Positions 1-64,000 of a DNA stretch of 64,000 nucleotides are shown here, one piece after another; position 1 is the first letter of the stretch, and every line of letters starts with the position of its first letter. The stretch is from Mageeibacillus indolicus UPII9-5. GTDB lineage: Bacteria > Bacillota > Clostridia > Saccharofermentanales > Fastidiosipilaceae. The notes under the pieces were generated by a model. It did no database searches. It was not told the origin of the DNA and saw nothing but the letters and a program-made list of their open reading frames with translations. The DNA lies in NCBI RefSeq assembly GCF_000025225.2, contig NC_013895.2, positions 992,001 through 1,056,000 on the forward strand, in the 5' to 3' direction. Made by a program: the position numbers and the translations under genes.

Positions 1-950
1 TAAACCGACCAAGTAAGGCCATAACGTTCACGCCGGACGAGCGAATTGATCATCAGTTCAGGATTTATAATGTTCCTGTAACCACCGATAGCGATAAGTG
101 CAGGACGACAAAAATCCAAAAATAAAACTGCTTTTAAGCGGCCACGAGCTAATGTCGTCAGTACAACAAAAAAGCTGCCGGAAAGTTTTAGCCAACTGTC
201 AGTGGTCAAAAAATCTGTCAACAAAGTTTGGCACATGTTGGCTAAAAAGAATAAAATCAGCGAGGCTAAAGTAACCAAGCCAAGATGTGTCCTGACTGCT
301 CCAGCTGAAGCTCGCATGGCTTTCGGCAAAGAATAGTTATAGAAAATAATGTAAGGAGCCGTATAATATGTGTAAATCAAAAAAATTATTATCGGCAGCA
401 TGAACAAAAACGGGGAAATCAAAAAAACAGCTACGGTGATCACCAGGTAGCCGGCCAAGCGGCAAAGTTTGCCCATTTTAAACCCAGTAGTTAGGTGCGC
501 ACCAGTCTTTGCCATCTCGGCTTCACCAGTTTTGGCCAAAGTTAGAGTTGCTTCATTTGCCAATACGTCACCGTCTGACGTTTCTTGTTGATCTGAAACG
601 ATGGTATTTTTGCTTTCCTTGTCGGCATATTTCGGCATGCGGAAGTACAGGGCAATGTAAATCCAGCCGGCAATAATGCCTAGCACGTGCAAAAACATTT
701 GCCCGGCCAAGAAAATATAATTTCCTGGAGAAATAAGTGAAGCGAGTTGCGGTACATTACCAGTTTCCAAAGTTTCCTGCCAAACATTGGAGGTGAAAAA
801 CTTATTTAATTTCGTAAAATCAGGATCACCTATAGGATTAAAAATCAACCAAATATGGACACCTAAAAGTATGAGGAAAAGCAGCTGTACCGCCCGTTCT
901 GTCCGAATTTTGTAGATCTTCAATGCTTCAAACGCAAAAAATAAGCTCAA
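1..950 (-). CDS. Integral membrane protein, C-terminus cut by window edge
   Basis: An open frame of 316 codons runs from a TTG at 950 to the left window edge without a stop. The start is chosen because AAGGAG lies 7 nt upstream and no ATG precedes it. The product has about five hydrophobic stretches (near residues 20-37, 78-102, 165-205, 222-240 and 257-275). A polar loop of roughly 60 residues, rich in Glu, Thr and Ala, separates the second and third. I do not recognise the family. It is separated by about 170 nt from rdgB downstream of the neighbouring cluster, so it may be its own unit. Function is unknown; membrane location is inferred from hydrophobicity only. Confidence 0.7.
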   Translation of the reverse strand, partial: MSLFFAFEALKIYKIRTERAVQLLFLILLGVHIWLIFNPIGDPDFTKLNKFFTSNVWQETLETGNVPQLASLISPGNYIFLAGQMFLHVLGIIAGWIYIALYFRMPKYADKESKNTIVSDQQETSDGDVLANEATLTLAKTGEAEMAKTGAHLTTGFKMGKLCRLAGYLVITVAVFLISPFLFMLPIIIFLIYTYYTAPYIIFYNYSLPKAMRASAGAVRTHLGLVTLASLILFFLANMCQTLLTDFLTTDSWLKLSGSFFVVLTTLARGRLKAVLFLDFCRPALIAIGGYRNIINPELMINSLVRRERYGLTWSV

Positions 951-1120
951 TGCTCTTCTCCTTGTAAAGTTTTACCATGCATATAGCTGCCCTGTTATTA
1001 TAGCACAAGAAAAAGTACTAGAAATAACCTGTTTTCAATCAATTCTGCAGTCAGCAAGCCGCAACAGCAAGTAGCTAATCGGCGGTATCGCGTGAGGCCG
1101 CAAAAAATTCCAACATACAA

Positions 1121-1732
1121 TTACAATTTCAACTCGGCCAGCAATTTTGCCGTAGCCGCGCCGCGATGGGAAATTTTGTTTTTTTCTGTTTCACTAAGCT
1201 CGGCCATCGTACAACCGTAATGCGGCAAATAAAAGATAGGATCATAACCGAATCCATTTGATCCTGCCGTTTTATGGGCAATTAAGCCGTCACAGCGTCC
1301 TTCCATAATTTTTTCCTGCCCGTCCGGATAATGCAAAGCCAAAACGCAAACAAAATGAGCCGTCCGCGCCTCCTCAGGTACCTCTCGCAACAAAGATTGC
1401 AATTGTTTTATTTTGACATCGTAAGATGTTGTTTCCCCACAAAAACGAGCTGAATAAACGCCGGGAGCACCGTTTAGGGCATCAATACACAGGCCGGAAT
1501 CATCCGCTAAAATATAGTCATTTGGATAGAGCTTAGCCAAAGTGTGTAACTTAATCAAACAATTTTCTGTGAAAGTAGTACCTGTTTCCGGTATTTCTTC
1601 ATTAAGGTTAAGTTCGCTCAACGATATGACTTGAAACTTATCACCTAAAATTTTGGTGAATTCACGCAGTTTATTTCGGTTGTGAGTCGCTATTATCAGT
1701 CTGTTCACGTTTTGATTCATGTTTTGATTCAT
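1121..1732 (-). CDS. rdgB: XTP/dITP (non-canonical purine NTP) pyrophosphatase, RdgB/HAM1 family
   Basis: 203 aa, the usual family length. The enzyme hydrolyses ITP, dITP and XTP to monophosphates and keeps deaminated purines out of nucleic acid. Visible family motifs are the N-terminal ATHNRNKLREF (substrate and phosphate binding), LADDSGLCIDALNGAPGVYSAR near residue 75, and the C-terminal SHRGAA. The ATG at 1732 has GAGG 6-9 nt upstream. It begins inside the 3' end of the rsmF-like gene, an overlap of 62 nt, so the two are probably translationally coupled. Three 12-nt tandem repeats supply the first codons, giving the odd N-terminus MNQNMNQNVN and further in-frame starts at 1720 (ATG) and 1708 (GTG). 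Identification is firm; the exact start is less so. Confidence 0.93.
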   Translation of the reverse strand: MNQNMNQNVNRLIIATHNRNKLREFTKILGDKFQVISLSELNLNEEIPETGTTFTENCLIKLHTLAKLYPNDYILADDSGLCIDALNGAPGVYSARFCGETTSYDVKIKQLQSLLREVPEEARTAHFVCVLALHYPDGQEKIMEGRCDGLIAHKTAGSNGFGYDPIFYLPHYGCTMAELSETEKNKISHRGAATAKLLAELKL

Positions 1733-3392
1733 GTTTTACCTCACTTTCATGGGGGGAGCGCAATCTGCGCACCCAAGAATTAGGATATAAATTTTTCAGT
1801 ACTTCACTTTTTTCACGGTAAAGCCAGCCAAGCGGCTCCGATTCAGCCAGCAAAAGGACGTAAGTACGGCAAGGAATGGTCTGTAATTCGCTTTGATCCC
1901 AAATAATAGATTGTCCAGCGATGTAGGCCGTAATTCGTGAGTCGTCACGCGGCAAATTAAGGCAGTAGCGATATTCATTAGCAGCTATTGTCAAAGCCAG
2001 AGCATGGGATGGCACAAACTTGGCATTGCGTCCATCTTTGAACTCTCCTACCATTACCCCACGTTTCAGGACATGCAAAGTGGGAATCCGCAGCGCGGTT
2101 TGGGGTAAATAATGAAGGAAGTTTCTTTCGATATAAACAAATGGCACTGCATACCCGACAGCGGATAAATCAGGCTTACCAGGGTTATTTGCCGAATGAT
2201 AAGAATAAGAATTTAATTGCCAATTTTGTTGGCCCATTGGAGTAAAGTTCTCAGAAATAAATTTTTGGGCAGCGGCCAAAACAGCTGTTGGTTCGCTGTA
2301 ACCTTTTTTATCGCGGTGGGCAACGGCAGCTGTACTTACCCATCTTTTCGCTTGATTTACCTGGTCTTTGGCAACTTTTCCCCCTGCCACGCGAGCCAAA
2401 TTATTTGATAAATCTTCCTGATTTAGTTCACCATGCTTCGCTTCACCCGACTTGACTAGCAAAGCACAAAAATGCCCTTCTCCCCGAGCCAAATGCGGCC
2501 AAACTCTAAGGCAATTGGCCCAAGGTTGATCAGAATTATAATTCACGCCCCCACTTAATTCGGGGCATGGCTTAGGCAGACGATCGCGGAGTGGCGCCAA
2601 AGAAAATTCCGGTTTTTCCCGCAAGAACCGCCAAATAATCCCTTCATTCTCTTCCGGGTTGAAAGTGCAGGTAGAATACAAAATTTCACCTTTCGGCGCC
2701 AGCAAATCGGCTGCTTTCAGCAAAATATTCAGTTGCAAATCGGTCAAAGATCGTCCCTGATACTGGGTCCAAGCGGCAACCGCTCCTGGATCGCGGCCGA
2801 ACATTCCTTCGCCAGAACACGGCACGTCGGCCAAAATTTTATCAAATATGAATCCCGGATCCCGATTAAACTGCGCAGCATCTGCATTGGTCAGAACAAC
2901 ATTTTTTGCTCCCCATTGCTCTAAATTACGCAGAAGAACTTTGGCGCGCTCCAAGTTAATCTCATTAGCCAACAGCAGTCCTTGATTATTCATATCGGCG
3001 GCCAATTTAGTTGTTTTCCCACCCGGAGCTGCGCAAAGATCCAAAACCGCCATTCCAGGTTTCGCTTGCAGAAGTGCCGCTGGCAACATGGCACTAGCTT
3101 CTTGCAAATAAAAATAGCCTTGCAAATACTCCACAGTCTGAGCAGCGGCAAAGCCGGCCGGCAAATAATAAGCATCCTTCGTCCATGGCACTGGAACTAA
3201 TGGTGACAATTTGTATGAGCAGGCAAAATTTCTGGCCATTTCTTCAACCTCACCCTTGGTTGGGTTGAACCTTATGCCTGGCTTGGCTCCAGAACCAATC
3301 CCGGCTAAGAATTGATTGAATTCATCGCGTCGGCCGTCCGACTCGAACAAAGCTAACATTTTTTTGACAAACAAATCCGGTAAGTTAAGCAT
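1671..3392 (-). CDS. rsmF: NOL1/NOP2/Sun-family rRNA cytosine-C5 methyltransferase (RsmF/YebU-like)
   Basis: About 573 aa. It should transfer a methyl group from SAM to C5 of a cytosine in 16S rRNA. The SAM site DLCAAPGGKT is at residues 118-127, the PCSGEG motif with one catalytic cysteine at 191-196, and the TCT motif with the second cysteine at 241-243. A long C-terminal half matches the RsmF-specific extension and PUA-like region. The frame is open 20 codons further upstream, but the ATG at 3392 is preferred: it shares its A with the upstream stop codon, has GGGG just ahead, and gives the typical MLNLPxxF start. The last residues (KHESKHESKREQ) are encoded by the repeats that also start rdgB. 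The exact target base is inferred from the family only. Confidence 0.85.
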   Translation of the reverse strand: MLNLPDLFVKKMLALFESDGRRDEFNQFLAGIGSGAKPGIRFNPTKGEVEEMARNFACSYKLSPLVPVPWTKDAYYLPAGFAAAQTVEYLQGYFYLQEASAMLPAALLQAKPGMAVLDLCAAPGGKTTKLAADMNNQGLLLANEINLERAKVLLRNLEQWGAKNVVLTNADAAQFNRDPGFIFDKILADVPCSGEGMFGRDPGAVAAWTQYQGRSLTDLQLNILLKAADLLAPKGEILYSTCTFNPEENEGIIWRFLREKPEFSLAPLRDRLPKPCPELSGGVNYNSDQPWANCLRVWPHLARGEGHFCALLVKSGEAKHGELNQEDLSNNLARVAGGKVAKDQVNQAKRWVSTAAVAHRDKKGYSEPTAVLAAAQKFISENFTPMGQQNWQLNSYSYHSANNPGKPDLSAVGYAVPFVYIERNFLHYLPQTALRIPTLHVLKRGVMVGEFKDGRNAKFVPSHALALTIAANEYRYCLNLPRDDSRITAYIAGQSIIWDQSELQTIPCRTYVLLLAESEPLGWLYREKSEVLKNLYPNSWVRRLRSPHESEVKHESKHESKREQTDNSDSQPK

Positions 3393-4963
3393 CAGTACCC
3401 CATCATATAACATAGTTGAAAGATCTGTCGTTTCAAATTTTCTATGTGCCACGGATTTTTTACTCCTGCCACGGCTAGCCGATCTTTAAACAAATTATTG
3501 TTGCCATCTAAAACAAACGCTTGCAGCACCGCAAACAGTTTTTCCGTTTTGCCGTCCGATTGGTCTTGCAAAGTAAGCGCGGCAATCTGACCTAGAATAA
3601 GATCGGCCGTCTGCCCGGCATTGAGCCAGAAATTGCTTTTCAGTTCCCAGTGTCCGAAATCCGGATCAGCATCGGCTGCTGATTTTTCCGCTGCCGGGAA
3701 ATACCGCTGCAACAACTCATTTGATACCTCCGACCAGTTTAAATTAGGATCGGCATACAACCTTTCCTGGAACTCGCTTTGCATGGATAATTGCAAAATA
3801 TTAATAACAATTTCCCGCAAATACCAGTGACGAAACAAGTCAGCATCAGCGCCATAAAACACATTTAAATATGGCAAGGCTAAGTTAACCGAAGTGGCTG
3901 CTATAAATTCTTTGGCTTTGTCGTCCGGTAATATCTGAGGCGTGAACCGGTATTTTCCTGTCAAACTTTTGTAAGCCTGAAAAACACCAGCCTCACGCAA
4001 AAGGTCCAAGATAAAGAATGGTGTTTTTCTCGCTCGACCGCACAAAAATGGCTGAGCCGAAGCAGGCAAATAAAAACATTCCACGCCCTCAGACTTATCA
4101 GGCGAAGGCAAAATATCTACGAAACCGTCATGCCAGGCCCCTAAGATTTCGTCATTATGATAGCCGATCCGATTAAGAATAGAATTCAGCGCAAATATAA
4201 AATCGTATTCACCTGATACAACACTGTGCGTCAGCTGTTTAGTCAACGAAAGCCAAGATAAGTCATATGTCCGACTTGCAGAAACCAACTCAGTAGAAGC
4301 CTGCAAGGCTGGCAAAAAACGGACCAAATTCTCTCGCAGATATTCCCTTATTTCCGTAAAATTTTCGTAGGTAGGAAAAAACTCATCGTTGGCAAAAATA
4401 TAGTGCAGATAGTCGGGGAAATCAGCTTGGCGAGCTAGGCGGTTGCGAGCATCAGCCAATTTGCGGTAAGCAAGAATCAGCGCATTGACATCCCCCCGGT
4501 TAAACGAATCGCAAACCGCTTGAATGCAGGTTTGCTCGTCATTCCAAGCCGCTTGATTTGAACGATTAACGGTCAAATGTGCCCTCTGATTTTGCCAGAT
4601 AAATTTTTTACCCCAACGTTCTGCCAGTTTCGGCAAAGCAGATTTGGAACGCAGCCAGCCGTTGACGGAAAAAATCAGACGTTGTAAGCTCGGCTGGATC
4701 TGCTGCCAAAACAGATTTTCTCTGGCTAAAGTTACGTTATCTACATCCAGAGCCCATTTTATAGCTACCAAAGTTTGTTGCTCATTGAACTCATCCAACG
4801 TAGCCTGAAAGTCTTCAATGGTTTCACCAAGATTAGCCTCTTTATTCCATTTTTGTAGCCGACTCTTGATAACCTTCGCCCGCGATGCCAGCCGATGCAG
4901 ATCAGGCCGTTGGTAGACAAGCTCCTTAAAGGATTTAGATCTGTTAGCCGTTTCTTTCATCAT
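3392..4963 (-). CDS. M3 (oligoendopeptidase F)-like protein lacking the HExxH zinc site
   Basis: 523 aa. The layout follows M3B oligopeptidases: YQRPDL near the N-terminus, a helical block with LADARNRLA at 169-177 and FPDYLHYIF at 182-190, then PFLCGRARKTPFFI ahead of the catalytic helix. The downstream family block YLNVFYGADADLFRHWYL is at residues 365-382. Where the family has HExGHxxQAY this protein reads REAGVFQAY at 323-331, so both zinc histidines are replaced while the flanks are kept; a Glu at 352 could correspond to the third ligand. Zinc peptidase activity is therefore unlikely and a binding or scaffold role is possible. The gene overlaps argS by one base and rsmF by one base, within a tight operon. 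Fold assignment is by motif reading, without a search. Confidence 0.7.
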   Translation of the reverse strand: MMKETANRSKSFKELVYQRPDLHRLASRAKVIKSRLQKWNKEANLGETIEDFQATLDEFNEQQTLVAIKWALDVDNVTLARENLFWQQIQPSLQRLIFSVNGWLRSKSALPKLAERWGKKFIWQNQRAHLTVNRSNQAAWNDEQTCIQAVCDSFNRGDVNALILAYRKLADARNRLARQADFPDYLHYIFANDEFFPTYENFTEIREYLRENLVRFLPALQASTELVSASRTYDLSWLSLTKQLTHSVVSGEYDFIFALNSILNRIGYHNDEILGAWHDGFVDILPSPDKSEGVECFYLPASAQPFLCGRARKTPFFILDLLREAGVFQAYKSLTGKYRFTPQILPDDKAKEFIAATSVNLALPYLNVFYGADADLFRHWYLREIVINILQLSMQSEFQERLYADPNLNWSEVSNELLQRYFPAAEKSAADADPDFGHWELKSNFWLNAGQTADLILGQIAALTLQDQSDGKTEKLFAVLQAFVLDGNNNLFKDRLAVAGVKNPWHIENLKRQIFQLCYMMGY

Positions 4964-6699
4964 TACATTCTTTCAACTACCTGTATATTTAGGATGCTCA
5001 AACCTTGTTTCAAGGCGAAACAAGTGGCCATGGCCAATGCCAAACGAGAGGTACGTAGTTCACCTTCTGCCTTGAGTATCGGGCATTCAGTATAGAACTT
5101 ATTAAATGCATGTGCTACAGCATTGATCTGCTTAGCTAAAATTGACGGCTCATTATTTTTTAGCGCGTTATTAAAGGCCGCTGCAAGAGCTTCGATTTGC
5201 CGGCACAGGTTAAACTCACTCTCCTCGTTCAGGCTTCCGGCAGCCACTGCGGCCAACAGCTGTTCCTTAGCATTGACAACGCCAGCTTTACGCAACATGC
5301 TGTGGGCTCTCGCATAAGTGTATTGCAAATAAGGGGCGGTATCGCCCTCAAAGTTGAGCATCTCTTCCCAAGAGAATACAATGTCCCGCTCACGCCCGTT
5401 ACGCAGAAAAGCATATGTTACCGCACCTAAACCTACCTTTTCGGCTATGTCAGCCTGTTCAGCTTCTGACATGTCTTCATAGCGTTCCGCCGCGTTCTTA
5501 CGAATAATTTCAAAGGTTTTGGCTACTGCTTCACTCAAAAGATCTTCAAGGAAAATAACATCACCTTCCCGAGTGGACATTTTCCCCTCTGGGAATTTAA
5601 CTAAGCCAAAACCAACGTGTTCACAACGATCGGCACAATCGTACCCTGCTTTCTTAAGTACGGCAAATACCTGTCGAAAATGCAGAGCCTGAGGCGTACC
5701 TACCACATAAATATTTTTGTAAAAATGCCAAGTAGCATCGCGATACAATATCGCTGCCAAATCCCTTGAGGCATAAATTGTAGTCCCATCCGATTTTAAA
5801 ATTATACAAGGCGGTAACTTAAGGTCATCGAGCTGCACTACCTGAGCCCCGTCGCTTTCCACCATCAAACCCTTTTGCCTAAGCATCTCCACCACGGCCG
5901 GGATTTTATCGGAATAAAAACTTTCACCGTTATAATTATCGAATTTAATTCCCAAACGGTCATATACCCGATTGAATTCAACTAAACTCAAATCACGGAA
6001 TTTTTGCCACATGGCCTTTTCTTCAGGCCGACCTTCTTCCAAACATTTAAAGGCAAAACGCGCCTGATTTTCCAATTCAGGCTTTTCTTTGGCTTCTTTA
6101 TGGAATTTAACATATATGCGCAAAAGCTCTTTGATCGGATCGGTTTCCAAAGCCTTGGCATCACCCCAAAGACGATAAGCGACAATCAGCTTGCCAAATT
6201 GGGTACCATAGTCCCCCAAATGGTTCAACTTTACCACATTGTAGCCGGCGGTTTGGTACATATTGGCGATAACTTGACCCAAAATAGTGGTAAACGCATG
6301 TCCTATATGGAAAGGCTTAGCAATGTTTGGCGAAGAAAATTCAACCAAAACAGTTTTATCATGCAAATCGGCAGTTGGGAAAACGGCGTGGGGGTCGGTT
6401 AGCACTTTACCTATCGTCTCTTTTATATATGAAGAACGATTAAGGAAAAAGTTGAGATAACCTCCGGTTTGTCTTATTTCTGTCAGTTCCGGCAGTTTAC
6501 CAGCAATACCGCCAGCAAGTTCCGTTGCAATAACCGGCGGAGCTTTATGCATAGTTTTGGCCAGTTTAAAGCAAGGCAAAGCGTAGTCGCCTAAGTCGGT
6601 CTGCGGCGGTATCTCAATAAAAGCTTCCATCTCATCTGGCTGCATGTTACACAAAGCCGCCAATTCGACTGCAATGTGTTTTTTTATGTCTACACTCAT
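4963..6699 (-). CDS. argS: Arginyl-tRNA synthetase (class I)
   Basis: 578 aa, normal length. It charges tRNA-Arg with arginine. The N-terminal additional domain is followed by the class I HIGH motif at residues 131-134 (within SSPNIAKPFHIGHAF). The KMSTREG signature follows about 245 residues later and the anticodon-binding domain lies at the C-terminus, ending in VVERM. The ATG at 6699 has GGAGGACG upstream. No T-box motif is visible in the roughly 130 nt before it. The downstream gene starts at the argS stop codon (TAATG overlap), so argS, the M3-like gene, rsmF and rdgB look like one transcription unit. Confidence 0.97.
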   Translation of the reverse strand: MSVDIKKHIAVELAALCNMQPDEMEAFIEIPPQTDLGDYALPCFKLAKTMHKAPPVIATELAGGIAGKLPELTEIRQTGGYLNFFLNRSSYIKETIGKVLTDPHAVFPTADLHDKTVLVEFSSPNIAKPFHIGHAFTTILGQVIANMYQTAGYNVVKLNHLGDYGTQFGKLIVAYRLWGDAKALETDPIKELLRIYVKFHKEAKEKPELENQARFAFKCLEEGRPEEKAMWQKFRDLSLVEFNRVYDRLGIKFDNYNGESFYSDKIPAVVEMLRQKGLMVESDGAQVVQLDDLKLPPCIILKSDGTTIYASRDLAAILYRDATWHFYKNIYVVGTPQALHFRQVFAVLKKAGYDCADRCEHVGFGLVKFPEGKMSTREGDVIFLEDLLSEAVAKTFEIIRKNAAERYEDMSEAEQADIAEKVGLGAVTYAFLRNGRERDIVFSWEEMLNFEGDTAPYLQYTYARAHSMLRKAGVVNAKEQLLAAVAAGSLNEESEFNLCRQIEALAAAFNNALKNNEPSILAKQINAVAHAFNKFYTECPILKAEGELRTSRLALAMATCFALKQGLSILNIQVVERM

Positions 6700-6832
6700 C
6701 TAATCGTCCTCCAAGCAAATGTATCAAGCATATTTCAGCATATGCTATAATAATACCAAATTTGCTTGCAAGAAACGATAGTATGAAAAAAATTCAGATT
6801 TTCTTTAGGTTTTTCGCTTCAGCCTGCTAACT

Positions 6833-8284
6833 TCAATCTTTACGATTCAGGACGCCTTCGTACAACTCCTTATAGCATTCAGCCGACTTTTGCCAAGAAA
6901 CGTCTTTATGCATAGCGTTCTGCACCAGCCTGTCCCAAATATCCCTGCTGTCGTTGTACAGATCACAAGCGTTGCGGACAACATTTAGAAAATCGTGTGC
7001 ATTTATATTGGTAAAAGAGAACCCGTTTCCCTCCATCGTGTATTGGTTGTAAGGCGTAACCGTATCTTTTAAACCTCCTGTTTCTCGTACAACTGGCAAA
7101 GTTCCATAATTCATGGCGATAAGCTGCGACAAGCCGCAGGGTTCAAACAGTGATGGCATCAGGAAAATATCGGCAGCAGCATAAATCCGATGAGCCAGCG
7201 CATTGTCAAATGTCAGACAGGCTCTAATATTTTCTTTGAAGTAGCCGGCGCAAATTCTAGTGCCTTCTTCGTAGCGATGTTCGCCCGTGCCCAAAACTAC
7301 CACTTGAGTCGGAATACCAGCAATCTCTCCCAAAACCCGCAAAAGTAGATCCATTCCTTTTTGATCAACCATACGGGTAATCATTGCCAAGAGTGGGCGA
7401 TCAGGCTCTGCATTGAGTCCGAGTTCAGCCTGTAAAGCTGCTTTATTCGCCGCCTTGCCCTCTTTAACATCGGAAGACGAATACGTACGAACCAAATGGC
7501 TGTCCGTGGCTGGATTATATTCCCGGCAGTCAATACCGTTCAATATTCCCTTAAGTTTAAATGAGTAATATGACAAAACTCCATCCAATCCCTCGCCGTA
7601 ATACGGTTGCTTTATTTCTTCTGCATAAGTTGGTGAAACGGTCGTCACCTGATCGGCATAGACAATGCCAGCTTTCATCATATTCGGCACACCATCTTTG
7701 AGAATACCATAGTCATTCAAAAAAGCTGTCGATAAATCGCAGTAATCAGCTATTCTTTCAAAAGAATGAACCCCCTGATATTTAAGATTGTGGATCGTAA
7801 AAAAGCATTTAACTTGATTAAAATAACCATATGGATGATAATGCGCCTGCAGCAGAGCCGGTATCAGCCCTGTCTGCCAGTCATTGCAGTGAATAATGTC
7901 GGGAACGAAGTCCATTGCCGCCCCCATGGCCTCAAGCACCGCACGCTGAAAGAAACAATATCTTTCAATATCAAAATCATAGTCGAGATATATAGCGTCA
8001 TGACCAAAATAATATTCATTATCAATAAAATAATGCGTAACTCCGTTTAAATCCATTCTAAACAATCCACTGTACATGGTTCGCCAGCCAAGTTTAATCA
8101 TCGTCCAGCGCATAAATTTGAGATCGCACCCGTAATTGTCGCGAATCCTCTTATACAGGGGCATGATAACTCTGGTATCTACTCCCAGCTTATTTAGTGC
8201 CGCCGGCAGTGCTCCGGCAACATCTGCCAGGCCGCCAACCTTTGCCAAAGGTGCTACCTCGGCCGAAACGAACAATACTTTCAT
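6833..8284 (-). CDS. glgA: Glycogen synthase (ADP-glucose, GT5 family)
   Basis: 483 aa. It elongates alpha-1,4-glucan from ADP-glucose. The N-terminal KVGGL motif (residues 15-19) binds ADP-glucose, and the C-terminal GT-B half has PSLFEPCGLSQL with the conserved Glu, followed by RETGGLKDTV. The frame is open 37 codons further upstream, but the ATG at 8284 is preferred: GGAGGAAAAACGT precedes it directly and the protein then begins with the usual MKVLFVSAEVAPLAKVGGLADV. It is the last gene of the glycogen operon, 14 nt after glgD. No clear hairpin terminator follows. Confidence 0.96.
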   Translation of the reverse strand: MKVLFVSAEVAPLAKVGGLADVAGALPAALNKLGVDTRVIMPLYKRIRDNYGCDLKFMRWTMIKLGWRTMYSGLFRMDLNGVTHYFIDNEYYFGHDAIYLDYDFDIERYCFFQRAVLEAMGAAMDFVPDIIHCNDWQTGLIPALLQAHYHPYGYFNQVKCFFTIHNLKYQGVHSFERIADYCDLSTAFLNDYGILKDGVPNMMKAGIVYADQVTTVSPTYAEEIKQPYYGEGLDGVLSYYSFKLKGILNGIDCREYNPATDSHLVRTYSSSDVKEGKAANKAALQAELGLNAEPDRPLLAMITRMVDQKGMDLLLRVLGEIAGIPTQVVVLGTGEHRYEEGTRICAGYFKENIRACLTFDNALAHRIYAAADIFLMPSLFEPCGLSQLIAMNYGTLPVVRETGGLKDTVTPYNQYTMEGNGFSFTNINAHDFLNVVRNACDLYNDSRDIWDRLVQNAMHKDVSWQKSAECYKELYEGVLNRKD

Positions 8285-8298
8285 ACGTTTTTCCTCCT

Positions 8299-9405
8299 CT
8301 AAACTATGGCACCTTTGCCTACTACTACCGGATAAGCTTCCTGTCCTGTTAACGTTATACCAGGCTTGATGTGAACATTTTTGTCGATTATACAATTTTC
8401 CAAATTACAATTCTCGCCAATAAACGAATTCTGAAAAATAATACAGTTGCGCAGTTTAGCTCCCGACGCCACCGTGACTCCGCGGAAAAGCAGCGAATCC
8501 TTTAAGTCCCCCTCAATAACACAGCCGTCGGAAATCATGCAGGACACAACTCTGCTTTCATTGCTGTAATATGTTGGCGACTCATCCTTTACCTTAGTAT
8601 AAACCGGCTGATCGGAGCCAAAAACCGCTTTACGCCCGGCCGGCGTTAAAGTTTTCATGGTCGCAGCAAAATAACCATGCACAGAGTGTATGCGCATCGC
8701 CATACCTTTAAACTCATAGCCACGTATATTCAAGCTATCGTTCAGCTGCATGAAACTAATGAAATCGACACCTGCCACTCCCCGGCTTAAATTGTCCTGT
8801 AAAATGCTGAGCAAAAGCTCACGTTCAATGACCATTACGTCCATAAAACATTTTCGCATTCCGCTCAAATTCTTCGGATTCAGCAGAAATCCTTTGAGTT
8901 TGTTCTTGCGATCAAATTCAAGCACGATGTTCGGCTCTTCAAAATCGGTAGTTTCTTTAGAAAAAAGAAGCGTTATATCAGCACCGGATTGTTCGTGCGA
9001 ATCAACCATTTGATTAAATTGCAAATTAAAAATAACAGAGCTACCGCCAATAACAACATGTTTACGCTTGCTGAAACGCAAAAAATTTATGATGGCACTT
9101 AGATCATTAAGCCCGTTATATGTGTCCGAAATAAGATATGGCGTCAAAATAGATAGGCCAGGAGACTTACGGTCAAGATCCCACGGGCTTCCCGTTCCAA
9201 GATGATCCATCAACGATTTATATTTATTGAAAGTTGAAACACCGATATTTTTTATTCCGGTATTCACCATATTAGAAAGCATAAAGTCAATGATACGATA
9301 ACGGCCGCCAAACGGCACGGCGGCAAGCGCACGCGGCAAAGTTAATTCGCCGAGTTGTATCTTTTTATCATCAGCAAAAATCAAGCCGACTGCATCAATA
9401 AACAT
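8299..9405 (-). CDS. glgD: GlgD, non-catalytic subunit of ADP-glucose pyrophosphorylase
   Basis: 368 aa, a paralogue of GlgC. The nucleotidyltransferase fold is evident from PFGGRYRIIDFMLSN and SPWDLDR. The N-terminal GGxGxRL nucleotide loop of GlgC is replaced by a sequence reading FADDKKIQLGELT, as expected for the regulatory GlgD type of Firmicutes. A left-handed beta-helix region with repeats such as NCIIFQNSFIGENCNLENCIID forms the C-terminus. In characterised Firmicutes GlgCD complexes, GlgD raises GlgC activity (family knowledge). It sits 15 nt after glgC and 14 nt before glgA. Confidence 0.93.
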   Translation of the reverse strand: MFIDAVGLIFADDKKIQLGELTLPRALAAVPFGGRYRIIDFMLSNMVNTGIKNIGVSTFNKYKSLMDHLGTGSPWDLDRKSPGLSILTPYLISDTYNGLNDLSAIINFLRFSKRKHVVIGGSSVIFNLQFNQMVDSHEQSGADITLLFSKETTDFEEPNIVLEFDRKNKLKGFLLNPKNLSGMRKCFMDVMVIERELLLSILQDNLSRGVAGVDFISFMQLNDSLNIRGYEFKGMAMRIHSVHGYFAATMKTLTPAGRKAVFGSDQPVYTKVKDESPTYYSNESRVVSCMISDGCVIEGDLKDSLLFRGVTVASGAKLRNCIIFQNSFIGENCNLENCIIDKNVHIKPGITLTGQEAYPVVVGKGAIV

Positions 9406-9420
9406 AGTATCCTCCCAGTT

Positions 9421-10677
9421 TTAAAATGTTGCAAAACATTTGCGCGCAATGTTCGCTTCGCCAAGTTCAGGCATATCTTTGACCATGCAATTACCTGGAA
9501 TCAACGACTTTTCACGTATGAGCAAACCATGCGTCAATACAGAAATATCCTCTGTACAGAGTTTGTTCTTATAGGGTGAATCGCCTTGAACTTGCGCTCC
9601 GATTTGAACATCTCGTTCAATCACACAATTCATTCCCACTATCACCTTGTCTAAAAACGCCCCTGATCTAACCGTAACCCCCGGCATCAGAACGCTGTTA
9701 CGGATGACAGCTCCCTTTTCCACATAAACTGAATGCGAAAGAACAGAATGTACGACTTCACCGTTTATTTCGCATCCGTCGGTCAGGCAACTGCCACGAA
9801 CCACGGCTGCCGATCCGACATAATGAGCTGGTTTGACTGGATTACGGCCGTAAATACGCCATGAAGAATCCATTAAATTAATATCTTCCGGACAGTCCAA
9901 AATATCCATATTAGCTTCCCATAGGCTGCTGATCGTACCTACATCCTTCCAATAACCGCTGAATCGATAGGCAATCAATTTGTGACCGTCTGCTAGCATA
10001 GCCGGAATAATGTTTTTGCCAAAATCATGGGTGGATTTTTCATCTTTTTCATCTTCGATAAGCTTGCGGCGCAGTACATCCCAACTGAAAATGTATATGC
10101 CCATACTGGCCAAGTTGCTACGCGGCTTGGCCGGCTTTTCCTCAAATTCAACAATGTTGTCGGCACTGTCTGTGTTCATTATGCCGAAGCGAGGTGCTTC
10201 CTCCCAAGGTACTTCCAAAACAGCTATTGTAGCATCGGCTTTATTATTAATGTGAGCTTTAAGCATAAACGAATAGTTCATTTTATAAATATGATCACCT
10301 GACAAAACTAGAACGTATTTCGGCGAAAAGCTGTCAATAAATCCAATATTTTGATAAATAGCATTAGCGGTATTACTGTACCAACCCGTGCCGCAGATTT
10401 TTTGATAAGGGGGCAGAATAAATGCTCCGCCCGAGTTACGATCCAAATCCCATGGATGGCCGTTACTCACGTAAGTATTGAGTGCTAGCGGCTGATATTG
10501 CGTCAAAACTCCAACAGTATCAATACCAGAATTGGTACAATTACTAAGCGGAAAATCGATAATTCTGTAACGACTGCCGAACGGTACGGCAGGCTTGGCC
10601 ATTTCGTCGGTTAAATAGCCCAAACGTGATCCCTGGCCACCGGCTAAAATCATAGCGATAATGTCTTTTTTGGCCAT
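9421..10677 (-). CDS. glgC: Glucose-1-phosphate adenylyltransferase, catalytic subunit
   Basis: 418 aa. It makes ADP-glucose from glucose-1-phosphate and ATP, the committed step of bacterial glycogen synthesis. The nucleotide loop LAGGQGSRL is at about residues 12-20. The Glc-1-P region includes [20 protein letters not shown], and YWKDVGTI lies before the beta-helix domain. The ATG at 10677 is preceded by a good AGGAGG-type site. It lies 47 nt after glgB and 15 nt before glgD. Confidence 0.97.
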
Positions 10678-10724
10678 TGTCTTCCCTCCTGTTATTTGTA
10701 TTCGTCATTAACCGTCGCAACGTA

Positions 10725-12716
10725 TCAATCTTCAGTGGAGCGGACGGTTTGATCAGCGGACTTCGCCGGCACTTCTTCGGCTACGTCTTTGCTATATTCC
10801 TTATACAGGTAAACTGCCGCCAAAGGCGGAATATCCAAGGTTAAACTGTTATCGAACTGATTGCATGGTTGGTGTTTGGTATAGAATTCATCTCCACAAC
10901 GATAAGAATTCTCATCTTCGGTCAAATCGCCGAACAGATGCTGCCGAACCGGATAGGAACTGCCGCCCCATTTTGCCTCGTCGGAATTTAAAATGAGTTT
11001 GTACATACCGGGCAACGGCACACCCACGCAATAATCTCGCACCGGGATTGGAGCTTCGTTCAAAATAACCACTACCACATTGCCACGCTCATCCTTGCGA
11101 TAGAATGAATACATAGTATTGCGGGCATCATCGGCATTTATCCAACGGAAGCCTTCCCAGTTAGTGTCGACCTGCCACAAAGCCGGATGATCCAGATAAA
11201 TATGATTCAGGCAGCGCACATAGTCCTGCATCTGCCGATGAGCTTCATACTTGAGCATGAACCACTGCAACTCTTCATAAAAACGCCATTCAATGAACTG
11301 AGCGAACTCTCCGCCCATGAACAACAGTTTGGCACCGGGATGCGCCATCATGTAGGCATACAAAGTACGCAATCCGGCAAATTTTCGCCAGTAATCGCCC
11401 GGTTGACGCTCAATCAATGAACGTTTGCCATGCACCACTTCGTCGTGAGAAAGCGGCAACATAAATCTTTCCGAAAATCCATAAGACATCGAAAAAGTTA
11501 TCTTATTATGGTGATAATACCGATAGATATAGTCTAATTCTTGATAATCAAGGGTATCATGCATCCAGCCCATATCCCACTTATAGGTGAAACCGAGACC
11601 ACCGTTCTCGTAAGTAGGCGAAGTTATATGTGGCCAAGCTGTAGCTTCTTCGGCAATCAACAAAACCTGCGGATAATTATCGGTTATACGCTGATTAAGT
11701 TCACGCAAAAAATCAATGCCTTCCAAATTTTCACGGCCACCGTATATATTAGGCACATATTCGGGCATACAATAATTTCTATAAAGAATAGTTGAAACGG
11801 CATCATATCTAAGCCCATCAATATGGAATTCCTCAATCCAATACGTTGCACTCGAAAATAAAAATGAACGAACTTCATAGCGAGCGTAATCGAATAACAT
11901 CGTCCCCCACTCCGGCTGTTCAGCCATACGACTGTCAGGAGATTCGTAGGTAGGTGTTCCGTCAAAATACCGCAAGCCGAAATCATCTTTGGGGAAATGT
12001 GCTGGCACCCAATCCAAAATAACGCCGATTCCGTGCTGATGCATATAATCTACCATGTATTGGAAATCATCCGGCGTGCCGAAACGTGAAGTGGGAGAGA
12101 AAAACCCGGTCACTTGATAGCCCCAAGAAGCATCTAGCGGATGTTCCATAACCGGTAACAGTTCCACATAGTTATAACCCATATCCAATAAATACGCGGT
12201 AAGGCTCTCAGCTATTTCGCGATAATTGTAAAAGTTTCCGTTATAGTGTTTCTTCCATGAGCCCAAATGCACTTCATAAACATTAAGGGGGAAATTATTC
12301 GCTCTGGCTTGCGGACGGTTTTTCATAAATTCAGCATCATGCCAAGTAAAATTGAATTCGTCAACTATGATGGAAGCATTATTCGGACGCAATTCAGAGA
12401 AACGAGCCATCGGATCGGCCTTATAAGTCTTGCCGCCATCGTGATGATAAATAACAAATTTATACTTATCTCCGGCTTTAGCTGAATTGCTCGCCGCCTG
12501 CCAAATACCGGTTTCACCGACTCGGTACATCGGCAAACTGCCTTCATTCCAGCCATTAAAATCCCCGATTACGGCAACTCCGGCCGCTTTGGGTGCCCAG
12601 ACGCGAAATTCAACACTTCCGGTCGGCCGGACATGAGCGCCTAATAACTTATAAGCGTGATCATTTTTGCCAACATTATACAAATAGTAAGGATCACCGA
12701 AAAAATCTGTCGCCAT
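10725..12716 (-). CDS. glgB: 1,4-alpha-glucan branching enzyme (GH13)
   Basis: About 663 aa. It forms alpha-1,6 branches in glycogen. A carbohydrate-binding N-domain (VIGDFNGWNE near residue 50) precedes the GH13 barrel. Catalytic residues visible are the Asp in GLRYDAVS (about residue 305), the Glu in LIAEEATAW (about 356) and the Asp in LSHDEVVHGK. A TTG 18 nt upstream could extend the frame, but the ATG at 12716 has GAAGGGAG 8 nt before it and gives the expected MATDFFGDPYYLYN start. It is first in the operon glgB-glgC-glgD-glgA. A short charged tail (EEVPAKSADQTVRSTED) ends the protein. Confidence 0.96.
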   Translation of the reverse strand: MATDFFGDPYYLYNVGKNDHAYKLLGAHVRPTGSVEFRVWAPKAAGVAVIGDFNGWNEGSLPMYRVGETGIWQAASNSAKAGDKYKFVIYHHDGGKTYKADPMARFSELRPNNASIIVDEFNFTWHDAEFMKNRPQARANNFPLNVYEVHLGSWKKHYNGNFYNYREIAESLTAYLLDMGYNYVELLPVMEHPLDASWGYQVTGFFSPTSRFGTPDDFQYMVDYMHQHGIGVILDWVPAHFPKDDFGLRYFDGTPTYESPDSRMAEQPEWGTMLFDYARYEVRSFLFSSATYWIEEFHIDGLRYDAVSTILYRNYCMPEYVPNIYGGRENLEGIDFLRELNQRITDNYPQVLLIAEEATAWPHITSPTYENGGLGFTYKWDMGWMHDTLDYQELDYIYRYYHHNKITFSMSYGFSERFMLPLSHDEVVHGKRSLIERQPGDYWRKFAGLRTLYAYMMAHPGAKLLFMGGEFAQFIEWRFYEELQWFMLKYEAHRQMQDYVRCLNHIYLDHPALWQVDTNWEGFRWINADDARNTMYSFYRKDERGNVVVVILNEAPIPVRDYCVGVPLPGMYKLILNSDEAKWGGSSYPVRQHLFGDLTEDENSYRCGDEFYTKHQPCNQFDNSLTLDIPPLAAVYLYKEYSKDVAEEVPAKSADQTVRSTED

Positions 12717-12751
12717 TGCACCGACTCCCTTCAATCTTTATTACTATGCAC

Positions 12752-12780
12752 ATTATACATTCGTGATTATAGTTTGTCTA
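12752..12780 (-). promoter_or_regulatory. Probable sigma-A promoter of the glycogen operon
   Basis: On the minus strand TAGACA (-35) and TATAAT (-10) are separated by exactly 17 nt. The predicted start of transcription lies about 30 nt ahead of the glgB start codon. No other candidate is closer to consensus here. Confidence 0.65.
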
Positions 12781-12834
12781 TTTGCAACAAAATTTCATGG
12801 TAAGAGTTACTTTTTTTGGCGGTTTTATTGCATT

Positions 12835-13728
12835 TTAAAGATCACGCATACCGACGGCAAAGCCTTTTCCGATTATTTTACTGGTATTGGTAACATAAAC
12901 AAAGGCCTCCGGATCATGTTCATTCAGGAAATGCTGCAACATCACCCCTTGCGAGCGTTTAAGAACGGTTATCAACATCACCTTCGGTTGTCCGCTAAAT
13001 GCACCCTCAGCTTTAATCTTTGTCGCGGAACGGTTGAGATTATGTGTGATATAGTCGACCACCGCCTTTTCGTTGGAAGTTATTATCGTATAATGCTTAT
13101 GTAGATTTAAGCTCTCAATGACGTGATCGGTGATCGTAGCGCGGCACAGAAGGCCGAGCAATGAATACAAACCGCTTGTTGGACCAAACGCAATGAAATT
13201 AAGCGAAGCTATGGTTAAATCAGCCAACGCCAAAGCTGTTCCGATGTTGAGGCTGGTGTATTTTTTCATCAACATACCCAAAATATCCGTCCCTCCGTTG
13301 GAGGCCCGGATGTTGAAAATTATGGCGGCCCCCATTCCTGGTAAAATAACGGCAAAAATCAGTTCCATGAGCGGCTGTTCCGTTAAAGGATGATGCATCG
13401 GGGCAATTTTTTCCATAACCGCCACCATAACGGATAAAATAAGACTGCTGTAAGTTGTTTTGAAACCGAATGAGCGGCCAAAACACATATAACCGATTAT
13501 CAGCAGGATCGTGTTCAAAATAAACATGAATAATGAGGCGGAAATATTAGGGTACCAATACCCGAGAACTACCGCCAGACCGGTAACGCCGCCAATATTA
13601 AAATTATTAGGGAATTTGAAAAAATGCACGCCTATAGCAATTAGAAACGTGCCAATATTCAGCCACACAAAATTTATCAACTCATCTTTGCTGAATAATG
13701 ATTTAGTCCAAGCATGAAATTGTGTCAT
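12835..13728 (-). CDS. YitT family membrane protein (DUF161 + DUF2179)
   Basis: 297 aa. Five or so hydrophobic helices span residues 20-205, with the family sequence FNIGGVTGLAVVLGY at 43-57 and ASNGGTDILGM near 142. A cytoplasmic C-terminal DUF2179 domain follows (HKHYTIITSNEK through FVYVTNTSKIIGKGF). Members are widespread in Firmicutes and their transport substrate is not established. The ATG at 13728 lacks a strong ribosome site. The gene follows the terminator of the flavodoxin operon and is probably monocistronic. Confidence 0.85.
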   Translation of the reverse strand: MTQFHAWTKSLFSKDELINFVWLNIGTFLIAIGVHFFKFPNNFNIGGVTGLAVVLGYWYPNISASLFMFILNTILLIIGYMCFGRSFGFKTTYSSLILSVMVAVMEKIAPMHHPLTEQPLMELIFAVILPGMGAAIIFNIRASNGGTDILGMLMKKYTSLNIGTALALADLTIASLNFIAFGPTSGLYSLLGLLCRATITDHVIESLNLHKHYTIITSNEKAVVDYITHNLNRSATKIKAEGAFSGQPKVMLITVLKRSQGVMLQHFLNEHDPEAFVYVTNTSKIIGKGFAVGMRDL

Positions 13729-13857
13729 ATATCTATTTTGGCGTAATTACACCGTTACCTCGTTTCCCCCGCATAATCTAAACTGATTTCGTCTCAACCA
13801 GTGCCATCAAACTTCAATAACTTCGTATTATACCAGTGAAATCGCAATCAAACAAAT

Positions 13858-13888
13858 AAGCGCCGTTCTCTCAATGAGTTCGGCGCTT
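13858..13888 (-). terminator. Rho-independent terminator after flavodoxin
   Basis: AAGCGCCG pairs perfectly with CGGCGCTT across a 15-nt loop. On the minus strand it is followed by ATTTGTTTG. It lies 70 nt beyond the flavodoxin stop codon. Confidence 0.75.
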
Positions 13889-13958
13889 TAACGTATATCA
13901 CATATTTATATCAGAGAAACATCAGTCAAATTAAATGATTTACCTATCGCTCAAATCA

Positions 13959-14390
13959 TTATTTAGCTTTGGCTAAAGTTTCACCCAATTTGCGGCAAGC
14001 ATCTTCAGTATCGCCTTCCGGTGCTTCAAAACAAATCAATCCATCAGCTACCAAATTCAAGCCGTTGGAACGAGCATCTTCCTGCCAAGTTTCCATCCAA
14101 GCGCCTTCAGCCCAAGAATAAGAACCGAAGAGAACTACCGGACGGCCACACAAACGTCCTTTAATATCGGTGTAGAAAGGCTCAAACTCAACTTCCTCTA
14201 AAGATTCATCACCCATAGCCGGGCAACCGAATGCAATTTTGTCATAACCCAAAACGGTATCAACATCGGTATCAGAAACATTCAGCACATCAACTTGGTT
14301 ACCGTCAATACGTGCACCTTCAGCGACCAAGTTAGCCATAGCTTCTGTATTACCCGTTCCTGACCAATAAACAACTGCAATTTTTGCCAT
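13959..14390 (-). CDS. Flavodoxin (short chain)
   Basis: 143 aa, an FMN electron carrier that replaces ferredoxin in many anaerobes. The FMN phosphate loop YWSGTGNTEAMA is at residues 9-20. The second flavin loop FGSYSWAEGAWMETW follows at about 88-102. AGGAGG sits 6 nt ahead of the ATG. It is the second gene after the DUF3793 gene (39-nt gap) and is followed by a terminator. The promoter of the pair carries a palindrome resembling an iron-repressor site, which fits iron-responsive flavodoxins (inference). Confidence 0.95.
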   Translation of the reverse strand: MAKIAVVYWSGTGNTEAMANLVAEGARIDGNQVDVLNVSDTDVDTVLGYDKIAFGCPAMGDESLEEVEFEPFYTDIKGRLCGRPVVLFGSYSWAEGAWMETWQEDARSNGLNLVADGLICFEAPEGDTEDACRKLGETLAKAK

Positions 14391-14429
14391 TTCATTTTCC
14401 TCCTATAATTTCTCCATCTTTGATGGAAA

Positions 14430-14981
14430 TTATCTAAATAAATTCTCCAGAGCCGTACCGCCGGCCAAACGTCGCATCACAGCCTCACGACACAACGTAT
14501 ATCGACGAAATGACTTCATGGCTTGTTCAGGGTCACTGTAAACCTTCCAATAACCGTTAAGACAATAATTGCGTCCGTCATTAACAACGAATCCTTTGAT
14601 ATCATCAACCGGATAGCCTAAAAAATAAGCTATTTCATGCGGGAACGAGTCGGCAACCTTGAATCTTTTCGCCAAATGATCTAGCATTGCCTCTAAATCC
14701 GCATCAGTAGGGTAACCGAGCAAGGCCAATTCATGTTTTACTTCCGGGCGAGACAAATGTTTCTGTAAAATACGCTCTTTATATACCAAACATAAACGGT
14801 GGTGGCGATCAGATTGCAAAAGGCGAAAAAAAATTCTCGCCGTTTGAAGCTGTTCCGCCAAATACACCAGATACTCAGCTATGCTGCAACAGGTAGCAGA
14901 GGAGTAGGATATAAGATTGGCCGGTTTGATTCCCGCCAGCGCCGGAGAGCAATGATTAGCGATTTCCATTGCAAAGTTCAC
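14430..14981 (-). CDS. DUF3793 family protein
   Basis: 183 aa. The family pattern SPALAGIKPANLI is near the N-terminus. RLCLVYKERILQKHL lies mid-protein, and PHEIAYFLGYPVDDIKGFV and NYCLNGYWKVYSD follow near the C-terminus. DUF3793 proteins are found in anaerobic Firmicutes, often next to flavodoxin, and have no assigned activity. The frame is open 12 codons upstream to a TTG, but the GTG at 14981 is preferred because AAGGAGG stands 5 nt before it. It forms a two-gene operon with the flavodoxin. Confidence 0.82.
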   Translation of the reverse strand: MNFAMEIANHCSPALAGIKPANLISYSSATCCSIAEYLVYLAEQLQTARIFFRLLQSDRHHRLCLVYKERILQKHLSRPEVKHELALLGYPTDADLEAMLDHLAKRFKVADSFPHEIAYFLGYPVDDIKGFVVNDGRNYCLNGYWKVYSDPEQAMKSFRRYTLCREAVMRRLAGGTALENLFR

Positions 14982-15068
14982 GGCAACCTCCTTCTCTGCT
15001 ACTGCAGCCGGAAACAAAACATCAACGAGGGAGAAACTCGAAGAATTAGTATTTGCTAACTCTTGATG

Positions 15069-15105
15069 ACAATATTAACCGAGGTTAACCTTTTTGTCAA
15101 TAGGT
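15069..15105 (-). promoter_or_regulatory. Sigma-A promoter with internal palindromic operator, DUF3793-flavodoxin operon
   Basis: On the minus strand TTGACA and TAATAT are spaced 17 nt apart. The spacer holds AGGTTAACCT, a perfect 10-bp palindrome. This overlaps a second inverted repeat TTAACC-TC-GGTTAA (15075-15088) that runs into the -10 box. The AGGTTAACCT core resembles DtxR/IdeR-type metal repressor sites; that match is by eye. Confidence 0.65.
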
Positions 15106-15194
15106 AAGATCAAATAATCAGAAAATTTTTGCAATAAAGTTTCTTTACCGAGCTAGGGAAAAATTGCATACAAATATAAGTTTACAATTATGTT

Positions 15195-16238
15195 TTAACG
15201 CCGGCGATAAATGCGCGCGATCCAATCGTTATCTTTACGTTCTTCGGTTAATTCCCATCTATCGGGCGTAAAAGCGCGGGACACAATGTCAGCCTTGTGC
15301 GCGACTATGCCGCTACAAATCAACTTGCCGTTCGTCTTAACGGCTTGATACAGGGCGGGGGCCAGAGCAGCGAGAACTTCAGCCAGTAAGTTGCCTAAGA
15401 TCAAATCAAATTTTTGCCCGGCAAGGGAAGAGATTTCTCCGGCCGAAGCTGTAACTTGCTCAGCAACGTTATTTAAACGTATATTGTCTTGGCATACCTT
15501 TACCGCTAAAGGATCTATGTCTATCGCAGTAATTGATTTACCGCCAAGTTTAGCGGCCGCAATCGCTAAAATCCCTGAGCCGCAACCTAAATCAAGTATA
15601 AGATCAGTAGGTTTCATGTTCTCGGCTAAAAGTTTCAGACATAAAGCAGTAGTTTCATGGCTACCCGTGCCAAAAGCCGAGCCCGGATTCATTTTGATCA
15701 TTTTTTGCCCCGGCTTAAGGTTATAGTCCTCCCATTCCGGGCAAATTACTAATGAATCAGATATTTCGATGGGATGGTAATATTGCTTCCAATTGTTAGC
15801 CCAATCTTCCTCGTTAACCGTTCCAACTTCAACTTTTCCCAGGCCAATTGGTAAAAATTGTGCCAAATCAGCCAACATAGCCCGTAAATTGGCAAGCAAA
15901 TCCTCCGGTCGACAATAATTGACATGAGAGGGCTGATACAAATATTGCTCCACCGCCAAAAAAGGATTGTCATCATCCGCCAAAGAAGGTATCAGACGCA
16001 CGCCCCGATCATCACAGGCAAAATATGCCTTCACCGTAACATAATCCGGCAAGTCATCCAGAAATTCCGGGTCAACAAATATAGTTGTCGAATTGTCACT
16101 GAGCAGGCGTTTAAGCTCAAACGGATCTTGGGTAGCGATACCGCAGGCTCCGAACTGAATCAATCGTTCAGTAAGTGCTTCCGACGCTTCTTCACTAATC
16201 GTAAATTTTGCTTCCAACCATTGTGCCGCGTTTGCCAT
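15195..16238 (-). CDS. prmA: Ribosomal protein L11 methyltransferase
   Basis: 347 aa. It trimethylates L11 using SAM. The SAM motif ILDLGCGSGILAIAAAKLG and the acidic ITAIDIDPLAV are clear, and GNLLAEVL matches the NPPY-like loop of the family. MNPGSAFGTGSHETT just before the SAM motif is diagnostic for PrmA. The frame can be extended to a TTG at 16277 overlapping the dnaJ stop, but the ATG at 16238 has GGGGTGG about 6 nt ahead and gives a normal N-terminus. It ends the heat-shock operon, a common position in Firmicutes. Confidence 0.93.
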   Translation of the reverse strand: MANAAQWLEAKFTISEEASEALTERLIQFGACGIATQDPFELKRLLSDNSTTIFVDPEFLDDLPDYVTVKAYFACDDRGVRLIPSLADDDNPFLAVEQYLYQPSHVNYCRPEDLLANLRAMLADLAQFLPIGLGKVEVGTVNEEDWANNWKQYYHPIEISDSLVICPEWEDYNLKPGQKMIKMNPGSAFGTGSHETTALCLKLLAENMKPTDLILDLGCGSGILAIAAAKLGGKSITAIDIDPLAVKVCQDNIRLNNVAEQVTASAGEISSLAGQKFDLILGNLLAEVLAALAPALYQAVKTNGKLICSGIVAHKADIVSRAFTPDRWELTEERKDNDWIARIYRRR

Positions 16239-16273
16239 ATCTGCCACCCCGTCATCTAGTGTGAAAAGACCGC

Positions 16274-17419
16274 TCAATTGCGGAAAAATTGCTTAAGTTT
16301 AGTAAAAAAATCAGTATGCTGCTGGTAATTTTTTGCTGTACAAGTATCAGCAAATTCGGCCAACAACTTACGCTGTTCCGCTGACAAATTGCGCGGTACT
16401 TCAATCTTAATCGTCGCGATATGATCTCCACGCTGGTCTTTACGATTGATATACGGAATTCCTTTGCCTTTAATCGTTATACGATCGCCCGGCTGCGTTC
16501 CTTCACGCAACTCATACTCTACCGGCCCGTCAATCGTCGGAACTTCGATCTTACCACCTAATGCAGCTTGGGTAAATTTAACCGGGACATCACAATAGGT
16601 ATCATTACCATTGCGGCCCAAAATAGGATGAGGCTTTATAGCAATAGTTATGTATAAATTGCCTTTACCTCCGCCGTTTTCGCCGGGAGCACCTTCATTC
16701 TCCAAGACTAAGCTTTCACCGTGATTAATTCCCGCCGGAATCTTGACACTCAAAGTCTTATTACGACGGTAATGACCAACTCCATGACATTGAGGACAAG
16801 GGTCTTTAATTTTTTTACCTCTGCCATGACATTCCGGACAAGCCGTCACCGTCTGTACAATGCCAAGTATAGACTGACGTTGCTGCATAACCTGCCCCGT
16901 ACCATGGCATCTGGCACATTGTTCAACGGATGAGCCTGGTTTGGCACCACTGCCTTGGCAAGCTTCACAGACATCTTCTTTGGTGACATTGAACTCTTTG
17001 GTGCATCCGAACGCCGCCTCCATAAACTCAATCGTCAACTGATAGCGCAAGTCATCCCCACGAACAGGGCCACGAGCCGCACCCTCGCCACCGAAACCAC
17101 CAAAACCGCTGAAGCCACCGAATCCGCGACCGAAAAACGAGCTGAAAATGTCTGCAAAATCGGCTTGTGAATAATTACCGAAGCCCTGACCGTCAACTCC
17201 GGCGTGACCGTAATTATCATACTGGCTTCGTTTTTCTTTGTCGCTCAAAACTGCATAAGCTTCGTTGACTTCTTTAAATTTTGCTTCAGCAGACTTATCA
17301 CCCGGATTTAAATCCGGGTGATATTTTTTGGCCAGTTTGCGATAAGCTTTCTTAAGCTCATCGTCGCTTGCCGTCTTACTGACACCTAAAACCTCATAGT
17401 AATCTCTTTTTTCAGGCAC
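16274..17419 (-). CDS. dnaJ: Chaperone DnaJ (type I Hsp40)
   Basis: 381 aa. It stimulates DnaK ATP hydrolysis and delivers clients. The J-domain with KYHPDLNPG is at the N-terminus, followed by a Gly/Phe-rich segment. Four zinc-binding repeats follow ([32 protein letters not shown]), then the two substrate-binding beta domains. The start is taken as GTG at 17419 because GGAGG lies 6 nt before it; an upstream TTG at 17434 would place the ribosome site inside the gene. dnaJ starts 19 nt after dnaK. Confidence 0.97.
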
Positions 17420-17438
17420 ACTCAGCCTCCGCAACTAA

Positions 17439-19301
<1,863 letters not shown>

Positions 19302-19386
19302 TCAAACATTTAACTGAACTGTCACACAGTTCAATCTGATAAATTCACTCACAAACAATCTAATTTGTAAAGCAGCCCAAGGTGAA

Positions 19387-20052
19387 TCAGTTAGCCACTT
19401 TAACAACACTGTGACGAATGACGCGATCATCGTAGGTATAGCCTTTTTGAAATACTTCAACGATCTCTTGTTCGCCTTTAGTTTCATCAGTTGTTTGCAT
19501 AACTGCGTTGTGTAAATTAGGATCAAACTTCTCACCCAACGCATTGATTTCCTTAATTTTCAAGCTGGCCAAAATTTGTTCCGCCCGCTTTTGGATTAAA
19601 ATTATGCCGTCCATAACTGACTTATCAACTTTTTCGCTCATTGCCTCGGCCGCAGCCACCGCACGTCCCAAATCATCAACTAATGGTAGCCAAGCTTCGG
19701 CAACATCCTTAACTGAATCTTTATATAAATTTTCTTTTTCTTTTTTACTTCTCTTACGGAAGTTGTCGTACTCTGCCGCCAAAGATACATATTCTTTATC
19801 TCGTGCCGCTAATTTTTGCGTCAGTTTTGCGTTCTCTGCCGACAATTTCTTGATTTCTTCCGCAAGATCAATATTTTTTTCAGCAGTTCCGGCTTTGTCG
19901 CACTCTGTTGTAGTACGATCGACTGTATCGGCTCCGGGTTCAACGGTCTTTGTTTCCATCTCGACCTCCGCCGCTTGTTCAGTTTGGGCTTTAGCCCCCG
20001 GATCAATCGAATTGTCTGCTTTCATTGATACATCCGTTTTATTCTTTTTCAT
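19387..20052 (-). CDS. grpE: Nucleotide exchange factor GrpE
   Basis: About 221 aa. It exchanges ADP for ATP on DnaK. A long, Glu/Lys-rich, probably disordered N-terminus leads into a coiled coil near residues 65-110. The conserved GrpE core follows (YDNFRKRSKKEKE, then LPLVDDLGRAV), and the C-terminal beta domain contains GEKFDPNLHNAV. Two adjacent ATGs (20055 and 20052) sit right after the hrcA stop; 20052 has better spacing from AAAGG. An ATG at 20067 has no ribosome site. Confidence 0.95.
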   Translation of the reverse strand: MKKNKTDVSMKADNSIDPGAKAQTEQAAEVEMETKTVEPGADTVDRTTTECDKAGTAEKNIDLAEEIKKLSAENAKLTQKLAARDKEYVSLAAEYDNFRKRSKKEKENLYKDSVKDVAEAWLPLVDDLGRAVAAAEAMSEKVDKSVMDGIILIQKRAEQILASLKIKEINALGEKFDPNLHNAVMQTTDETKGEQEIVEVFQKGYTYDDRVIRHSVVKVAN

Positions 20053-20056
20053 CATT

Positions 20057-21139
20057 TCACCTTTCATTTCTGCCGGATATTTTTTTCTTAAACACTTGTC
20101 GTATAAAATTCATGTTGGCCATTACCCGACGGTAGTCCATACGGCGTGGCCCTACCACCCCGATTTGGCCTATCAAATTATCGGCTAGCGCATATGTTGT
20201 AGTTACAAAGCTGCAATCACTTAGCCCCGGTAAGGTTATCTCCTGACCTATCCTGATCATAAATTTAGGTCGTTTGGTGCCGTCGCCCAGCTCAGTTGTC
20301 ATCGACGCATCTTCCTTAAGGTAACTGTCGGTCAAATAGCCAGCGAGCATGCCGTCTCTGGTTAAAACATTCAAAATATCTTTTGCCTTATCCGGATCGC
20401 GAAATTCGGGGTGACGCAATAAGTTTTGTATACCATCCAAGTAAGCGTCCAAATTATCGCTTTGCTTAATTGCCATATACGCTTCAAACAGCACTTGATT
20501 CAACAAGGATTCCGGCAACTCACTTCCACGTCCGGTATTTTCAACGGTTATCCAAGTTATTTCATTAAGTTTGCGTCCGGCTAACCCTTGCTCAATCGCC
20601 ATTCCTAATCGCTGCAATTCGGAATTGCTGACCTGAGGCGGAATGTTGATTAAACGATCCCGTACAATCCCTGGGGCGAGAACAAGAACCACAAGCACAC
20701 AACCCGGTTCAACCATGAGTAGTTTAATCTGCAAAATACTTGTCCGCTCCGTACGCGTAGCCAAAGCAACCGATGTATAGCCGGTGCTGTTGGTCATAAC
20801 CTCAGCTGCTTTCTTCACCGCGGTTTCCCAGGCATGAAAATCATCCTGTAAAGCCGTTTCGACTTTCTCTTTAACATCCGGTTGTACTTCAGGTATATCA
20901 ATCAAACTGTCAACATAAAGCCGGTAGGCCTTGTCCGCAGGAATACGGCCGGCGGAAACGTGCGGTTGCTGTAAATACCCTTCATCTTCAAGTTCGGCCA
21001 TAACATTGCGCACTGTGGCCGAGCTGAGCTGCAAAGGATATTTTTTAATTAAACTCTTAGAGCTGACCGGCTCGGCTGTAGCTATATAATCCTCGACAAT
21101 CGCTTTGAGAATAGCTTGTTTGCGATTACTTAAAATCAT
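20057..21139 (-). CDS. hrcA: Heat-inducible transcription repressor HrcA
   Basis: 360 aa. It binds CIRCE operators and represses class I heat-shock genes, with GroEL as modulator in studied species. The N-terminal winged helix reads RKQAILKAIVEDYIATAEPVSS and SSATVRNVMAELEDEGYL. The C-terminal domain has ALADNLIGQIGVVGPRRMDY. GGAGG precedes the ATG. It is first in the operon and directly downstream of a CIRCE element, so it is autoregulated. Confidence 0.97.
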   Translation of the reverse strand: MILSNRKQAILKAIVEDYIATAEPVSSKSLIKKYPLQLSSATVRNVMAELEDEGYLQQPHVSAGRIPADKAYRLYVDSLIDIPEVQPDVKEKVETALQDDFHAWETAVKKAAEVMTNSTGYTSVALATRTERTSILQIKLLMVEPGCVLVVLVLAPGIVRDRLINIPPQVSNSELQRLGMAIEQGLAGRKLNEITWITVENTGRGSELPESLLNQVLFEAYMAIKQSDNLDAYLDGIQNLLRHPEFRDPDKAKDILNVLTRDGMLAGYLTDSYLKEDASMTTELGDGTKRPKFMIRIGQEITLPGLSDCSFVTTTYALADNLIGQIGVVGPRRMDYRRVMANMNFIRQVFKKKISGRNER

Positions 21140-21153
21140 ATTTGCCTCCCGCC

Positions 21154-21180
21154 TTAGCAGTCACCTTACTTGAGTGCTAA
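21154..21180 (-). promoter_or_regulatory. CIRCE operator (HrcA binding site)
   Basis: The inverted repeat TTAGCAGTC-N9-GAGTGCTAA matches the CIRCE consensus TTAGCACTC-N9-GAGTGCTAA with a single mismatch in one arm. It lies just upstream of the hrcA ribosome site and begins about 4 nt beyond the -10 box. Confidence 0.95.
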
Positions 21181-21184
21181 AGAT

Positions 21185-21213
21185 AATCTACCATTACCAT
21201 TTAGGAATGTCAA
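21185..21213 (-). promoter_or_regulatory. Sigma-A promoter of the hrcA-dnaK operon
   Basis: On the minus strand TTGACA and TAGATT are separated by 17 nt. The predicted transcription start falls at the edge of the CIRCE element, the usual arrangement for HrcA repression. Confidence 0.85.
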
Positions 21214-21253
21214 GGAAAATCAAAGTCGTTGTTTGTAACTAATTTGCAAACGG

Positions 21254-22519
21254 CTATAAAAACTCTTCCCAAACTATATTAGCTACATCCAGCCCAAAAT
21301 CGGACAGCCGCCAACCACCTGCTTCGGCAATTAATAAACCTTTCCCCCTCAACTCATCCAGTTTAACTCGGAGGTTCAAAGGAATGTCGCAGCCAAATCG
21401 TTGAACGAATTCCTGTCTGGATACTCCGTCCGTTTTACGTAAGCCCAGCACAAAAAATTCACTCATGGCAGCCCTCCGGGAAATTATTTCTTCAATCGGA
21501 TAATCTAGCTTGGTTGGAACTTTTGAATCAGAAAAGTTACTAATATACTTAAGCGGATTAATCTCGCTGCCTGAACGGATCCCCCCTACAAAACGGTGCG
21601 CCCCGGCTCCGAATCCGTAATAACCTAGCCCATCCCAATAAACGATGTTATGCTTAGAACGGCTGCCTTCTTGCGCATAATTACTTACCTCATAGCGCGA
21701 AAAACCGTGATCTTTTAAATAGTCAGATACAAAATGTTGCTGTTGCCGTTCAGTCGTTTCGTCCGGCAGAACAGCCAAAGCCACCGAAGTCGCCAACTTA
21801 CTCTTACTATCAGGGGCATCCATGCCGTAAAGCGACGCAAAAGGAGTACCAGGTTCAATAATCAAGGAATACACTGAAATATGACGATAACCTGATTTAA
21901 TCACATGTTCTAAAGACATGTGAATATCCGCAAGACTTTGGGTCGGCAGTCCGATCATAAGGTCACAGGAAATGTTTTCTAGCCCCGCTCGTTGCAATGC
22001 CGCAGTAGTACAATCAAAATCCCGGCAAGTATGGATGCGTCCCAAAACATTCAGTAACCGATCATTATAAGACTGCAAGCCGACGCTTACCCTGTTGATT
22101 CCGAATCTTTTCACCTCCGACCAATCCAAGGCAGACGCACTGGATGGATTAGCTTCCAAAGTAATTTCACAATTGGGGGTCAAACCGAAAGTATGCCGTA
22201 AAACATCAATTATTTCGCCGATTTGTTGCGCAGAAAGCAAACTTGGAGTGCCACCGCCGAAATAAACGGTTCGCAAAGCCATGTCGAATGATGAAAATCC
22301 TTCGCTACCAAAATTCAGCTCCGACAGAGGTATGCTACTGCCAAACGCCCTAAGCATTTTCCGGAAATTAAATCGTATTTCATTAACTAAGGCATCAACA
22401 TAAGGTTCTATATATTTTTCCTTGCCGGCGTAAGAATTAAAGTCACAATAACCGCATTTCCGTTCACAAAACGGTATATGTATATAAGCTGCTCGCGGCA
22501 GACTCAACCATTCAAACAA
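21254..22519 (-). CDS. hemW: Radical SAM heme chaperone HemW (formerly HemN-like)
   Basis: 421 aa. The iron-sulfur motif HIPFCERKCGYC (Cys 18, 22 and 25) and the SAM-binding YFGGGTPSL are present. The C-terminal winged-helix segment GVSRQEFVQRFG is also HemW-like. The family delivers heme to acceptor proteins and was long misnamed as a coproporphyrinogen oxidase. The start is a TTG at 22519 with GGGGG upstream. It overlaps the DUF4276 stop by 8 nt, which suggests translational coupling. hemW next to hrcA is the normal Firmicutes order, but lepA is absent and the ATPase-DUF4276 pair stands in its place. Confidence 0.93.
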   Translation of the reverse strand: MFEWLSLPRAAYIHIPFCERKCGYCDFNSYAGKEKYIEPYVDALVNEIRFNFRKMLRAFGSSIPLSELNFGSEGFSSFDMALRTVYFGGGTPSLLSAQQIGEIIDVLRHTFGLTPNCEITLEANPSSASALDWSEVKRFGINRVSVGLQSYNDRLLNVLGRIHTCRDFDCTTAALQRAGLENISCDLMIGLPTQSLADIHMSLEHVIKSGYRHISVYSLIIEPGTPFASLYGMDAPDSKSKLATSVALAVLPDETTERQQQHFVSDYLKDHGFSRYEVSNYAQEGSRSKHNIVYWDGLGYYGFGAGAHRFVGGIRSGSEINPLKYISNFSDSKVPTKLDYPIEEIISRRAAMSEFFVLGLRKTDGVSRQEFVQRFGCDIPLNLRVKLDELRGKGLLIAEAGGWRLSDFGLDVANIVWEEFL

Positions 22520-23228
22520 TGTTTCCCCCGTTCTGCCAGTGGTTGTTTCGTTCGATCAGTCGCATCATTTGATAAAGATCGTTTTTGAACTTTCGGAAAC
22601 TCGGCGATCTATTGTTTTCTGCTGCCAGATTTTTTGCCAAAGCCGAAGCCCAATAATGCTTGTATGCTCCGACGGCTGGATAGCCGACAGCAATTAGTTG
22701 TTGCGCTTGGTGCGGCGGCATAATTATACGTGCCAAGGTTTCCCAAGTACCACAAACCGCATCTTGCTTATAGGTTGCATACAAATCACGGTCATAATCT
22801 GGGAAAGCCGCTGCCAAGGCCGACTCGTCAGCCAAAGCCCACGCTTCCAACTCTTCAACAGCTACGCCGATCACCAAACCGATTTCCGGAGCAAACAATC
22901 GTCCCATTCGTCTGATAGCAGACCTAAGTTCATCTGGCGAATTATCATCAGCATCCAGAACCACTACCAAAATTTCATCTACGCACTGAAGTCCCGGTTG
23001 GGACAAAACTTTGCGGTAGGCTCGCAACTTGGCCGGCAATAAATTCAACAAAGAAGCTGTATGCGGTTTTGGTGGTTCATTCCAAGAGAAATCAACCTTC
23101 CCTACACCGCGATGCGGATGAATACTGTATGTCCATTTTTCACCTTTGTAATTGCGCAAAAGAGAGTTGACCAAGGCGGCAAGTATAATCCCCCCTGACT
23201 TATCTTCAACCAAAATTTCTAAATGCAT
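22512..23228 (-). CDS. DUF4276 family protein, TOPRIM-like fold
   Basis: 238 aa. The N-terminal strand LEILVEDKSGG carries a candidate TOPRIM Glu at residue 8. The second acidic motif VVVLDADDN carries Asp at 92, 94 and 95. LLPAKLRAYRK and the conserved VAVEELEAWALAD at about 122-134 match DUF4276 as I know it. TOPRIM domains bind metal and often act as nucleases. The ATG at 23228 is preferred over longer frames because AGGTG precedes it and it lies 10 nt after the ATPase stop. DUF4276 genes commonly follow an AAA ATPase, as here, and some such pairs act in phage defence (inference for this pair). Confidence 0.78.
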   Translation of the reverse strand: MHLEILVEDKSGGIILAALVNSLLRNYKGEKWTYSIHPHRGVGKVDFSWNEPPKPHTASLLNLLPAKLRAYRKVLSQPGLQCVDEILVVVLDADDNSPDELRSAIRRMGRLFAPEIGLVIGVAVEELEAWALADESALAAAFPDYDRDLYATYKQDAVCGTWETLARIIMPPHQAQQLIAVGYPAVGAYKHYWASALAKNLAAENNRSPSFRKFKNDLYQMMRLIERNNHWQNGGNIV

Positions 23229-23238
23229 ATTTGAGCAC

Positions 23239-24543
23239 CTACGCAAAATGTCCGGAATACCAAAGCGAAGCCAAGCCAATACCTTCATTATACATGGCCC
23301 TGACTTTTGGGTCGGCAGCCACGCATTTGGCAACCACCCCAGCTTTAACCGCAACGCCGCTTTTGCTTATCTCAGGCTTCTTCTCTTCACCTTCCACCGG
23401 AAACACTTGGTAGGCCAAACGATTCCATTCATCATTCCAATCACTGTTTTCCAGTGGCGCGGTTTGTGTATGGTTCTTAAACAGCCACACTTCCCATGGC
23501 GCAAAATTATCCACCAACCCTAGGCTGTGTGTAGTGAGCAAAATCTGCGATGACGTTTTAAACGAAAATCGACGCAGCTGCTCGGCTAGCGAATTAATTT
23601 TGTCGGGATACAGTTCACTTTCCGGCGCATCAAGCAAAAGTAATGATCTTGGTTTGGGATCAAAGAGTAGTAATACTAACAAAAAATACCGTGCATCAGC
23701 ATTAGAAAAGTCACTGTTTATCAAAGCATTTTTTAAATTTGCCGTAAGTTTAACGCTTTGACGCACCGTCTGCAAAAATTCTTGATAGATATTTGGATGT
23801 TTTTTTTGCAAATAAGCCAAAACATTAGGTACATTATCGGCATATCGGTTGATATGCCGATGGCCGCCTGATAAATTTCCCAATTGGCTGGCTTGCAACA
23901 TAAAATCGCGAGATGCTCGCCCAGGTTGATTCATTAAAGCAGGGAACGATATGTACAGCCAATGTTCTATATATTCGTAAGGTTCGCGACAGAAATCTGC
24001 TCCTGGTAATTTAGCATAAACACTAAGCAACGGTAAATCATATGGTTTTACCACTTGTGACTCTTCATGTGTTCCGAAACGAGCAGTAAATTTATCATCT
24101 GCACAGCGGAAAAAATCACCCTTCTCCTGTTCGACAATTTGCAAACTTTCTGCAGTAATAAGCGGCTTTCCCTGATCGTTATCACCTATCTGCAGCATAT
24201 AATTGTAGATAATTCCCGTCTTTGCCGAGGAAAATAATATTCGCAAACTCATCGGTTCATCGGTGCCGCGTGTACGCAAGTCAAAAAATCCGTGTCGGCC
24301 ATTCATTTGAGCCGCAGACGTGACACCGTGCAAAACACAGTCCTGCAAAAAATCAAGGGCTTGTAACACGCTGCTTTTGCCGGCATTATTAGCACCGATA
24401 AGAACCGAAACCGATTGAAGTGAAAAATTCTTCCGCTCAGAACTTGTCGTCGACTCATTCAAGCCGGACAGCTGATCCACGTCCAAGCCTACCTTCACAT
24501 CAACCAATGAGGCAAAATTTTTAATATGTAAACCTAAAAGCAT
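23239..24543 (-). CDS. AAA/ABC-type ATPase (RecF/OLD-like), partner of DUF4276
   Basis: 434 aa. The N-terminus MLLGLHIKNFASL is typical of SMC/RecF-like ATPases. Walker A is GANNAGKSS at 50-58, Walker B is LLLLDAPESELYP at 301-313, and the H-loop region is LLTTHSLGLVDNF at 335-347. The usual ABC signature (LSDGTLR-like) reads FSNADARY at 279-286, and the Walker B catalytic Glu position holds Ala 306, so hydrolysis may be weak or differently organised. The gene starts 67 nt after the SPFH gene and ends 10 nt before DUF4276. No TOPRIM domain is fused at its own C-terminus; that activity seems to reside in the neighbour. Confidence 0.85.
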   Translation of the reverse strand: MLLGLHIKNFASLVDVKVGLDVDQLSGLNESTTSSERKNFSLQSVSVLIGANNAGKSSVLQALDFLQDCVLHGVTSAAQMNGRHGFFDLRTRGTDEPMSLRILFSSAKTGIIYNYMLQIGDNDQGKPLITAESLQIVEQEKGDFFRCADDKFTARFGTHEESQVVKPYDLPLLSVYAKLPGADFCREPYEYIEHWLYISFPALMNQPGRASRDFMLQASQLGNLSGGHRHINRYADNVPNVLAYLQKKHPNIYQEFLQTVRQSVKLTANLKNALINSDFSNADARYFLLVLLLFDPKPRSLLLLDAPESELYPDKINSLAEQLRRFSFKTSSQILLTTHSLGLVDNFAPWEVWLFKNHTQTAPLENSDWNDEWNRLAYQVFPVEGEEKKPEISKSGVAVKAGVVAKCVAADPKVRAMYNEGIGLASLWYSGHFA

Positions 24544-24610
24544 GTGCCTAAACCTTTACCATGCAACCATACTTAAAACCCATACCTAAGGCATGGCGTA
24601 TCGGTTAATA

Positions 24611-25582
24611 TCAATTTGCTGACTCATCTTTCTCGCTCATTTCTGCAGCAACGCTCTTGAGAGCTGCTGTAAGAGCGGCCATTCCCTGTATTTCTGAGGG
24701 AATGATGATTTTGGTCGATTTTCCGTCAGCCACTTTTTCCAAAGCTTCTAAGCTGCGCAAGGCAATTACCGCCTGACTTGCGCCTACATTTTTAATCATT
24801 TGCAAACCGTCAGCAGTAGCCTGTTTAACCTTCAAAATAGCTTGAGCCTGTCCTTCAGCTATCCTAATGGCGGATTCGCGTTGAGCATCGGCACGTAAAA
24901 TTGCTGCTTCTTTTTCACCTTCAGCAACTCTTATGGCCGCTTCCTTCTCACCCTCAGCCCGAAGAATGTTTTCCCGCTTCTCGCGCTCAGCTTTCATCTG
25001 ACGCTCCATAGCGTTTTGAATTTCACGCGGTGGCAGGATATTTTTCAGTTCCACCCGGTTCACTTTTATTCCCCAAGGATCAGTTGCTTCATCAAGAATT
25101 GAGCGCATTTTAGCATTGATAATATCGCGTGAAGTCAAGGTTTCATCCAATTCCAAATCACCTATAATATTACGCAGTGTCGTTGCAGAGAGATTTTCAA
25201 TCGCCATTACCGGATTTTCAATGCCGTAAGAATACAACTTCGGATCAGTAATTTGGTAAAAAACTATAGTGTCTATCTGCATCGTTACATTATCTTTAGT
25301 AATAACAGCTTGCGGAGCAAAATCGGCTGCTTTTTCTTTCATACTTACTACTTTGGCAACCCGATCAACGAACGGAATTTTTACATGCATACCAGTACCC
25401 CAAGTTGCGTGATACGTCCCTAACCGCTCGACAATGTAGTTGTGAGCCTGTGGCACAACCCTTATATTCCGTAAAACCAACACCAACAAAATAAGCAAAA
25501 TGACTACGAGAATTATCGTCCCCGGTTCAATAACGTTACTCAATCCGGCCATATCACCCAAACAAGAAGCAATTCGCAGCAT
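24611..25582 (-). CDS. SPFH/band 7 (stomatin-like, QmcA) membrane protein
   Basis: 323 aa. One N-terminal membrane helix (about residues 19-38) is followed by the SPFH domain beginning IRVVPQAHNYIVERLG. A long Glu/Ala/Arg coiled-coil region with repeats such as RAEGEKEAAIRVAEGEKEAA follows, then a short conserved tail. Family members form membrane-associated rings linked to microdomains. The ATG at 25582 has AAGGAG 8 nt before it; an upstream TTG is less likely. An NfeD-like protein is encoded just upstream, the classic SPFH-NfeD pairing. Confidence 0.93.
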   Translation of the reverse strand: MLRIASCLGDMAGLSNVIEPGTIILVVILLILLVLVLRNIRVVPQAHNYIVERLGTYHATWGTGMHVKIPFVDRVAKVVSMKEKAADFAPQAVITKDNVTMQIDTIVFYQITDPKLYSYGIENPVMAIENLSATTLRNIIGDLELDETLTSRDIINAKMRSILDEATDPWGIKVNRVELKNILPPREIQNAMERQMKAEREKRENILRAEGEKEAAIRVAEGEKEAAILRADAQRESAIRIAEGQAQAILKVKQATADGLQMIKNVGASQAVIALRSLEALEKVADGKSTKIIIPSEIQGMAALTAALKSVAAEMSEKDESAN

Positions 25583-25657
25583 AAATTCATCTCCTTCCAA
25601 AATTGTGCATTATATAGATTTTTAATGCGATTTATTTCATACTAACTATATATTATT

Positions 25658-26149
25658 CTACAGCAAATTTTTCTGTGTTTCCACCACAGCTTTAACACCC
25701 TTCAAGCCTACCACCTTTACTTTGGTTGACTTGGCAATCGGGTGCTCATCTGCGGAAACCGCGCTCCACGTCTGACCCAAAACGCTTATTTGTCCGATTT
25801 TCCGTATAGGATCTATATCATGCGTAACCAAAGCAATTTCACCGATAATGCGGTCAGCATTGGTAAATTCAACTCGGCGTGGCGAAACTTTCATGCGGTC
25901 ACGGCAACGCCAAAACACCCAAAGAGATATCAGCGATACAATCAGCATAACACTAATCTGAAGCGCAAACCCACCACCGCACAAGGTAACTACTAAGGCA
26001 GCCACTGTGCCGATGAAAAACCAAATACTAACCAAATTGACTGTAGCCAGTTCAACAACCAAGAAAAACACCGCCAATATCAGCCAAAGCAGCCACTCGT
26101 TTTGCCGACCAGAATAATTAATGGCAAACGCCCCAATTAAATCAGCCAA
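25658..26149 (-). CDS. NfeD-like membrane protein
   Basis: 163 aa. Two or three membrane helices (about residues 19-60 and 62-82) are followed by an OB-fold NfeD domain ending GLKGVKAVVE. The family partners stomatin-like proteins. The start is a TTG with GGAGG 7 nt upstream. It follows the M28-like lipoprotein gene by 14 nt and precedes the SPFH gene by 75 nt. Confidence 0.88.
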   Translation of the reverse strand: MADLIGAFAINYSGRQNEWLLWLILAVFFLVVELATVNLVSIWFFIGTVAALVVTLCGGGFALQISVMLIVSLISLWVFWRCRDRMKVSPRRVEFTNADRIIGEIALVTHDIDPIRKIGQISVLGQTWSAVSADEHPIAKSTKVKVVGLKGVKAVVETQKNLL

Positions 26150-26163
26150 ATTCTCACCTCCGT

Positions 26164-27354
26164 TTAATGCATTTTTGCGTTGTACAAACCGCTTTCAATG
26201 TATGTCTTAAGTATAAAAGTAGTTGAATTAATGCGTAATTCAAGCATTCCTTCAGGCAAGTTTTCTTTCAAAGTATCTATATCATCATAATTTGTTCCGC
26301 GTATGGCCCCGCCCGTAGGTTCAAAAAGTTGAGTGCGATTTTCCAATGTATTATTGACTTCCTTAACCTTGTAGTTACCGGATTCTATATAAACAACCGG
26401 CAGCCCGGCGGCATCAAAAGGGGTATGATCACTTTCTTTAAAAGTAAATTCACGATAAACAACTGAATTGGTCAACCCTTGGACTTTAACTTTAAATCCG
26501 CCTTGATTATCCAAAAGCCGTAAACCAGTATAATTGCTGACCGAAATATTTAACAAGTCATATAACGGTGTACGGAGGCGGTGGCGATTGTCTGGTGCGG
26601 CGGAATTAATACCGGCATTAGCATATAAGTTGTCACCACCGTATATCGAATCAACAACGATCACGCTTTCAATTTCCCGCCGTTGTTCATTACCTATAGA
26701 TGCAAGATAAGCCTTAGCTCCAGCAAACCCATCTCCGGAAGCCCCGAAAAATACTATGTCCACATCAAAACCTGTTGTAACTCCCTTAATTTGGCGCAAC
26801 ACGTTCAACAATACGGCAACGCCTGAAGCATTGTCCGAAATTCCATCAAATTTGGGTGCTTCAGACTTGTTTTCTTCACCCAGTTTGGTATCGTAATGAG
26901 CTCCGACAATAATTCTGCGCTTGAAATCGCCGACAGTAAGCGTTTTGTCAGGAGCTCCGGCTATATCGGTAGCCGCCGTCTGTGGTCGATAAAAGCCGCG
27001 TCCCGGCAGAGACACAATAATATTTCGGCCGCTTTTGCCGTTGCTGGTAAACTGCTGCTCTTTATATTCATAGCCAAGATTCTTTATTTGGCGAGCGATA
27101 AATTCGGCAGCGGCTTTTTCACCAGCGGAATATGCCTTGCGGTAAGGATCTTGCGTGGCCAGTTTAATTGCCATTTCCGATCCAAACGAGCCGTAGTCGC
27201 TGCCAGCCATTGCCTCTTCCCTGCCGCCTGTGCAGGCGGTCATTCCCGCCAACGGCAAACCCAGCGCCGCCCCGATCAAAACCGCCATAAAAATTTTTCT
27301 GCCAGACCGGCACAGCGGCGGTAAAACTACTTTAATTTGTTGCAATATTTTCAC
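26164..27354 (-). CDS. M28 peptidase-like lipoprotein lacking the catalytic Glu pair
   Basis: 396 aa. The start is taken as GTG at 27354, where GGAG lies 7 nt upstream. A signal peptide ends in a lipobox (LAGMTAC, Cys about 41), so the protein should be anchored outside the membrane. M28 landmarks are IIVGAHYDTK (His 153), GISDNASGVAVLL (Asp 174), VVDSIYGGD (Asp 235) and ESDHTPFD (His 310). The family GAEExGLxGS motif, which supplies the general base and a zinc ligand, reads GASGDGFAGA at about 204-213. Both glutamates are absent, so normal aminopeptidase activity is doubtful. It is first in the probable operon leading through NfeD and SPFH to hemW. Confidence 0.85.
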   Translation of the reverse strand: MKILQQIKVVLPPLCRSGRKIFMAVLIGAALGLPLAGMTACTGGREEAMAGSDYGSFGSEMAIKLATQDPYRKAYSAGEKAAAEFIARQIKNLGYEYKEQQFTSNGKSGRNIIVSLPGRGFYRPQTAATDIAGAPDKTLTVGDFKRRIIVGAHYDTKLGEENKSEAPKFDGISDNASGVAVLLNVLRQIKGVTTGFDVDIVFFGASGDGFAGAKAYLASIGNEQRREIESVIVVDSIYGGDNLYANAGINSAAPDNRHRLRTPLYDLLNISVSNYTGLRLLDNQGGFKVKVQGLTNSVVYREFTFKESDHTPFDAAGLPVVYIESGNYKVKEVNNTLENRTQLFEPTGGAIRGTNYDDIDTLKENLPEGMLELRINSTTFILKTYIESGLYNAKMH

Positions 27355-27524
27355 TGTCGATCTCCATCGTCTTTTTAAGTTTATCTTATGATATAACGCC
27401 AATGTTTTTTTTTCAATTTAACAAAATTGACTGACGCCAATCAAAACCAAACTTCTTTAGCATCTACAAGTATCAATAGTACACCACAAATACATATACG
27501 GCGAGCCTACACACTGCAATGCTT

Positions 27525-28046
27525 TCAAATTAATCGATGCCTTTGTAACCAAATACGTAAATTTTCAGCATAGCGGTCAATGATAAAATCAATTATAAAC
27601 GCTGCAAGGATGAAGAAAAACATACCGACGTAAATCGAATAAAAAATACCGTCAACCACAAAAAAACGCATCACTCGATTGGCAAAAACAATTGTAAACC
27701 AAACCACAGCAAAATAAACCGCTTTAACCGCCGGCCCTGTTAAAAACGTACAAGCGATCAGATTGAGCTTGGCTTTGATTAACGGATAACTGCCAAAAAA
27801 GGCAATGTACGAAAGTACATAACTTGACGGAGTCAAAATAAGGCCGGCTATGGCAGCAACCGCAAAGACATATACGGCTCGGTTCAAGCCTATGATCAGT
27901 ACGGCACACATAATCAAAACGGTCTGGATAACGCCAACGCTGAACAAGCCGAGATGCAGAAAACGGCTCATAACGAATATAGCAAGCGACAAAGCGGCAA
28001 GCAGACCAGCTTGAGTTAATTTATATGTTTTGTTCAGCACATGCAA
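27525..28046 (-). CDS. Small integral membrane protein, unknown function
   Basis: 173 aa, almost entirely hydrophobic, with five or six predicted helices. It contains a conserved-looking SYIAFFGSYPLIKAKL segment around residues 88-103, which I associate with uncharacterised clostridial membrane proteins encoded beside J-domain proteins. The general look is like an ECF S-component but no substrate motif is visible. It overlaps the end of the J-domain-like gene by 13 nt, so the two are co-expressed. Confidence 0.75.
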   Translation of the reverse strand: MHVLNKTYKLTQAGLLAALSLAIFVMSRFLHLGLFSVGVIQTVLIMCAVLIIGLNRAVYVFAVAAIAGLILTPSSYVLSYIAFFGSYPLIKAKLNLIACTFLTGPAVKAVYFAVVWFTIVFANRVMRFFVVDGIFYSIYVGMFFFILAAFIIDFIIDRYAENLRIWLQRHRLI

Positions 28047-28483
28047 CCTCGGTCACAGCAGGTTTCAAATAAGCACAGGCCGCATAACAAATCACTAATG
28101 GAAGTGTTGCCACAAAGGCCCTGATTGCTGCTACTGTATGCATTGTTATAACCAAAAGGGTTGCCGCCAGAAGTGCCGCCATAGTACGCATTTCTACCAT
28201 TGCTGCCTGATGCGTCATAACTACCGTTGCTACCTGAATTGCTGTAATTTCCTGAGTTGGCGGCATTTTGTGCCGAACTATTTTGACTGAATCCGGTACT
28301 CCCATACATCAGACTGTTGTAAGCAGCATCAATTTCGCTTCTTTTGCGTTCGGCAAAATCACGCATAGAAGGATTTGTTTGAATTTGAGCAGAATACACT
28401 TGGCATAAACGGTCATACGCCTCTCTGATTTCTGTTTGACTGGCACCAGGTTTTAAGCCAAGTATCTCATATGGATCCTGCAT
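28034..28483 (-). CDS. J-domain-like protein without HPD, with Gly/Ser/Asn-rich and Cys-rich tail
   Basis: 149 aa. Residues 3-60 resemble a J-domain (DPYEILGLKPGASQTEIREAYDRL, then SEIDAAYNSLMYG). At the HPD position between helices II and III it reads SAQ, so DnaK stimulation is not expected. The middle is a low-complexity Gly/Ser/Asn/Tyr stretch, and the last 20 residues hold seven cysteines (LLCGLCLFETCCDRGCMC). The ATG at 28483 has GAGGTG ahead of it. It is paired with the downstream membrane protein. Clusters of this kind recur in Clostridia and are unassigned; the cysteines may bind metal (inference). Confidence 0.78.
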   Translation of the reverse strand: MQDPYEILGLKPGASQTEIREAYDRLCQVYSAQIQTNPSMRDFAERKRSEIDAAYNSLMYGSTGFSQNSSAQNAANSGNYSNSGSNGSYDASGSNGRNAYYGGTSGGNPFGYNNAYSSSNQGLCGNTSISDLLCGLCLFETCCDRGCMC

Positions 28484-28793
28484 AAGCACCTCACTAAAAA
28501 AATAATTGTGGCAACCGTTCACTTGCCCCTACAACAAATTTGAATTGGAATCGGTCAGCCGGCTGCCCTGAGTTCGCCGAAGCCGCACAACCTACGCAGC
28601 GTATATCGTATATCGCAACTTCCAGACCCTACCTCGAACTTATCTTTCGAATACTACGTTTTTTGTTATTATAACAAAATTTTGCCCCCGACTTGTTAAC
28701 AAATTGAAAAACAGTCCGTTTATAAATATGGCATTATTCACCCTCACGTGCCAAGTATGCTAAAATTGTCCAAATAGTTTCAGGAGGTTTTTT
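28484..28793. other. Divergent intergenic region with AT-rich palindromes
   Basis: The 310 nt between the J-domain-like gene (minus) and fhs (plus) hold no credible ORF. TTTTGTTAT-T-ATAACAAAA at 28661-28679 is a perfect inverted repeat, and TTGTTAACAA at 28693-28702 is a perfect palindrome 27 nt away. GTATATC is tandemly doubled at 28601-28614. I saw no THF riboswitch or T-box pattern. Confidence 0.5.
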
Positions 28794-30467
28794 ATGCTGT
28801 CTGATTTAGAAATAGCACGCCAGGCGACCATGCGACCTATATATGATGTAGCCGCCAAACTTTCCTTACAGCAAGATGAATTAATTCCATACGGTTTTTA
28901 TAAAGCTAAAATAGATCAAGCCAAAGTAATGCACCGACTGGAGAATGAACGGGACGGCAAAATTATTTTGGTTACGGCTATAAACCCTACGCCCGGAGGT
29001 GAAGGAAAAACCACCGTTTCCATAGGCTTAGTCGAAGCTTTGCACGCGATGGGCAAAAGAGCTATCGGCGCTCTGCGTGAGCCATCGTTGGGACCTGTCT
29101 TTGGCATGAAAGGCGGGGCAGCAGGCGGCGGGTTTGCACAAATCTTGCCCATGGAAGATCTCAACTTACATTTCAACGGAGATATTCATGCCATAACCGC
29201 AGCCAATAATCTGGCCGCTGCTTTGCTCGACAACCACATTTTTCAAGGTAATGAGGCTGATATTAATATTCACAATATCGCTTGGTCACGCTGTCTGGAT
29301 ATGAACGATCGCAGCCTGCGAAATTGTGTGATCGGCCTTGGCGGGAAAAATGACGGTCTGCCACGACAAGAACATTTCCAAATAAGCGTGGCCTCCGAAG
29401 TGATGGCAGTTTTGTGTCTGGCAGAAGATATGAAAAATTTAAAAGATCGTTTAGCCAAGATGATCATGGCTTATGACCGTCATGGAAAACCGATAACAGC
29501 CGCTCAATTGCAAGCGGCCAACCCCATGGCTGCATTACTGAAGGATGCCCTCATGCCGAATCTTGTCCAAGCGTTGAACCACGCTCCGATTTTAATTCAC
29601 GGTGGTCCGTTCGCCAACATAGCCCATGGGTGCAGTTCTGTCATCGCCACCAAACTCGGCCGCAAACTCGCAGATTATGTAGTAACTGAGGCCGGCTTTG
29701 GGGCAGACCTCGGGGCAGAAAAGTTTTTGGACATAAAATGTCGCCTAAACGGTATCAAACCGGCCGTCGTAGTCATTGTCGCTACCGTAAAAGCTTTAAA
29801 ATATAATGGTGGAGTAAAAAAAGCCGATCTCAACATCCCCAATCTCTCAGCCTTACAAAGCGGTTTAAACAATTTAGCTAAGCACATTGAAAATATGCTC
29901 GGGTATAACTGTAAAGTGATCGTCGCTATTAATAAGTTTGTCAGTGATACCCCATCGGAAATTGATACAATAAAGTGTTTTTGTGAAAGTTATCAAGTCA
30001 AAGCAGTTGTAACAGAGGCTTTTGCCGCAGGAGCAGATGGTAGCTTAGCTTTAGCGGAAGCTGTGACCGATTTAGCGGCTGAGCCAGACCGTGAACTTAG
30101 TTTTCCTTATGAGCTTGAAGATAGCTATCCATTAAAAATAGAAAAGCTGGCTCGGAAGATATACGGTGCTGGCGAGATAGAAATATCTAAATTAGCCAGG
30201 CAAAAATTGGCTATGTATGAGCGGGAAGGCTTGGGCGGCATGCCAATCTGTGTCGCCAAAACGCAGTACTCGCTCTCGGACCAGGCAGGCCTACTTGGAC
30301 GTCCAACTGACTTTAAATTTACGGTGCGAGACGTCAACATATCGGCCGGTGCCGGATTTGTTTTGGCCTTGGCCGGAAATATTATGACTATGCCCGGTTT
30401 GCCGGCACAACCAGCAGCGTTTAATATTGATATCGACGATACCGGAAATATCATAGGTTTGTTCTAA
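28794..30467 (+). CDS. fhs: Formate--tetrahydrofolate ligase
   Basis: 557 aa, normal length. It makes 10-formyl-THF from formate, THF and ATP, feeding purine synthesis or acetogenic one-carbon flow. The P-loop TPGGEGKTTVSIGL and the motifs GGGFAQILPMEDLNLHFNGD, EAGFGADLGAEKFLDIKCR and MPGLPAQPAAFNIDID are diagnostic. CAGGAGG precedes the ATG by 6 nt. It is a single plus-strand gene between minus-strand neighbours and converges with the DUF5685 gene, 31 nt away. Confidence 0.97.
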   Translation: MLSDLEIARQATMRPIYDVAAKLSLQQDELIPYGFYKAKIDQAKVMHRLENERDGKIILVTAINPTPGGEGKTTVSIGLVEALHAMGKRAIGALREPSLGPVFGMKGGAAGGGFAQILPMEDLNLHFNGDIHAITAANNLAAALLDNHIFQGNEADINIHNIAWSRCLDMNDRSLRNCVIGLGGKNDGLPRQEHFQISVASEVMAVLCLAEDMKNLKDRLAKMIMAYDRHGKPITAAQLQAANPMAALLKDALMPNLVQALNHAPILIHGGPFANIAHGCSSVIATKLGRKLADYVVTEAGFGADLGAEKFLDIKCRLNGIKPAVVVIVATVKALKYNGGVKKADLNIPNLSALQSGLNNLAKHIENMLGYNCKVIVAINKFVSDTPSEIDTIKCFCESYQVKAVVTEAFAAGADGSLALAEAVTDLAAEPDRELSFPYELEDSYPLKIEKLARKIYGAGEIEISKLARQKLAMYEREGLGGMPICVAKTQYSLSDQAGLLGRPTDFKFTVRDVNISAGAGFVLALAGNIMTMPGLPAQPAAFNIDIDDTGNIIGLF

Positions 30468-30498
30468 ACCAGGGCTGAGTGACAGGAAGTTCATTACT

Positions 30499-31401
30499 TC
30501 AAAGGCGCGGTCGCGGCAAGTGACGGCGAACAAGCATACGAGTAAATGGCAGGCCGGAGCGGATAACGTTGGCAATTATTTCCACGTAATTTTGCCATGG
30601 CAAACAAGCTGCCATACCGTTGAGGCGTAATTCAAGATCAATGAGTAAGGGATCAGCGGCCAGCCATAGCTCTTCTTCACTGCTACAAAAAGCGAACGGA
30701 TTGGCGTGCTTGTGTTTCTTGTCATCCATGAAATCGTCACATGCGTCAATGAAATACACCCAACTGCTCAATAAGCCAATAAAATCGGCCAACCGTTCCG
30801 TTAGCCCGTCATATTTTCCACGTACGCCTTCCGGCAGAAGCTGTTGCCAATCTTTTCGCATAGTTCCGCTCATATATCGCCAAATTGTCGCTGCCACTTC
30901 GGCATTAATTTCGCCCATCAAAACAGGGTTCAAAGCCTGAGACTTGGCCTGCTCCTCAATATGTAGCCTTTCAAGGGCAGCCATTACCGCAGCGGATGCT
31001 TTCGTACGTTTAAAATCTGCCACGTCCTGCTTTTTGTCTATGTAAGACAGCAATAAGCGACTTAATATAACCTTCTCTTTGTCCTGCAAATTATCTTCGA
31101 GTTTCAAACAGGCTAAGATGTTCATCATATGCGCTACCGCCGGCAAAACGACCTGTTCGGCCATAACCAGATGGGAACTCACGGGGTGAACGATACAAGT
31201 TTCCGAATCCTTAGCGGCCGGTTTTTCGTTGAGTGCCAAGAGCAGAATCGCCATAAATGTCGCATCATAGGTAAGGCCCAAGCGCATCAGTTGGCCTGAT
31301 TTACGACCAATAGTTTTACACAGACCGCAGTATACGGCACGGTATTCGGCAAAATCGCGGAAGGTCAAATCAGGCTTATAAGGTTTTATATATCCGAACA
31401 T
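30499..31401 (-). CDS. DUF5685 family protein
   Basis: 300 aa. The N-terminus MFGYIKPYKPDL, the segment YRAVYCGLCKTIGRKSG with two cysteines, and TYDATFMAILLLAL match DUF5685 of Clostridia. A third motif, YFIDACDDFMDDKK near residue 220, has an acidic cluster resembling the DDxxDD of prenyl-synthase-like helical proteins. No activity is assigned to the family. It is transcribed alone, opposite to fhs and divergent from gltX. Confidence 0.8.
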   Translation of the reverse strand: MFGYIKPYKPDLTFRDFAEYRAVYCGLCKTIGRKSGQLMRLGLTYDATFMAILLLALNEKPAAKDSETCIVHPVSSHLVMAEQVVLPAVAHMMNILACLKLEDNLQDKEKVILSRLLLSYIDKKQDVADFKRTKASAAVMAALERLHIEEQAKSQALNPVLMGEINAEVAATIWRYMSGTMRKDWQQLLPEGVRGKYDGLTERLADFIGLLSSWVYFIDACDDFMDDKKHKHANPFAFCSSEEELWLAADPLLIDLELRLNGMAACLPWQNYVEIIANVIRSGLPFTRMLVRRHLPRPRL

Positions 31402-31487
31402 GTTTACCTGCGTCTCGTTTCATACATCATAAATCATGCATCTCATGCATCTCATAGATTGGTGGATTAAGTATCACAAGGATATTA

Positions 31488-31515
31488 TTGCCAGATGTTG
31501 GCGTAAAGTGATAAT
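31488..31515 (+). promoter_or_regulatory. Possible gltX-glnS promoter
   Basis: TTGCCA and GATAAT are spaced 16 nt apart, 70 nt ahead of the gltX start. Two tandem copies of CATGCATCT lie at 31435-31452 just upstream, of unknown meaning. No T-box leader is seen. Confidence 0.4.
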
Positions 31516-31584
31516 ATTAAGTTTAATTATGGGTTTACGCAATGTCAATTGTAATTGTTAATATAGTTTCAGGAGGGAAGTTTT

Positions 31585-33045
31585 ATGTGTGAGACCAGAA
31601 CCCGTTTCGCGCCAAGTCCGACCGGCTTTATGCATATCGGTAATTTGAGAACGGCATTATTTGAATACTTAGTTGCCAAGTCCAACAACGGTACATTTGT
31701 TTTCCGTTTGGAAGATACCGACCGCGGTCGTTTGGTAGAAGGCAGTGTTGACGTAATCTATGAAACCATGGCTCAAGTGGGCATATCATATGATGAAGGA
31801 CCAGGAAAAGAAGGCCCTTATGGCCCTTATATTCAAAGCGAGCGTCGCGACATTTACCGTCCGGAAGCGGAAAAACTGGTCAAAGCTGGTAAAGCCTACT
31901 ATTGTTTTTGCAGTGAAGAACGGCTCGCTAAGCTGAAGGATGAACACGCCGCCAATGATCATTCAGGCTATGACCGTCATTGCCGCGATCTAGATCAGGT
32001 CACTGTCGAAAAATATCTGGCAGAAGGCAAACCGTATGTTATCCGGCAGAAAATGCCGCTCACCGGCACAACAACCTTTATCGATGAAGTTTATGGAGCC
32101 ATCACAGTAGAAAATAAAGAACTGGAAGATCAGATTTTGCTTAAATCTGACGGCTATCCTACCTACAACTTTGCCAATGTGGTCGACGATCACGCCATGC
32201 ACATAACTCATGTAGTCCGCGGCTCGGAATACCTATCTTCCACCCCCAAATATAATTTACTATATGAGGCTTTCGGTTATAAGATTCCTACTTACATTCA
32301 TCTGCCGTTGATTCTCGGCAGTGACGGACTTAAACTGTCCAAACGACATGGAGCGACAAGTTTCCAGGACCTGGTTAAAGAAGGCTATTTGCCCGAAGCA
32401 ATAGTTAACTATATTGCTTTACTTGGTTGGGCTCCGGGTGGTACCGAAGAAATATTCACCCTTAAAGAACTGGAAAAGATTTTTTCTGTTAAAGGCATCA
32501 GCAAATCTCCGGCTGTTTTTGATTATGACAAACTCGCTTGGTTTAATTCAGTTTATTTGCAAAAAAAATCTCTAGCCGACTTCACCGCACTTTGCTGTCC
32601 CTATCTTCGTCAAATTTTGCCGAATGATTCATCGCATGACGAATTGTTGGCCGGTTTGTTGCAACCTCGGTTAAAAAAGTTGAGCCAAATTCCTGAAATG
32701 TTGGGATTCTTGGCACAATTGCCCGACTACGAATGTTCTATCTACGTAAATAAAAAGATGAAAACCACTTTGGAATCTTCCAAGCAAGTTCTGGCAGAAT
32801 TGATTCCCGAATTGACTGCCCTCCCTGTTTGGTCGTCCGAAGCACTTCACGATTTTCTGTTGGAAGCCGCCACCAAAAGAAATTGTAAGAACGGACAAAT
32901 CATGTGGCCAGTGCGTATTGCCGCAGCTGGACAACTAGTTACCCCAGGTGGAGCAGTGGAAATCTTAACCGTATTAGGCAAAGAGGAAAGTTTACGTCGT
33001 CTGGAAGCAGGCTTGGCAAAATTACAGAAAGAAAATGGTAAATAA
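31585..33045 (+). CDS. gltX: Glutamyl-tRNA synthetase (class I)
   Basis: 486 aa. It charges tRNA-Glu. The HIGH-type motif reads HIGN at 17-20 within RFAPSPTGFMHIGNLRTALF, and the KMSKS-type motif reads KLSKR at 250-254. The C-terminal anticodon-binding helices include KNGQIMWPVRIA. AGGAGG precedes the ATG. The downstream glnS begins within its last codons. Confidence 0.96.
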   Translation: MCETRTRFAPSPTGFMHIGNLRTALFEYLVAKSNNGTFVFRLEDTDRGRLVEGSVDVIYETMAQVGISYDEGPGKEGPYGPYIQSERRDIYRPEAEKLVKAGKAYYCFCSEERLAKLKDEHAANDHSGYDRHCRDLDQVTVEKYLAEGKPYVIRQKMPLTGTTTFIDEVYGAITVENKELEDQILLKSDGYPTYNFANVVDDHAMHITHVVRGSEYLSSTPKYNLLYEAFGYKIPTYIHLPLILGSDGLKLSKRHGATSFQDLVKEGYLPEAIVNYIALLGWAPGGTEEIFTLKELEKIFSVKGISKSPAVFDYDKLAWFNSVYLQKKSLADFTALCCPYLRQILPNDSSHDELLAGLLQPRLKKLSQIPEMLGFLAQLPDYECSIYVNKKMKTTLESSKQVLAELIPELTALPVWSSEALHDFLLEAATKRNCKNGQIMWPVRIAAAGQLVTPGGAVEILTVLGKEESLRRLEAGLAKLQKENGK

Positions 33046-34768
33046 TATGAGTGACACAATCAATTCTAACCTTTCGTCCGAACCGACCGGGGATTCCGCA
33101 ACCGGACTTAACTTTATTCAAGAAATGATCAAAGAAGATATCGCAGAAGGTGGCCGTTTCGCTGGAAAGACTGTTCATACTAGGTTTCCACCAGAGCCTA
33201 ACGGTTACTTACACATTGGCCATGCCAAGGCACTTTGTATCGATTTCGGTAATGCCGAAAAATTCGGAGGAATATGTAATCTTCGTATGGACGACACGAA
33301 TCCAGCCAAAGAAGATGTTGAATATGTTGATGCAATTAAAGAAGATATTCACTGGCTTGGATTTGATTGGGATGACCGTTTCTTCTACGCTTCGGAGTAC
33401 TTCGAAGAAATGTATCGTCTGGCACAAGGCTTGATAAAACGCGGTCTGGCCTACGTTTGTTCCATGACCCCAGAGGAAATGCGCCTCAATCGTGGGACTT
33501 TAACCGAACCGGGAGTTGAATCGCCCGAACGTAATCGTCCGATTGAAGAAAGTCTTGACCTTTTTGCCCAAATGCGTGCGGGGAAATTTCCGGACGGTTC
33601 ACTCACCTTACGCGCTAAAATTGATATGAATTCCGGAAATATGAACATGCGTGATCCGGTAATTTATCGCATTGCGCATCTGAAGCATCACCGCACGGGT
33701 AATGAATGGTGTATTTATCCCATGTATGATTTTGCCCACCCGATAGAAGATGCCCTGGAAAATATTACTCATTCACTTTGTTCCTTGGAATTTGAAGATC
33801 ATCGTCCGCTGTATGACTGGGTTATAGCCAATTGTGACGTACCTGCCCGGCCGCGGCAGATTGAGTTCAGTCGCTTGGGTCTGACTCACACGGTCATGAG
33901 TAAACGCAGGTTACGTGAATTAGTTGAAAACAACTACGTTGACGGTTGGGACGATCCTCGTATGCCGACCTTATGTGGTTTGCGGCGACGCGGCTTCACC
34001 CCAGCATCCATTCGTAATTTTTGTGAGCGCATTGGCGTTTCCAAAGTAGCTTCAACCGTCGAATTTGCCTTTTTGGAATATTGCCTGCGGGAAGATTTGA
34101 ACAAAAAAGCTAATCGCGCAATGGCAGTACTTCGTCCGGTCGAACTTGAAATAACCAACTATCCCGACGGTCAAAGCGAAACTTTTGTTGCTCAGGACAA
34201 TCCGGAAGACCCGGCCTCAGCGACTCACGAGATCACGTTTTCCAAACATTTGTGGATCGAAACTGATGACTTTATGGAAGATCCGGCTCGCAAGTATTTC
34301 CGGCTTTATCCTGGTAATGAAGTTCGCTTAAAATATGCCTACATTGTTAAATGTACCGGCTGTGAAAAAGACGCTTACGGCAACGTGACTAAAGTATATG
34401 CCACCTATGATCCGTCTACGCGCGGCGGTAACACGCCTGACGGGCGCAAAGTAAAGGGTACGATTCATTGGGTTGACAAGGATAATGCTTATCCAATCGA
34501 AGTACGTCTGTATAGTGAGTTGTTCACTGATCCTAATCCGGAGAACGGCGAAGTCGATTTTAAAGAATATTTGAATCCAAATTCGCTAGAAATTTTACCC
34601 GGTGCAGTTGCTGAAGCTTGGCTTAAGCAGGCCAAACCCGGTGACAGTTTCCAATTTTTACGTACCGGATATTTTACTGTCGACACTAAGTTCTCTACTT
34701 CTGAAAAACTTGTCTTCAACCGAAGTGTATCGCTGAAAGACAGCTTTAAACCTACGTCAATGAACTGA
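33035..34768 (+). CDS. glnS: Glutaminyl-tRNA synthetase (class I)
   Basis: 577 aa. It charges tRNA-Gln directly. HTRFPPEPNGYLHIGHAKALC carries HIGH, VMSKRRL is the KMSKS-type signature, and DPRMPTLCGLRRRG and WCIYPMYDFAHPIEDAL are GlnRS-specific. The gene overlaps gltX; an alternative ATG at 33047 lies just after the gltX stop and neither start has a strong ribosome site. Most Firmicutes lack GlnRS and use GluRS plus the GatCAB amidotransferase, so this points to acquisition by transfer in the lineage (established pattern, inference here). Confidence 0.96.
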   Translation: MVNNMSDTINSNLSSEPTGDSATGLNFIQEMIKEDIAEGGRFAGKTVHTRFPPEPNGYLHIGHAKALCIDFGNAEKFGGICNLRMDDTNPAKEDVEYVDAIKEDIHWLGFDWDDRFFYASEYFEEMYRLAQGLIKRGLAYVCSMTPEEMRLNRGTLTEPGVESPERNRPIEESLDLFAQMRAGKFPDGSLTLRAKIDMNSGNMNMRDPVIYRIAHLKHHRTGNEWCIYPMYDFAHPIEDALENITHSLCSLEFEDHRPLYDWVIANCDVPARPRQIEFSRLGLTHTVMSKRRLRELVENNYVDGWDDPRMPTLCGLRRRGFTPASIRNFCERIGVSKVASTVEFAFLEYCLREDLNKKANRAMAVLRPVELEITNYPDGQSETFVAQDNPEDPASATHEITFSKHLWIETDDFMEDPARKYFRLYPGNEVRLKYAYIVKCTGCEKDAYGNVTKVYATYDPSTRGGNTPDGRKVKGTIHWVDKDNAYPIEVRLYSELFTDPNPENGEVDFKEYLNPNSLEILPGAVAEAWLKQAKPGDSFQFLRTGYFTVDTKFSTSEKLVFNRSVSLKDSFKPTSMN

Positions 34769-35004
34769 TGTACTCAGGCGACGGCCCCCAGGCTCAGGCT
34801 AAGGCTTAGGTGGATAAATAGGCAATTGCAGGCCGGCAAGAAATATTGTTTCATAAATATTCTTGTCGGTCTTCTCTTTGCTACAATAGCAACCGACTTA
34901 TGCCAAGCAGCTTATGCAGCAACTTCGGTGATCCACGAGTCACATTATTTCTGCTTCGTAGAATTCACTCCGCCAGCAGCCAGCAGTCCTATCTCCATTT
35001 TACT

Positions 35005-36774
35005 TTATACGTACTGGCTCATGTACATTCGATAATAACAACCGTGCTTGGCCATTAATTCAATGTGATTTCCGCTTTCCAATATTTTACCGTTATCGAT
35101 ATAAATAATTCTGTCGGCCTCCCTAATTGTCGACAAACGGTGGGCTATGACAAAGGTTGTGCAATGCTCCTGTATTGTCTGTAAAGCTGCCTGCACCATC
35201 TGTTCCGTTGTGACATCGACATTGGAAGTAGCCTCATCAAGAATCAGCACTCGTGGCCGCAGCAAAACTACTCTGGCTATTGTCAGTAGTTGCCTTTGCC
35301 CTTGCGACAAATTGCCACCGGATTGATTGAGAAGAGTAGCATAACCTTGCGGCATTTGCCGAATAAAACTGTCAGCACAAGCAGTTCGCGCAGCCGCTTC
35401 AACTTCGGCCGGAGTAGCTCGTTCAGAACCATAAGCAATATTGGCCGCCACCGTATCATTAAAAAGCCATGTGTCCTGCAAAACCATGCCTACCGTATGG
35501 TAATACGTGTCCTTCGCCACCTTATTTATATCCTGCCCATCTAAACAAATTCTGCCACTTTGGCAGGGATAAAAACGCATAAGTAAATTAACCAAGGTAG
35601 TTTTGCCACCTCCGGTAGGTCCGACAATAGCCACTGTTTCGCCTGGCATGACGGTCAAATTAAAATTTTGGTAAAACGATTTATCGGGTGAATAGCTGAA
35701 GCTTACATTTTCGAACTCCACTTTGCCGCCTTGCCATGTCAACATTTCACCTTCCGTCACCGATTCTTCCGGTAAACAGATGAAATCGGCCAGACGGCGG
35801 GCAGCCGTAACTGCTTTTTGAATTTCACCGAGGATGGCTCCGAGTTGGTTAATCGGTGCCACGTAAATAAGCGTGTAACTTATCAAGGCCGTAATCGCCC
35901 CGTAGCTAAGCCTGCCGTCGCTGCCGAGTTTAGCAGCAATCAAGGCAATTACTACATAAAGCAAATTATTCACATACCGCGTAGCAGGGTTGGTTAGCGA
36001 AGCCGTAAATTGGGCCTGGCGTCCGACAACCTCCAGACGATCGTTTAATGCTTCATAATCAGCCAAAAATTTTTCTTTGCGGTGTAAAGCTCGCATTATA
36101 TCGGCATTAAGCAAATTTTCCTGCAAAAGTGCCGTCATTTCAGATGTAATCTCCTGCTGCGCCTTAAAATATCGCCTTGCACGCCGAGCTAGATTGTATG
36201 TTATAGTAAAGCAAAACGGAGTCATTGCCAGCACGGCCACTCCCGCCATATAGCTCAAATCAAATATCAAATATAATGCTCCGAAAATAGCAATTACGTT
36301 ACCTGCCGCCTGAATTGCGCCGGTCGAAAAACCGTCTTTTATGTTATTCAAGTCATTTATCAACCTGCTTACCATTTCCCCGGCTGAAAACTGATCTAAC
36401 CTTAACAGTGGACATTTAAAAAGCTTGGCATAGGCTGACTGACGCAAAGCAAACACAACCTCATTGATTAATCTCACGGTAAGCTTATTCATCATTACAT
36501 AGCTGACGGCTAAAATTACAACTGAACCAATGAAAAATCCGGCATCCCGTGACCACGAACGCGGCCAAGCCCCGCCTTTGCTGAAGCTGTCAATAATTTT
36601 GCTAACTAATTGAGGCAATAGTAGTGTGATCACAACCACGATCACGCTCATCAGCATCGCCAATATAAATTTATAACGCTGACTGTATATGGCCGAATAC
36701 ACGGGGTGAGCAGAAGTAGGATAGACAGATCTGAATATTGACTTGATACTTGACTTCAGTTCTTTTCCGTTCAT
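35005..36774 (-). CDS. ABC exporter half-transporter with canonical Walker B and altered signature
   Basis: 589 aa. Six membrane helices occupy the N-terminal 320 residues, followed by an ATPase domain. Walker A is VGPTGGGKTT, and Walker B LILDEATSNVD keeps the catalytic Glu. The signature reads LSQGQRQ instead of LSGGQ. It overlaps the upstream half-transporter by 4 nt (ATGA). The pair fits heterodimeric exporters of the LmrCD/TM287-288 type, where one ATP site is degenerate. The substrate is unknown; multidrug or peptide export is usual for the family. Confidence 0.93.
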   Translation of the reverse strand: MNGKELKSSIKSIFRSVYPTSAHPVYSAIYSQRYKFILAMLMSVIVVVITLLLPQLVSKIIDSFSKGGAWPRSWSRDAGFFIGSVVILAVSYVMMNKLTVRLINEVVFALRQSAYAKLFKCPLLRLDQFSAGEMVSRLINDLNNIKDGFSTGAIQAAGNVIAIFGALYLIFDLSYMAGVAVLAMTPFCFTITYNLARRARRYFKAQQEITSEMTALLQENLLNADIMRALHRKEKFLADYEALNDRLEVVGRQAQFTASLTNPATRYVNNLLYVVIALIAAKLGSDGRLSYGAITALISYTLIYVAPINQLGAILGEIQKAVTAARRLADFICLPEESVTEGEMLTWQGGKVEFENVSFSYSPDKSFYQNFNLTVMPGETVAIVGPTGGGKTTLVNLLMRFYPCQSGRICLDGQDINKVAKDTYYHTVGMVLQDTWLFNDTVAANIAYGSERATPAEVEAAARTACADSFIRQMPQGYATLLNQSGGNLSQGQRQLLTIARVVLLRPRVLILDEATSNVDVTTEQMVQAALQTIQEHCTTFVIAHRLSTIREADRIIYIDNGKILESGNHIELMAKHGCYYRMYMSQYV

Positions 36775-38504
36775 ACCGATTCACCTCTTGCCTCACCCAC
36801 TTGCGTCAAATAAATTTTTTGATAAAGTGGGCAGCTGCACATAAGCCGAGCATGACTTCCATAGCCGACTTGTCGCCCCGCATCCAGCACCAAAATCTTA
36901 TCGGCTTTGCTTACCGTTTCAATACGTTGCCCGGCAATTACTTTGGTCAGCTGTGGATAATTCTTTGCTAAAGCTTGCCGCACCAATGAAGCAGTATAAA
37001 AATCCAAAGCACTGAAAGCATCATCCATAAGCAAAATTGGCGCCTCTACCAGCAAGGCGCGAGCTATAGATAGGCGTTGCCGTTGACCGCCAGAAAAGTT
37101 TTTACCGGCACTCATAACCTCTTTGCCCCGATCATCCGGCCAGTTGACTATATTTCCCGCCTGTGCAGTTTCCAAAGCCTGTCTTACCCCGTCAGAATCC
37201 GGGAAATTATCTGCAATCGTGCCTTTAAACAGCACCCCGCCTTGCGGCACATACGAAAACATATTTCCCCAAGCAGCCTGATTGTGCTGCCTCAACACCG
37301 ACTCGCCAATTTTTATTTCACCTGAATTTGGCAAGTAAAAGCCCAACATAAGTTTCAGCAAAGTTGACTTGCCGCTGCCTGTTCCACCGATAATACCGAG
37401 GGTTTCGCCAGGATTCAGAGAAAAAGTAATTCCGGCGAGCGCTGCTGCGGCCGCCCCCGGATAGGTGTAGCTCACATTTATTATCTCCAAACCGTTCGTG
37501 GTATTTTTACTCCAAGACGCTTTGACTTTGGCGATTTCTGCCCGGCTTTCGGGAGGTTCCGGCAACTCCGGCAAGTTTAAAATCCGTTTAATTCGCTCTG
37601 CCGCGGCAAAACCCTGTGGAAACAGTATTGCTAAATTCGCCACCACCAACGTCGCCATGATCATTTGATTAAAGTAGTTGATTACGGCAATTAATTGTGG
37701 CTTGATCATATCTCCTTGACTGATCTCCACCCCTCCGAGGTACAAAATTCCGAGTTCAGTAAGCTGTAGAAATAAGACAATCCAAATATTGATTGAAGCC
37801 GCTGTAAAATCGATCCGAGAAGTTATATCAATTAGGTTCCGGTCGGCGGAGGCAAAATTTTCCCTCTGTTTAATTGCACCATTAAAACTCTTGATCACTC
37901 TTAAACCATTATATGTATCGCTGATTAGACGAGTAAGCCGGTCACGTGCAACTTGCTGCGAACGATAATGTTTAATTATAAATTTAATGATGAAATATAT
38001 GCCAAATCCAAAAAGCGGTAAAATACCAACCATAACGGCGGCAATTTTTCGATCGATAAACAGGGTCATCAAAATCGAGCCGATACAGATAAACGGCGCC
38101 CGTACCAAAAGCCGAATGGTCATGGCAATTACCGTTTGCAGCTTGTTGACATCGTCAGTAGCTCCGCTGAGATAAAACTCCGCTCCGTCCCCGATGATAT
38201 TTTCTAGCGAAATCCGCTGTATTTTGCTGACAATTTGTCGACGCAATTCCGTTCCACTGCCTTGTGAAGCCTTTGCTGCCATATGCTGACATACCAAAGC
38301 AGCCACCGCCCCGGCGGTGGACAACAGTGGCAAAAGCCAGACATAATTCAATGCCGCATTAAAGCCTTGATTGAAGGCCAATTTTAATAGAAAAGCCACC
38401 AGCAAAGGCAGCAACAACTCAAACACGGCTTCAATAAACTTGAACAATGGGCCTAAGATAAAATATCGACTATATTTTTGTAAAACACTTTTAAAAAATT
38501 TCAT
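36771..38504 (-). CDS. ABC exporter half-transporter with degenerate Walker B
   Basis: 577 aa. An N-terminal six-helix permease domain is fused to an ATPase domain with Walker A GGTGSGKST and canonical signature FSGGQRQRLSIARAL. Walker B LLMDDAFSALD has Asp where the catalytic Glu normally stands. Together with the altered signature of the partner this builds one degenerate and one working ATP site. The ATG at 38504 has no ribosome site in the 10 nt before it; a G-rich strand that could serve lies inside the hairpin at 38515-38539. Confidence 0.93.
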   Translation of the reverse strand: MKFFKSVLQKYSRYFILGPLFKFIEAVFELLLPLLVAFLLKLAFNQGFNAALNYVWLLPLLSTAGAVAALVCQHMAAKASQGSGTELRRQIVSKIQRISLENIIGDGAEFYLSGATDDVNKLQTVIAMTIRLLVRAPFICIGSILMTLFIDRKIAAVMVGILPLFGFGIYFIIKFIIKHYRSQQVARDRLTRLISDTYNGLRVIKSFNGAIKQRENFASADRNLIDITSRIDFTAASINIWIVLFLQLTELGILYLGGVEISQGDMIKPQLIAVINYFNQMIMATLVVANLAILFPQGFAAAERIKRILNLPELPEPPESRAEIAKVKASWSKNTTNGLEIINVSYTYPGAAAAALAGITFSLNPGETLGIIGGTGSGKSTLLKLMLGFYLPNSGEIKIGESVLRQHNQAAWGNMFSYVPQGGVLFKGTIADNFPDSDGVRQALETAQAGNIVNWPDDRGKEVMSAGKNFSGGQRQRLSIARALLVEAPILLMDDAFSALDFYTASLVRQALAKNYPQLTKVIAGQRIETVSKADKILVLDAGRQVGYGSHARLMCSCPLYQKIYLTQVGEARGESV

Positions 38505-38514
38505 AATAAAGAAT

Positions 38515-38539
38515 AAGCCGCCCCCGAAGAGGGCGGCTT
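38515..38539 (-). terminator. Hairpin terminator or attenuator between HPr-like gene and ABC exporter
   Basis: AAGCCGCCC pairs perfectly with GGGCGGCTT around a 7-nt loop. On the minus strand it is followed by ATTCTTTATT and then the ATG of the ABC gene. It could terminate the HPr-like transcript, or mask the start region of the exporter mRNA. Confidence 0.7.
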
Positions 38540-38552
38540 CAAATGAACAAAA

Positions 38553-38807
38553 TTATTCTTCCAAGTGGTGGTCGTGACGATATTGCATCATGAAGTCAAG
38601 CACACGTTTCTTGTCTTCAGAATTCTCACATTCAATTTCAATTTCTTTAGCTTCGGCTACCGATAAAAATGCGGAAAAACCGACCAAAGCCGACAACATA
38701 CTGTTGGTAACCAAGCGGTCACCGTCCTCAGTCACTAGAACAACCTTGCCTTTGCAACCAGCAATAAGTTTGGCAAAAGCCTCAGCATCAACATCATATA
38801 ATTTCAT
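38553..38807 (-). CDS. Small HPr-like protein without phosphorylatable His
   Basis: 84 aa. The secondary-structure pattern VVLVTEDGDRLVTNSMLSALVGFSAF followed by EIEIECENSEDKKRVLDFMM resembles the second half of HPr/Crh folds (sequence then SxxxxxxL helix). There is no His at the HPr active-site position near residue 15, where residues 10-18 read AFAKLIAGC. The ATG at 38807 has GAGGTG upstream; an ATG 6 codons earlier lacks one. A role in PTS-type regulation is only a guess. Confidence 0.5.
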   Translation of the reverse strand: MKLYDVDAEAFAKLIAGCKGKVVLVTEDGDRLVTNSMLSALVGFSAFLSVAEAKEIEIECENSEDKKRVLDFMMQYRHDHHLEE

Positions 38808-38882
38808 AAAGCACCTCGAAAACACTAATATAATTTTATTATATGGATTAATTAGCTAAATAACAAGATGGTAAAAGCGATA

Positions 38883-38910
38883 AAAGTCCCTCGATTCAGA
38901 GAGGGACTTT
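38883..38910 (-). terminator. Terminator after htrA-like gene
   Basis: AAAGTCCCTC pairs with GAGGGACTTT across an 8-nt loop, a perfect 10-bp stem. It lies 70 nt past the protease stop codon and is followed on the minus strand by TTATCGCTTTT. Confidence 0.8.
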
Positions 38911-38980
38911 ATCATGGCCACGCTTGGCCTTATCTTATACTTTGCTATATCTTGTGCATTCTTACAGTTTGCCAGCGATT

Positions 38981-40303
38981 TCAATTTTCTCCGGCCAAAG
39001 TAAGTGAAACTTCATGCTGATCACCGTTGCGATAAATTTGAACTTTAATTACATCGCCGGCTTTAAGCTGAACTTTAATGCCATTGATATCGGCAACGGA
39101 AGCTACGCTTTTACCGTTGATAGCAGTAATTACATCGCCTTTCTTCAGGCCAGCTTTTTCCGCAGGGCTGCCTTTAAGTACAGAAAGAACATATATTCCC
39201 TTAGGATATTCGTACTCTCTCGCAACCTCATCACTAATGGCTCTGCCTGTTATGCCGATGCTGGGACGATTCTTAACTTTGCCGTATTTTACCAGATCGT
39301 CCACAACGGGCCTTACCGTGCTCACAGGGATAGCGAAGCCCAATCCTTCCACACCAACAGCGGAAGTCTTCATGGAATTTATACCGATTAGTTCGCCATA
39401 CATATTAATCAAAGCTCCGCCAGAATTACCACGATTAATTGCGGCATCGGTTTGCAACAAGCCGTACATTGTAGTTACGCGGCCGTCATCTTCCTTAACG
39501 GATAAGTTACGGTTAGTAGCGCTTATGTAACCTACGGTCAGACTCCCTTCAAGCTCCCCCAAAGGATTGCCAATGGCCACGACCTGATCTCCCATTTTAA
39601 CTTTTGCCGAATCGCCCATTGAAAGATAAGGAAAATTTTTGCCCTTAATTTTAATTACCGCCAAGTCGGTGGTAGGATCTTGACCAACTATTTCAGCATC
39701 ATATTTTTTCCCATTTGCCAAATTTACGGAAATAGAAGTGGCATTATTTATAACGTGATTATTAGTTACTATTGTACCGTCCGGGGAAATCAAAACGCCG
39801 GATCCAGCGCCCTCCGCGTCAGCTTGGCCGAATATACTTTGCACCCGAGTACGAGTATTAATGGCTACAACAGCCAAACTTGCCTTCTCTCCGATTTGAG
39901 CCGGAGTCAAAAGTTTGCTGTCTTTTTTAAGTAAAGTTTTGGCCGCCTCAGTAGCCTTAGGTTGTGCGTTTTGCAACATGTTGGTCACTGAGCTATCGTT
40001 TTCACTGTGCTTGCTATTAGATGAATTAGGCGGCAGCATACCTATTTCATGGACGGTAAGACCACCAACCGCCCCGCCCAGCAGAACGCAAACCAGCATC
40101 ATGGCAAGAATACGAAGCCAAGGGAATTTGGGCTTTAATTTTTTAGGTGAGCCAGCCTCACCGCTATGAGCGCAATCTGATGAGGTAGAATAATTGGCCG
40201 CCTCTGCAGCCGAAGCCGCCTTAGCCTTGTCATTTCCCGAAGTGGCCGAATCCTCTGAAACAGTATATTCAGCCCGATAAGTCGTATTGGTATTGTCTTC
40301 CAT
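38981..40303 (-). CDS. HtrA/DegP-like serine protease with PDZ domain (S1C)
   Basis: 440 aa. A 55-residue acidic cytoplasmic N-terminus is followed by one membrane helix (about 61-83) and a trypsin-like domain. The triad is His 183 (TNNHVI), Asp 213 (TDLAVIK) and Ser 294 (RGNSGGAL), all intact. A C-terminal PDZ domain holds AEKAGLKKGDVITAINGKSV. Family members degrade or refold misfolded exported proteins. The ATG at 40303 is chosen for its GTGAGGT ribosome site; the frame is open 15 codons further upstream. Confidence 0.95.
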   Translation of the reverse strand: MEDNTNTTYRAEYTVSEDSATSGNDKAKAASAAEAANYSTSSDCAHSGEAGSPKKLKPKFPWLRILAMMLVCVLLGGAVGGLTVHEIGMLPPNSSNSKHSENDSSVTNMLQNAQPKATEAAKTLLKKDSKLLTPAQIGEKASLAVVAINTRTRVQSIFGQADAEGAGSGVLISPDGTIVTNNHVINNATSISVNLANGKKYDAEIVGQDPTTDLAVIKIKGKNFPYLSMGDSAKVKMGDQVVAIGNPLGELEGSLTVGYISATNRNLSVKEDDGRVTTMYGLLQTDAAINRGNSGGALINMYGELIGINSMKTSAVGVEGLGFAIPVSTVRPVVDDLVKYGKVKNRPSIGITGRAISDEVAREYEYPKGIYVLSVLKGSPAEKAGLKKGDVITAINGKSVASVADINGIKVQLKAGDVIKVQIYRNGDQHEVSLTLAGEN

Positions 40304-40474
40304 ATAAGTTACCTCACTGTCATTTTCTTTATGCTTATAATGTATCATACGCCGAAAAGAATTTTATGGCACAAAAAAAGCGGAAAATAAAATAATCATT
40401 AAACAAATTCGCTCGGTTAACAAAATTTACACGAGATCGAAATAAACTCCGCCGCGCCCAGGCCGTACAGCGGT

Positions 40475-40885
40475 TCAAAATTTCAAGTCATCATTCCCCG
40501 TCTTGTCATCCACCTTGGTAAGCGTGACCTTGACTGGGGCATTGGCTGAAACTTTGGCTGGTGCCTTATCATGATGTGATTCGTCAGCTACTTTGTCAAG
40601 CAGCTCTGCCCCAGTTTCAGACTCGGAATCGACGTATCTATAGCCCTCACTCATCTTATGTCTGACTATTCTCAGCTGCTTACAGAGAGCACGCAAACAG
40701 TTAATCCCAAAAGCAAATACCAAGGTTCCCGGCAAAAAAATTAGCAAGCCTAAGCCAATTTTGCCATCAACCATAGCCAGTACGCCGCGCACCACAAAAC
40801 AAAAGCTTAGGGCAGTCAATGCCGAAGCTGGCCAAATATAGCGTTTCAACTTCTTTGACAATTCCGCTAATGTTATATGAGTCAT
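40475..40885 (-). CDS. Small membrane protein with charged C-terminal tail, unknown
   Basis: 136 aa. Two hydrophobic helices (about residues 17-36 and 44-63) are followed by a basic segment and an acidic/Lys-rich tail. I recognise no family. The ATG at 40885 has AGGGAG 7 nt before it, and the longer upstream frame is rejected for that reason. It is divergent from psd. Confidence 0.65.
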   Translation of the reverse strand: MTHITLAELSKKLKRYIWPASALTALSFCFVVRGVLAMVDGKIGLGLLIFLPGTLVFAFGINCLRALCKQLRIVRHKMSEGYRYVDSESETGAELLDKVADESHHDKAPAKVSANAPVKVTLTKVDDKTGNDDLKF

Positions 40886-41014
40886 GATTTTTCTCCCTAT
40901 TTTTGTAAAGTCGTACAACAAGCACACGAAATACTTATGCTTGATATTTTTTATATACTGCACATATGCCCTTGAAGGTATTGTATCATAAAAACGCCTA
41001 GTAATATTTTCTGA

Positions 41015-41043
41015 TTGAACGACCATGCTTTTTATGAGATAAT
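41015..41043 (+). promoter_or_regulatory. Probable psd-pssA promoter
   Basis: TTGAAC and GATAAT are separated by 17 nt and end 21 nt before the psd start codon. Confidence 0.55.
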
Positions 41044-41064
41044 TAAATACCACTGGAGGAAGTT

Positions 41065-41700
41065 ATGAAACGAGAAATATTTTTATGCAGAGAATCCGTT
41101 CCTTATCTGAGTTTAACGGTAATACTTAATATTTTATTGTATATAATAGCCCCATGGTTACTGATCCCCGGCCTCATATTGCTGGCGTTTTTATTGTGGT
41201 TCTTTCGCAATCCTACTAGACCGGTGGATGAAACCGAAAATATTTTAATAAGCCCGGCGGACGGCAAGGTGATGAGCATAACGGAAGTTGATGATGATTT
41301 CGTCGGAGCCAAGGCTCAGAAAATAACAATTTTTCTGTCCGTCTTTAATGTACATGTCAATCGAACCCCCGGTTCCGGAACGGTTGAATATTACAATTAC
41401 CGTCCCGGCAAATTTTTACCGGCCTACAAGCCGCACGCTTCCGATGAAAATGAAAGAGCGACGATCGGCGTAAAAATGTCGGACGGTTTTCGGTATAAAG
41501 TTCGTCAAATAACCGGAATTTTAGCCAGACGTATCGTATGTGATGTAAAGGTGGGCGATGAAATAAAAAAAGGGCAGCGTTTTGGTATGATAAAATTTGG
41601 CTCCTGCACCGAGCTTTTGTTACCGGCCGGCACGGAAATCACAGTCCGCCCGGGAGACAAAGTGCGTGGCAACAAAACTTCAATCGCTAAGAAAGGATAA
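41065..41700 (+). CDS. psd: Phosphatidylserine decarboxylase
   Basis: 211 aa, the short PSD-A type. It makes phosphatidylethanolamine from phosphatidylserine at the membrane. Two N-terminal hydrophobic stretches lead into LISPADGKVMSI and FLSVFNVHVNRTP. The self-cleavage site reads FGSC at 178-181, where Ser 180 should become the pyruvoyl group; the residue after it is Cys rather than the more usual Ser, Thr or Arg. GGAGG precedes the ATG. It lies 3 nt before pssA. Confidence 0.92.
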   Translation: MKREIFLCRESVPYLSLTVILNILLYIIAPWLLIPGLILLAFLLWFFRNPTRPVDETENILISPADGKVMSITEVDDDFVGAKAQKITIFLSVFNVHVNRTPGSGTVEYYNYRPGKFLPAYKPHASDENERATIGVKMSDGFRYKVRQITGILARRIVCDVKVGDEIKKGQRFGMIKFGSCTELLLPAGTEITVRPGDKVRGNKTSIAKKG

Positions 41701-41703
41701 CCT

Positions 41704-42276
41704 ATGAATTTAAGAACTCATATAGCAAATATTCTTACGTTAACCAACTTCACTCTAGGGGTTGTTTCTATTTTGATATCAGCATCGTCAGGAATCGGAT
41801 CCATTCCTTATCTGTGGTCAGCTCTGCTGATTATCATCGCCGCTTTCACTGATCGTTTCGATGGTAAAATGGCACGCAAGCTAAATACAGTAAGTGAATT
41901 GGGAAAAGAATTAGACAGCCTCAGTGACCTCGTTTCTTTCGGTGTAGCTCCGGCAATTCTAACTTGGCGTTTGTACAACCTTACCGCAAACGAAGGAGGA
42001 ACCCTGCCTACAATTATCTTGTACTTAGTTGTGCTATTCTTCCCAATGGCCGGTGCTTTACGTTTAGCCAAGTTCAACATTCAGGACGATCGAAGCTATT
42101 TTGTCGGAATACCGATTACTTTGGCCGGTGGAATGACAGCATTGATTAACCTATTACTTATGGTTTTTATTGGACATGGGCAACCATGCAGCCTTGCCGT
42201 TTCCATGCTTACAATTATTGTAACAGCCATATTGGGTGTCTTAATGATCAGTAAATTCAAGTTACAAAAACGCTGA
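41704..42276 (+). CDS. pssA: CDP-diacylglycerol--serine O-phosphatidyltransferase
   Basis: 190 aa membrane enzyme that makes phosphatidylserine from CDP-DAG and serine. The CDP-alcohol phosphotransferase signature is complete at residues 50-75: D50, D53-G54, A57-R58, G67, D71 and D75. Around six hydrophobic helices are visible. With psd it forms the phosphatidylethanolamine branch. A strong hairpin terminator follows about 110 nt downstream. Confidence 0.93.
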   Translation: MNLRTHIANILTLTNFTLGVVSILISASSGIGSIPYLWSALLIIIAAFTDRFDGKMARKLNTVSELGKELDSLSDLVSFGVAPAILTWRLYNLTANEGGTLPTIILYLVVLFFPMAGALRLAKFNIQDDRSYFVGIPITLAGGMTALINLLLMVFIGHGQPCSLAVSMLTIIVTAILGVLMISKFKLQKR

Positions 42277-42384
42277 AGCAAAGTCCGCCGTGTCAACCCT
42301 TTCCCTTAGCATTGGTTTTTAATTGTTTTTGATTGATTTTATTCTTTCAGCTTTTTTTTTTACTTGTAATCATTAGGATAAACT

Positions 42385-42418
42385 AAAAGAGGCGGTCGCA
42401 TCGCGACTCGCCTCTTTT
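42385..42418. terminator. Bidirectional terminator between pssA and pyk
   Basis: AAAAGAGGCG pairs with CGCCTCTTTT, with a further inner TCGC/GCGA stem. The symmetrical A and T tracts let it serve both convergent genes. Confidence 0.88.
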
Positions 42419-42454
42419 CATCTCTAAATCAACTTCGTTCTTACCTGCAGCTAA

Positions 42455-44194
42455 TCATCCAATTAGTCCTGATTTAACATTCATGCTGACAATCAGACCA
42501 CTGCGTAAAATACTGGTTGCATTCGAGCAATCATAGATTACTGGGATGTTTAAAGCTTCAGCAACGGTGATTGCATGACCGTTAGGATCAGGATTTTCAA
42601 CCACGATACCGGCAGCTTGACGCAACAACGGCATGAGATCATTATTGGTATTTTTAGCTACGACAATATATTTGTCCCTCGGTATATTAGACATACTAAA
42701 ATCTTTTTCCGAAGTATTCAACACTTCTTTAGAAATTATGCCCTTACCGATTCCCTTGCCTTGGCAAAGAACATTGCCGATGTTTTGAACTTTCAAGGTG
42801 TTAGTAGTTCCACTCATACCAACCGGTGTTCCGCAAGTAATGACTACAACATCACCCGTTTTTACTAAGCCTGAATTAACAGCTATGTCCACACCTTTTT
42901 GGAATATGGCATCAGTTGTGTTAACCGGTTTTACGTGATAAGGAATAACACCCCAGCTGAGCTGTAACTGACGGCTGACTTTCTCGGAAGCTGCCGTTGC
43001 AATAATCGGGCATCCAGGTCTGAAGCGCGAAATGAGGCGCGCCGTACGGCCGGAAATGGACATAGCAACAATGGCCTTAGCTTGTAAGTCCATAGCTGTA
43101 GTGCAGCATGAATGGCTGATCGCATTGCCTACAGTCGGGCGTACTTTCTCACCCGCGTGACGGAAGAAATCCCAATAATCGTAGTTACGTTCGGTTTCTT
43201 CAGCAATTCTGCTCATCATCTGCAGAGCTTCAACCGGATATTTACCTGAAGCGGTTTCACCGGAAAGCATGATTGCGGATGTTCCGTCCATAATAGCATT
43301 GGCTACATCAGAGACTTCAGCACGAGTCGGACGCGGATTGCGGATCATCGAGTCGAGCATCTGCGTTGCGGTAATGGCGGGGATCCCAAATCTATAGCAA
43401 AGACGGATCATGTTCTTTTGTACACGCGGTACTTCATAAGCAGGTATTTCTACACCTAAATCGCCTCTAGCAACCATAATTGCGTCAGATACATGTAAGA
43501 TCTCCTCAAATTTATCTACGCCTTCCCGATTTTCAATTTTGGCAATAATTCTGATATCACGATTGCCGAATCTTTCCAAAGTTTGGCGAATTTCGGCAAC
43601 ATCAGAGGGGCGACGTACGAACGAAGCAGCGATAAAATCCATGTCGTTATCAACCGCAAATTTCAAATCACTCACATCACGCTCAGTCAGTGCCGGTAAA
43701 TTCACAAAAGAATCGGGCAGATTGATGCTTTTATAATCGCTGACAAAGCCGCCATTTTGGATGGTACAGCTGATGTCACCTTCCGGAGAAATGCTGTCAA
43801 CTAGCAACTCAACACTGCCGTCATCAATGAGGATCGGTGAGCCGACTTTCACATCTTTATGCATGTCTTTGTAGCTAACGGAAAACTCATGGGCATTTCC
43901 AGGCACGTCGTCATGTCTGATGACTATCTTTTCGCCCATTTTAAGCTCAACTTTCCCTTCTGGGAACTGTCCGGTACGAATCTCCGGCCCTTTGGTATCA
44001 AGCAAAGTTGCAACTGTCGCACCTTCTTCAGCAACAATACGGCGCAAAAGTTGTAGACGTTTAAAATGTTCTTCATGGGTGCCGTGAGAAAAATTAAACC
44101 GTGCCAAATTCATGCCGCTGCGAACCAATTCGCGCAAGACATTTTCGTCATCAGTAGCCGGACCCAATGTACAAATAATTTTTGTTTTTCTCAT
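42455..44194 (-). CDS. pyk: Pyruvate kinase with C-terminal PEP-utilising-type domain
   Basis: 579 aa, the long Firmicutes form. It converts PEP and ADP to pyruvate and ATP. TKIICTLGPAT is at the N-terminus, followed by FDNDMDFIAASFVRR-type and IIAKIENREGVDKFEEIL motifs, and by TATQMLDSMIRNPRPTRAEVSDVANA. An extra domain of about 100 residues follows the allosteric domain and contains GIVVENPDPNGHAITVAEALNIPV. The ATG at 44194 is chosen for GAGGT upstream and the standard start MRKTKIICTLGP. Confidence 0.96.
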   Translation of the reverse strand: MRKTKIICTLGPATDDENVLRELVRSGMNLARFNFSHGTHEEHFKRLQLLRRIVAEEGATVATLLDTKGPEIRTGQFPEGKVELKMGEKIVIRHDDVPGNAHEFSVSYKDMHKDVKVGSPILIDDGSVELLVDSISPEGDISCTIQNGGFVSDYKSINLPDSFVNLPALTERDVSDLKFAVDNDMDFIAASFVRRPSDVAEIRQTLERFGNRDIRIIAKIENREGVDKFEEILHVSDAIMVARGDLGVEIPAYEVPRVQKNMIRLCYRFGIPAITATQMLDSMIRNPRPTRAEVSDVANAIMDGTSAIMLSGETASGKYPVEALQMMSRIAEETERNYDYWDFFRHAGEKVRPTVGNAISHSCCTTAMDLQAKAIVAMSISGRTARLISRFRPGCPIIATAASEKVSRQLQLSWGVIPYHVKPVNTTDAIFQKGVDIAVNSGLVKTGDVVVITCGTPVGMSGTTNTLKVQNIGNVLCQGKGIGKGIISKEVLNTSEKDFSMSNIPRDKYIVVAKNTNNDLMPLLRQAAGIVVENPDPNGHAITVAEALNIPVIYDCSNATSILRSGLIVSMNVKSGLIG

Positions 44195-44299
44195 ATGATA
44201 CCTCTTCTCTATCATAAATCGTTATAATTAAATCCATCCTAAAAATGATAAGCCAAACCGTTGTCAGTTACAAGTACAAAAATTGTCCAAATTTTTAAA

Positions 44300-44893
44300 T
44301 TACACCGTAAACTTGCTGTGCATAAGTATAGTATCAAGTAAATTTTGTCCGTAACGTATCAAACGCAAAAAAATCACCGGTAATATGAGTAAAATGGTTA
44401 TTACCAACACAAAAATGATCATACCCATAGCGGCCGAAAAAATTCCGCTGATCACCAACCCCATGATTCTGAACTTAGCTGCCGCATTGGAAATAAACTC
44501 CCCTACCGTGCTATCCATAATGCCGATCACCCAGTCCTTGAAACCGGTTAAATCCATTTGGTACAACGGCCTAAATAAAGAAATAAAAAAACCTGTTCCG
44601 AACACATATTTCACGCCTATCGTAAATAAAATGGTGAATCTTCCTGGCAGTTTTAACCGATAATATTTTGAAGCCAAAAAAGTCGATACCACCATAAAAA
44701 GCAGGGTTAACATCAACCATATAAGCGGCGCAAGACCCTTAAATATAAGCGGCACCGAGTTTTGGCGTAAAAGCTTAAGCAATATACCGTAAAAAACGGC
44801 AATATAAATTATCGCCGGAAAGCGATGCGGCTTGTCTGCATAATCAGTATCACTCCATAACGGGCCAAGTAACGCCCCCTCTAAAAAATCCAT
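44300..44893 (-). CDS. Integral membrane protein, unknown
   Basis: 197 aa with four or five hydrophobic helices (about 26-40, 46-74, 82-105, 140-172). No family is recognised. GGGAGATG precedes the ATG. It lies between pyk and the chromate-transporter genes on the same strand. Confidence 0.7.
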   Translation of the reverse strand: MDFLEGALLGPLWSDTDYADKPHRFPAIIYIAVFYGILLKLLRQNSVPLIFKGLAPLIWLMLTLLFMVVSTFLASKYYRLKLPGRFTILFTIGVKYVFGTGFFISLFRPLYQMDLTGFKDWVIGIMDSTVGEFISNAAAKFRIMGLVISGIFSAAMGMIIFVLVITILLILPVIFLRLIRYGQNLLDTILMHSKFTV

Positions 44894-44925
44894 AAAGCAT
44901 CTCCCAATACAAGTTAGCCAATACT

Positions 44926-45519
44926 CTAGATTATATCATACACCATTGCAGCAACGCTATGTAATACAACCGCCGCAAGTCCACCTACGATAATCGCCGT
45001 CACCGGCGATAGCTTTTTAAACTTAAGGCCACAAAATAAAACAACTATTACCAATATATTAAAACATGTTTCAATCGCCGGATACAGCTTGGTGATTGGC
45101 AGATTTAGCAATGTCTCACGCACTGCGGTAATCAACAAACTGATTCCCCCTGCGGCAATCAAGCCGACAATCATAGGGCGAAAATCGCTTAATACGTGTT
45201 TAGTCAGATTGTAGTGATAAATTTTTTGCCCGATAACTGCCAAAATTACCACAATGATCACCGCCGGCAGGCTTATGGCCACCGTAGCAACCAGTGATCC
45301 AAGCGTATCGCCAACTTTACGTCCGGCAAATGTCGCCGCATTTACGGCTAAAGGGCCAGGTGTCATCTCTGCCAAGCTCACCAAATCGGCAAATATTTCC
45401 GGGGTAAACCACTTTTGCTCATCCACAGTAATTCTCTGAATGAGCGGCAAAACCGCATAGCCGCCGCCGAAAGCAAAAATTCCGATGCGGAAAAAATTCC
45501 AAAATAATCGCCAAATCAT
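44926..45519 (-). CDS. Chromate transporter (CHR) half, second subunit
   Basis: 197 aa, single CHR domain. The motifs FAFGGGYAVLPLIQR near the N-terminus and EMTPGPLAVNAATFAGRKVG at 51-70 are characteristic. Short CHR proteins are encoded as pairs that together equal one full-length ChrA. It overlaps the partner gene by 4 nt. Chromate export is the named function, but in anaerobes the natural substrate is often unclear. Confidence 0.9.
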   Translation of the reverse strand: MIWRLFWNFFRIGIFAFGGGYAVLPLIQRITVDEQKWFTPEIFADLVSLAEMTPGPLAVNAATFAGRKVGDTLGSLVATVAISLPAVIIVVILAVIGQKIYHYNLTKHVLSDFRPMIVGLIAAGGISLLITAVRETLLNLPITKLYPAIETCFNILVIVVLFCGLKFKKLSPVTAIIVGGLAAVVLHSVAAMVYDII

Positions 45520-46100
45520 CCCTGTATCTTCTTTCGTCCTATTAAAAATTTATATGAAAAAATACTGAACAAGAGAATCCCTATAATTACCCAAATAGGA
45601 TTTAACTTAAAAACAGCAACTGCCAAAACAACGACAATGGTTATTATGCTTAAGCGGTAACGTGAACTTTTGCTGCTTTTTTGCCACAAAGGACAAAACA
45701 GTGCTTCGGCCGTCTGAATAACAACTGCAGCAACCGCCAACTTCATGCCCTGCATGGCCAAAGCCAGCCAATGATTCTGCATTATCGCCTCATAGAAGTA
45801 ACTTATTACGCTGAAAGTAATGAACGGCGGTATGAGTGTACCGATCACTGCCGCCAATACTCCAGGTATGCCGGCCAGATTGTAGCCCACGACAGTTGCG
45901 GAATTAACCGCAGCCGGACCAGGGGCAGCTTGCGCCAAGGCCAACATGTTGAGCATTTCTTCCTCGGTAAAAGCCTCCCATTTATCGACAAAGGTGCGCC
46001 GCATAAATGAAATTATCACGTAGCCACCGCCAAAAGTAAATGCACTTAGATAAAGCATTGTAAAAAATATTTTTATGATTCCGTATTTTTTCTTTACCAT
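45516..46100 (-). CDS. Chromate transporter (CHR) half, first subunit
   Basis: 194 aa, single CHR domain. FTFGGGYVIISFMRR and LAQAAPGPAAVNSATVVGY match the family and parallel the motifs of its neighbour. It starts 3 nt after the NUDIX gene and overlaps the second CHR gene by 4 nt, forming a three-gene unit. Confidence 0.9.
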   Translation of the reverse strand: MVKKKYGIIKIFFTMLYLSAFTFGGGYVIISFMRRTFVDKWEAFTEEEMLNMLALAQAAPGPAAVNSATVVGYNLAGIPGVLAAVIGTLIPPFITFSVISYFYEAIMQNHWLALAMQGMKLAVAAVVIQTAEALFCPLWQKSSKSSRYRLSIITIVVVLAVAVFKLNPIWVIIGILLFSIFSYKFLIGRKKIQG

Positions 46101-46103
46101 ATA

Positions 46104-46583
46104 TTATAATTCAATCAATTCTCCGTTGAGCCGCGCTTCAATCAAATCATCACCTTCATAGCTCAACTTCAGCGAAAACGGGCTGTGCTTGGCAAGCATA
46201 AGTTTTAAAAAGATACGATCGCCTGGCCATAAATTAAGTTTCAGCAAATCCTTTTGGGGAATCCAAGCCAATTCACCCTCATCGCATGCTTTAAGCTCGC
46301 CAGTAAACGATTTCGATGAGTATAAAAATATGTATTCGTCAGGCCATCCCTTCGAATTGAATGTGATCACTCCATGCCATTCCCAACTTTGCAATTCCAG
46401 CCCAGTTTCTTCCTTAACTTCACGTCGCAGGCATTCCTCGGGCATTTCGCCAAGCTTAAAATGGCCGCCAACTCCAATCCATTTGCCGGCGTTGACATCG
46501 ATATTTTTCTTTATGCGATGTAACATTAGGCATTTATCATCTTTAAAAAGATATGCCAAAGTTGTCAAATTTGCGTAATCCAT
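46104..46583 (-). CDS. NUDIX hydrolase (MutT/8-oxo-dGTP diphosphatase-like)
   Basis: 159 aa. The Nudix box G-x5-E-x7-REVKEETGL is complete at residues 40-62. VGGHFKLGE and GELAWIPQKDLL match the MutT-like subfamily with a C-terminal extension. The substrate cannot be read from the sequence. It is first in the unit with the CHR genes. Confidence 0.9.
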   Translation of the reverse strand: MDYANLTTLAYLFKDDKCLMLHRIKKNIDVNAGKWIGVGGHFKLGEMPEECLRREVKEETGLELQSWEWHGVITFNSKGWPDEYIFLYSSKSFTGELKACDEGELAWIPQKDLLKLNLWPGDRIFLKLMLAKHSPFSLKLSYEGDDLIEARLNGELIEL

Positions 46584-46631
46584 ATTATCTTCCTTAATAG
46601 CTTTCTTAAATCGTAATCGTTATATCTGATA

Positions 46632-46664
46632 ATAACAAAATCCCGACCGAAAATCGATCGGGAT
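46632..46664 (-). terminator. Terminator after malic enzyme gene
   Basis: ATCCCGACCG pairs with CGATCGGGAT (one G-U) around a 5-nt loop. On the minus strand it is followed by TTTGTTATT. It lies 40 nt past the malic enzyme stop. Confidence 0.8.
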
Positions 46665-46704
46665 GATGTAATAATCAGGAATATTTATTGCCCACAACTG
46701 GCAA

Positions 46705-47889
46705 TCAAGCTTTGCGAATAACATTCATTTGCTTCGCTTTGTCGGAAACCTGTTTAGCTACTGCATCAGCCACCCGTGGATCAAACGGTGACGGAATGAC
46801 ATATTCTTCACTAAGTTCTTCCGGCGCGACCAAGGCTGCAATAGCCTCAGCGGCGGCAAACTTCATCTCTTCATTGATTTCGGTAGCTCTAACAGCCAAA
46901 GCTCCTTTGAACAAGCCTGGGAAAGCCAGTACGTTATTAACTTGGTTAGGATAATCCGAACGTCCGGTACCGACAACCCGTGCGCCGGCCGCCCTCGCAT
47001 CATCATAAGTGATTTCCGGATCAGGATTGGCCATAGCAAATACGATTGGATCACGTTTCATGCTCTTAACCATCGCTTTAGTCACTTTATTCGGTACACT
47101 GACACCGATGAAAATATCGGCCTTGGCCATAGCCTCTTCCAAAGTCAAATCTTCCGCATCATTATTGGTAATTTGGCTCAGCTCAACATAAAGTTTATTG
47201 GTGTAAGTATCCTTGTGCTTACGATTTAAAAGGCCGCGGCTATTGAAACCGTAGACATTTTTCACACCCAAGCTCTGAATCATATGGATAATGGATGAAC
47301 CGGCCGCGCCCACACCGGAAATAACGGCTACACAGTCCTCGGCTTTTTTGTTTACCAACTTCAATGCATTAATCAAAGCGGCCGTTACAACAATTGCCGT
47401 ACCGTGTTGGTCATCATGGAAAACTGGAATATTGAGTTCCGCTTTAAGTCGGCGTTCAATTTCAATGCAGGCAGGCGCAGCAATATCTTCCAGATTGATT
47501 CCACCGAATGTAGGGGCAACCATTTTAACAAAGTTGATCACTTCTTCGGTATCCTTGGTGTCAATAACTAGCGGCACAGCATTGATACCGCCGAACCGTT
47601 TGAACAGGCAGCACTTTCCTTCCATTACCGGCAGGCCTGCAGCAGCTCCGATATCACCCAAGCCTAGCACAGCCGTACCGTTCGAAACAACGGCTACTGT
47701 ATTGCCTTTCCATGTATATTTGTAGGCATCTTCAACATTTTTATGTATGGCGCGGCAAGGCTCCGCAACACCGGGAGAATACATCAGAGACAGGTCGTCC
47801 TTGGTCTCCAGAGGTCCCTTTAACTCGGTAGAAATCTTACCAGCCAATTTTGCATGCAATTCCAATGCTCTTTCAAAAACGTTTGCCAT
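46705..47889 (-). CDS. NAD(P)-dependent malic enzyme
   Basis: 394 aa, the short bacterial type. It oxidatively decarboxylates malate to pyruvate and CO2. YSPGVAEPCRAI, FKRFGGINAVPLVIDTKD and HDDQHGTAIVV mark the catalytic domain. GVGAAGSSIIHM is the dinucleotide-binding loop, and FAMANPDPEITY is typical. The ATG at 47889 has AAAGGAG upstream. The adjacent 2-hydroxycarboxylate transporter gene, 187 nt upstream, suggests a malate uptake and use pair. Confidence 0.95.
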   Translation of the reverse strand: MANVFERALELHAKLAGKISTELKGPLETKDDLSLMYSPGVAEPCRAIHKNVEDAYKYTWKGNTVAVVSNGTAVLGLGDIGAAAGLPVMEGKCCLFKRFGGINAVPLVIDTKDTEEVINFVKMVAPTFGGINLEDIAAPACIEIERRLKAELNIPVFHDDQHGTAIVVTAALINALKLVNKKAEDCVAVISGVGAAGSSIIHMIQSLGVKNVYGFNSRGLLNRKHKDTYTNKLYVELSQITNNDAEDLTLEEAMAKADIFIGVSVPNKVTKAMVKSMKRDPIVFAMANPDPEITYDDARAAGARVVGTGRSDYPNQVNNVLAFPGLFKGALAVRATEINEEMKFAAAEAIAALVAPEELSEEYVIPSPFDPRVADAVAKQVSDKAKQMNVIRKA

Positions 47890-48076
47890 AATATTAAACT
47901 CCTTTTCTGCACCACAATATGTATGCGATGCTGTCATAAAATTTATGATCTTTTAAGACTATATACTTTAAATAATGTTACAATCTCGGCACATCACGGT
48001 ACCGTTTAACCTACGGAGAGGTATGGCTAAAAATCGAATCAATTAGAGTTCTAAACCTCCCTGCAGCAGGCATTTG

Positions 48077-49408
48077 TTACCCGAAGAATATCGGCACTAA
48101 AACTGACGCCAAGAAAATTATGAATGCCCCTCCCAAACGAGATGAGATTTGCGCAAACGGCATCAACTCCATACGATTGGAAGCTGTCAACACAGCGACA
48201 TCACCGGTACCACCCATGTTTGCCATGCAAAGTCCGGCGGTAATTGCTGCTTCAACGAAGTTAAACCCAAGCAAGCGACCCATGAAGCCAGTGCCGATAA
48301 TTGCTCCGATCACAACGACGGCGCAAAGAATCACGTACTGCGGCGTGAAAGCCTTTATAATCTGCCCCAAATTTGTATAAGACATTCCAATGCCCAGCAT
48401 TAAAGCAGCAGTCCAGGCACCAGCCACAAATTTATACCATGCCGAGCAAGCTCTCTCCACTTCGGCGGGGATAATATTCAAAACTTTAGCAAGAGCAACT
48501 GACAAAATCATCCAAGCATACGGATGAATATTCACGCCAACCTTTTTCAGAAGGAAAGCTATTATCGAACCGAGCGAGAAGAACATAGTTGCCATGATAA
48601 TACCGGCTGTGTAATCCTTGACAGTCGGATTATAGGCGGAATCATCAGGAATTTCAAAAGTTCCTCTGGCCATCATCTGGCCATTACCGGTCAAACTCGG
48701 TTTAACTTTGCCGAGCTTGTTCAGCAAGCCGCCGGCTACAATCGCCATGGCATTACCAAGCGCAACGGCAGGAACCAATTTTGACAGTATTTCATCTGAT
48801 GGAATACCCAACGCTTTTTCAAACACCTGTGATATCGGAACCGCACCGGCGCCCATACCGCCGCCCATGATCGGGATACCTACATAAGCAACTGCCTGCC
48901 CGGTTGTTATGCCGACAAGCGGTCCGATTAAAGCTACAAGACCAAGGGAGACAACAACACCAGCAATAATAGTTGGCAAATAACGGATTGCCGCTTTGAT
49001 TAACAATTTACGATTCATACCGAGGATTGAACCGGTAATTAAAGCCGCAATATAAAAATCCAGAAAACCAGAAGTAGCTATTTTCATTTTGCCGCCGGCT
49101 TCAAGGGTGATCTTAATGGAATCTTTCATAAATGAATCGACCATTTGTATCACTTCTTTGGGCAAAAGTTTGAAGTAAACCAATGCTGCACCACCAAATA
49201 TAACAACGATCGGGCCACCGCCAAAATAAGTTTTAATAATCGGACAATGGTTACCTATAATGTTAAGTAGTTCACCGACAACAACGAGAAAAAGGAAAGC
49301 ACCGATCATATTTTTCGGCAAAACGCCCATAAATATAGCAATGAGCAAGACGACAAAGACAACAATATAAATCGGTAGCCTTAATCCGGCCAATTTTAAG
49401 TCTTTCAT
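48077..49408 (-). CDS. 2-hydroxycarboxylate transporter (2HCT/CitS family)
   Basis: 443 aa, about 11-12 hydrophobic helices. The two family GGxG-type loops are present: GIPIMGGGMGAGAVPISQ near residue 175 and MANMGGTGDVAVLTASNRM near 400. Members carry citrate, malate or lactate with sodium or protons or by exchange. The neighbouring malic enzyme argues for malate as a substrate (inference). Confidence 0.92.
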   Translation of the reverse strand: MKDLKLAGLRLPIYIVVFVVLLIAIFMGVLPKNMIGAFLFLVVVGELLNIIGNHCPIIKTYFGGGPIVVIFGGAALVYFKLLPKEVIQMVDSFMKDSIKITLEAGGKMKIATSGFLDFYIAALITGSILGMNRKLLIKAAIRYLPTIIAGVVVSLGLVALIGPLVGITTGQAVAYVGIPIMGGGMGAGAVPISQVFEKALGIPSDEILSKLVPAVALGNAMAIVAGGLLNKLGKVKPSLTGNGQMMARGTFEIPDDSAYNPTVKDYTAGIIMATMFFSLGSIIAFLLKKVGVNIHPYAWMILSVALAKVLNIIPAEVERACSAWYKFVAGAWTAALMLGIGMSYTNLGQIIKAFTPQYVILCAVVVIGAIIGTGFMGRLLGFNFVEAAITAGLCMANMGGTGDVAVLTASNRMELMPFAQISSRLGGAFIIFLASVLVPIFFG

Positions 49409-49778
49409 ACATGTACTCCTAACGCGTATTTACATCTCTGCTATTTGTATAGCTCCTCCCCATAAGCACTAATTTATAAACAACAAAAAATGTATACTCA
49501 TATGCTAACCTTAATTTTGTATAACTGCAATAGCAAAGAGGACTTATTCCAAACTTTTATGTATGTTTCGCACAAGGAATCAGAGTAACAATGATATATT
49601 GTGCTATATTTGATTATTTCAAATATCATTTTTTCAGGCAAAGAATGTTTGTATGCTATTTATTTATCGCAAGCATAGGTTTTATTTATAGCGCAGCAAC
49701 AAAAATTACTTTAATACAAATAGCCATTGAACTGAATAGCCAGCATAGCTGAGCAAAAAGCCTTGTCCTCTACACTTA
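49409..49778. other. AT-rich intergenic region, 370 nt
   Basis: No credible ORF. An AT-only hairpin (ATATTTGA-5nt-TCAAATAT at 49606-49626, followed by CATTTTTT on the plus strand) is the only notable structure. A possible minus-strand promoter for the transporter lies in this stretch but no site stands out. Confidence 0.4.
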
Positions 49779-51182
49779 TCACTTGTTCTTTGATTTAGTT
49801 GAATTGGTGCCGGTATTTGACGTGACACTCAAACTTGTTCCATCTTTTCCGCGATCATCCTGAGTGGTGGCGGCATGGTTTTTCACACCAGTATCGTTAC
49901 TTGTAGTAGCAATATTATCCTGCTTAGTTCCCACTCCATCAGTGATAGGCTTGTCCATTTCTTGAGAAACGTCTGCAAAGAAATTCATCGTACGGTCAAA
50001 CCAACGCATCGGCAATCCGTTCATTTCTTTGCGCAACAGACATCTGTTTACCCACTGACCTATCAAGCTGTAAAGGACAGAAAAGGTCGGTATACTTACC
50101 AAAATCCCCGCGATACCGCCCAAACTTCCGCCGATACTGATCGCTACAAGTACCCAGAGACCTGATAGCTTGACGGATTTGCCTACAACATGTGGATAGA
50201 TAAAGTTGCCCTCTATTTGCTGCAGAACAATAAAAAAGATAAAGAATATAAGTGCTTTCCCAGGATCTTCAATTACAGTTAAAAGCGTACCAACCGCAAC
50301 CGAAATAAATGATCCGACAATCGGAATCATGGCGAAAATCGTGACAACAACTCCGATCAAGCCAGAAAACGGCAGTTTTAGTATAGTCATTCCAATATAT
50401 GTAGCTAATCCAAGTAAACACGCCTCTAAGAATTGACCGCTGACATAGGCGGAAAAAGTAGCATTTGCAAGTTTAAACACACTTAAAATTGAGTCATAGC
50501 GTTTATCAGAAGCCAAAGCTCGCAACAATTTCAGCATTTGGCGCTGCAAATTTTCCTTAGAACTCAGGATATAAATAGCGAGAACCAAAGCAACAAGGAA
50601 TGTTGTCAAACCAGAGACCAGGTCTGAACCGGCCGATAAAATATGCTTCAACAACCCTGCGGCCTGAGTTCGCATAAGTCCGACGGCTTGTTCGGTTAGT
50701 TCCCTCCAATCGATTTGTAAAGTTTCAAGCGTTTCAACAATGCGAGGGTTATTGGTCGCAAGTTCATTCACCTTAAATTCTAATCGTTTGGCAAAAGCAG
50801 GTATACCCGATATCAATTCGCTTATCGTTTCAGCAACGACTGGAATGACAAATAATGCTACAACTGCCATCATGGCGAAAACCAAGCAAAGAGCAAGCAA
50901 AAGGCATAAAGGCCGCTTCAGAACAGCAGCCAGTTTCATCAGACGAGGCTTGGTTGTATCATGTAAACACAACGGTTTTTCAAACAAATATTTCTCCGCC
51001 GCTTTCATCGGGACATTAAGAATAAAGGCTAAAATCAAGCCCAAGGCTACCGGACGTACAATTATTATCACTTTTCGTAGGAAATCGACTACCGAACCTA
51101 TGTTTTGAACACATACGTAAAAAAGTATCGAAAAACTAATAAGAACCAGTAAACGTCGGAAAGTAATTCTGCTTATGTTCAT
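49779..51182 (-). CDS. AI-2E family (UPF0118) transporter
   Basis: 467 aa with about eight helices. The conserved FILNVPMKAAEKYLF lies near the N-terminus. The family block LVALAIYILSSKENLQRQ, then PIVGSFISVAVGTLL and LQQIEGNFIYPHVVGKSVKLS, follow toward the C-terminus. A Thr/Ser/Asn-rich tail of about 75 residues is added. Substrates in this family range from AI-2 to sodium or protons and cannot be assigned here. The ATG at 51182 has TGGGGGAT upstream. Confidence 0.9.
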   Translation of the reverse strand: MNISRITFRRLLVLISFSILFYVCVQNIGSVVDFLRKVIIIVRPVALGLILAFILNVPMKAAEKYLFEKPLCLHDTTKPRLMKLAAVLKRPLCLLLALCLVFAMMAVVALFVIPVVAETISELISGIPAFAKRLEFKVNELATNNPRIVETLETLQIDWRELTEQAVGLMRTQAAGLLKHILSAGSDLVSGLTTFLVALVLAIYILSSKENLQRQMLKLLRALASDKRYDSILSVFKLANATFSAYVSGQFLEACLLGLATYIGMTILKLPFSGLIGVVVTIFAMIPIVGSFISVAVGTLLTVIEDPGKALIFFIFFIVLQQIEGNFIYPHVVGKSVKLSGLWVLVAISIGGSLGGIAGILVSIPTFSVLYSLIGQWVNRCLLRKEMNGLPMRWFDRTMNFFADVSQEMDKPITDGVGTKQDNIATTSNDTGVKNHAATTQDDRGKDGTSLSVTSNTGTNSTKSKNK

Positions 51183-51343
51183 GATATCCCCCAACGCCAA
51201 AATTAATCGGCCTTACACGCAGGTGAAAAAATTGAAATTATTTGGCACTTAGTAAGCATAACATATCGGTAAAAATTTGGAAATGAAAATTTATGGTCTG
51301 GCACTTTAAACTATGTTACACTAAAAAATGAAAGGTGATGGCA

Positions 51344-52672
51344 ATGCGAAAAAAAGACATTATAATAGTTGTGATTGTAATCTGTGTACTCGGCAGCCTT
51401 TTGCTGTATTTTTTTAAGCAAAATGCCAATGTACCATTGGTTAAGCTTACGCCGCCGATTATTTCAGGCTCGCTACCAGGGAGAACGGCTGATATTGATA
51501 CTTCCAAAGCCAATAACAATCAGTTTGTACAAGAGTTCATTAAAGCTGTTGATGCTGGCAAAGTGTCATCGGATTTTTATGCTGCCCTGCCAGCTTACGA
51601 AAACACCAAGCCATCACAACTAGAATTGCAGCAATACATCCAAATATTCACTGATAATTTCGCACGTAGAATTCGTTCTTTCACCCCTATGACCAGGCTG
51701 GAAAGATCTGTTTATCAATCTCAGATTGCTCGCAGCAAAAAATATGCCAGACTCGCCAGAACAGCAAAATATTATTGGTTAGAGTTGGACGAATCAGCTC
51801 GCAACTCGTTCAAGCGTTTTCCTATGATCATTCCGACAAATAGCAACGGTCAGGCAACCTTTTCGCAGGAGTGGATCGCCGATTCCTATCGTATATATTC
51901 TTACACTAAACTATATTTTAGTGCTATAAAAGACAAGTCAACCGCCTCATTGGAGTCCATACTCAGTGATCCGGGTGATGACAAAGATTTGATCAGCTCA
52001 AAAGTCAAACAAGTTCTGGCCTTCTATGGGGCGCAGCAAACCGGCAGTGTTCACCTAAATGACAATTACACGCTGAGCGCATTGCGCGGTGACTTGGTAG
52101 AAGTCGAACAGACCGTCCCAGCCTCCCTGCTATATTCAGAAGAATTAACCGAGGGAGCTTCATCACGAAAAACGGTCAATCGTTATGTTCAAGCGCATTT
52201 GACTAAAGAAGGTAAATACAAAATATTCGATATAATACCTACCAAGGAAACAGCTTTGACATTTACAATTTTACGGCAAAATGTGCCGGTCGCCGCGCTA
52301 GATCAGCCGATCGATAATTTCACAATTTTACGTATGTTTGGTCCATGGAGCGAAGCCTTCTTTTACCCGGTTAAGATCAACGGAAATGAAGGCGAGATTT
52401 ATTTGAAATTTAAAGATCTTCAAATAAAGATTGCCGGCAAATATGATCGCGCCAGTCATAATTTTTCCGGGCATATCAGCGGAATTTCAGTAAAAGCGGC
52501 CGCGTTTACTACCGCGCAGAATATCGGCATTGGAGCGGACCGTGCAGATATCGTAAAACGTTTTCCGTTTATCGTAAGAAACGACTATAAACTGTCTTTT
52601 CCGGAAGGCAATATCACTTTCCTTTTCGACAGTTACGACAAAGTTAAAGAAATAATATTGGCAAAAGGTTAA
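51344..52672 (+). CDS. Membrane-anchored extracytoplasmic protein, unknown function
   Basis: 442 aa. A basic start (MRKKD) and a single hydrophobic segment (about residues 5-23) anchor the chain. The rest is soluble and presumably outside the cell, with no lipobox Cys. No catalytic motif or family is recognised. The last 60 residues contain FTTAQNIGIGADRADIVKRFP, a pattern reminiscent of small beta-domain repeats. The ATG at 51344 is preferred over 51335 (GTG) and 51338 because AAAGGTG lies 6-7 nt before it. It is divergent from the AI-2E gene. Confidence 0.72.
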   Translation: MRKKDIIIVVIVICVLGSLLLYFFKQNANVPLVKLTPPIISGSLPGRTADIDTSKANNNQFVQEFIKAVDAGKVSSDFYAALPAYENTKPSQLELQQYIQIFTDNFARRIRSFTPMTRLERSVYQSQIARSKKYARLARTAKYYWLELDESARNSFKRFPMIIPTNSNGQATFSQEWIADSYRIYSYTKLYFSAIKDKSTASLESILSDPGDDKDLISSKVKQVLAFYGAQQTGSVHLNDNYTLSALRGDLVEVEQTVPASLLYSEELTEGASSRKTVNRYVQAHLTKEGKYKIFDIIPTKETALTFTILRQNVPVAALDQPIDNFTILRMFGPWSEAFFYPVKINGNEGEIYLKFKDLQIKIAGKYDRASHNFSGHISGISVKAAAFTTAQNIGIGADRADIVKRFPFIVRNDYKLSFPEGNITFLFDSYDKVKEIILAKG

Positions 52673-52677
52673 AACCA

Positions 52678-52707
52678 TTGACAAAATCAGGATGACTGTG
52701 ATAGAAT
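52678..52707 (+). promoter_or_regulatory. Promoter of tRNA-Arg
   Basis: TTGACA and TAGAAT are separated by 18 nt, ending 16 nt before the tRNA. Confidence 0.65.
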
Positions 52708-52723
52708 GCATTATGTTGTTGAT

Positions 52724-52800
<77 letters not shown>

Positions 52801-52828
52801 AAGCACCGAATATTCGGTGCTTTTTTTT
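52801..52828 (+). terminator. Terminator after tRNA-Arg
   Basis: A perfect 22-nt palindrome (AAGCACCGAAT and its complement) starts right after the CCA and is followed by a run of eight T, two of which close the stem. Confidence 0.92.
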
Positions 52829-52927
52829 GTGCTTTCTCTTAATCAAGCCACCAGCGTTCAAATACAAGCGTTAGCCGTAGCAAAATCACTTGAGTTTGAG
52901 TAGCTCAAGGTCGCCTGAATAAACGAA

Positions 52928-52952
52928 AGGCAAGCTTGAATTAAGCTTGCCT
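52928..52952 (-). terminator. Terminator after the LRR protein gene
   Basis: AGGCAAGCTT pairs perfectly with AAGCTTGCCT around a 5-nt loop. The minus strand continues TTCGTTTATTC. Confidence 0.75.
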
Positions 52953-53027
52953 CTAATCTTTCTAACCAGTATCAGGCTATATCAACTTTATTTGGCTAAT
53001 AACCTTATATTAACCTACAACTCTGCT

Positions 53028-55757
53028 TCAGTTGCAAACAGCTGCCGCAGTAGCCGGTACATCATCCTTCAGTTTGTCTTTGCTCATGGCCTTTCGGCTC
53101 ACGCACACGGCAGAACACCAGTTGCCTACAGCCTTCCCGTCTGCATACGAACCTTTGAGCAAAGGCAGTACCGGGGAAAAGTAGTGCGAACCACCACTAT
53201 GATTTTGATCAGCCGCCAAAGCCGCCTTGGCTTCACGGCAAGCCTTTACGACCAAATCAAACATGCCCTTAACATGGTATCGTTCAGCATCGCCGTAACC
53301 CTTTACCAAATCAGTGAATTTGCCGTTAATTATTTCATCAATATTCCGTCCTTCATATTGAGCCAAGGTTGGCAACGCCAACTCATGATAACCCTGATTA
53401 TCCTCATCGACATTTTCAATCGGAGCACCGAACTCATTCTTCTGTCCCTCGCCGACCCGATAAGATTGATCGGAAACGAACAAAATTTTCCCTGATTTAT
53501 CGACATAAACCTGCAAGGCGATTATGTATGGCGGAATGTCCAAAGGAGAAGAAAACTTATCATATACTTGAATCATCTTCGCCTCGGCCAAGGGCCCCTC
53601 TTTTTTCACTAAAGAAGTCCAGTTTTTCAACTCCGTGATAAGGCGATCAACTTTCGCCGGAGCTACGGCTGCATTGTTATAAGTTTCAGCTGCCTTTTCC
53701 AGCTTGGCATGCAAGTTTTTCAAGTCAATCGCATCGGCACCTACGACATTTTTTTCTGCCGCTTGCCCCACCGCGATAGCTTCATCCAGACTTGTCCGGC
53801 CCAAGAAAAAATTGGTATCGGCGACAAACTTAAGAGCTTCAGACTTACTTAAATCACTATTCTTAAGTATTTTTTCACCATCATTCAAAATATCAGAAAA
53901 CTGTTTTTGCGTTGTAGAACGCAGCTTATCCATCGGCAAAGCCTTAACCGCCGCCAAAGCCTTTTTTATCGCAGCCTTGTCGATGTCATCCATCTTCTTA
54001 TACGGATTGACAACGAAGCCATCGCCGGCTGGCAGTTTATCAATATTCTTAGGATTGTTAGCAATAATTACCGTTTTAGGCTTACCGGCAACATCATTAC
54101 TGAACGCATTGAACGTGATTGAGGTAACACTGTCAGGCAGAGTAATTTGCTTAATATCATTGTTGTAGAAGGCTTGCGCTTCAATTTTTTCCAAATTAGG
54201 CGGCAACTGAACAGAAGTAATTTTGTTGTTGCGGAAAGTTTGTACGCCGATTTTTTTGAGTGCCGGCAGCTGACTTAAGTCAAGTTCGTCAGACAGATTG
54301 TTCTCTGCAAAAGCCATTTCGCCTATTTCGGCAAGATTATCAGCTGAAAACATCAGGGTTGAAATATTATTTTTGCGGAAGGCGGAAGTTCCGATTGATT
54401 GCAAATTAGGCAAGGTCAAAATTACGCCTTTGATGGAATTAAGATGAAAGGCTGCCGCTCCGATTTTTTTTAAGCTATCCGGGAATGACAAAAAGTCATC
54501 CGCTATCTGATTGTCCATGAAGGCTCCGGCATCTATTTCCGTCAAATGTTCGCAGTCCTGAAAATCGATAGTAGTTAGATTATTGCATTGAAAAGCATAT
54601 TTACCGATTCTAACTAAACTTTTAGGCAAAGTAACACTGGCAATATCAAACTTGCGGTAACTTTCATTAGCCATGTCAATGTTGCGGAAAGCATTATCGG
54701 CAATTTCAGTAACTGCCGCGCCTGAAGCATCTGCATCAGGTAGTTTCACGTCCTTGTTGCGCTTTATTTTGCGTAGCCCTTGTTTGCTAAAGCCCTTAAT
54801 CACCCCGTGTTCAATGACAAAATCACCTTTTACCCATTTTGATACGTCTAATTCCGGCAAAACTATCTTTTTGTCGTCCTTAGGATTGCAATAAAAATTT
54901 TCGCCATCCGATATTTTCTGGGCAGGACTTGTCGTCCGAATAACGACTTTATCGCCATATTCTTCAACACCTATGTTGCCATTGAATGCATCCGGGGCAA
55001 TCTTCTTGATTGATGTTGGGAAGTTAAGCTGCGTCAAGCTGTTATCTTGAAAGGTGCAATCTTTTATTTCTGTCAGCTTGTTCCCTTTAAAAACAATGTT
55101 TGTCAATTGATTATTCTTAAAAGCTCGCTCGCCCAAAGAGGTAAAGCCGGCGGGAAATTCTAAATCACCCTTCACTTGTGCATCAAAAAAAGCCAAATCG
55201 TCAATTTTGGTCAGCCCAGTTCCCAATGTTAAATTTCCCAGTTTGGTATGCCCAAAAGCATATATTTTGATCCACTGAAGGGAGTTCGGCAGTTTCAGTT
55301 CCGTTAAAGCAGAATTTTCGCGAAAAGCATCCTGCCCAACTTCAGTATATCCTTCCGGAATTTTTACGCCCTGAAGCATGCTGGCGTTAAAGTCTGCACC
55401 TTTTTTCTCAATTTTTACACCGTACTCGTCCAAGCCAAAGCCTTGATCGGTAGACTTTTTCCAGCGCAACATGTAATTATCAATATCAGCGCTTTTATTA
55501 GGTGTAAAAGCAAATGAAGCGATTTTGGTAACCGGCTGATGTTGCTCGTCTTCGCTAGGCAAAGTAACTTGTGGATTATCCTTCAATTTGGTCACGCCGG
55601 CGGGTGAAAAGCCGTACAAAACACCATTTTCAATGACAAAGTCACTGCTCTTCCATTCGTCTTCTTCAGCACTGATTGTTCTAGGCAATCCGCCCACGCT
55701 GAAACAGAACATAAGGCTGGCCGTCAACAGAGCGGTCAGCTCCCTTATCTTTTTCAC
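53028..55757 (-). CDS. Secreted BspA-type leucine-rich repeat protein
   Basis: 909 aa. A signal peptide (KK then hydrophobic 8-24, probable cleavage after TISA at about 30) leads to a duplicated opening module: residues 35-84 (DFVIENGVLYGFSPAG) and 308-357 (DFVIEHGVIKGFSKQG). Each module is followed by LRR_5 repeats with AFxxNxLTxLxxP spacing, about 4-6 in the first block and 8-9 in the second, up to about residue 575. A helical region (590-720) and a C-terminal domain with several Cys close the protein. No LPXTG motif or lipobox is present, so it is probably released or held non-covalently. Such proteins bind host components in mucosal anaerobes (family knowledge). Confidence 0.9.
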   Translation of the reverse strand: MKKIRELTALLTASLMFCFSVGGLPRTISAEEDEWKSSDFVIENGVLYGFSPAGVTKLKDNPQVTLPSEDEQHQPVTKIASFAFTPNKSADIDNYMLRWKKSTDQGFGLDEYGVKIEKKGADFNASMLQGVKIPEGYTEVGQDAFRENSALTELKLPNSLQWIKIYAFGHTKLGNLTLGTGLTKIDDLAFFDAQVKGDLEFPAGFTSLGERAFKNNQLTNIVFKGNKLTEIKDCTFQDNSLTQLNFPTSIKKIAPDAFNGNIGVEEYGDKVVIRTTSPAQKISDGENFYCNPKDDKKIVLPELDVSKWVKGDFVIEHGVIKGFSKQGLRKIKRNKDVKLPDADASGAAVTEIADNAFRNIDMANESYRKFDIASVTLPKSLVRIGKYAFQCNNLTTIDFQDCEHLTEIDAGAFMDNQIADDFLSFPDSLKKIGAAAFHLNSIKGVILTLPNLQSIGTSAFRKNNISTLMFSADNLAEIGEMAFAENNLSDELDLSQLPALKKIGVQTFRNNKITSVQLPPNLEKIEAQAFYNNDIKQITLPDSVTSITFNAFSNDVAGKPKTVIIANNPKNIDKLPAGDGFVVNPYKKMDDIDKAAIKKALAAVKALPMDKLRSTTQKQFSDILNDGEKILKNSDLSKSEALKFVADTNFFLGRTSLDEAIAVGQAAEKNVVGADAIDLKNLHAKLEKAAETYNNAAVAPAKVDRLITELKNWTSLVKKEGPLAEAKMIQVYDKFSSPLDIPPYIIALQVYVDKSGKILFVSDQSYRVGEGQKNEFGAPIENVDEDNQGYHELALPTLAQYEGRNIDEIINGKFTDLVKGYGDAERYHVKGMFDLVVKACREAKAALAADQNHSGGSHYFSPVLPLLKGSYADGKAVGNWCSAVCVSRKAMSKDKLKDDVPATAAAVCN

Positions 55758-55917
55758 TTTAATTCCCCCTATTCACATTTACTGCTTTTGGCAAAGCTAA
55801 AAATAACTTTATGCAGTATATGCTCATCATAGAGAAAAATCAACCGCGGCTAACTTTATTTCGCATTTTGAATAAATTTAGTTGTTTTATGGCAATTCAT
55901 TTAATTGAATATACTTG

Positions 55918-56928
55918 TTATTGCCGCTGCCGCAATCTTAAAGTTTCAAAGACTGCGATTCCGGTAGCTACTGCAGCATTCAAGCTGTTAAGCACACCCT
56001 GCATCGGGATGCTTACCGTAAAATCGCAATTATCGGCTACCAAGCGGCTTATTCCCTTGCCTTCGTTTCCAACGACCAGAGCAATCGGCCCGGTCATTTT
56101 TTTGTTGTCGAAAATAGACTCACCATCCATGTTCAAGCCGGCAATCCAAACCCCTTTGCCCTTAAGATAGTTCATAGTTTGCACCAAATTGTTGACTCGC
56201 GCGCAAGGCACATGATTAACCGCTCCGGCGGAAGCCTTTGCCGTAACCGCGTCCAAAGTCACTTGACGGTGTTTAGGAAAAACAACTCCATGGACTCCGG
56301 CTGATTCAGCTGTCCGTAAAATTGCGCCAAGATTGTAAGAGTCTTGAATTTCATCGGCAATTATTATAAACGGATCTTCCTGTTTGGCGGCAGCAACTGC
56401 CAAAATTTCATCAATGTCAACGTAGGGGATAACGGCAGCCTGCGCAATAACGCCTTGATGCGCCCCTGTCTGTGACATATTATCTAGTACCGAACGAGGG
56501 ACTTGGTTGACAACGGCCCCGGAAGATATTGCCATATTCACTATTCCGGCCAAAGTAGGCTCCGGACGCCGGCCATCACCCATTGCCTGAACCCAAATTT
56601 TATCTATTTGGCGGCCGGCTCTAAGAGCTTCAATAACTGGGTTCCTTCCTTCTAGCCGATCTTCACGGGTGGCAATTTTTTCAGTATCGGCATGTCCGCC
56701 TGTGTTTTCCCGTTCTCTTGCAACTTTTAATGAGTTGTCATATCTTTTAGCGGTCTTTGTCCGCCTCAGGCCATCATGCCCTTCGTTTGAGGTACCTAAT
56801 AACTCCCTTTTCTGCAGGTTCTGTTGGTTTCCTCGGTTCATACGGCGCCTATCACTTGATCTGCGTCCACTCGCTGAATCAAAGTCACGATCGCCTGAGT
56901 TTTTATGGTTGAAGTTTCGTATTTCCAT
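55918..56928 (-). CDS. rlmB: 23S rRNA (guanosine-2'-O-)-methyltransferase RlmB (SpoU family)
   Basis: 336 aa. The knotted SpoU domain shows DEIQDSYNLGAILRTAESAG, ALVVGNEGKGISRLV and SIPMQGVLNSLNAAVATGIAVFE. The substrate-binding N-domain starts with REDRLEGRNPVIEALRAGR. An unusual 80-residue Arg/Asn/Ser-rich leader precedes it and may be disordered RNA-binding sequence. It overlaps mrnC by 26 nt. Confidence 0.93.
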   Translation of the reverse strand: MEIRNFNHKNSGDRDFDSASGRRSSDRRRMNRGNQQNLQKRELLGTSNEGHDGLRRTKTAKRYDNSLKVARERENTGGHADTEKIATREDRLEGRNPVIEALRAGRQIDKIWVQAMGDGRRPEPTLAGIVNMAISSGAVVNQVPRSVLDNMSQTGAHQGVIAQAAVIPYVDIDEILAVAAAKQEDPFIIIADEIQDSYNLGAILRTAESAGVHGVVFPKHRQVTLDAVTAKASAGAVNHVPCARVNNLVQTMNYLKGKGVWIAGLNMDGESIFDNKKMTGPIALVVGNEGKGISRLVADNCDFTVSIPMQGVLNSLNAAVATGIAVFETLRLRQRQ

Positions 56929-57406
56929 ATTTATTTACCTTCATTTGTAAAATAGCTCGGTCTATTTCAGGTTGCAGCAGCGTATTGAGTCGGCCAAGCT
57001 TGTTTGAAAGATATAGGTAACCGACTAAAGTTTCCAAACCAGTTGCCAACCGATAGTCAACCGGATCAGCGTGTTTGGCCATTGCACCGGGATTGCCGTT
57101 GCGGCCGCGCAAGAAAATCGCCTCTTCATCTAAATCAAGTATATCTTCCTTCTGCCACTGGCGCACCAAAGCAGCCTGAAATGTCGCATTGACCAGCTTC
57201 ACAGTTAAGTGATGCAAATCACCTGATTTCGCAACAATAAATGAAAGCAAACGCCGCCGCACCCAAAGTTCGTAATACGCATCTCCGATATAGGCCAGCG
57301 TCGATACCGGCAACTGCCTTATCTGCTGCATCTCCAGTGTTTGCTGCAATTGTTGGGTTTTCCCCAACTGTTGCAATGACGTTGATTCCAACACAGGATC
57401 ATGCAT
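56903..57406 (-). CDS. mrnC: Mini-ribonuclease 3
   Basis: 167 aa. The RNase III-like catalytic segment STLAYIGDAYYELWVRRRLL carries the essential Asp, and ATGLETLVGYLYLSNKLGRL carries the second acidic site. It lacks a dsRNA-binding domain, as usual. It matures 23S rRNA in Bacillus. It overlaps cysS by 8 nt and rlmB by 26 nt; cysS-mrnC-rlmB is the standard Firmicutes order. Confidence 0.94.
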   Translation of the reverse strand: MHDPVLESTSLQQLGKTQQLQQTLEMQQIRQLPVSTLAYIGDAYYELWVRRRLLSFIVAKSGDLHHLTVKLVNATFQAALVRQWQKEDILDLDEEAIFLRGRNGNPGAMAKHADPVDYRLATGLETLVGYLYLSNKLGRLNTLLQPEIDRAILQMKVNKYGNTKLQP

Positions 57407-58820
57407 GTTGTTTCTCGATACGCGGCCCCTGGGGCGTATCCATCAAAGTATATCCAGCTTCAGTTATCTGCTTACGCAATTCATCGGCTAGCGTGAAATT
57501 TTTAGCCTTTTTAGCTTGGGTCCGTGCTTCCACTAAAGCTAAAATTTCTGTTGGAATCGCCTCTTCGCACTGCCAACGTAAACCCAAGACATCACCCAAT
57601 TCATCAAAGAAGTCGAGGACGGCCTGACAGTCCGCCGCCGACGGCGAAGACGTAATCAAAGTGTTGACCTCCCGCACCCACGAAAAAATGGCCGCCAAAG
57701 CATCCGGCGTGTTAAGATCATCGTCCATAGCTGCAATAAAAGCAGCTCGAGCCGTGTCAATTGACTTACGAACAGACTCGGCAGCAGCAGCGGCTTTATC
57801 AGCTGATTCTGCCGATTCGGCCTTGCTCTTAAGTTTAAACTGCACCGCGCTATAGCAATTGCGTAATCTTGTCAAACCAGTCTGTGCCGCCTGCAACAAT
57901 TCATCACTGAAATTAATTGGACTGCGATAGTGACCTGTCAGCAAGAAAAACCTTATAACATCATAAGGAAAATGCTTTACCACATCTCTGACCGTGAAGA
58001 AATTACCCAAGGATTTGCTCATTTTTTCATTATTGACATTGATAAAACCATTGTGAAGCCAATAGTGGGCGAGCTGTTTACCGGTTGCGCACTCACTTTG
58101 AGCGATTTCATTTTCATGATGCGGGAAAATCAAATCTTTCCCCCCGCTATGAATATCTATGGTCGGCCCCAAATATCGGTTAATCATGGATGAGCACTCA
58201 ATGTGCCAGCCGGGACGGCCCTCGCCCCAAGGTGAAGGCCAAGCCGGTTCACCTGGTTTCTTAAACTTCCAGACAGCAAAATCTGCCGGGTCATGTTTGT
58301 TTTCGCCCGTATTGACCCGCTCACTGGCTCCCGCTTCCAGCTCATCCAAATGGAAATGGGATAATTTACCATAATCTGGGAAAGACCTTGTCGAAAAATA
58401 TACTCCGTCCGTACTTACGTAAGCATGGCCGCCAGCAACCAATTTACCGACCTGTTCTATTATCGCATCAATTGACTCTGTTGCCCGAGGCTGAATAGTG
58501 GCCCGCTTGATGCCCAAACCGTCAGCATCTTTAAAATATTCGGCAATGTATTTATCCGCCAACTCTCGTAGGGTAACGCCTTCCTCATTGGCACGTCTGA
58601 TCATTTTGTCATCTATATCGGTGAAATTTTGGACAAAAGTAACTTTGTAACCACGGTATTCCAAATATCGGCGCAACAAATCAAATACCACAAACGGCCG
58701 GGCGTTACCGAGGTGAAAATAATTATAAACAGTCGGGCCGCAACTGTACATTTTAACTTTACCCGGTTCAAGCGGAATAAACTCACGTTTCTGATTAGTT
58801 AAAGAGTCAAATAATTGCAT
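57399..58820 (-). CDS. cysS: Cysteinyl-tRNA synthetase (class I)
   Basis: 473 aa. The zinc-binding YSCGPTVY and the HIGH-type HLGN lie near the N-terminus, and KMSKSLGN near residue 265. FPHHENEIAQSE supplies further zinc ligands. The ATG at 58820 has GGGAG 6 nt before it; a TTG five codons upstream would include that site and is rejected. No T-box leader precedes it; instead a 6S-like RNA gene ends about 70 nt upstream. Confidence 0.96.
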   Translation of the reverse strand: MQLFDSLTNQKREFIPLEPGKVKMYSCGPTVYNYFHLGNARPFVVFDLLRRYLEYRGYKVTFVQNFTDIDDKMIRRANEEGVTLRELADKYIAEYFKDADGLGIKRATIQPRATESIDAIIEQVGKLVAGGHAYVSTDGVYFSTRSFPDYGKLSHFHLDELEAGASERVNTGENKHDPADFAVWKFKKPGEPAWPSPWGEGRPGWHIECSSMINRYLGPTIDIHSGGKDLIFPHHENEIAQSECATGKQLAHYWLHNGFINVNNEKMSKSLGNFFTVRDVVKHFPYDVIRFFLLTGHYRSPINFSDELLQAAQTGLTRLRNCYSAVQFKLKSKAESAESADKAAAAAESVRKSIDTARAAFIAAMDDDLNTPDALAAIFSWVREVNTLITSSPSAADCQAVLDFFDELGDVLGLRWQCEEAIPTEILALVEARTQAKKAKNFTLADELRKQITEAGYTLMDTPQGPRIEKQHA

Positions 58821-58891
58821 TGCTTTCTCCCACAAATTAAATAATTGTATAGTATCTATCCTAAATTTAGTCTTTTAAAGATCAACTATTT

Positions 58892-59067
58892 AAAAATCGC
58901 CCGAGAAGGTGGCGACCTCGCATTGACACCCAGCATATTGCCAGGTGGGTGTCCTGCAGCGGTCTTGGTCCTCCCTAACGTTGAAGGTATGGACGTATTC
59001 CGCAATGACCCGAACTCCCGTTTAAGTCATGAAGGTTCAAATAACAAAGCCGTCACACATCTAAGGC
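58892..59067 (-). ncRNA. ssrS: Candidate 6S RNA (RNA polymerase-binding regulator)
   Basis: About 176 nt. The ends pair: GCCT (59067-59064) with GGGC (58902-58899), then GTG/CAC and TGAC/GTCG around one bulge, as expected for a rod-like RNA. A perfect 8-bp hairpin GACACCCA/TGGGTGTC lies on the 3' side and ATGAC/GTCAT in the middle. The 3' end is GGGCGATTTTT. Segments such as TTTGAACC, TTAAACGGGAGTTC and CACCCACCTGG look like clostridial 6S RNAs as I remember them. Identification is by pattern only. Confidence 0.6.
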
Positions 59068-59073
59068 ATCTTA

Positions 59074-59101
59074 ATTATAGCATATTTGGCAAGTTAAACA
59101 A
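59074..59101 (-). promoter_or_regulatory. Promoter of the 6S-like RNA
   Basis: On the minus strand TTGTTT and a perfect TATAAT are separated by 16 nt. The seventh base after the -10 box is exactly the first base of the predicted closing stem. Confidence 0.65.
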
Positions 59102-59276
59102 AAGGTGATATTGCGGCGAGATGCGCGTCCAATTTATTCTAGATTTTGGGAAAGATTTGGTGAAAGACTTGGTGAAGCCAGAACCTATACCCGCATCGCT
59201 ATCCAAAATCATACCCAATCTGCGGAAGAAGCGCAGCCACCACAGAGGCCAAACGATAATATAACCTGTAATCTTA

Positions 59277-59303
59277 ACCACTTAATGCTATAATTTAGGT
59301 GGT
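59277..59303. promoter_or_regulatory. Inverted repeat flanking a -10 box upstream of the MocR-type gene
   Basis: ACCACTTAA and TTAGGTGGT form an inverted repeat with one mismatch around a 9-nt spacer that contains TATAAT (59289-59294). It lies 114 nt ahead of the regulator start and would suit autoregulation (inference). Confidence 0.45.
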
Positions 59304-59416
59304 AATTTGCTTTGCCGGCCGACAACTGTTCTAATGATACAAATTCGGACTGAAATCGTCTGCATAAGTTCATGGATTTAAACGAACAGTTTGCCAGTAA
59401 CACTGCCTAACTGACG

Positions 59417-60829
59417 ATGCTTATGCCTAAAGAACCTCTTTACCTAAAATTATATAACGAAATCAAAACCGCCATTGTCTCAGGAAATTTGCGCGGCGGT
59501 GAACGTCTGCCTTCAAAACGTTGTCAGGCCGATACTCATAATGTCAGCACAGTTACCGTACAGACTGCTTATGAGCAACTAATCGCCGAAGGGTATATCA
59601 CTTCACGCCCTCGCAGTGGCTACTTTGTTTTGTTACCGGAAGAAAGGGCGCGGCAATTCAGTAACCAGATTATTACGCCGAACCATTTTCCCGTCGATGC
59701 TCCCAACTTCCCACCCGTTCCTCCCGATTTCGTTCCGAGCTGCCCTTCCGCATATATAGATCTAAGCAATCACACCCCCCATACCGATTCTTTTCCATTC
59801 AGCACATGGTCAAAACTGATGCGAGAAATTATCAGCATAAATTACTACCGTCTATTAGAGAGATTGCCCCACAGCGGACTTTTCACCCTCAGGCAGTCAA
59901 TCGCCAAATATTTATTGCGTAATCAAGGGGTTACCGTAAACCCTGAATATATCGTTATCGGGGCTGGAACCGAATACCTATACAGTATCGCGGTTAAATT
60001 GGTAGGAAGACACTCAATTATCGCCTTAGAAAATCCCGGCTATCGCAGATTAGCCAATATTTATGCCGGAGAAAATGTCACTACAACCACAATACCGCTG
60101 GATGGCGAAGGAATTTTGCCGGAATATTTGGCTTTAAGCAAAGCAAACGTTTTACACATATCACCGTCAGGGCAATTTCCAACCGGCTGTTTAATGAGCG
60201 AGCGACGTCGACAAGCCGTCCTGGGGTGGCTTCAAGCCGACCGTAACCGCTATGTGATAGAGGATGACTATGAACGAGAATTTCAGTTCAATAAAAGTCA
60301 TTTACCAGCTCTCAGGCAAATGGATTATAACAACAGAACTATATATATTAATACATTTTCGCAGACAATCTCTCCGTCATTACGTATAAGTTACATGGTT
60401 CTGCCTTCTTCGCTTATTCAAAAATACAATCTTTTGTACAGTAATTATAGCTGCACAGTAACTAGTTTCGAGCAATATACATTGGCAGCGTTTATAGATG
60501 GCGGCTATTTTGAGCGTCATGTAAATCGGCTGCGCCGGCGATACCGCCAATTTTATCAAACTGTCTTGCCTCGCTTGAGCGAATTTGATTATCTTAACCA
60601 ATTGCCTCGTAATATTCCCGGATTAAATTTTCTCTTACCGTTGAAGTCATCTAAAGATGAAACTGAGCTTAAGCGGAATGGCGAAGAACACGGCCTGAAA
60701 CTGAACTTTTTATCAGATTATCTTTTGGCACCGGTAAAAGTTCCACCTAAAGTTGCCGTTTTAAGTTGTCGCAGTTTAAATCTCGCCTCCTTCACTGCAG
60801 GATTGGAGATTTTAAAAGTGATTTTATAA
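59417..60829 (+). CDS. MocR-type regulator (GntR winged helix + aminotransferase-like domain) lacking the PLP lysine
   Basis: 470 aa. Residues 5-72 form a GntR winged helix (PLYLKLYNEIKTAIVSG, then VSTVTVQTAYEQLIAEGYI). From about 110 on is a class I aminotransferase fold with NPGYRRLANIY, FPTG and EDDYEREF. The segment that should hold the PLP-linking lysine reads NTFSQTISPSLR, with Gln 316 (CAG at 60362-60364) in place of Lys. It therefore probably cannot form the usual aldimine. The start codon has no clear ribosome site; ATG 59423 is an alternative. Target genes are unknown. Confidence 0.88.
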   Translation: MLMPKEPLYLKLYNEIKTAIVSGNLRGGERLPSKRCQADTHNVSTVTVQTAYEQLIAEGYITSRPRSGYFVLLPEERARQFSNQIITPNHFPVDAPNFPPVPPDFVPSCPSAYIDLSNHTPHTDSFPFSTWSKLMREIISINYYRLLERLPHSGLFTLRQSIAKYLLRNQGVTVNPEYIVIGAGTEYLYSIAVKLVGRHSIIALENPGYRRLANIYAGENVTTTTIPLDGEGILPEYLALSKANVLHISPSGQFPTGCLMSERRRQAVLGWLQADRNRYVIEDDYEREFQFNKSHLPALRQMDYNNRTIYINTFSQTISPSLRISYMVLPSSLIQKYNLLYSNYSCTVTSFEQYTLAAFIDGGYFERHVNRLRRRYRQFYQTVLPRLSEFDYLNQLPRNIPGLNFLLPLKSSKDETELKRNGEEHGLKLNFLSDYLLAPVKVPPKVAVLSCRSLNLASFTAGLEILKVIL

Positions 60830-60877
60830 ATTTATCAAGGCAAAGTTGTCCTCAAGCAAAATCACACCAAGGCCAAA

Positions 60878-61738
60878 CTAAGTTTCAGAAAGATCTTTTA
60901 AACGAGGATGGTCGGTAGCCGCGACCATGCCGATAACAGTCGCAGCACCCGCTGCATATAAACAGGCGGCCACACTTAATAGCGTTGATCCACCGGTCAA
61001 AACGTCATCTATAACCAAAATGCACTTGCCTTTTACCTTTTCCCGGCAAACACAGGAAAATGCATCCTGAACGTTAAGCTGGCGTTCGCGTCGATCGGCG
61101 GTTTCGGTTTGTGGCTTTGTATATTTTGATCGAACTATTATCCCGGCCATATTGGGGTAGTTGAGCAAACGACACAGGGCAGAGGCTATTAGATCTGCCT
61201 GATTGTAACCGCGTTGCCTAAGACGTCGACGGTGCAGTGGCACGGCTATCACTCCGTCCGGTTGCAGCGGCAACCGTTTTTCGACAATATTTCCCGATAT
61301 GGCTTGTAAGCCGGTTAAATTTGCGTGGCCGTGATAAAAAAATTGTCCATAAGGGCGGTAAAAAATGCCTTCATATACCCCTACAGAAGTTAGTCGCCGC
61401 CAAACTACCGCCATGTAGGTTCCAAGGATATTGGCGTTTTCATAGGCTTGGGCAAATTTAAGACTTCTGATCATTCCTACTATCGGGTCTATATAGGGAA
61501 ATACACTCAAAACAGGCATACCTGGCTCAGTAGAAGAGTTTTTAATCAAGTGTAACCTGACATTTTTCGGTTCAAGAAATTCTTTCAAGCGATCACCGCA
61601 TTCAGGACAAAACCCGGGCAGCAGGCCGGGCACGCCCATTCCTATACCGCAGCCGAAGCAAACCAGCGGGAAAAATATATTGTTCGGTAGCTTAAACGTA
61701 AAATCACCTTCTTCATCTTTTTTAATCGCCCCTCTCAT
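60878..61738 (-). CDS. comF: ComF family phosphoribosyltransferase-like protein
   Basis: 286 aa. An N-terminal zinc-type cluster (CFGCG and CPECG) is followed by a phosphoribosyltransferase domain. Its PRPP loop reads VIDDVLTGGSTL and the upstream motif is VPLHRRRLRQRGYNQADLIA. ComF proteins support DNA uptake in competent bacteria, but they also occur where competence is unproven; no other com gene is in the window. The ATG at 61738 lacks an obvious ribosome site. Confidence 0.88.
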   Translation of the reverse strand: MRGAIKKDEEGDFTFKLPNNIFFPLVCFGCGIGMGVPGLLPGFCPECGDRLKEFLEPKNVRLHLIKNSSTEPGMPVLSVFPYIDPIVGMIRSLKFAQAYENANILGTYMAVVWRRLTSVGVYEGIFYRPYGQFFYHGHANLTGLQAISGNIVEKRLPLQPDGVIAVPLHRRRLRQRGYNQADLIASALCRLLNYPNMAGIIVRSKYTKPQTETADRRERQLNVQDAFSCVCREKVKGKCILVIDDVLTGGSTLLSVAACLYAAGAATVIGMVAATDHPRLKDLSET

Positions 61739-61818
61739 CTATTAGTTTAATTCGGTCTGCCGGCCGTTGTGCTTGCTGTTATGTTTGCCCAGTTGTACTT
61801 GCCCAGTTGCTTTTATAG

Positions 61819-61852
61819 TGAAAAAAATACCGCAACCTGAGTTACGGTATTT
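61819..61852 (-). terminator. Terminator after metK
   Basis: AAATACCG pairs with CGGTATTT around a 12-nt loop. The minus strand continues into a T7 run including the stem end. It lies 70 nt past the metK stop. Confidence 0.85.
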
Positions 61853-61923
61853 GTTTTCATATTAAAATCTTCGCCACATTTTTAGCACATCTGCGTAGGA
61901 AGATTAATAAATCAACCGACGTT

Positions 61924-63129
61924 TTATTTTCGGTTAACAAATTTTTGCAAGTCATCAACCTTGTCAAGTCTTTCCCAAGGGAGATCCAAATCGTCACGGC
62001 CGAAATGTCCGTAAGCCGCTGTCTGCTCATAAATCGGGCGTCGCAAATCAAGCGTACGAATGATTCCGTCCGGCGTAAAATCAAACACCGTTCTTATGGC
62101 ATCAATAATAACTTCTGAATCAACCTTGCCCGTACCAAAAGTTTCGACATTTATCGACACCGGATGCGCCACGCCGATTGCGTAGGCAACCTGAATCTGG
62201 CACTGCTCCGCCAGTCCAGCTGCAACGACATTTTTAGCGGCATAACGCGCCATGTAGGAAGCCGAGCGATCGACTTTGGTCGGATCCTTACCGGAAAAAG
62301 CTCCGCCGCCGTGAGCAGCCGCTCCGCCATAAGTGTCAACAATAATTTTACGTCCGGTTACCCCGGTATCACCATGAGGGCCGCCGATAACAAAACGTCC
62401 AGTAGGATTAATCCATATCTTTGTTTTTGCATCAAACAGTTCTGTTTGCATAACCGGAGTAATGACTTCTGCTAAAATGTCCCTGCGCAAATCGCTCAAC
62501 TTGTAGTCTTCGTCATGTTGAGTGGAAATAACCACGGTATCTATGTGTATCGGCTTATTGCCGTCATATTCTACTGTCACTTGAGCCTTGCCGTCCGGTC
62601 TTATCAGAGGCAGGACCCCGTTACGCCGAACTTCAGTCAATTTTTGGCACAAATGATGGGCTAAAACCAAAGTCAACGGCATGTACTCTTTTGTTTCACT
62701 GCAGGCGTAGCCAAACATCATGCCTTGATCTCCCGCACCGTTGATGACTGCTTCGTCTGAGCCGTCCTTGTGCTCAGCGGCCAAATTAACACCCATGGCT
62801 ATATCGCCAGACTGCTCGTCGATCGCGGTAAGAACGGCGCAATTGTCCGCATCAAATCCGTATTTGCCGCGCGTGTAGCCGATTCTCCTGACAGTGTTAC
62901 GAACAATTTTAGGTATGTCGACGTAACAATTGGTAGAGATTTCGCCAGCCACCACTACCATTCCCGTGGTGGTCATCGTTTCACAAGCCACTCTAGCCAT
63001 GCTGTCTTTGGCTAATATGGCATCCAAAACAGCATCAGATATTTGATCGCATATTTTGTCAGGATGCCCCTCAGTCACTGATTCTGAAGAAAACAGATAC
63101 TTGCTGCGTTCATTTAAATATTCTTTCAT
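61924..63129 (-). CDS. metK: S-adenosylmethionine synthetase
   Basis: 401 aa. It makes SAM from methionine and [39 protein letters not shown] and [16 protein letters not shown] are the three hallmark motifs. The ATG at 63129 has GGAGG 7 nt upstream; longer frames run into the riboswitch and are rejected. Expression is controlled by the SAM-I riboswitch just upstream. Confidence 0.97.
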
Positions 63130-63141
63130 CGAAAAACCTCC

Positions 63142-63283
63142 AAAAAAAATCTCTTTCGAGTCGAACCCGAAAGAGATATATAAACTCATCTTCCAGGTAA
63201 AACTTTACCTGCCGGATTTAGCACCGTGCTTACGCCGGTTGCCGGATTTCATTGGGCCGGGTCCCTCCATCACTCTTGATAAG
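63142..63283 (-). promoter_or_regulatory. SAM-I (S-box) riboswitch with terminator, upstream of metK
   Basis: The minus strand shows the S-box landmarks in order: CTTATCAAGAG, GGAGGGACCCGGCCC, ATGAAATCCGGCAACC, GGTGCTAAATCC and GGAAGATGAG (aptamer about 63185-63283). A 10-bp terminator stem ATCTCTTTCG/CGAAAGAGAT (63149-63177) follows, with a T8 run that abuts the metK ribosome site GGAGG. SAM binding should turn metK off by termination. Confidence 0.96.
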
Positions 63284-63298
63284 GATTAAATTCGGTTA

Positions 63299-63327
63299 AG
63301 TCTAGCACATAGTCGTTTATTTGTCTA
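63299..63327 (-). promoter_or_regulatory. Probable promoter of the metK riboswitch transcript
   Basis: TAGACA and TAGACT are separated by 17 nt on the minus strand, ending 15 nt ahead of the aptamer. Confidence 0.5.
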
Positions 63328-63427
63328 TAAACCTGCATTTTTTGAAGTTATTTTCTACGATATTAAGCCGTGCAGACTTATTAATTATGTTGTCCACTGT
63401 CATATATCAGTTGTAAACGTATGCTAT

Positions 63428-64000
63428 TTATAAACGGATGTAGTCATTCCTAAGTACATACAAACCTTTTTCCTCCAAATCGGTTTCTATTTCATGTAAA
63501 GTTCTGGTGTCAGCAATAACAAATTGTTCTTCACCTTCATCTTCGGCATGCGCATTGCACCGCCTGCCTATCCCAGTATCAACCGAGGCGGAAATCTTTG
63601 TTGCCCCCCAAGCCATGGCGGCATCGCGGAATTCTTTGCGTTCCCGAGTAGAAACGGTTATCGCCGCGAACGGCAAAAATATGCGCATCGCTAGAATATA
63701 TTGCATTAATTTCTTTTCACCTATCTTGTGGGTATCACCGACACCACTTGTACCGTGCGTCGGACGAATACGGGGAAAAGAGATGGCAATCTCAACCTGC
63801 GGATATTTTCGTTGAATGAGATAGGCATGCAACCCAAGGGCATAAGCATCGTGCAACGGGTCGCTAAGCCCGAATAAAGCGCCAAAGCCAACACCTCGCA
63901 TACCGCCCATAATTGCCCGTTCCTGCGTATTCATACGATATATAATGCTACGCTTGTGTCCATAAGGATGACAATAGTCATACACTGTTGGATCATACGT
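63428..64000 (-). CDS. thiH: ThiH (2-iminoacetate synthase) C-terminal part, cut by window edge
   Basis: The frame runs open to the right edge with no start in the window; about 190 C-terminal residues are visible. TYDPTVYDYCHPYGHKRS near the edge matches the QETYd...HPxGpK region of ThiH. GVGFGALFGLSDPLHDAYALGLHAYLIQRKYP and ISFPRIRP follow, then STRERKEFRDAAMAWGATKISASVDTGIG. ThiH is a radical SAM enzyme that cleaves tyrosine to dehydroglycine for thiazole synthesis. HydG shares the fold, but the context offers no hydrogenase genes. The SAM cysteine motif lies outside the window. Confidence 0.85.
   Translation of the reverse strand, partial: TYDPTVYDYCHPYGHKRSIIYRMNTQERAIMGGMRGVGFGALFGLSDPLHDAYALGLHAYLIQRKYPQVEIAISFPRIRPTHGTSGVGDTHKIGEKKLMQYILAMRIFLPFAAITVSTRERKEFRDAAMAWGATKISASVDTGIGRRCNAHAEDEGEEQFVIADTRTLHEIETDLEEKGLYVLRNDYIRL

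Follow-up and report, generated by a model that had tools for sequence, protein, structure and literature searches.

The ATPase and nuclease-like genes upstream of hemW

In the 64,000-nucleotide stretch of the Mageeibacillus indolicus genome analysed here, hereafter called the window, two genes of the minus strand run into hemW. The first (24543..23239) has an ATG start and encodes a HEC-01A-type, ABC/OLD-like ATPase of 434 aa. The second (23228..22512, minus strand), also starting with ATG, encodes a HEC-01B/DUF4276-like protein of 238 aa with TOPRIM-type topology. The two genes are separated by 10 nt, and the second overlaps by 8 nt hemW itself (22519..21254, minus strand; TTG start; TIGR00539, 272.5 bits), which is its fixed neighbour order-wide; genes, gap and overlap are all found where the earlier note had placed them. 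Upstream of the ATPase gene lies a stomatin-like gene (24611..25600, minus strand), which directly abuts hemW in many relatives lacking the pair. The mechanical list of open reading frames opens the nuclease-like gene at an upstream TTG; the ATG was taken, as relatives align from it. An AGGTG stretch (23236..23240, minus strand), which read by eye resembles a Shine-Dalgarno or ribosome-binding site of the nuclease-like gene, overlaps the stop codon of the ATPase gene, and GGGGG, also picked out by eye, precedes the hemW TTG by 5 nt. Because AGGTG overlaps the ATPase stop codon, and hemW starts inside the end of the nuclease-like gene, translation of the three genes is probably coupled, judging from the sequence. 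The pair and hemW probably belong to one transcript; the scan for promoters and terminators gave no signal above that of shuffled sequences. The notion that the pair occupies the place of lepA has to be abandoned, since lepA lies ~50 kb away, and is found at this position in none of the relatives' regions examined. No clear defence-gene neighbours of the pair occur within the window.

The ATPase belongs to the AAA_21 family (Pfam E 3.5e-51). Among the HEC-01A models of PADLOC it matches PDLC04181 with 1036 bits, this being a near-self model, and next PDLC04182 (7.8e-53); it also matches the AAA_21-type AriA model PDLC02980. The nuclease-like protein matches the HEC-01B model PDLC04205 (E 3.9e-65), and its match to DUF4276 (PF14103) scores 17 bits, under the Pfam gathering cut-off of 30.2. 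Since both proteins match HEC-01A and HEC-01B models, the pair is an already named candidate defence system, PADLOC HEC-01, and is not the undescribed system it had been suspected to be. Payne et al. (bioRxiv 2024) count HEC-01 among their "Hma-embedded candidates"; their preprint is known here through the papers citing it. In the literature found, HEC-01 is mentioned only for its presence in Desulfovibrio piger genomes; within the same limits no experimental test of HEC-01 was found, nor were papers under the name DUF4276. No AriB model is among the PADLOC matches of the second protein, which rules out membership in PARIS. The earlier comparison with OLD-like and PARIS-type split pairs thus survives as a related ATPase/TOPRIM-like architecture, not as an assignment to PARIS.

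HEC-01B models match all of the 82 aligned nuclease-like relatives. This favours the view that the pair has remained an anti-phage (abortive infection) system of HEC-01/PARIS type, residing at one site, in which a toxic nuclease would be set free once the ATPase detects infection. The architecture, similar to that of PARIS, AbiL and AAA:TOPRIM_OLD toxin-antitoxin pairs (PMC12409363; PMC10440598), points the same way, whereas the neighbours at the site are housekeeping genes. Such a role is to be regarded as possible rather than probable, also in the light of the motifs and of the distribution described below.

A preserved nuclease-type site and decayed ATPase motor motifs

The second protein, confidently modelled by AF2 (pLDDT 94.6), has a b1-a1-b2-a2-b3-a3-b4 core in which a glutamate (E8) follows strand 1 and D92-x-D94 follows strand 3, a TOPRIM-type arrangement. 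E8 (23205..23207, minus strand), at the end of strand 1, is found in 81/82 sequences, the remaining one having a gap; the DxD at the end of strand 3 (22947..22955, minus strand) is found in 82/82. Three of the four TOPRIM-type acids singled out in the earlier note (Glu 8, Asp 92/94/95) are therefore conserved, and D95 is not conserved among the 82 aligned relatives. A family motif, EELEAW (residues 125-130; 22839..22856, minus strand), retains E125, E126, E128 and W130 in all 82. In hhalign comparisons E8 is aligned, at negligible probability, with VEG, the catalytic glutamate of OLD and RNase M5, D92-x-D94 is in register with the DxD of RloB, and EELEAW corresponds to the E.W of RloB. All these residues (E8, D92, D94, E125, E126, E128, W130) are invariant or nearly so in the clade resident beside hemW and in distant nucleases alike, and the same applies to D134, D156, T161, S208 and S210.

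Foldseek found no significant match of this model in the PDB, and in BFVD a borderline RloB-like viral protein (probability 0.97, E 4e-3). The best profile match by hhalign is RloB, at 17.7%, non-TOPRIM controls being all below 2%; the sequence itself did not match the RloB family significantly. RloB has been already connected to OLD_TOPRIM by others through HHpred (PMC10440598). Because the Foldseek PDB search gave no significant match, the TOPRIM assignment depends on the topology, the motifs and the weak connection to RloB. The predicted fold is likely TOPRIM, as anticipated, on account of the topology and the motif register, so that the outcome which the earlier note named as refuting, a second protein lacking this fold, has not arisen; by Foldseek against the PDB and by hhalign the assignment is not statistically firm. 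That the second protein has the predicted nuclease fold and activity is considered probable.

The model of the ATPase (pLDDT 87.2) has its best Foldseek PDB match in the OLD nuclease 6p74 (E 1.2e-11). Further matches are GajA, the retron Eco8 effector and PtuA, and also the heads of Rad50, SMC and RecN. The OLD-like ABC ATPase fold is supported by these comparisons, in line with the initial proposal. Walker A, GANNAGKSS (residues 50-58; 24370..24396, minus strand), is intact, G50, G55 and K56 occurring in 76/76 sequences and N52 in 75/76. At the ABC signature position (279-285; 23689..23709, minus strand) FSNADAR stands in place of xSDGTLK. In the hemW-resident clade S280 is retained in 14/33 members, D281 in 3/33 and G282 in 13/33, and SDGT is found in 43/43 distant pairs. 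At the Walker B/catalytic glutamate position (301-309; 23617..23643, minus strand) the window ATPase has LLLLDAPES, and A306 replaces the glutamate, in comparison with the EEPEN of 43/43 distant ATPases. E306, present in 43/43 distant pairs, has been lost in 26/33 members of the hemW-resident clade and is kept in seven. The H-loop, TTHSL (337-341; 23521..23535, minus strand), keeps its histidine, H339 being found in 32/33 resident and 43/43 distant sequences. The window ATPase reads SNAD at the signature and DAPES at Walker B.

Two members of the order, L152 and L153, have a full canonical motor. As they branch near the base of the clade, the motifs probably decayed once the pair had already moved to hemW. 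These ancestral-like members offer a built-in comparison for motor loss.

Decay is not that of a pseudogene, a possibility ruled out by dN/dS values like those of hemW (0.10-0.22). Values of 0.08-0.22 for the ATPase and 0.04-0.22 for the nuclease indicate that both genes are under purifying selection. Constraint is reversed in the two settings. Among distant pairs conservation is higher in the ATPase (mean identity 58%, versus 48% for the nuclease, the latter being ahead in 3% of comparisons); beside hemW the nuclease is better conserved (45% versus 33.5% for the ATPase, and ahead in 99%).

On the basis of these motifs the ATPase would bind ATP, but perhaps not hydrolyse it. That the ATPase partner is mostly non-hydrolysing is somewhat the better bet, yet 7/33 members of the order keep the catalytic glutamate, and two of them the full motor. 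Moreover, motif loss does not prove lost hydrolysis, since Cran1 was still an active ATPase with alanines at Walker B; the residues of greatest importance in that protein were T37 and H280-S281 (PMC12796447). The likely equivalents of Cran1 T37 and H280, S/T57 and H339, are kept here; Ser 340 is replaced by Asn in most relatives.

Both fold and motifs bear on the idea that the pair acts in DNA repair or recombination, as RecF-RecR or Rad50-Mre11 do, a TOPRIM protein and an ATPase head like those of SMC and Rad50 dealing together with damaged DNA. The matches to Rad50, SMC and RecN heads fit such a role, as does vertical inheritance of the pair. Yet OLD-type defence ATPases are the closest structural matches, and the loss of both signature and catalytic glutamate would be unusual in a repair motor, so that this role is considered very unlikely. 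The same decay weighs against the anti-phage view, as the motor of a sensor would be expected to persist.

Distribution and history of the pair

The survey covered one genome per species, many of the assemblies of the order being drafts, and trees were midpoint-rooted. The pair has been identified in 36 of the 58 genomes of the order, distributed among four families. It adjoins hemW in all 35 genomes that could be assessed, those having a long enough contig, and is co-directional with it in 34; in genome G018 hemW is inverted beside the pair. Overlaps of 1, 4 or 8 nt are frequent at these pair-hemW loci, and the usual gene order is [M28 peptidase - nfeD - stomatin] - ATPase - nuclease - hemW - hrcA - grpE - dnaK. 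In 17 of the 22 genomes of the order lacking the pair the same flanks are closed up: the gene directly before hemW is stomatin in 12 and the M28 gene in 5, the others being contig ends or ambiguous. Order-wide synteny and closed-up flanks rule out a recent insertion or a mobile cassette. The statement of the earlier note that the pair is inserted in the hemW unit is thus correct as to place, not as a recent event.

No relatives at E <= 1e-12 were found in ~280 sampled genomes of the same class outside the order. The nucleases of the order form a single clade (support 98), and its sister group consists of five loci from the unrelated phyla Thermodesulfobacteriota, Pseudomonadota and Planctomycetota (support 99). 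Families recur, imperfectly, in the nuclease and hemW trees, and pairwise distances are correlated (r = 0.74). The simplest history, given fixed synteny, one clade and absence elsewhere in the class, is that the order gained the pair once, close to its base, and then passed it on vertically, with several losses. That the pair is resident and vertically inherited in the order seems practically certain. A defence cassette dropped in at this site, as first envisaged, is contradicted by fixed synteny, a single origin, hemW-like selection and the lack of defence neighbours.

Residence beside hemW does not imply a functional dependence on it, an idea that was rejected: hemW is present in nearly all the genomes of the order lacking the pair, and is rare near distant pairs. 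Only two distant loci carry a hemW-like gene, at L056 near the pair, at L049 several kb away. Adjacency may therefore reflect nothing but shared transcription.

When the second protein alone served as query, 79 loci were recovered, some of them from archaea and the others from a wide range of bacterial phyla; 78 of the 79 carry a relative of the ATPase just upstream on the same strand. The pairing proposed in the earlier note thus recurs elsewhere, far above chance. At the distant locus L050 ATPase and nuclease are encoded by a single ORF, the only such case seen. Viral carriage of the pair found no support, none of the 37 IMG/VR candidates being confirmed; relatives on mobile elements amount to a single phage record lacking annotation and two plasmids, with 29-32% identity.

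Distribution data cut both ways for an anti-phage role. Loss across the order is patchy, and type I restriction and BREX proteins occur, among ordinary genes, in the set of 94 neighbours of distant relatives, which was compiled without a formal background rate. In turn, neither horizontal exchange nor relocation has been seen in the order, where the pair keeps to a single fixed site, and matches to conventional OLD TOPRIM proteins are sporadic in the same genomes (3/56 above cut-off).

The pair might also process stable RNA and perhaps stand in for RNase M5, a ribonuclease of TOPRIM type that the order lacks. RNase M5 is above cut-off in 0/56 genomes of the order, and is matched at least weakly in 28 of 60 genomes sampled class-wide, 8 of them above cut-off. 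AriB, which cuts tRNA, has an active site similar to that of M5 (PMC12409363). Yet members of the order lacking the pair lack M5 too, so the two do not show a complementary pattern. Replacement of RNase M5 is thus unsupported, and an RNA-processing role is deemed, if anything, slightly more improbable than one in DNA repair.

A resident pair compared with known systems

The best reading of these data, to which a probability of about 0.5 may be assigned, is that the genes encode a resident, probably domesticated OLD/PARIS-like nuclease pair. The pair would be of HEC-01 type, its ABC ATPase resembling OLD and AriA, and its TOPRIM-like nuclease being of the same kind as DUF4276 and RloB. The ancestor of the order would have acquired it once, and the pair would have settled between the stomatin-like gene and hemW. 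An oligomer of the ATPase may hold and gate the nuclease, as AriA does with AriB; this hold-and-release logic is suggested by the conserved two-gene design, which resembles PARIS. The ATPase would work as an ATP-binding switch, and not as a motor. Loss of signature and catalytic glutamate, with ATP binding kept, suggests a gate depending on binding rather than turnover. The nuclease may be a metal-dependent phosphodiesterase cutting structured nucleic acid of its own cell; its activation would be tied to the state of the cell, and the pair would not be kept mainly as a spreading defence cassette.

Whether the main role of the pair lies outside phage defence is evenly poised. The fuller proposal, that the ancestor of the order domesticated a mobile immune pair of OLD/HEC-01 type, which would now process nucleic acid as a resident pair coupled to hemW, with an intact nuclease, an ATP-binding gate lacking normal hydrolysis and a conservation pattern opposite to that of Cran1, is plausible, but its odds are a little below even. 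Dispensability of the pair, absent from 22/58 genomes, is what is expected of a defence system, and a long-resident defence system could show a similar pattern. Domestication is rated ahead because vertical inheritance, the clue provided by Cran1, applies here.

Defence systems are normally recognised by mobility and neighbours; a pair labelled HEC-01 behaves here as a resident gene throughout an order. If the proposal is true, HEC-01 database calls can mislead, and the pair is a bacterial two-gene counterpart of Cran1. A frozen nuclease-type site next to a decayed ATPase motor predicts a changed mechanism, and, under the same condition, the pair would offer a simple means of finding out if ATP binding by itself is enough to gate an OLD-type nuclease.

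The pair shares gene order and matches of both proteins with HEC-01 as defined in PADLOC. What sets the hemW-resident clade of the order apart from other HEC-01 pairs is its fixed position, its vertical inheritance and the loss, in most members, of the canonical ATPase motifs. Distant HEC-01A proteins share SDGT and E306 (43/43), a trait outside the database definition, where the window ATPase has SNAD and A306. As in PARIS, a split ABC ATPase and a TOPRIM effector are encoded by adjacent genes. In PARIS a hexamer of AriA keeps AriB inactive, and releases it upon encountering a phage protein, whereupon AriB cuts tRNA (PMC12409363); the effector in the window is not AriB-like, and the pair is not cargo of phage satellites. 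OLD nucleases (class 1 OLD, GajA, the retron Eco8 effector) have the same ATPase fold, 6p74 being the best PDB match, but OLD nucleases of classes 1, 2 and 3 carry ATPase and TOPRIM in one polypeptide, and the window has two ORFs. The TOPRIM effectors RloB and AbiLii provide the best profile match, with DxD and E.W in register, yet at the sequence level the second protein has no significant match to the RloB family. Cran1 ("class 5"), an archaeal OLD protein with a role in the cell cycle, has also been passed down vertically throughout an order (PMC12796447). In its case vertical inheritance was what indicated that it had given up defence for that role, and by the same clue the pair may have left defence. 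In Cran1 both active sites are conserved, and the protein depends on its ATPase; the hemW-resident clade, in contrast, keeps the nuclease site, while the motifs of the ATPase decay.

Surroundings of hemW

In much of the order Saccharofermentanales the hemW/heat-shock unit is preceded on its upstream side by a conserved trio of genes, encoding an M28 peptidase, NfeD and stomatin; in the window this trio lies at 24611-27402. In genome G018 of the order (locus L137, 6372-9625) the orientation of hemW is flipped, the region spanning stomatin, ATPase, nuclease and hrcA-grpE-dnaK being otherwise collinear. The hemW of G001, a genome of the same family which lacks the ATPase-nuclease pair, scores 125 bits against a curated cut-off of 205 (locus L244), and is possibly a diverging hemW.

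lepA and RNase M5

In Firmicutes hemW is often adjoined by lepA. The lepA gene of the source genome resides about 50 kb away from hemW (C1:1064660-1066441, on the contig of the window), and lepA was not found before hemW in any of the relatives' regions examined. RNase M5 (TIGR00334) was matched above cut-off in none of the 56 genomes of the order; across the class Clostridia, 28 of the 60 genomes sampled match it at least weakly, 8 of them above cut-off.

The HEC-01 assignment

The window ATPase (23239-24543) matches PDLC04181, a PADLOC model of HEC-01A, with 1036 bits. The model appears to have been made from the window protein itself or from one nearly identical to it, and the E-value of this match is therefore not independent evidence. 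Among distant relatives, a single ORF of about 615 aa in an Akkermansia MAG (L050:4744-6600) encodes both ATPase and nuclease, and is an OLD-like fusion of HEC-01.

Follow-up and report, generated by a model that had tools for sequence, protein, structure and literature searches.

A predicted 6S RNA gene immediately 5′ of cysS in Mageeibacillus indolicus UPII9-5 and its gene neighborhood in the order Saccharofermentanales

Gene organization of the locus

The DNA under study, hereafter the window, is a stretch of 64,000 nucleotides of Mageeibacillus indolicus UPII9-5 (contig NC_013895.2, positions 992,001 to 1,056,000), a member of the order Saccharofermentanales in the class Clostridia. The predicted 6S RNA gene is located on its minus strand at 58892..59067 and measures exactly 176 nt from the inferred +1 to the end of a T run, which is the length given in the original prediction, where no strand had been named. 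The next gene on the same strand is cysS (57399..58820, −), encoding cysteinyl-tRNA synthetase (TIGR00435, 555.8 bits), so that the proposed position directly upstream of cysS is correct. The ATG of cysS at 58820 is preceded by GGGAG, and the start codon lies 73 nt past the 6S match. The gene row continues with a gene for an RNase III-domain protein (56903..57406, −; PF00636), which we take to be MrnC-like, and a gene for an RlmB-type rRNA methyltransferase (55918..56928, −; TIGR00186, above cut-off).

Other genes in the surroundings include one for a PdxR-type MocR regulator (59417-60829, +; NF052282, above cut-off), which is divergent from the 6S promoter and has no relative among the neighboring open reading frames sampled at 36 loci of the order. 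A large BspA-type leucine-rich-repeat protein is encoded at 53028-55757 (−; PF13306) and scores 820.7 bits against a HupY/LrrG adhesin model, under the cut-off of 1250. A SAM riboswitch (63183-63285, −; RF00162, 78.5 bits) is located just 5′ of metK (61924-63189; TIGR01034).

Homology to 6S RNA

In a search with 4227 Rfam families and open thresholds, the 6S RNA family RF00013 matched positions 59071-58894 over model positions 1-187 with 34.4 bits (E 3.3e-5), and it was the sole Rfam match with E < 1 in the segment 58600-59400. The search with the Rfam 6S model that had been proposed as a check thus returned a full-length match, although its 34.4 bits are below the gathering score of 46.4 bits, which is an annotation threshold and not a biological trait. 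At gathering thresholds, only a SAM riboswitch and a single tRNA were found in the whole window. The genome of 1,809,746 bases contains a single RF00013 match at E 1e-3 or better. Among 148 sampled genomes of the class, RF00013 matched 124, and 13 had two or three matches (G068, G078, G086, G096, G098, G105, G110, G111, G123, G163, G175, G193, and G198).

Within the order, RF00013 was found at E 1e-3 or better in 46 of 58 genomes (own included), 26 of which were above the gathering score. A covariance model named R1 was built from 34 relatives of the order, including 23 of these 26, with the window left out. The held-out window sequence was matched by R1 end to end with 141.6 bits (E 4.8e-38). 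Matches to R1 were obtained in 57 of the 58 genomes and in 23 of the 24 that had not been used in building the model; only G046 was missed. A further R1 match of 23.4 bits over 88 bases (E 0.0026) was considered as a second 6S copy but is probably a chance match, because it covers half the length and RF00013 has no match there at E 1e-3.

Secondary structure and covariation

The consensus structure of the 34 aligned relatives, with the window excluded, comprises 38 pairs and consists of a closing stem, a large central bubble, and an apical stem, a layout supported by covariation. In the M. indolicus copy, the apical (internal) stem extends from a GGGAG arm to a CACCC arm (58947..59019, −), and the 3′ side of the central bubble contains a hairpin of the form ACCTGGC...GCTGGGT (58928..58946, −), which was recognized from the consensus structure, the alignment of copies outside the model, and the sequence. 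The window sequence forms 35 of the 38 consensus pairs. The hairpin-rich interior described originally is present, and the fold of the segment reached −63 kcal/mol compared with a mean of −51.4 for shuffled sequences (z −2.87; 3 of 200 shuffles as good).

Covariance support, the absence of which had been named as a way to refute the prediction, is present: 23 of the 38 pairs show two-sided changes. Across the 34 rows, 94.3% of the cells were paired and 138 cells had a two-sided change, with no measure matched in 500 shuffles, and pairing fell to 37-46% when partners were slid by 1 to 3 columns; both controls are biased in its favor, since related rows can beat shuffles even with no structure and the structure was derived from the same rows. 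The 25 matches outside R1 (24 distinct rows) were 91.4% paired and had two-sided changes in 29 of the 38 pairs, in an alignment that was fitted to R1 and hence leans toward its structure. Some pairs failed frequently in these rows: two adjacent to the apical loop (15 and 14 of 24 rows) and the outermost pair of the closing stem (12 of 24).

Promoter and 3′ end of the 6S RNA

Read 5′ to 3′ on the minus strand, the region ahead of the RNA consists of TTGTTT, 16 nt, TATAAT, TAAGAT, and then G59067. The first hexamer is the predicted −35 element (59096..59101, −) and the second the predicted −10 element (59074..59079, −), both of them also covered by the promoter comparison across copies. G59067 is located 7 nt past the −10 element and is the first base of the consensus closing stem, as the original prediction had it for the +1. 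A −35/−10 pair with at least 8 of 12 matches was found at the expected place in 43 of 46 copies (window included) and one with at least 9 of 12 in 39; single-base shuffles gave means of 5.2 and 1.3 and maxima of 12 and 7, respectively, and the tally is descriptive, being made over related rows. The three copies with fewer than 8 matches were those of G053 (7), G008 (4), and G047 (none).

The 6S promoter was not listed by a pattern scan, because its −35 element matches at only three of six positions. The scan found two promoters versus 2.1 expected by chance, one inside cysS and one further upstream on the same strand as the 6S gene (59164-59136, TTCACC-17-TAGAAT, 9 of 12 matches). The 3′ terminus has the GGGC-GATTTTT end that had been pointed out, with the last T at 58892 and the T run 3′ of the closing stem (58892..58896, −) forming the presumed terminator tail. 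The 6S 3′ end was not listed by the terminator pattern scan, and a local terminator hairpin was rejected, as the local fold was no better than shuffles (z 0.07). Termination would therefore need the long-range closing stem together with the T run, and this is the mode of termination we infer. Around the 6S 3′ end, a mean of 7.0 T per 14 nt was obtained in 36 genomes of the order as a raw count.

Template of the product RNA

The start of the product RNA (pRNA) was placed on the base that faces the known E. coli start in the RF00013 alignment. For the window copy, the predicted pRNA is 5′-GAAGGUUCAAAUAA (59031..59044, +), with the 5′ side of the central bubble as template and C59031 as the start. 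The template start base is C in all 46 copies (window included), and an A lies beside it in 45. The pattern of GG at positions 4/5 and AA at 9/10 is present in 46 of 46 copies, a figure that means the pattern was found and is no independent tally, because the search itself demanded TTG, CC, and C, each separated from the next by two free letters. According to a published description, the pRNAs of reference species and of lactic acid bacteria carry GG at positions 5/6 or 4/5 and have an A beside the start, and AA at 9/10 is given for lactic acid bacteria and B. subtilis 6S-1 (PMC8414754). The 6S-1 pRNA of B. subtilis starts with GUUCGGUC, likewise with a G (PMC8876501). The predicted template of M. 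indolicus thus bears the published hallmarks of 6S RNA.

An alternative is an RNA of the Ms1 type, whose binding partner is the core polymerase and not the holoenzyme. Ms1 is described as a structural relative of 6S RNA (PMC9130861). The description concerns Ms1 from Actinobacteria (PMC9130861), however, and in the segment 58600-59400 RF00013 has no competitor with E < 1 among the Rfam families while the pRNA hallmarks are retained, which makes an Ms1-type RNA scarcely credible here. Full-length covariance homology, a covarying structure, the pRNA hallmarks, and the distribution of the RNA support the 6S-like interpretation, and 59067-58892 (−) is very probably the 6S RNA gene of M. indolicus UPII9-5.

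Comparison with known 6S RNAs

The window copy and known 6S RNAs (RF00013; E. coli SsrS and B. subtilis 6S-1) have in common the length and the rod shape, in which the central bubble lies between a closing stem and an apical stem. They also share a hairpin on the 3′ side of the bubble, a housekeeping-type promoter, and a pRNA template giving GG with the adjacent A. The window copy differs in its divergent sequence, which with 34.4 bits stays under the gathering score, and in its neighbor, cysS. In lactic acid bacteria, 6S usually has rarA on one side and uspA on the other, and rarA is also close to 6S-1 in B. subtilis (PMC8414754). Within the class of the window copy, the 6S RNA of C. acetobutylicum is described as having a conserved structure and strong expression in northern blots (PMC3879012), a likeness based on the published description rather than on sequence. 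No paper on 6S RNA in Mageeibacillus was found in the literature searched.

Conservation of the cysS neighborhood

We looked for cysS in all 57 genomes of the order that R1 matches (own included), in three sets (36 + 13 + 8). In 56 of them, cysS is located downstream on the same strand, either directly or behind cysE; in the exception, G053, the contig ends 107 nt downstream of the 6S match. The gap between the 6S match and the estimated cysS start does not exceed 60 nt in 23 of these 56 genomes and measures 61-310 nt in 11 and 311-1000 nt in 21, with single values accurate to a few codons, because the starts were extrapolated from tblastn and some are off start codons. All 21 loci with a gap of 311-1000 nt carry cysE between 6S and cysS, and the longest gap, 2914 nt, is that of G027. 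Picking of open reading frames missed cysS in G010, G018, G027, G030, and G047, while tblastn found it in 36 of 36 loci. By visual reading, GGAG or AGGA is present in 14 of the 17 short-gap loci of the first 36 genomes. Upstream of the 6S RNA, the neighborhood is variable: in 21 of these 36 genomes the end of a comF match is no more than 200 nt away, in 7 the match is more distant, and in 8, two of which are at contig ends, none was found.

Named cysS loci gave a similar picture: out of 558, the best 80 were taken, and 30 of them had an R1 match, which in every case lay upstream of cysS in the same orientation, at distances of 21 to 783 nt. Three of the 30 were cut by contig ends; the 30 include records of Saccharofermentans sp., Mageeibacillus sp., and Ruminococcaceae, and some may coincide with genomes among the 57. 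Outside the order, no cysS was found nearby at the 50 6S loci checked, drawn from 121 class genomes of other orders with an RF00013 match (the 30 best-scoring with flanks of up to 1.5 kb and 20 hand-chosen with up to 3 kb). The arrangement is conserved in the order and is not class-wide among the loci checked. In the literature consulted on 6S RNA with cysS or cysteinyl-tRNA synthetase, which did not extend to the surveys Wehner 2014 and Barrick 2005, the likeliest to cover contexts of this kind, a passage on cysS in PMC8632094 concerns another motif and not 6S RNA. The arrangement may already have been published.

This conserved position, upstream of cysS in 56 of 57 genomes, would also be expected if the segment were only a 5′ leader or attenuator of cysS. 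Such an explanation is very improbable in view of the full-length 6S homology with its pRNA hallmarks, and of an RNA that RF00013 detects in 124 of the 148 sampled genomes of the class with no cysS nearby at the 50 other-order loci checked. The original prediction had set proof of a mere cysS leader against a 6S RNA; this opposition is too binary, since in many relatives the DNA of the 6S gene probably also forms the 5′ end of the cysS transcription unit.

Leaders of cysE-cysS outside the 6S loci

A position ahead of an aminoacyl-tRNA synthetase gene is also that of a T-box leader, and a divergent T-box was considered. In keeping with the original observation that a T-box sequence is missing, the Rfam covariance search of 58600-59400 brought up none at E up to 10, and none was seen in the 6S-cysS loci of 10 relatives at E up to 0.05. 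A T-box or another cis-regulator at the 6S-cysS site was rejected, as nothing besides 6S RNA was found there in the window segment, in 20 loci at gathering scores, or in 10 at E up to 0.05. A SAM riboswitch was seen in locus L139, away from the 6S-cysS site. Among the best 80 named cysS loci, 50 lack an R1 match; 20 of these were scanned and three carry a T-box, in each case ahead of cysE-cysS (L102, 1688-1903; L070, 1953-2170; L044, 1527-1811), and further T-boxes may exist, because the T-box cut-off is high (93 bits). The T-box leader (RF00230) thus takes the same place ahead of cysE-cysS in three other loci but is a different RNA family without a match in the window segment, and the probability of a divergent T-box in M. 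indolicus is practically negligible.

Proposed function and read-through into cysS

By analogy with known 6S biology, RNA polymerase with the primary sigma factor would start at about G59067 and yield an RNA of roughly 176 nt, folded into a rod that comprises a closing stem, an open central bubble, and an apical stem. This RNA would mimic an open promoter and occupy the polymerase as the cell slows. Copying of a short pRNA opposite C59031, a product that would begin 5′-GAAGGUUCAA, would then release the 6S RNA. Trapping of polymerase and pRNA-driven release are described for 6S RNAs (PMC8876501; PMC8414754), from which both are taken over for the window copy.

A fraction of the transcripts may continue into (cysE and) cysS, with 6S RNA as the first cistron of the unit. 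We infer such read-through because 23 of the 56 genomes leave no room for a promoter in the gap, and for the order as a whole we lean slightly toward it. In the M. indolicus genome itself, it is less probable than that, because the 73 nt between 6S and cysS leave room for a cysS promoter. Gene order may also persist through descent without co-transcription.

The opposite reading, a strictly monocistronic 6S RNA with a separate cysS promoter in the 73-nt gap, draws on this very distance but is rather unlikely. The pattern scan found no promoter in the gap, and a separate cysS promoter cannot be general, because the distance to the estimated cysS start is so short in those 23 genomes. A shared operon of 6S RNA and the tRNA-Lys behind it has moreover been suggested for several Streptococcaceae (PMC8414754).

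A unit of this kind exists in E. coli, where ssrS-ygfA is a dual transcription unit that begins with 6S RNA and continues into a protein gene. The order would likewise have 6S RNA as the first part of a unit with a protein gene, which is cysS or cysE-cysS instead of ygfA. The E. coli unit is reportedly Rho-dependent, whereas the 6S 3′ end in the window is T-rich. More tentatively, and with some doubt on our part, the 6S unit of this order may have moved into the leader position of cysE-cysS that a T-box occupies in other lineages, so that the supply of the synthetase would be tied via read-through to the growth-phase control of polymerase and not to uncharged tRNA-Cys.

The 6S RNA as such is ordinary; the distinctive part is the order-wide 6S-(cysE)-cysS arrangement. 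The analysis adds one 6S RNA that default annotation misses, and an order model that has matches in 57 of 58 genomes, compared with 26 above the cut-off of RF00013. If read-through takes place, one promoter would serve both an essential tRNA synthetase and an RNA that regulates RNA polymerase globally, as a natural case of such a coupling.
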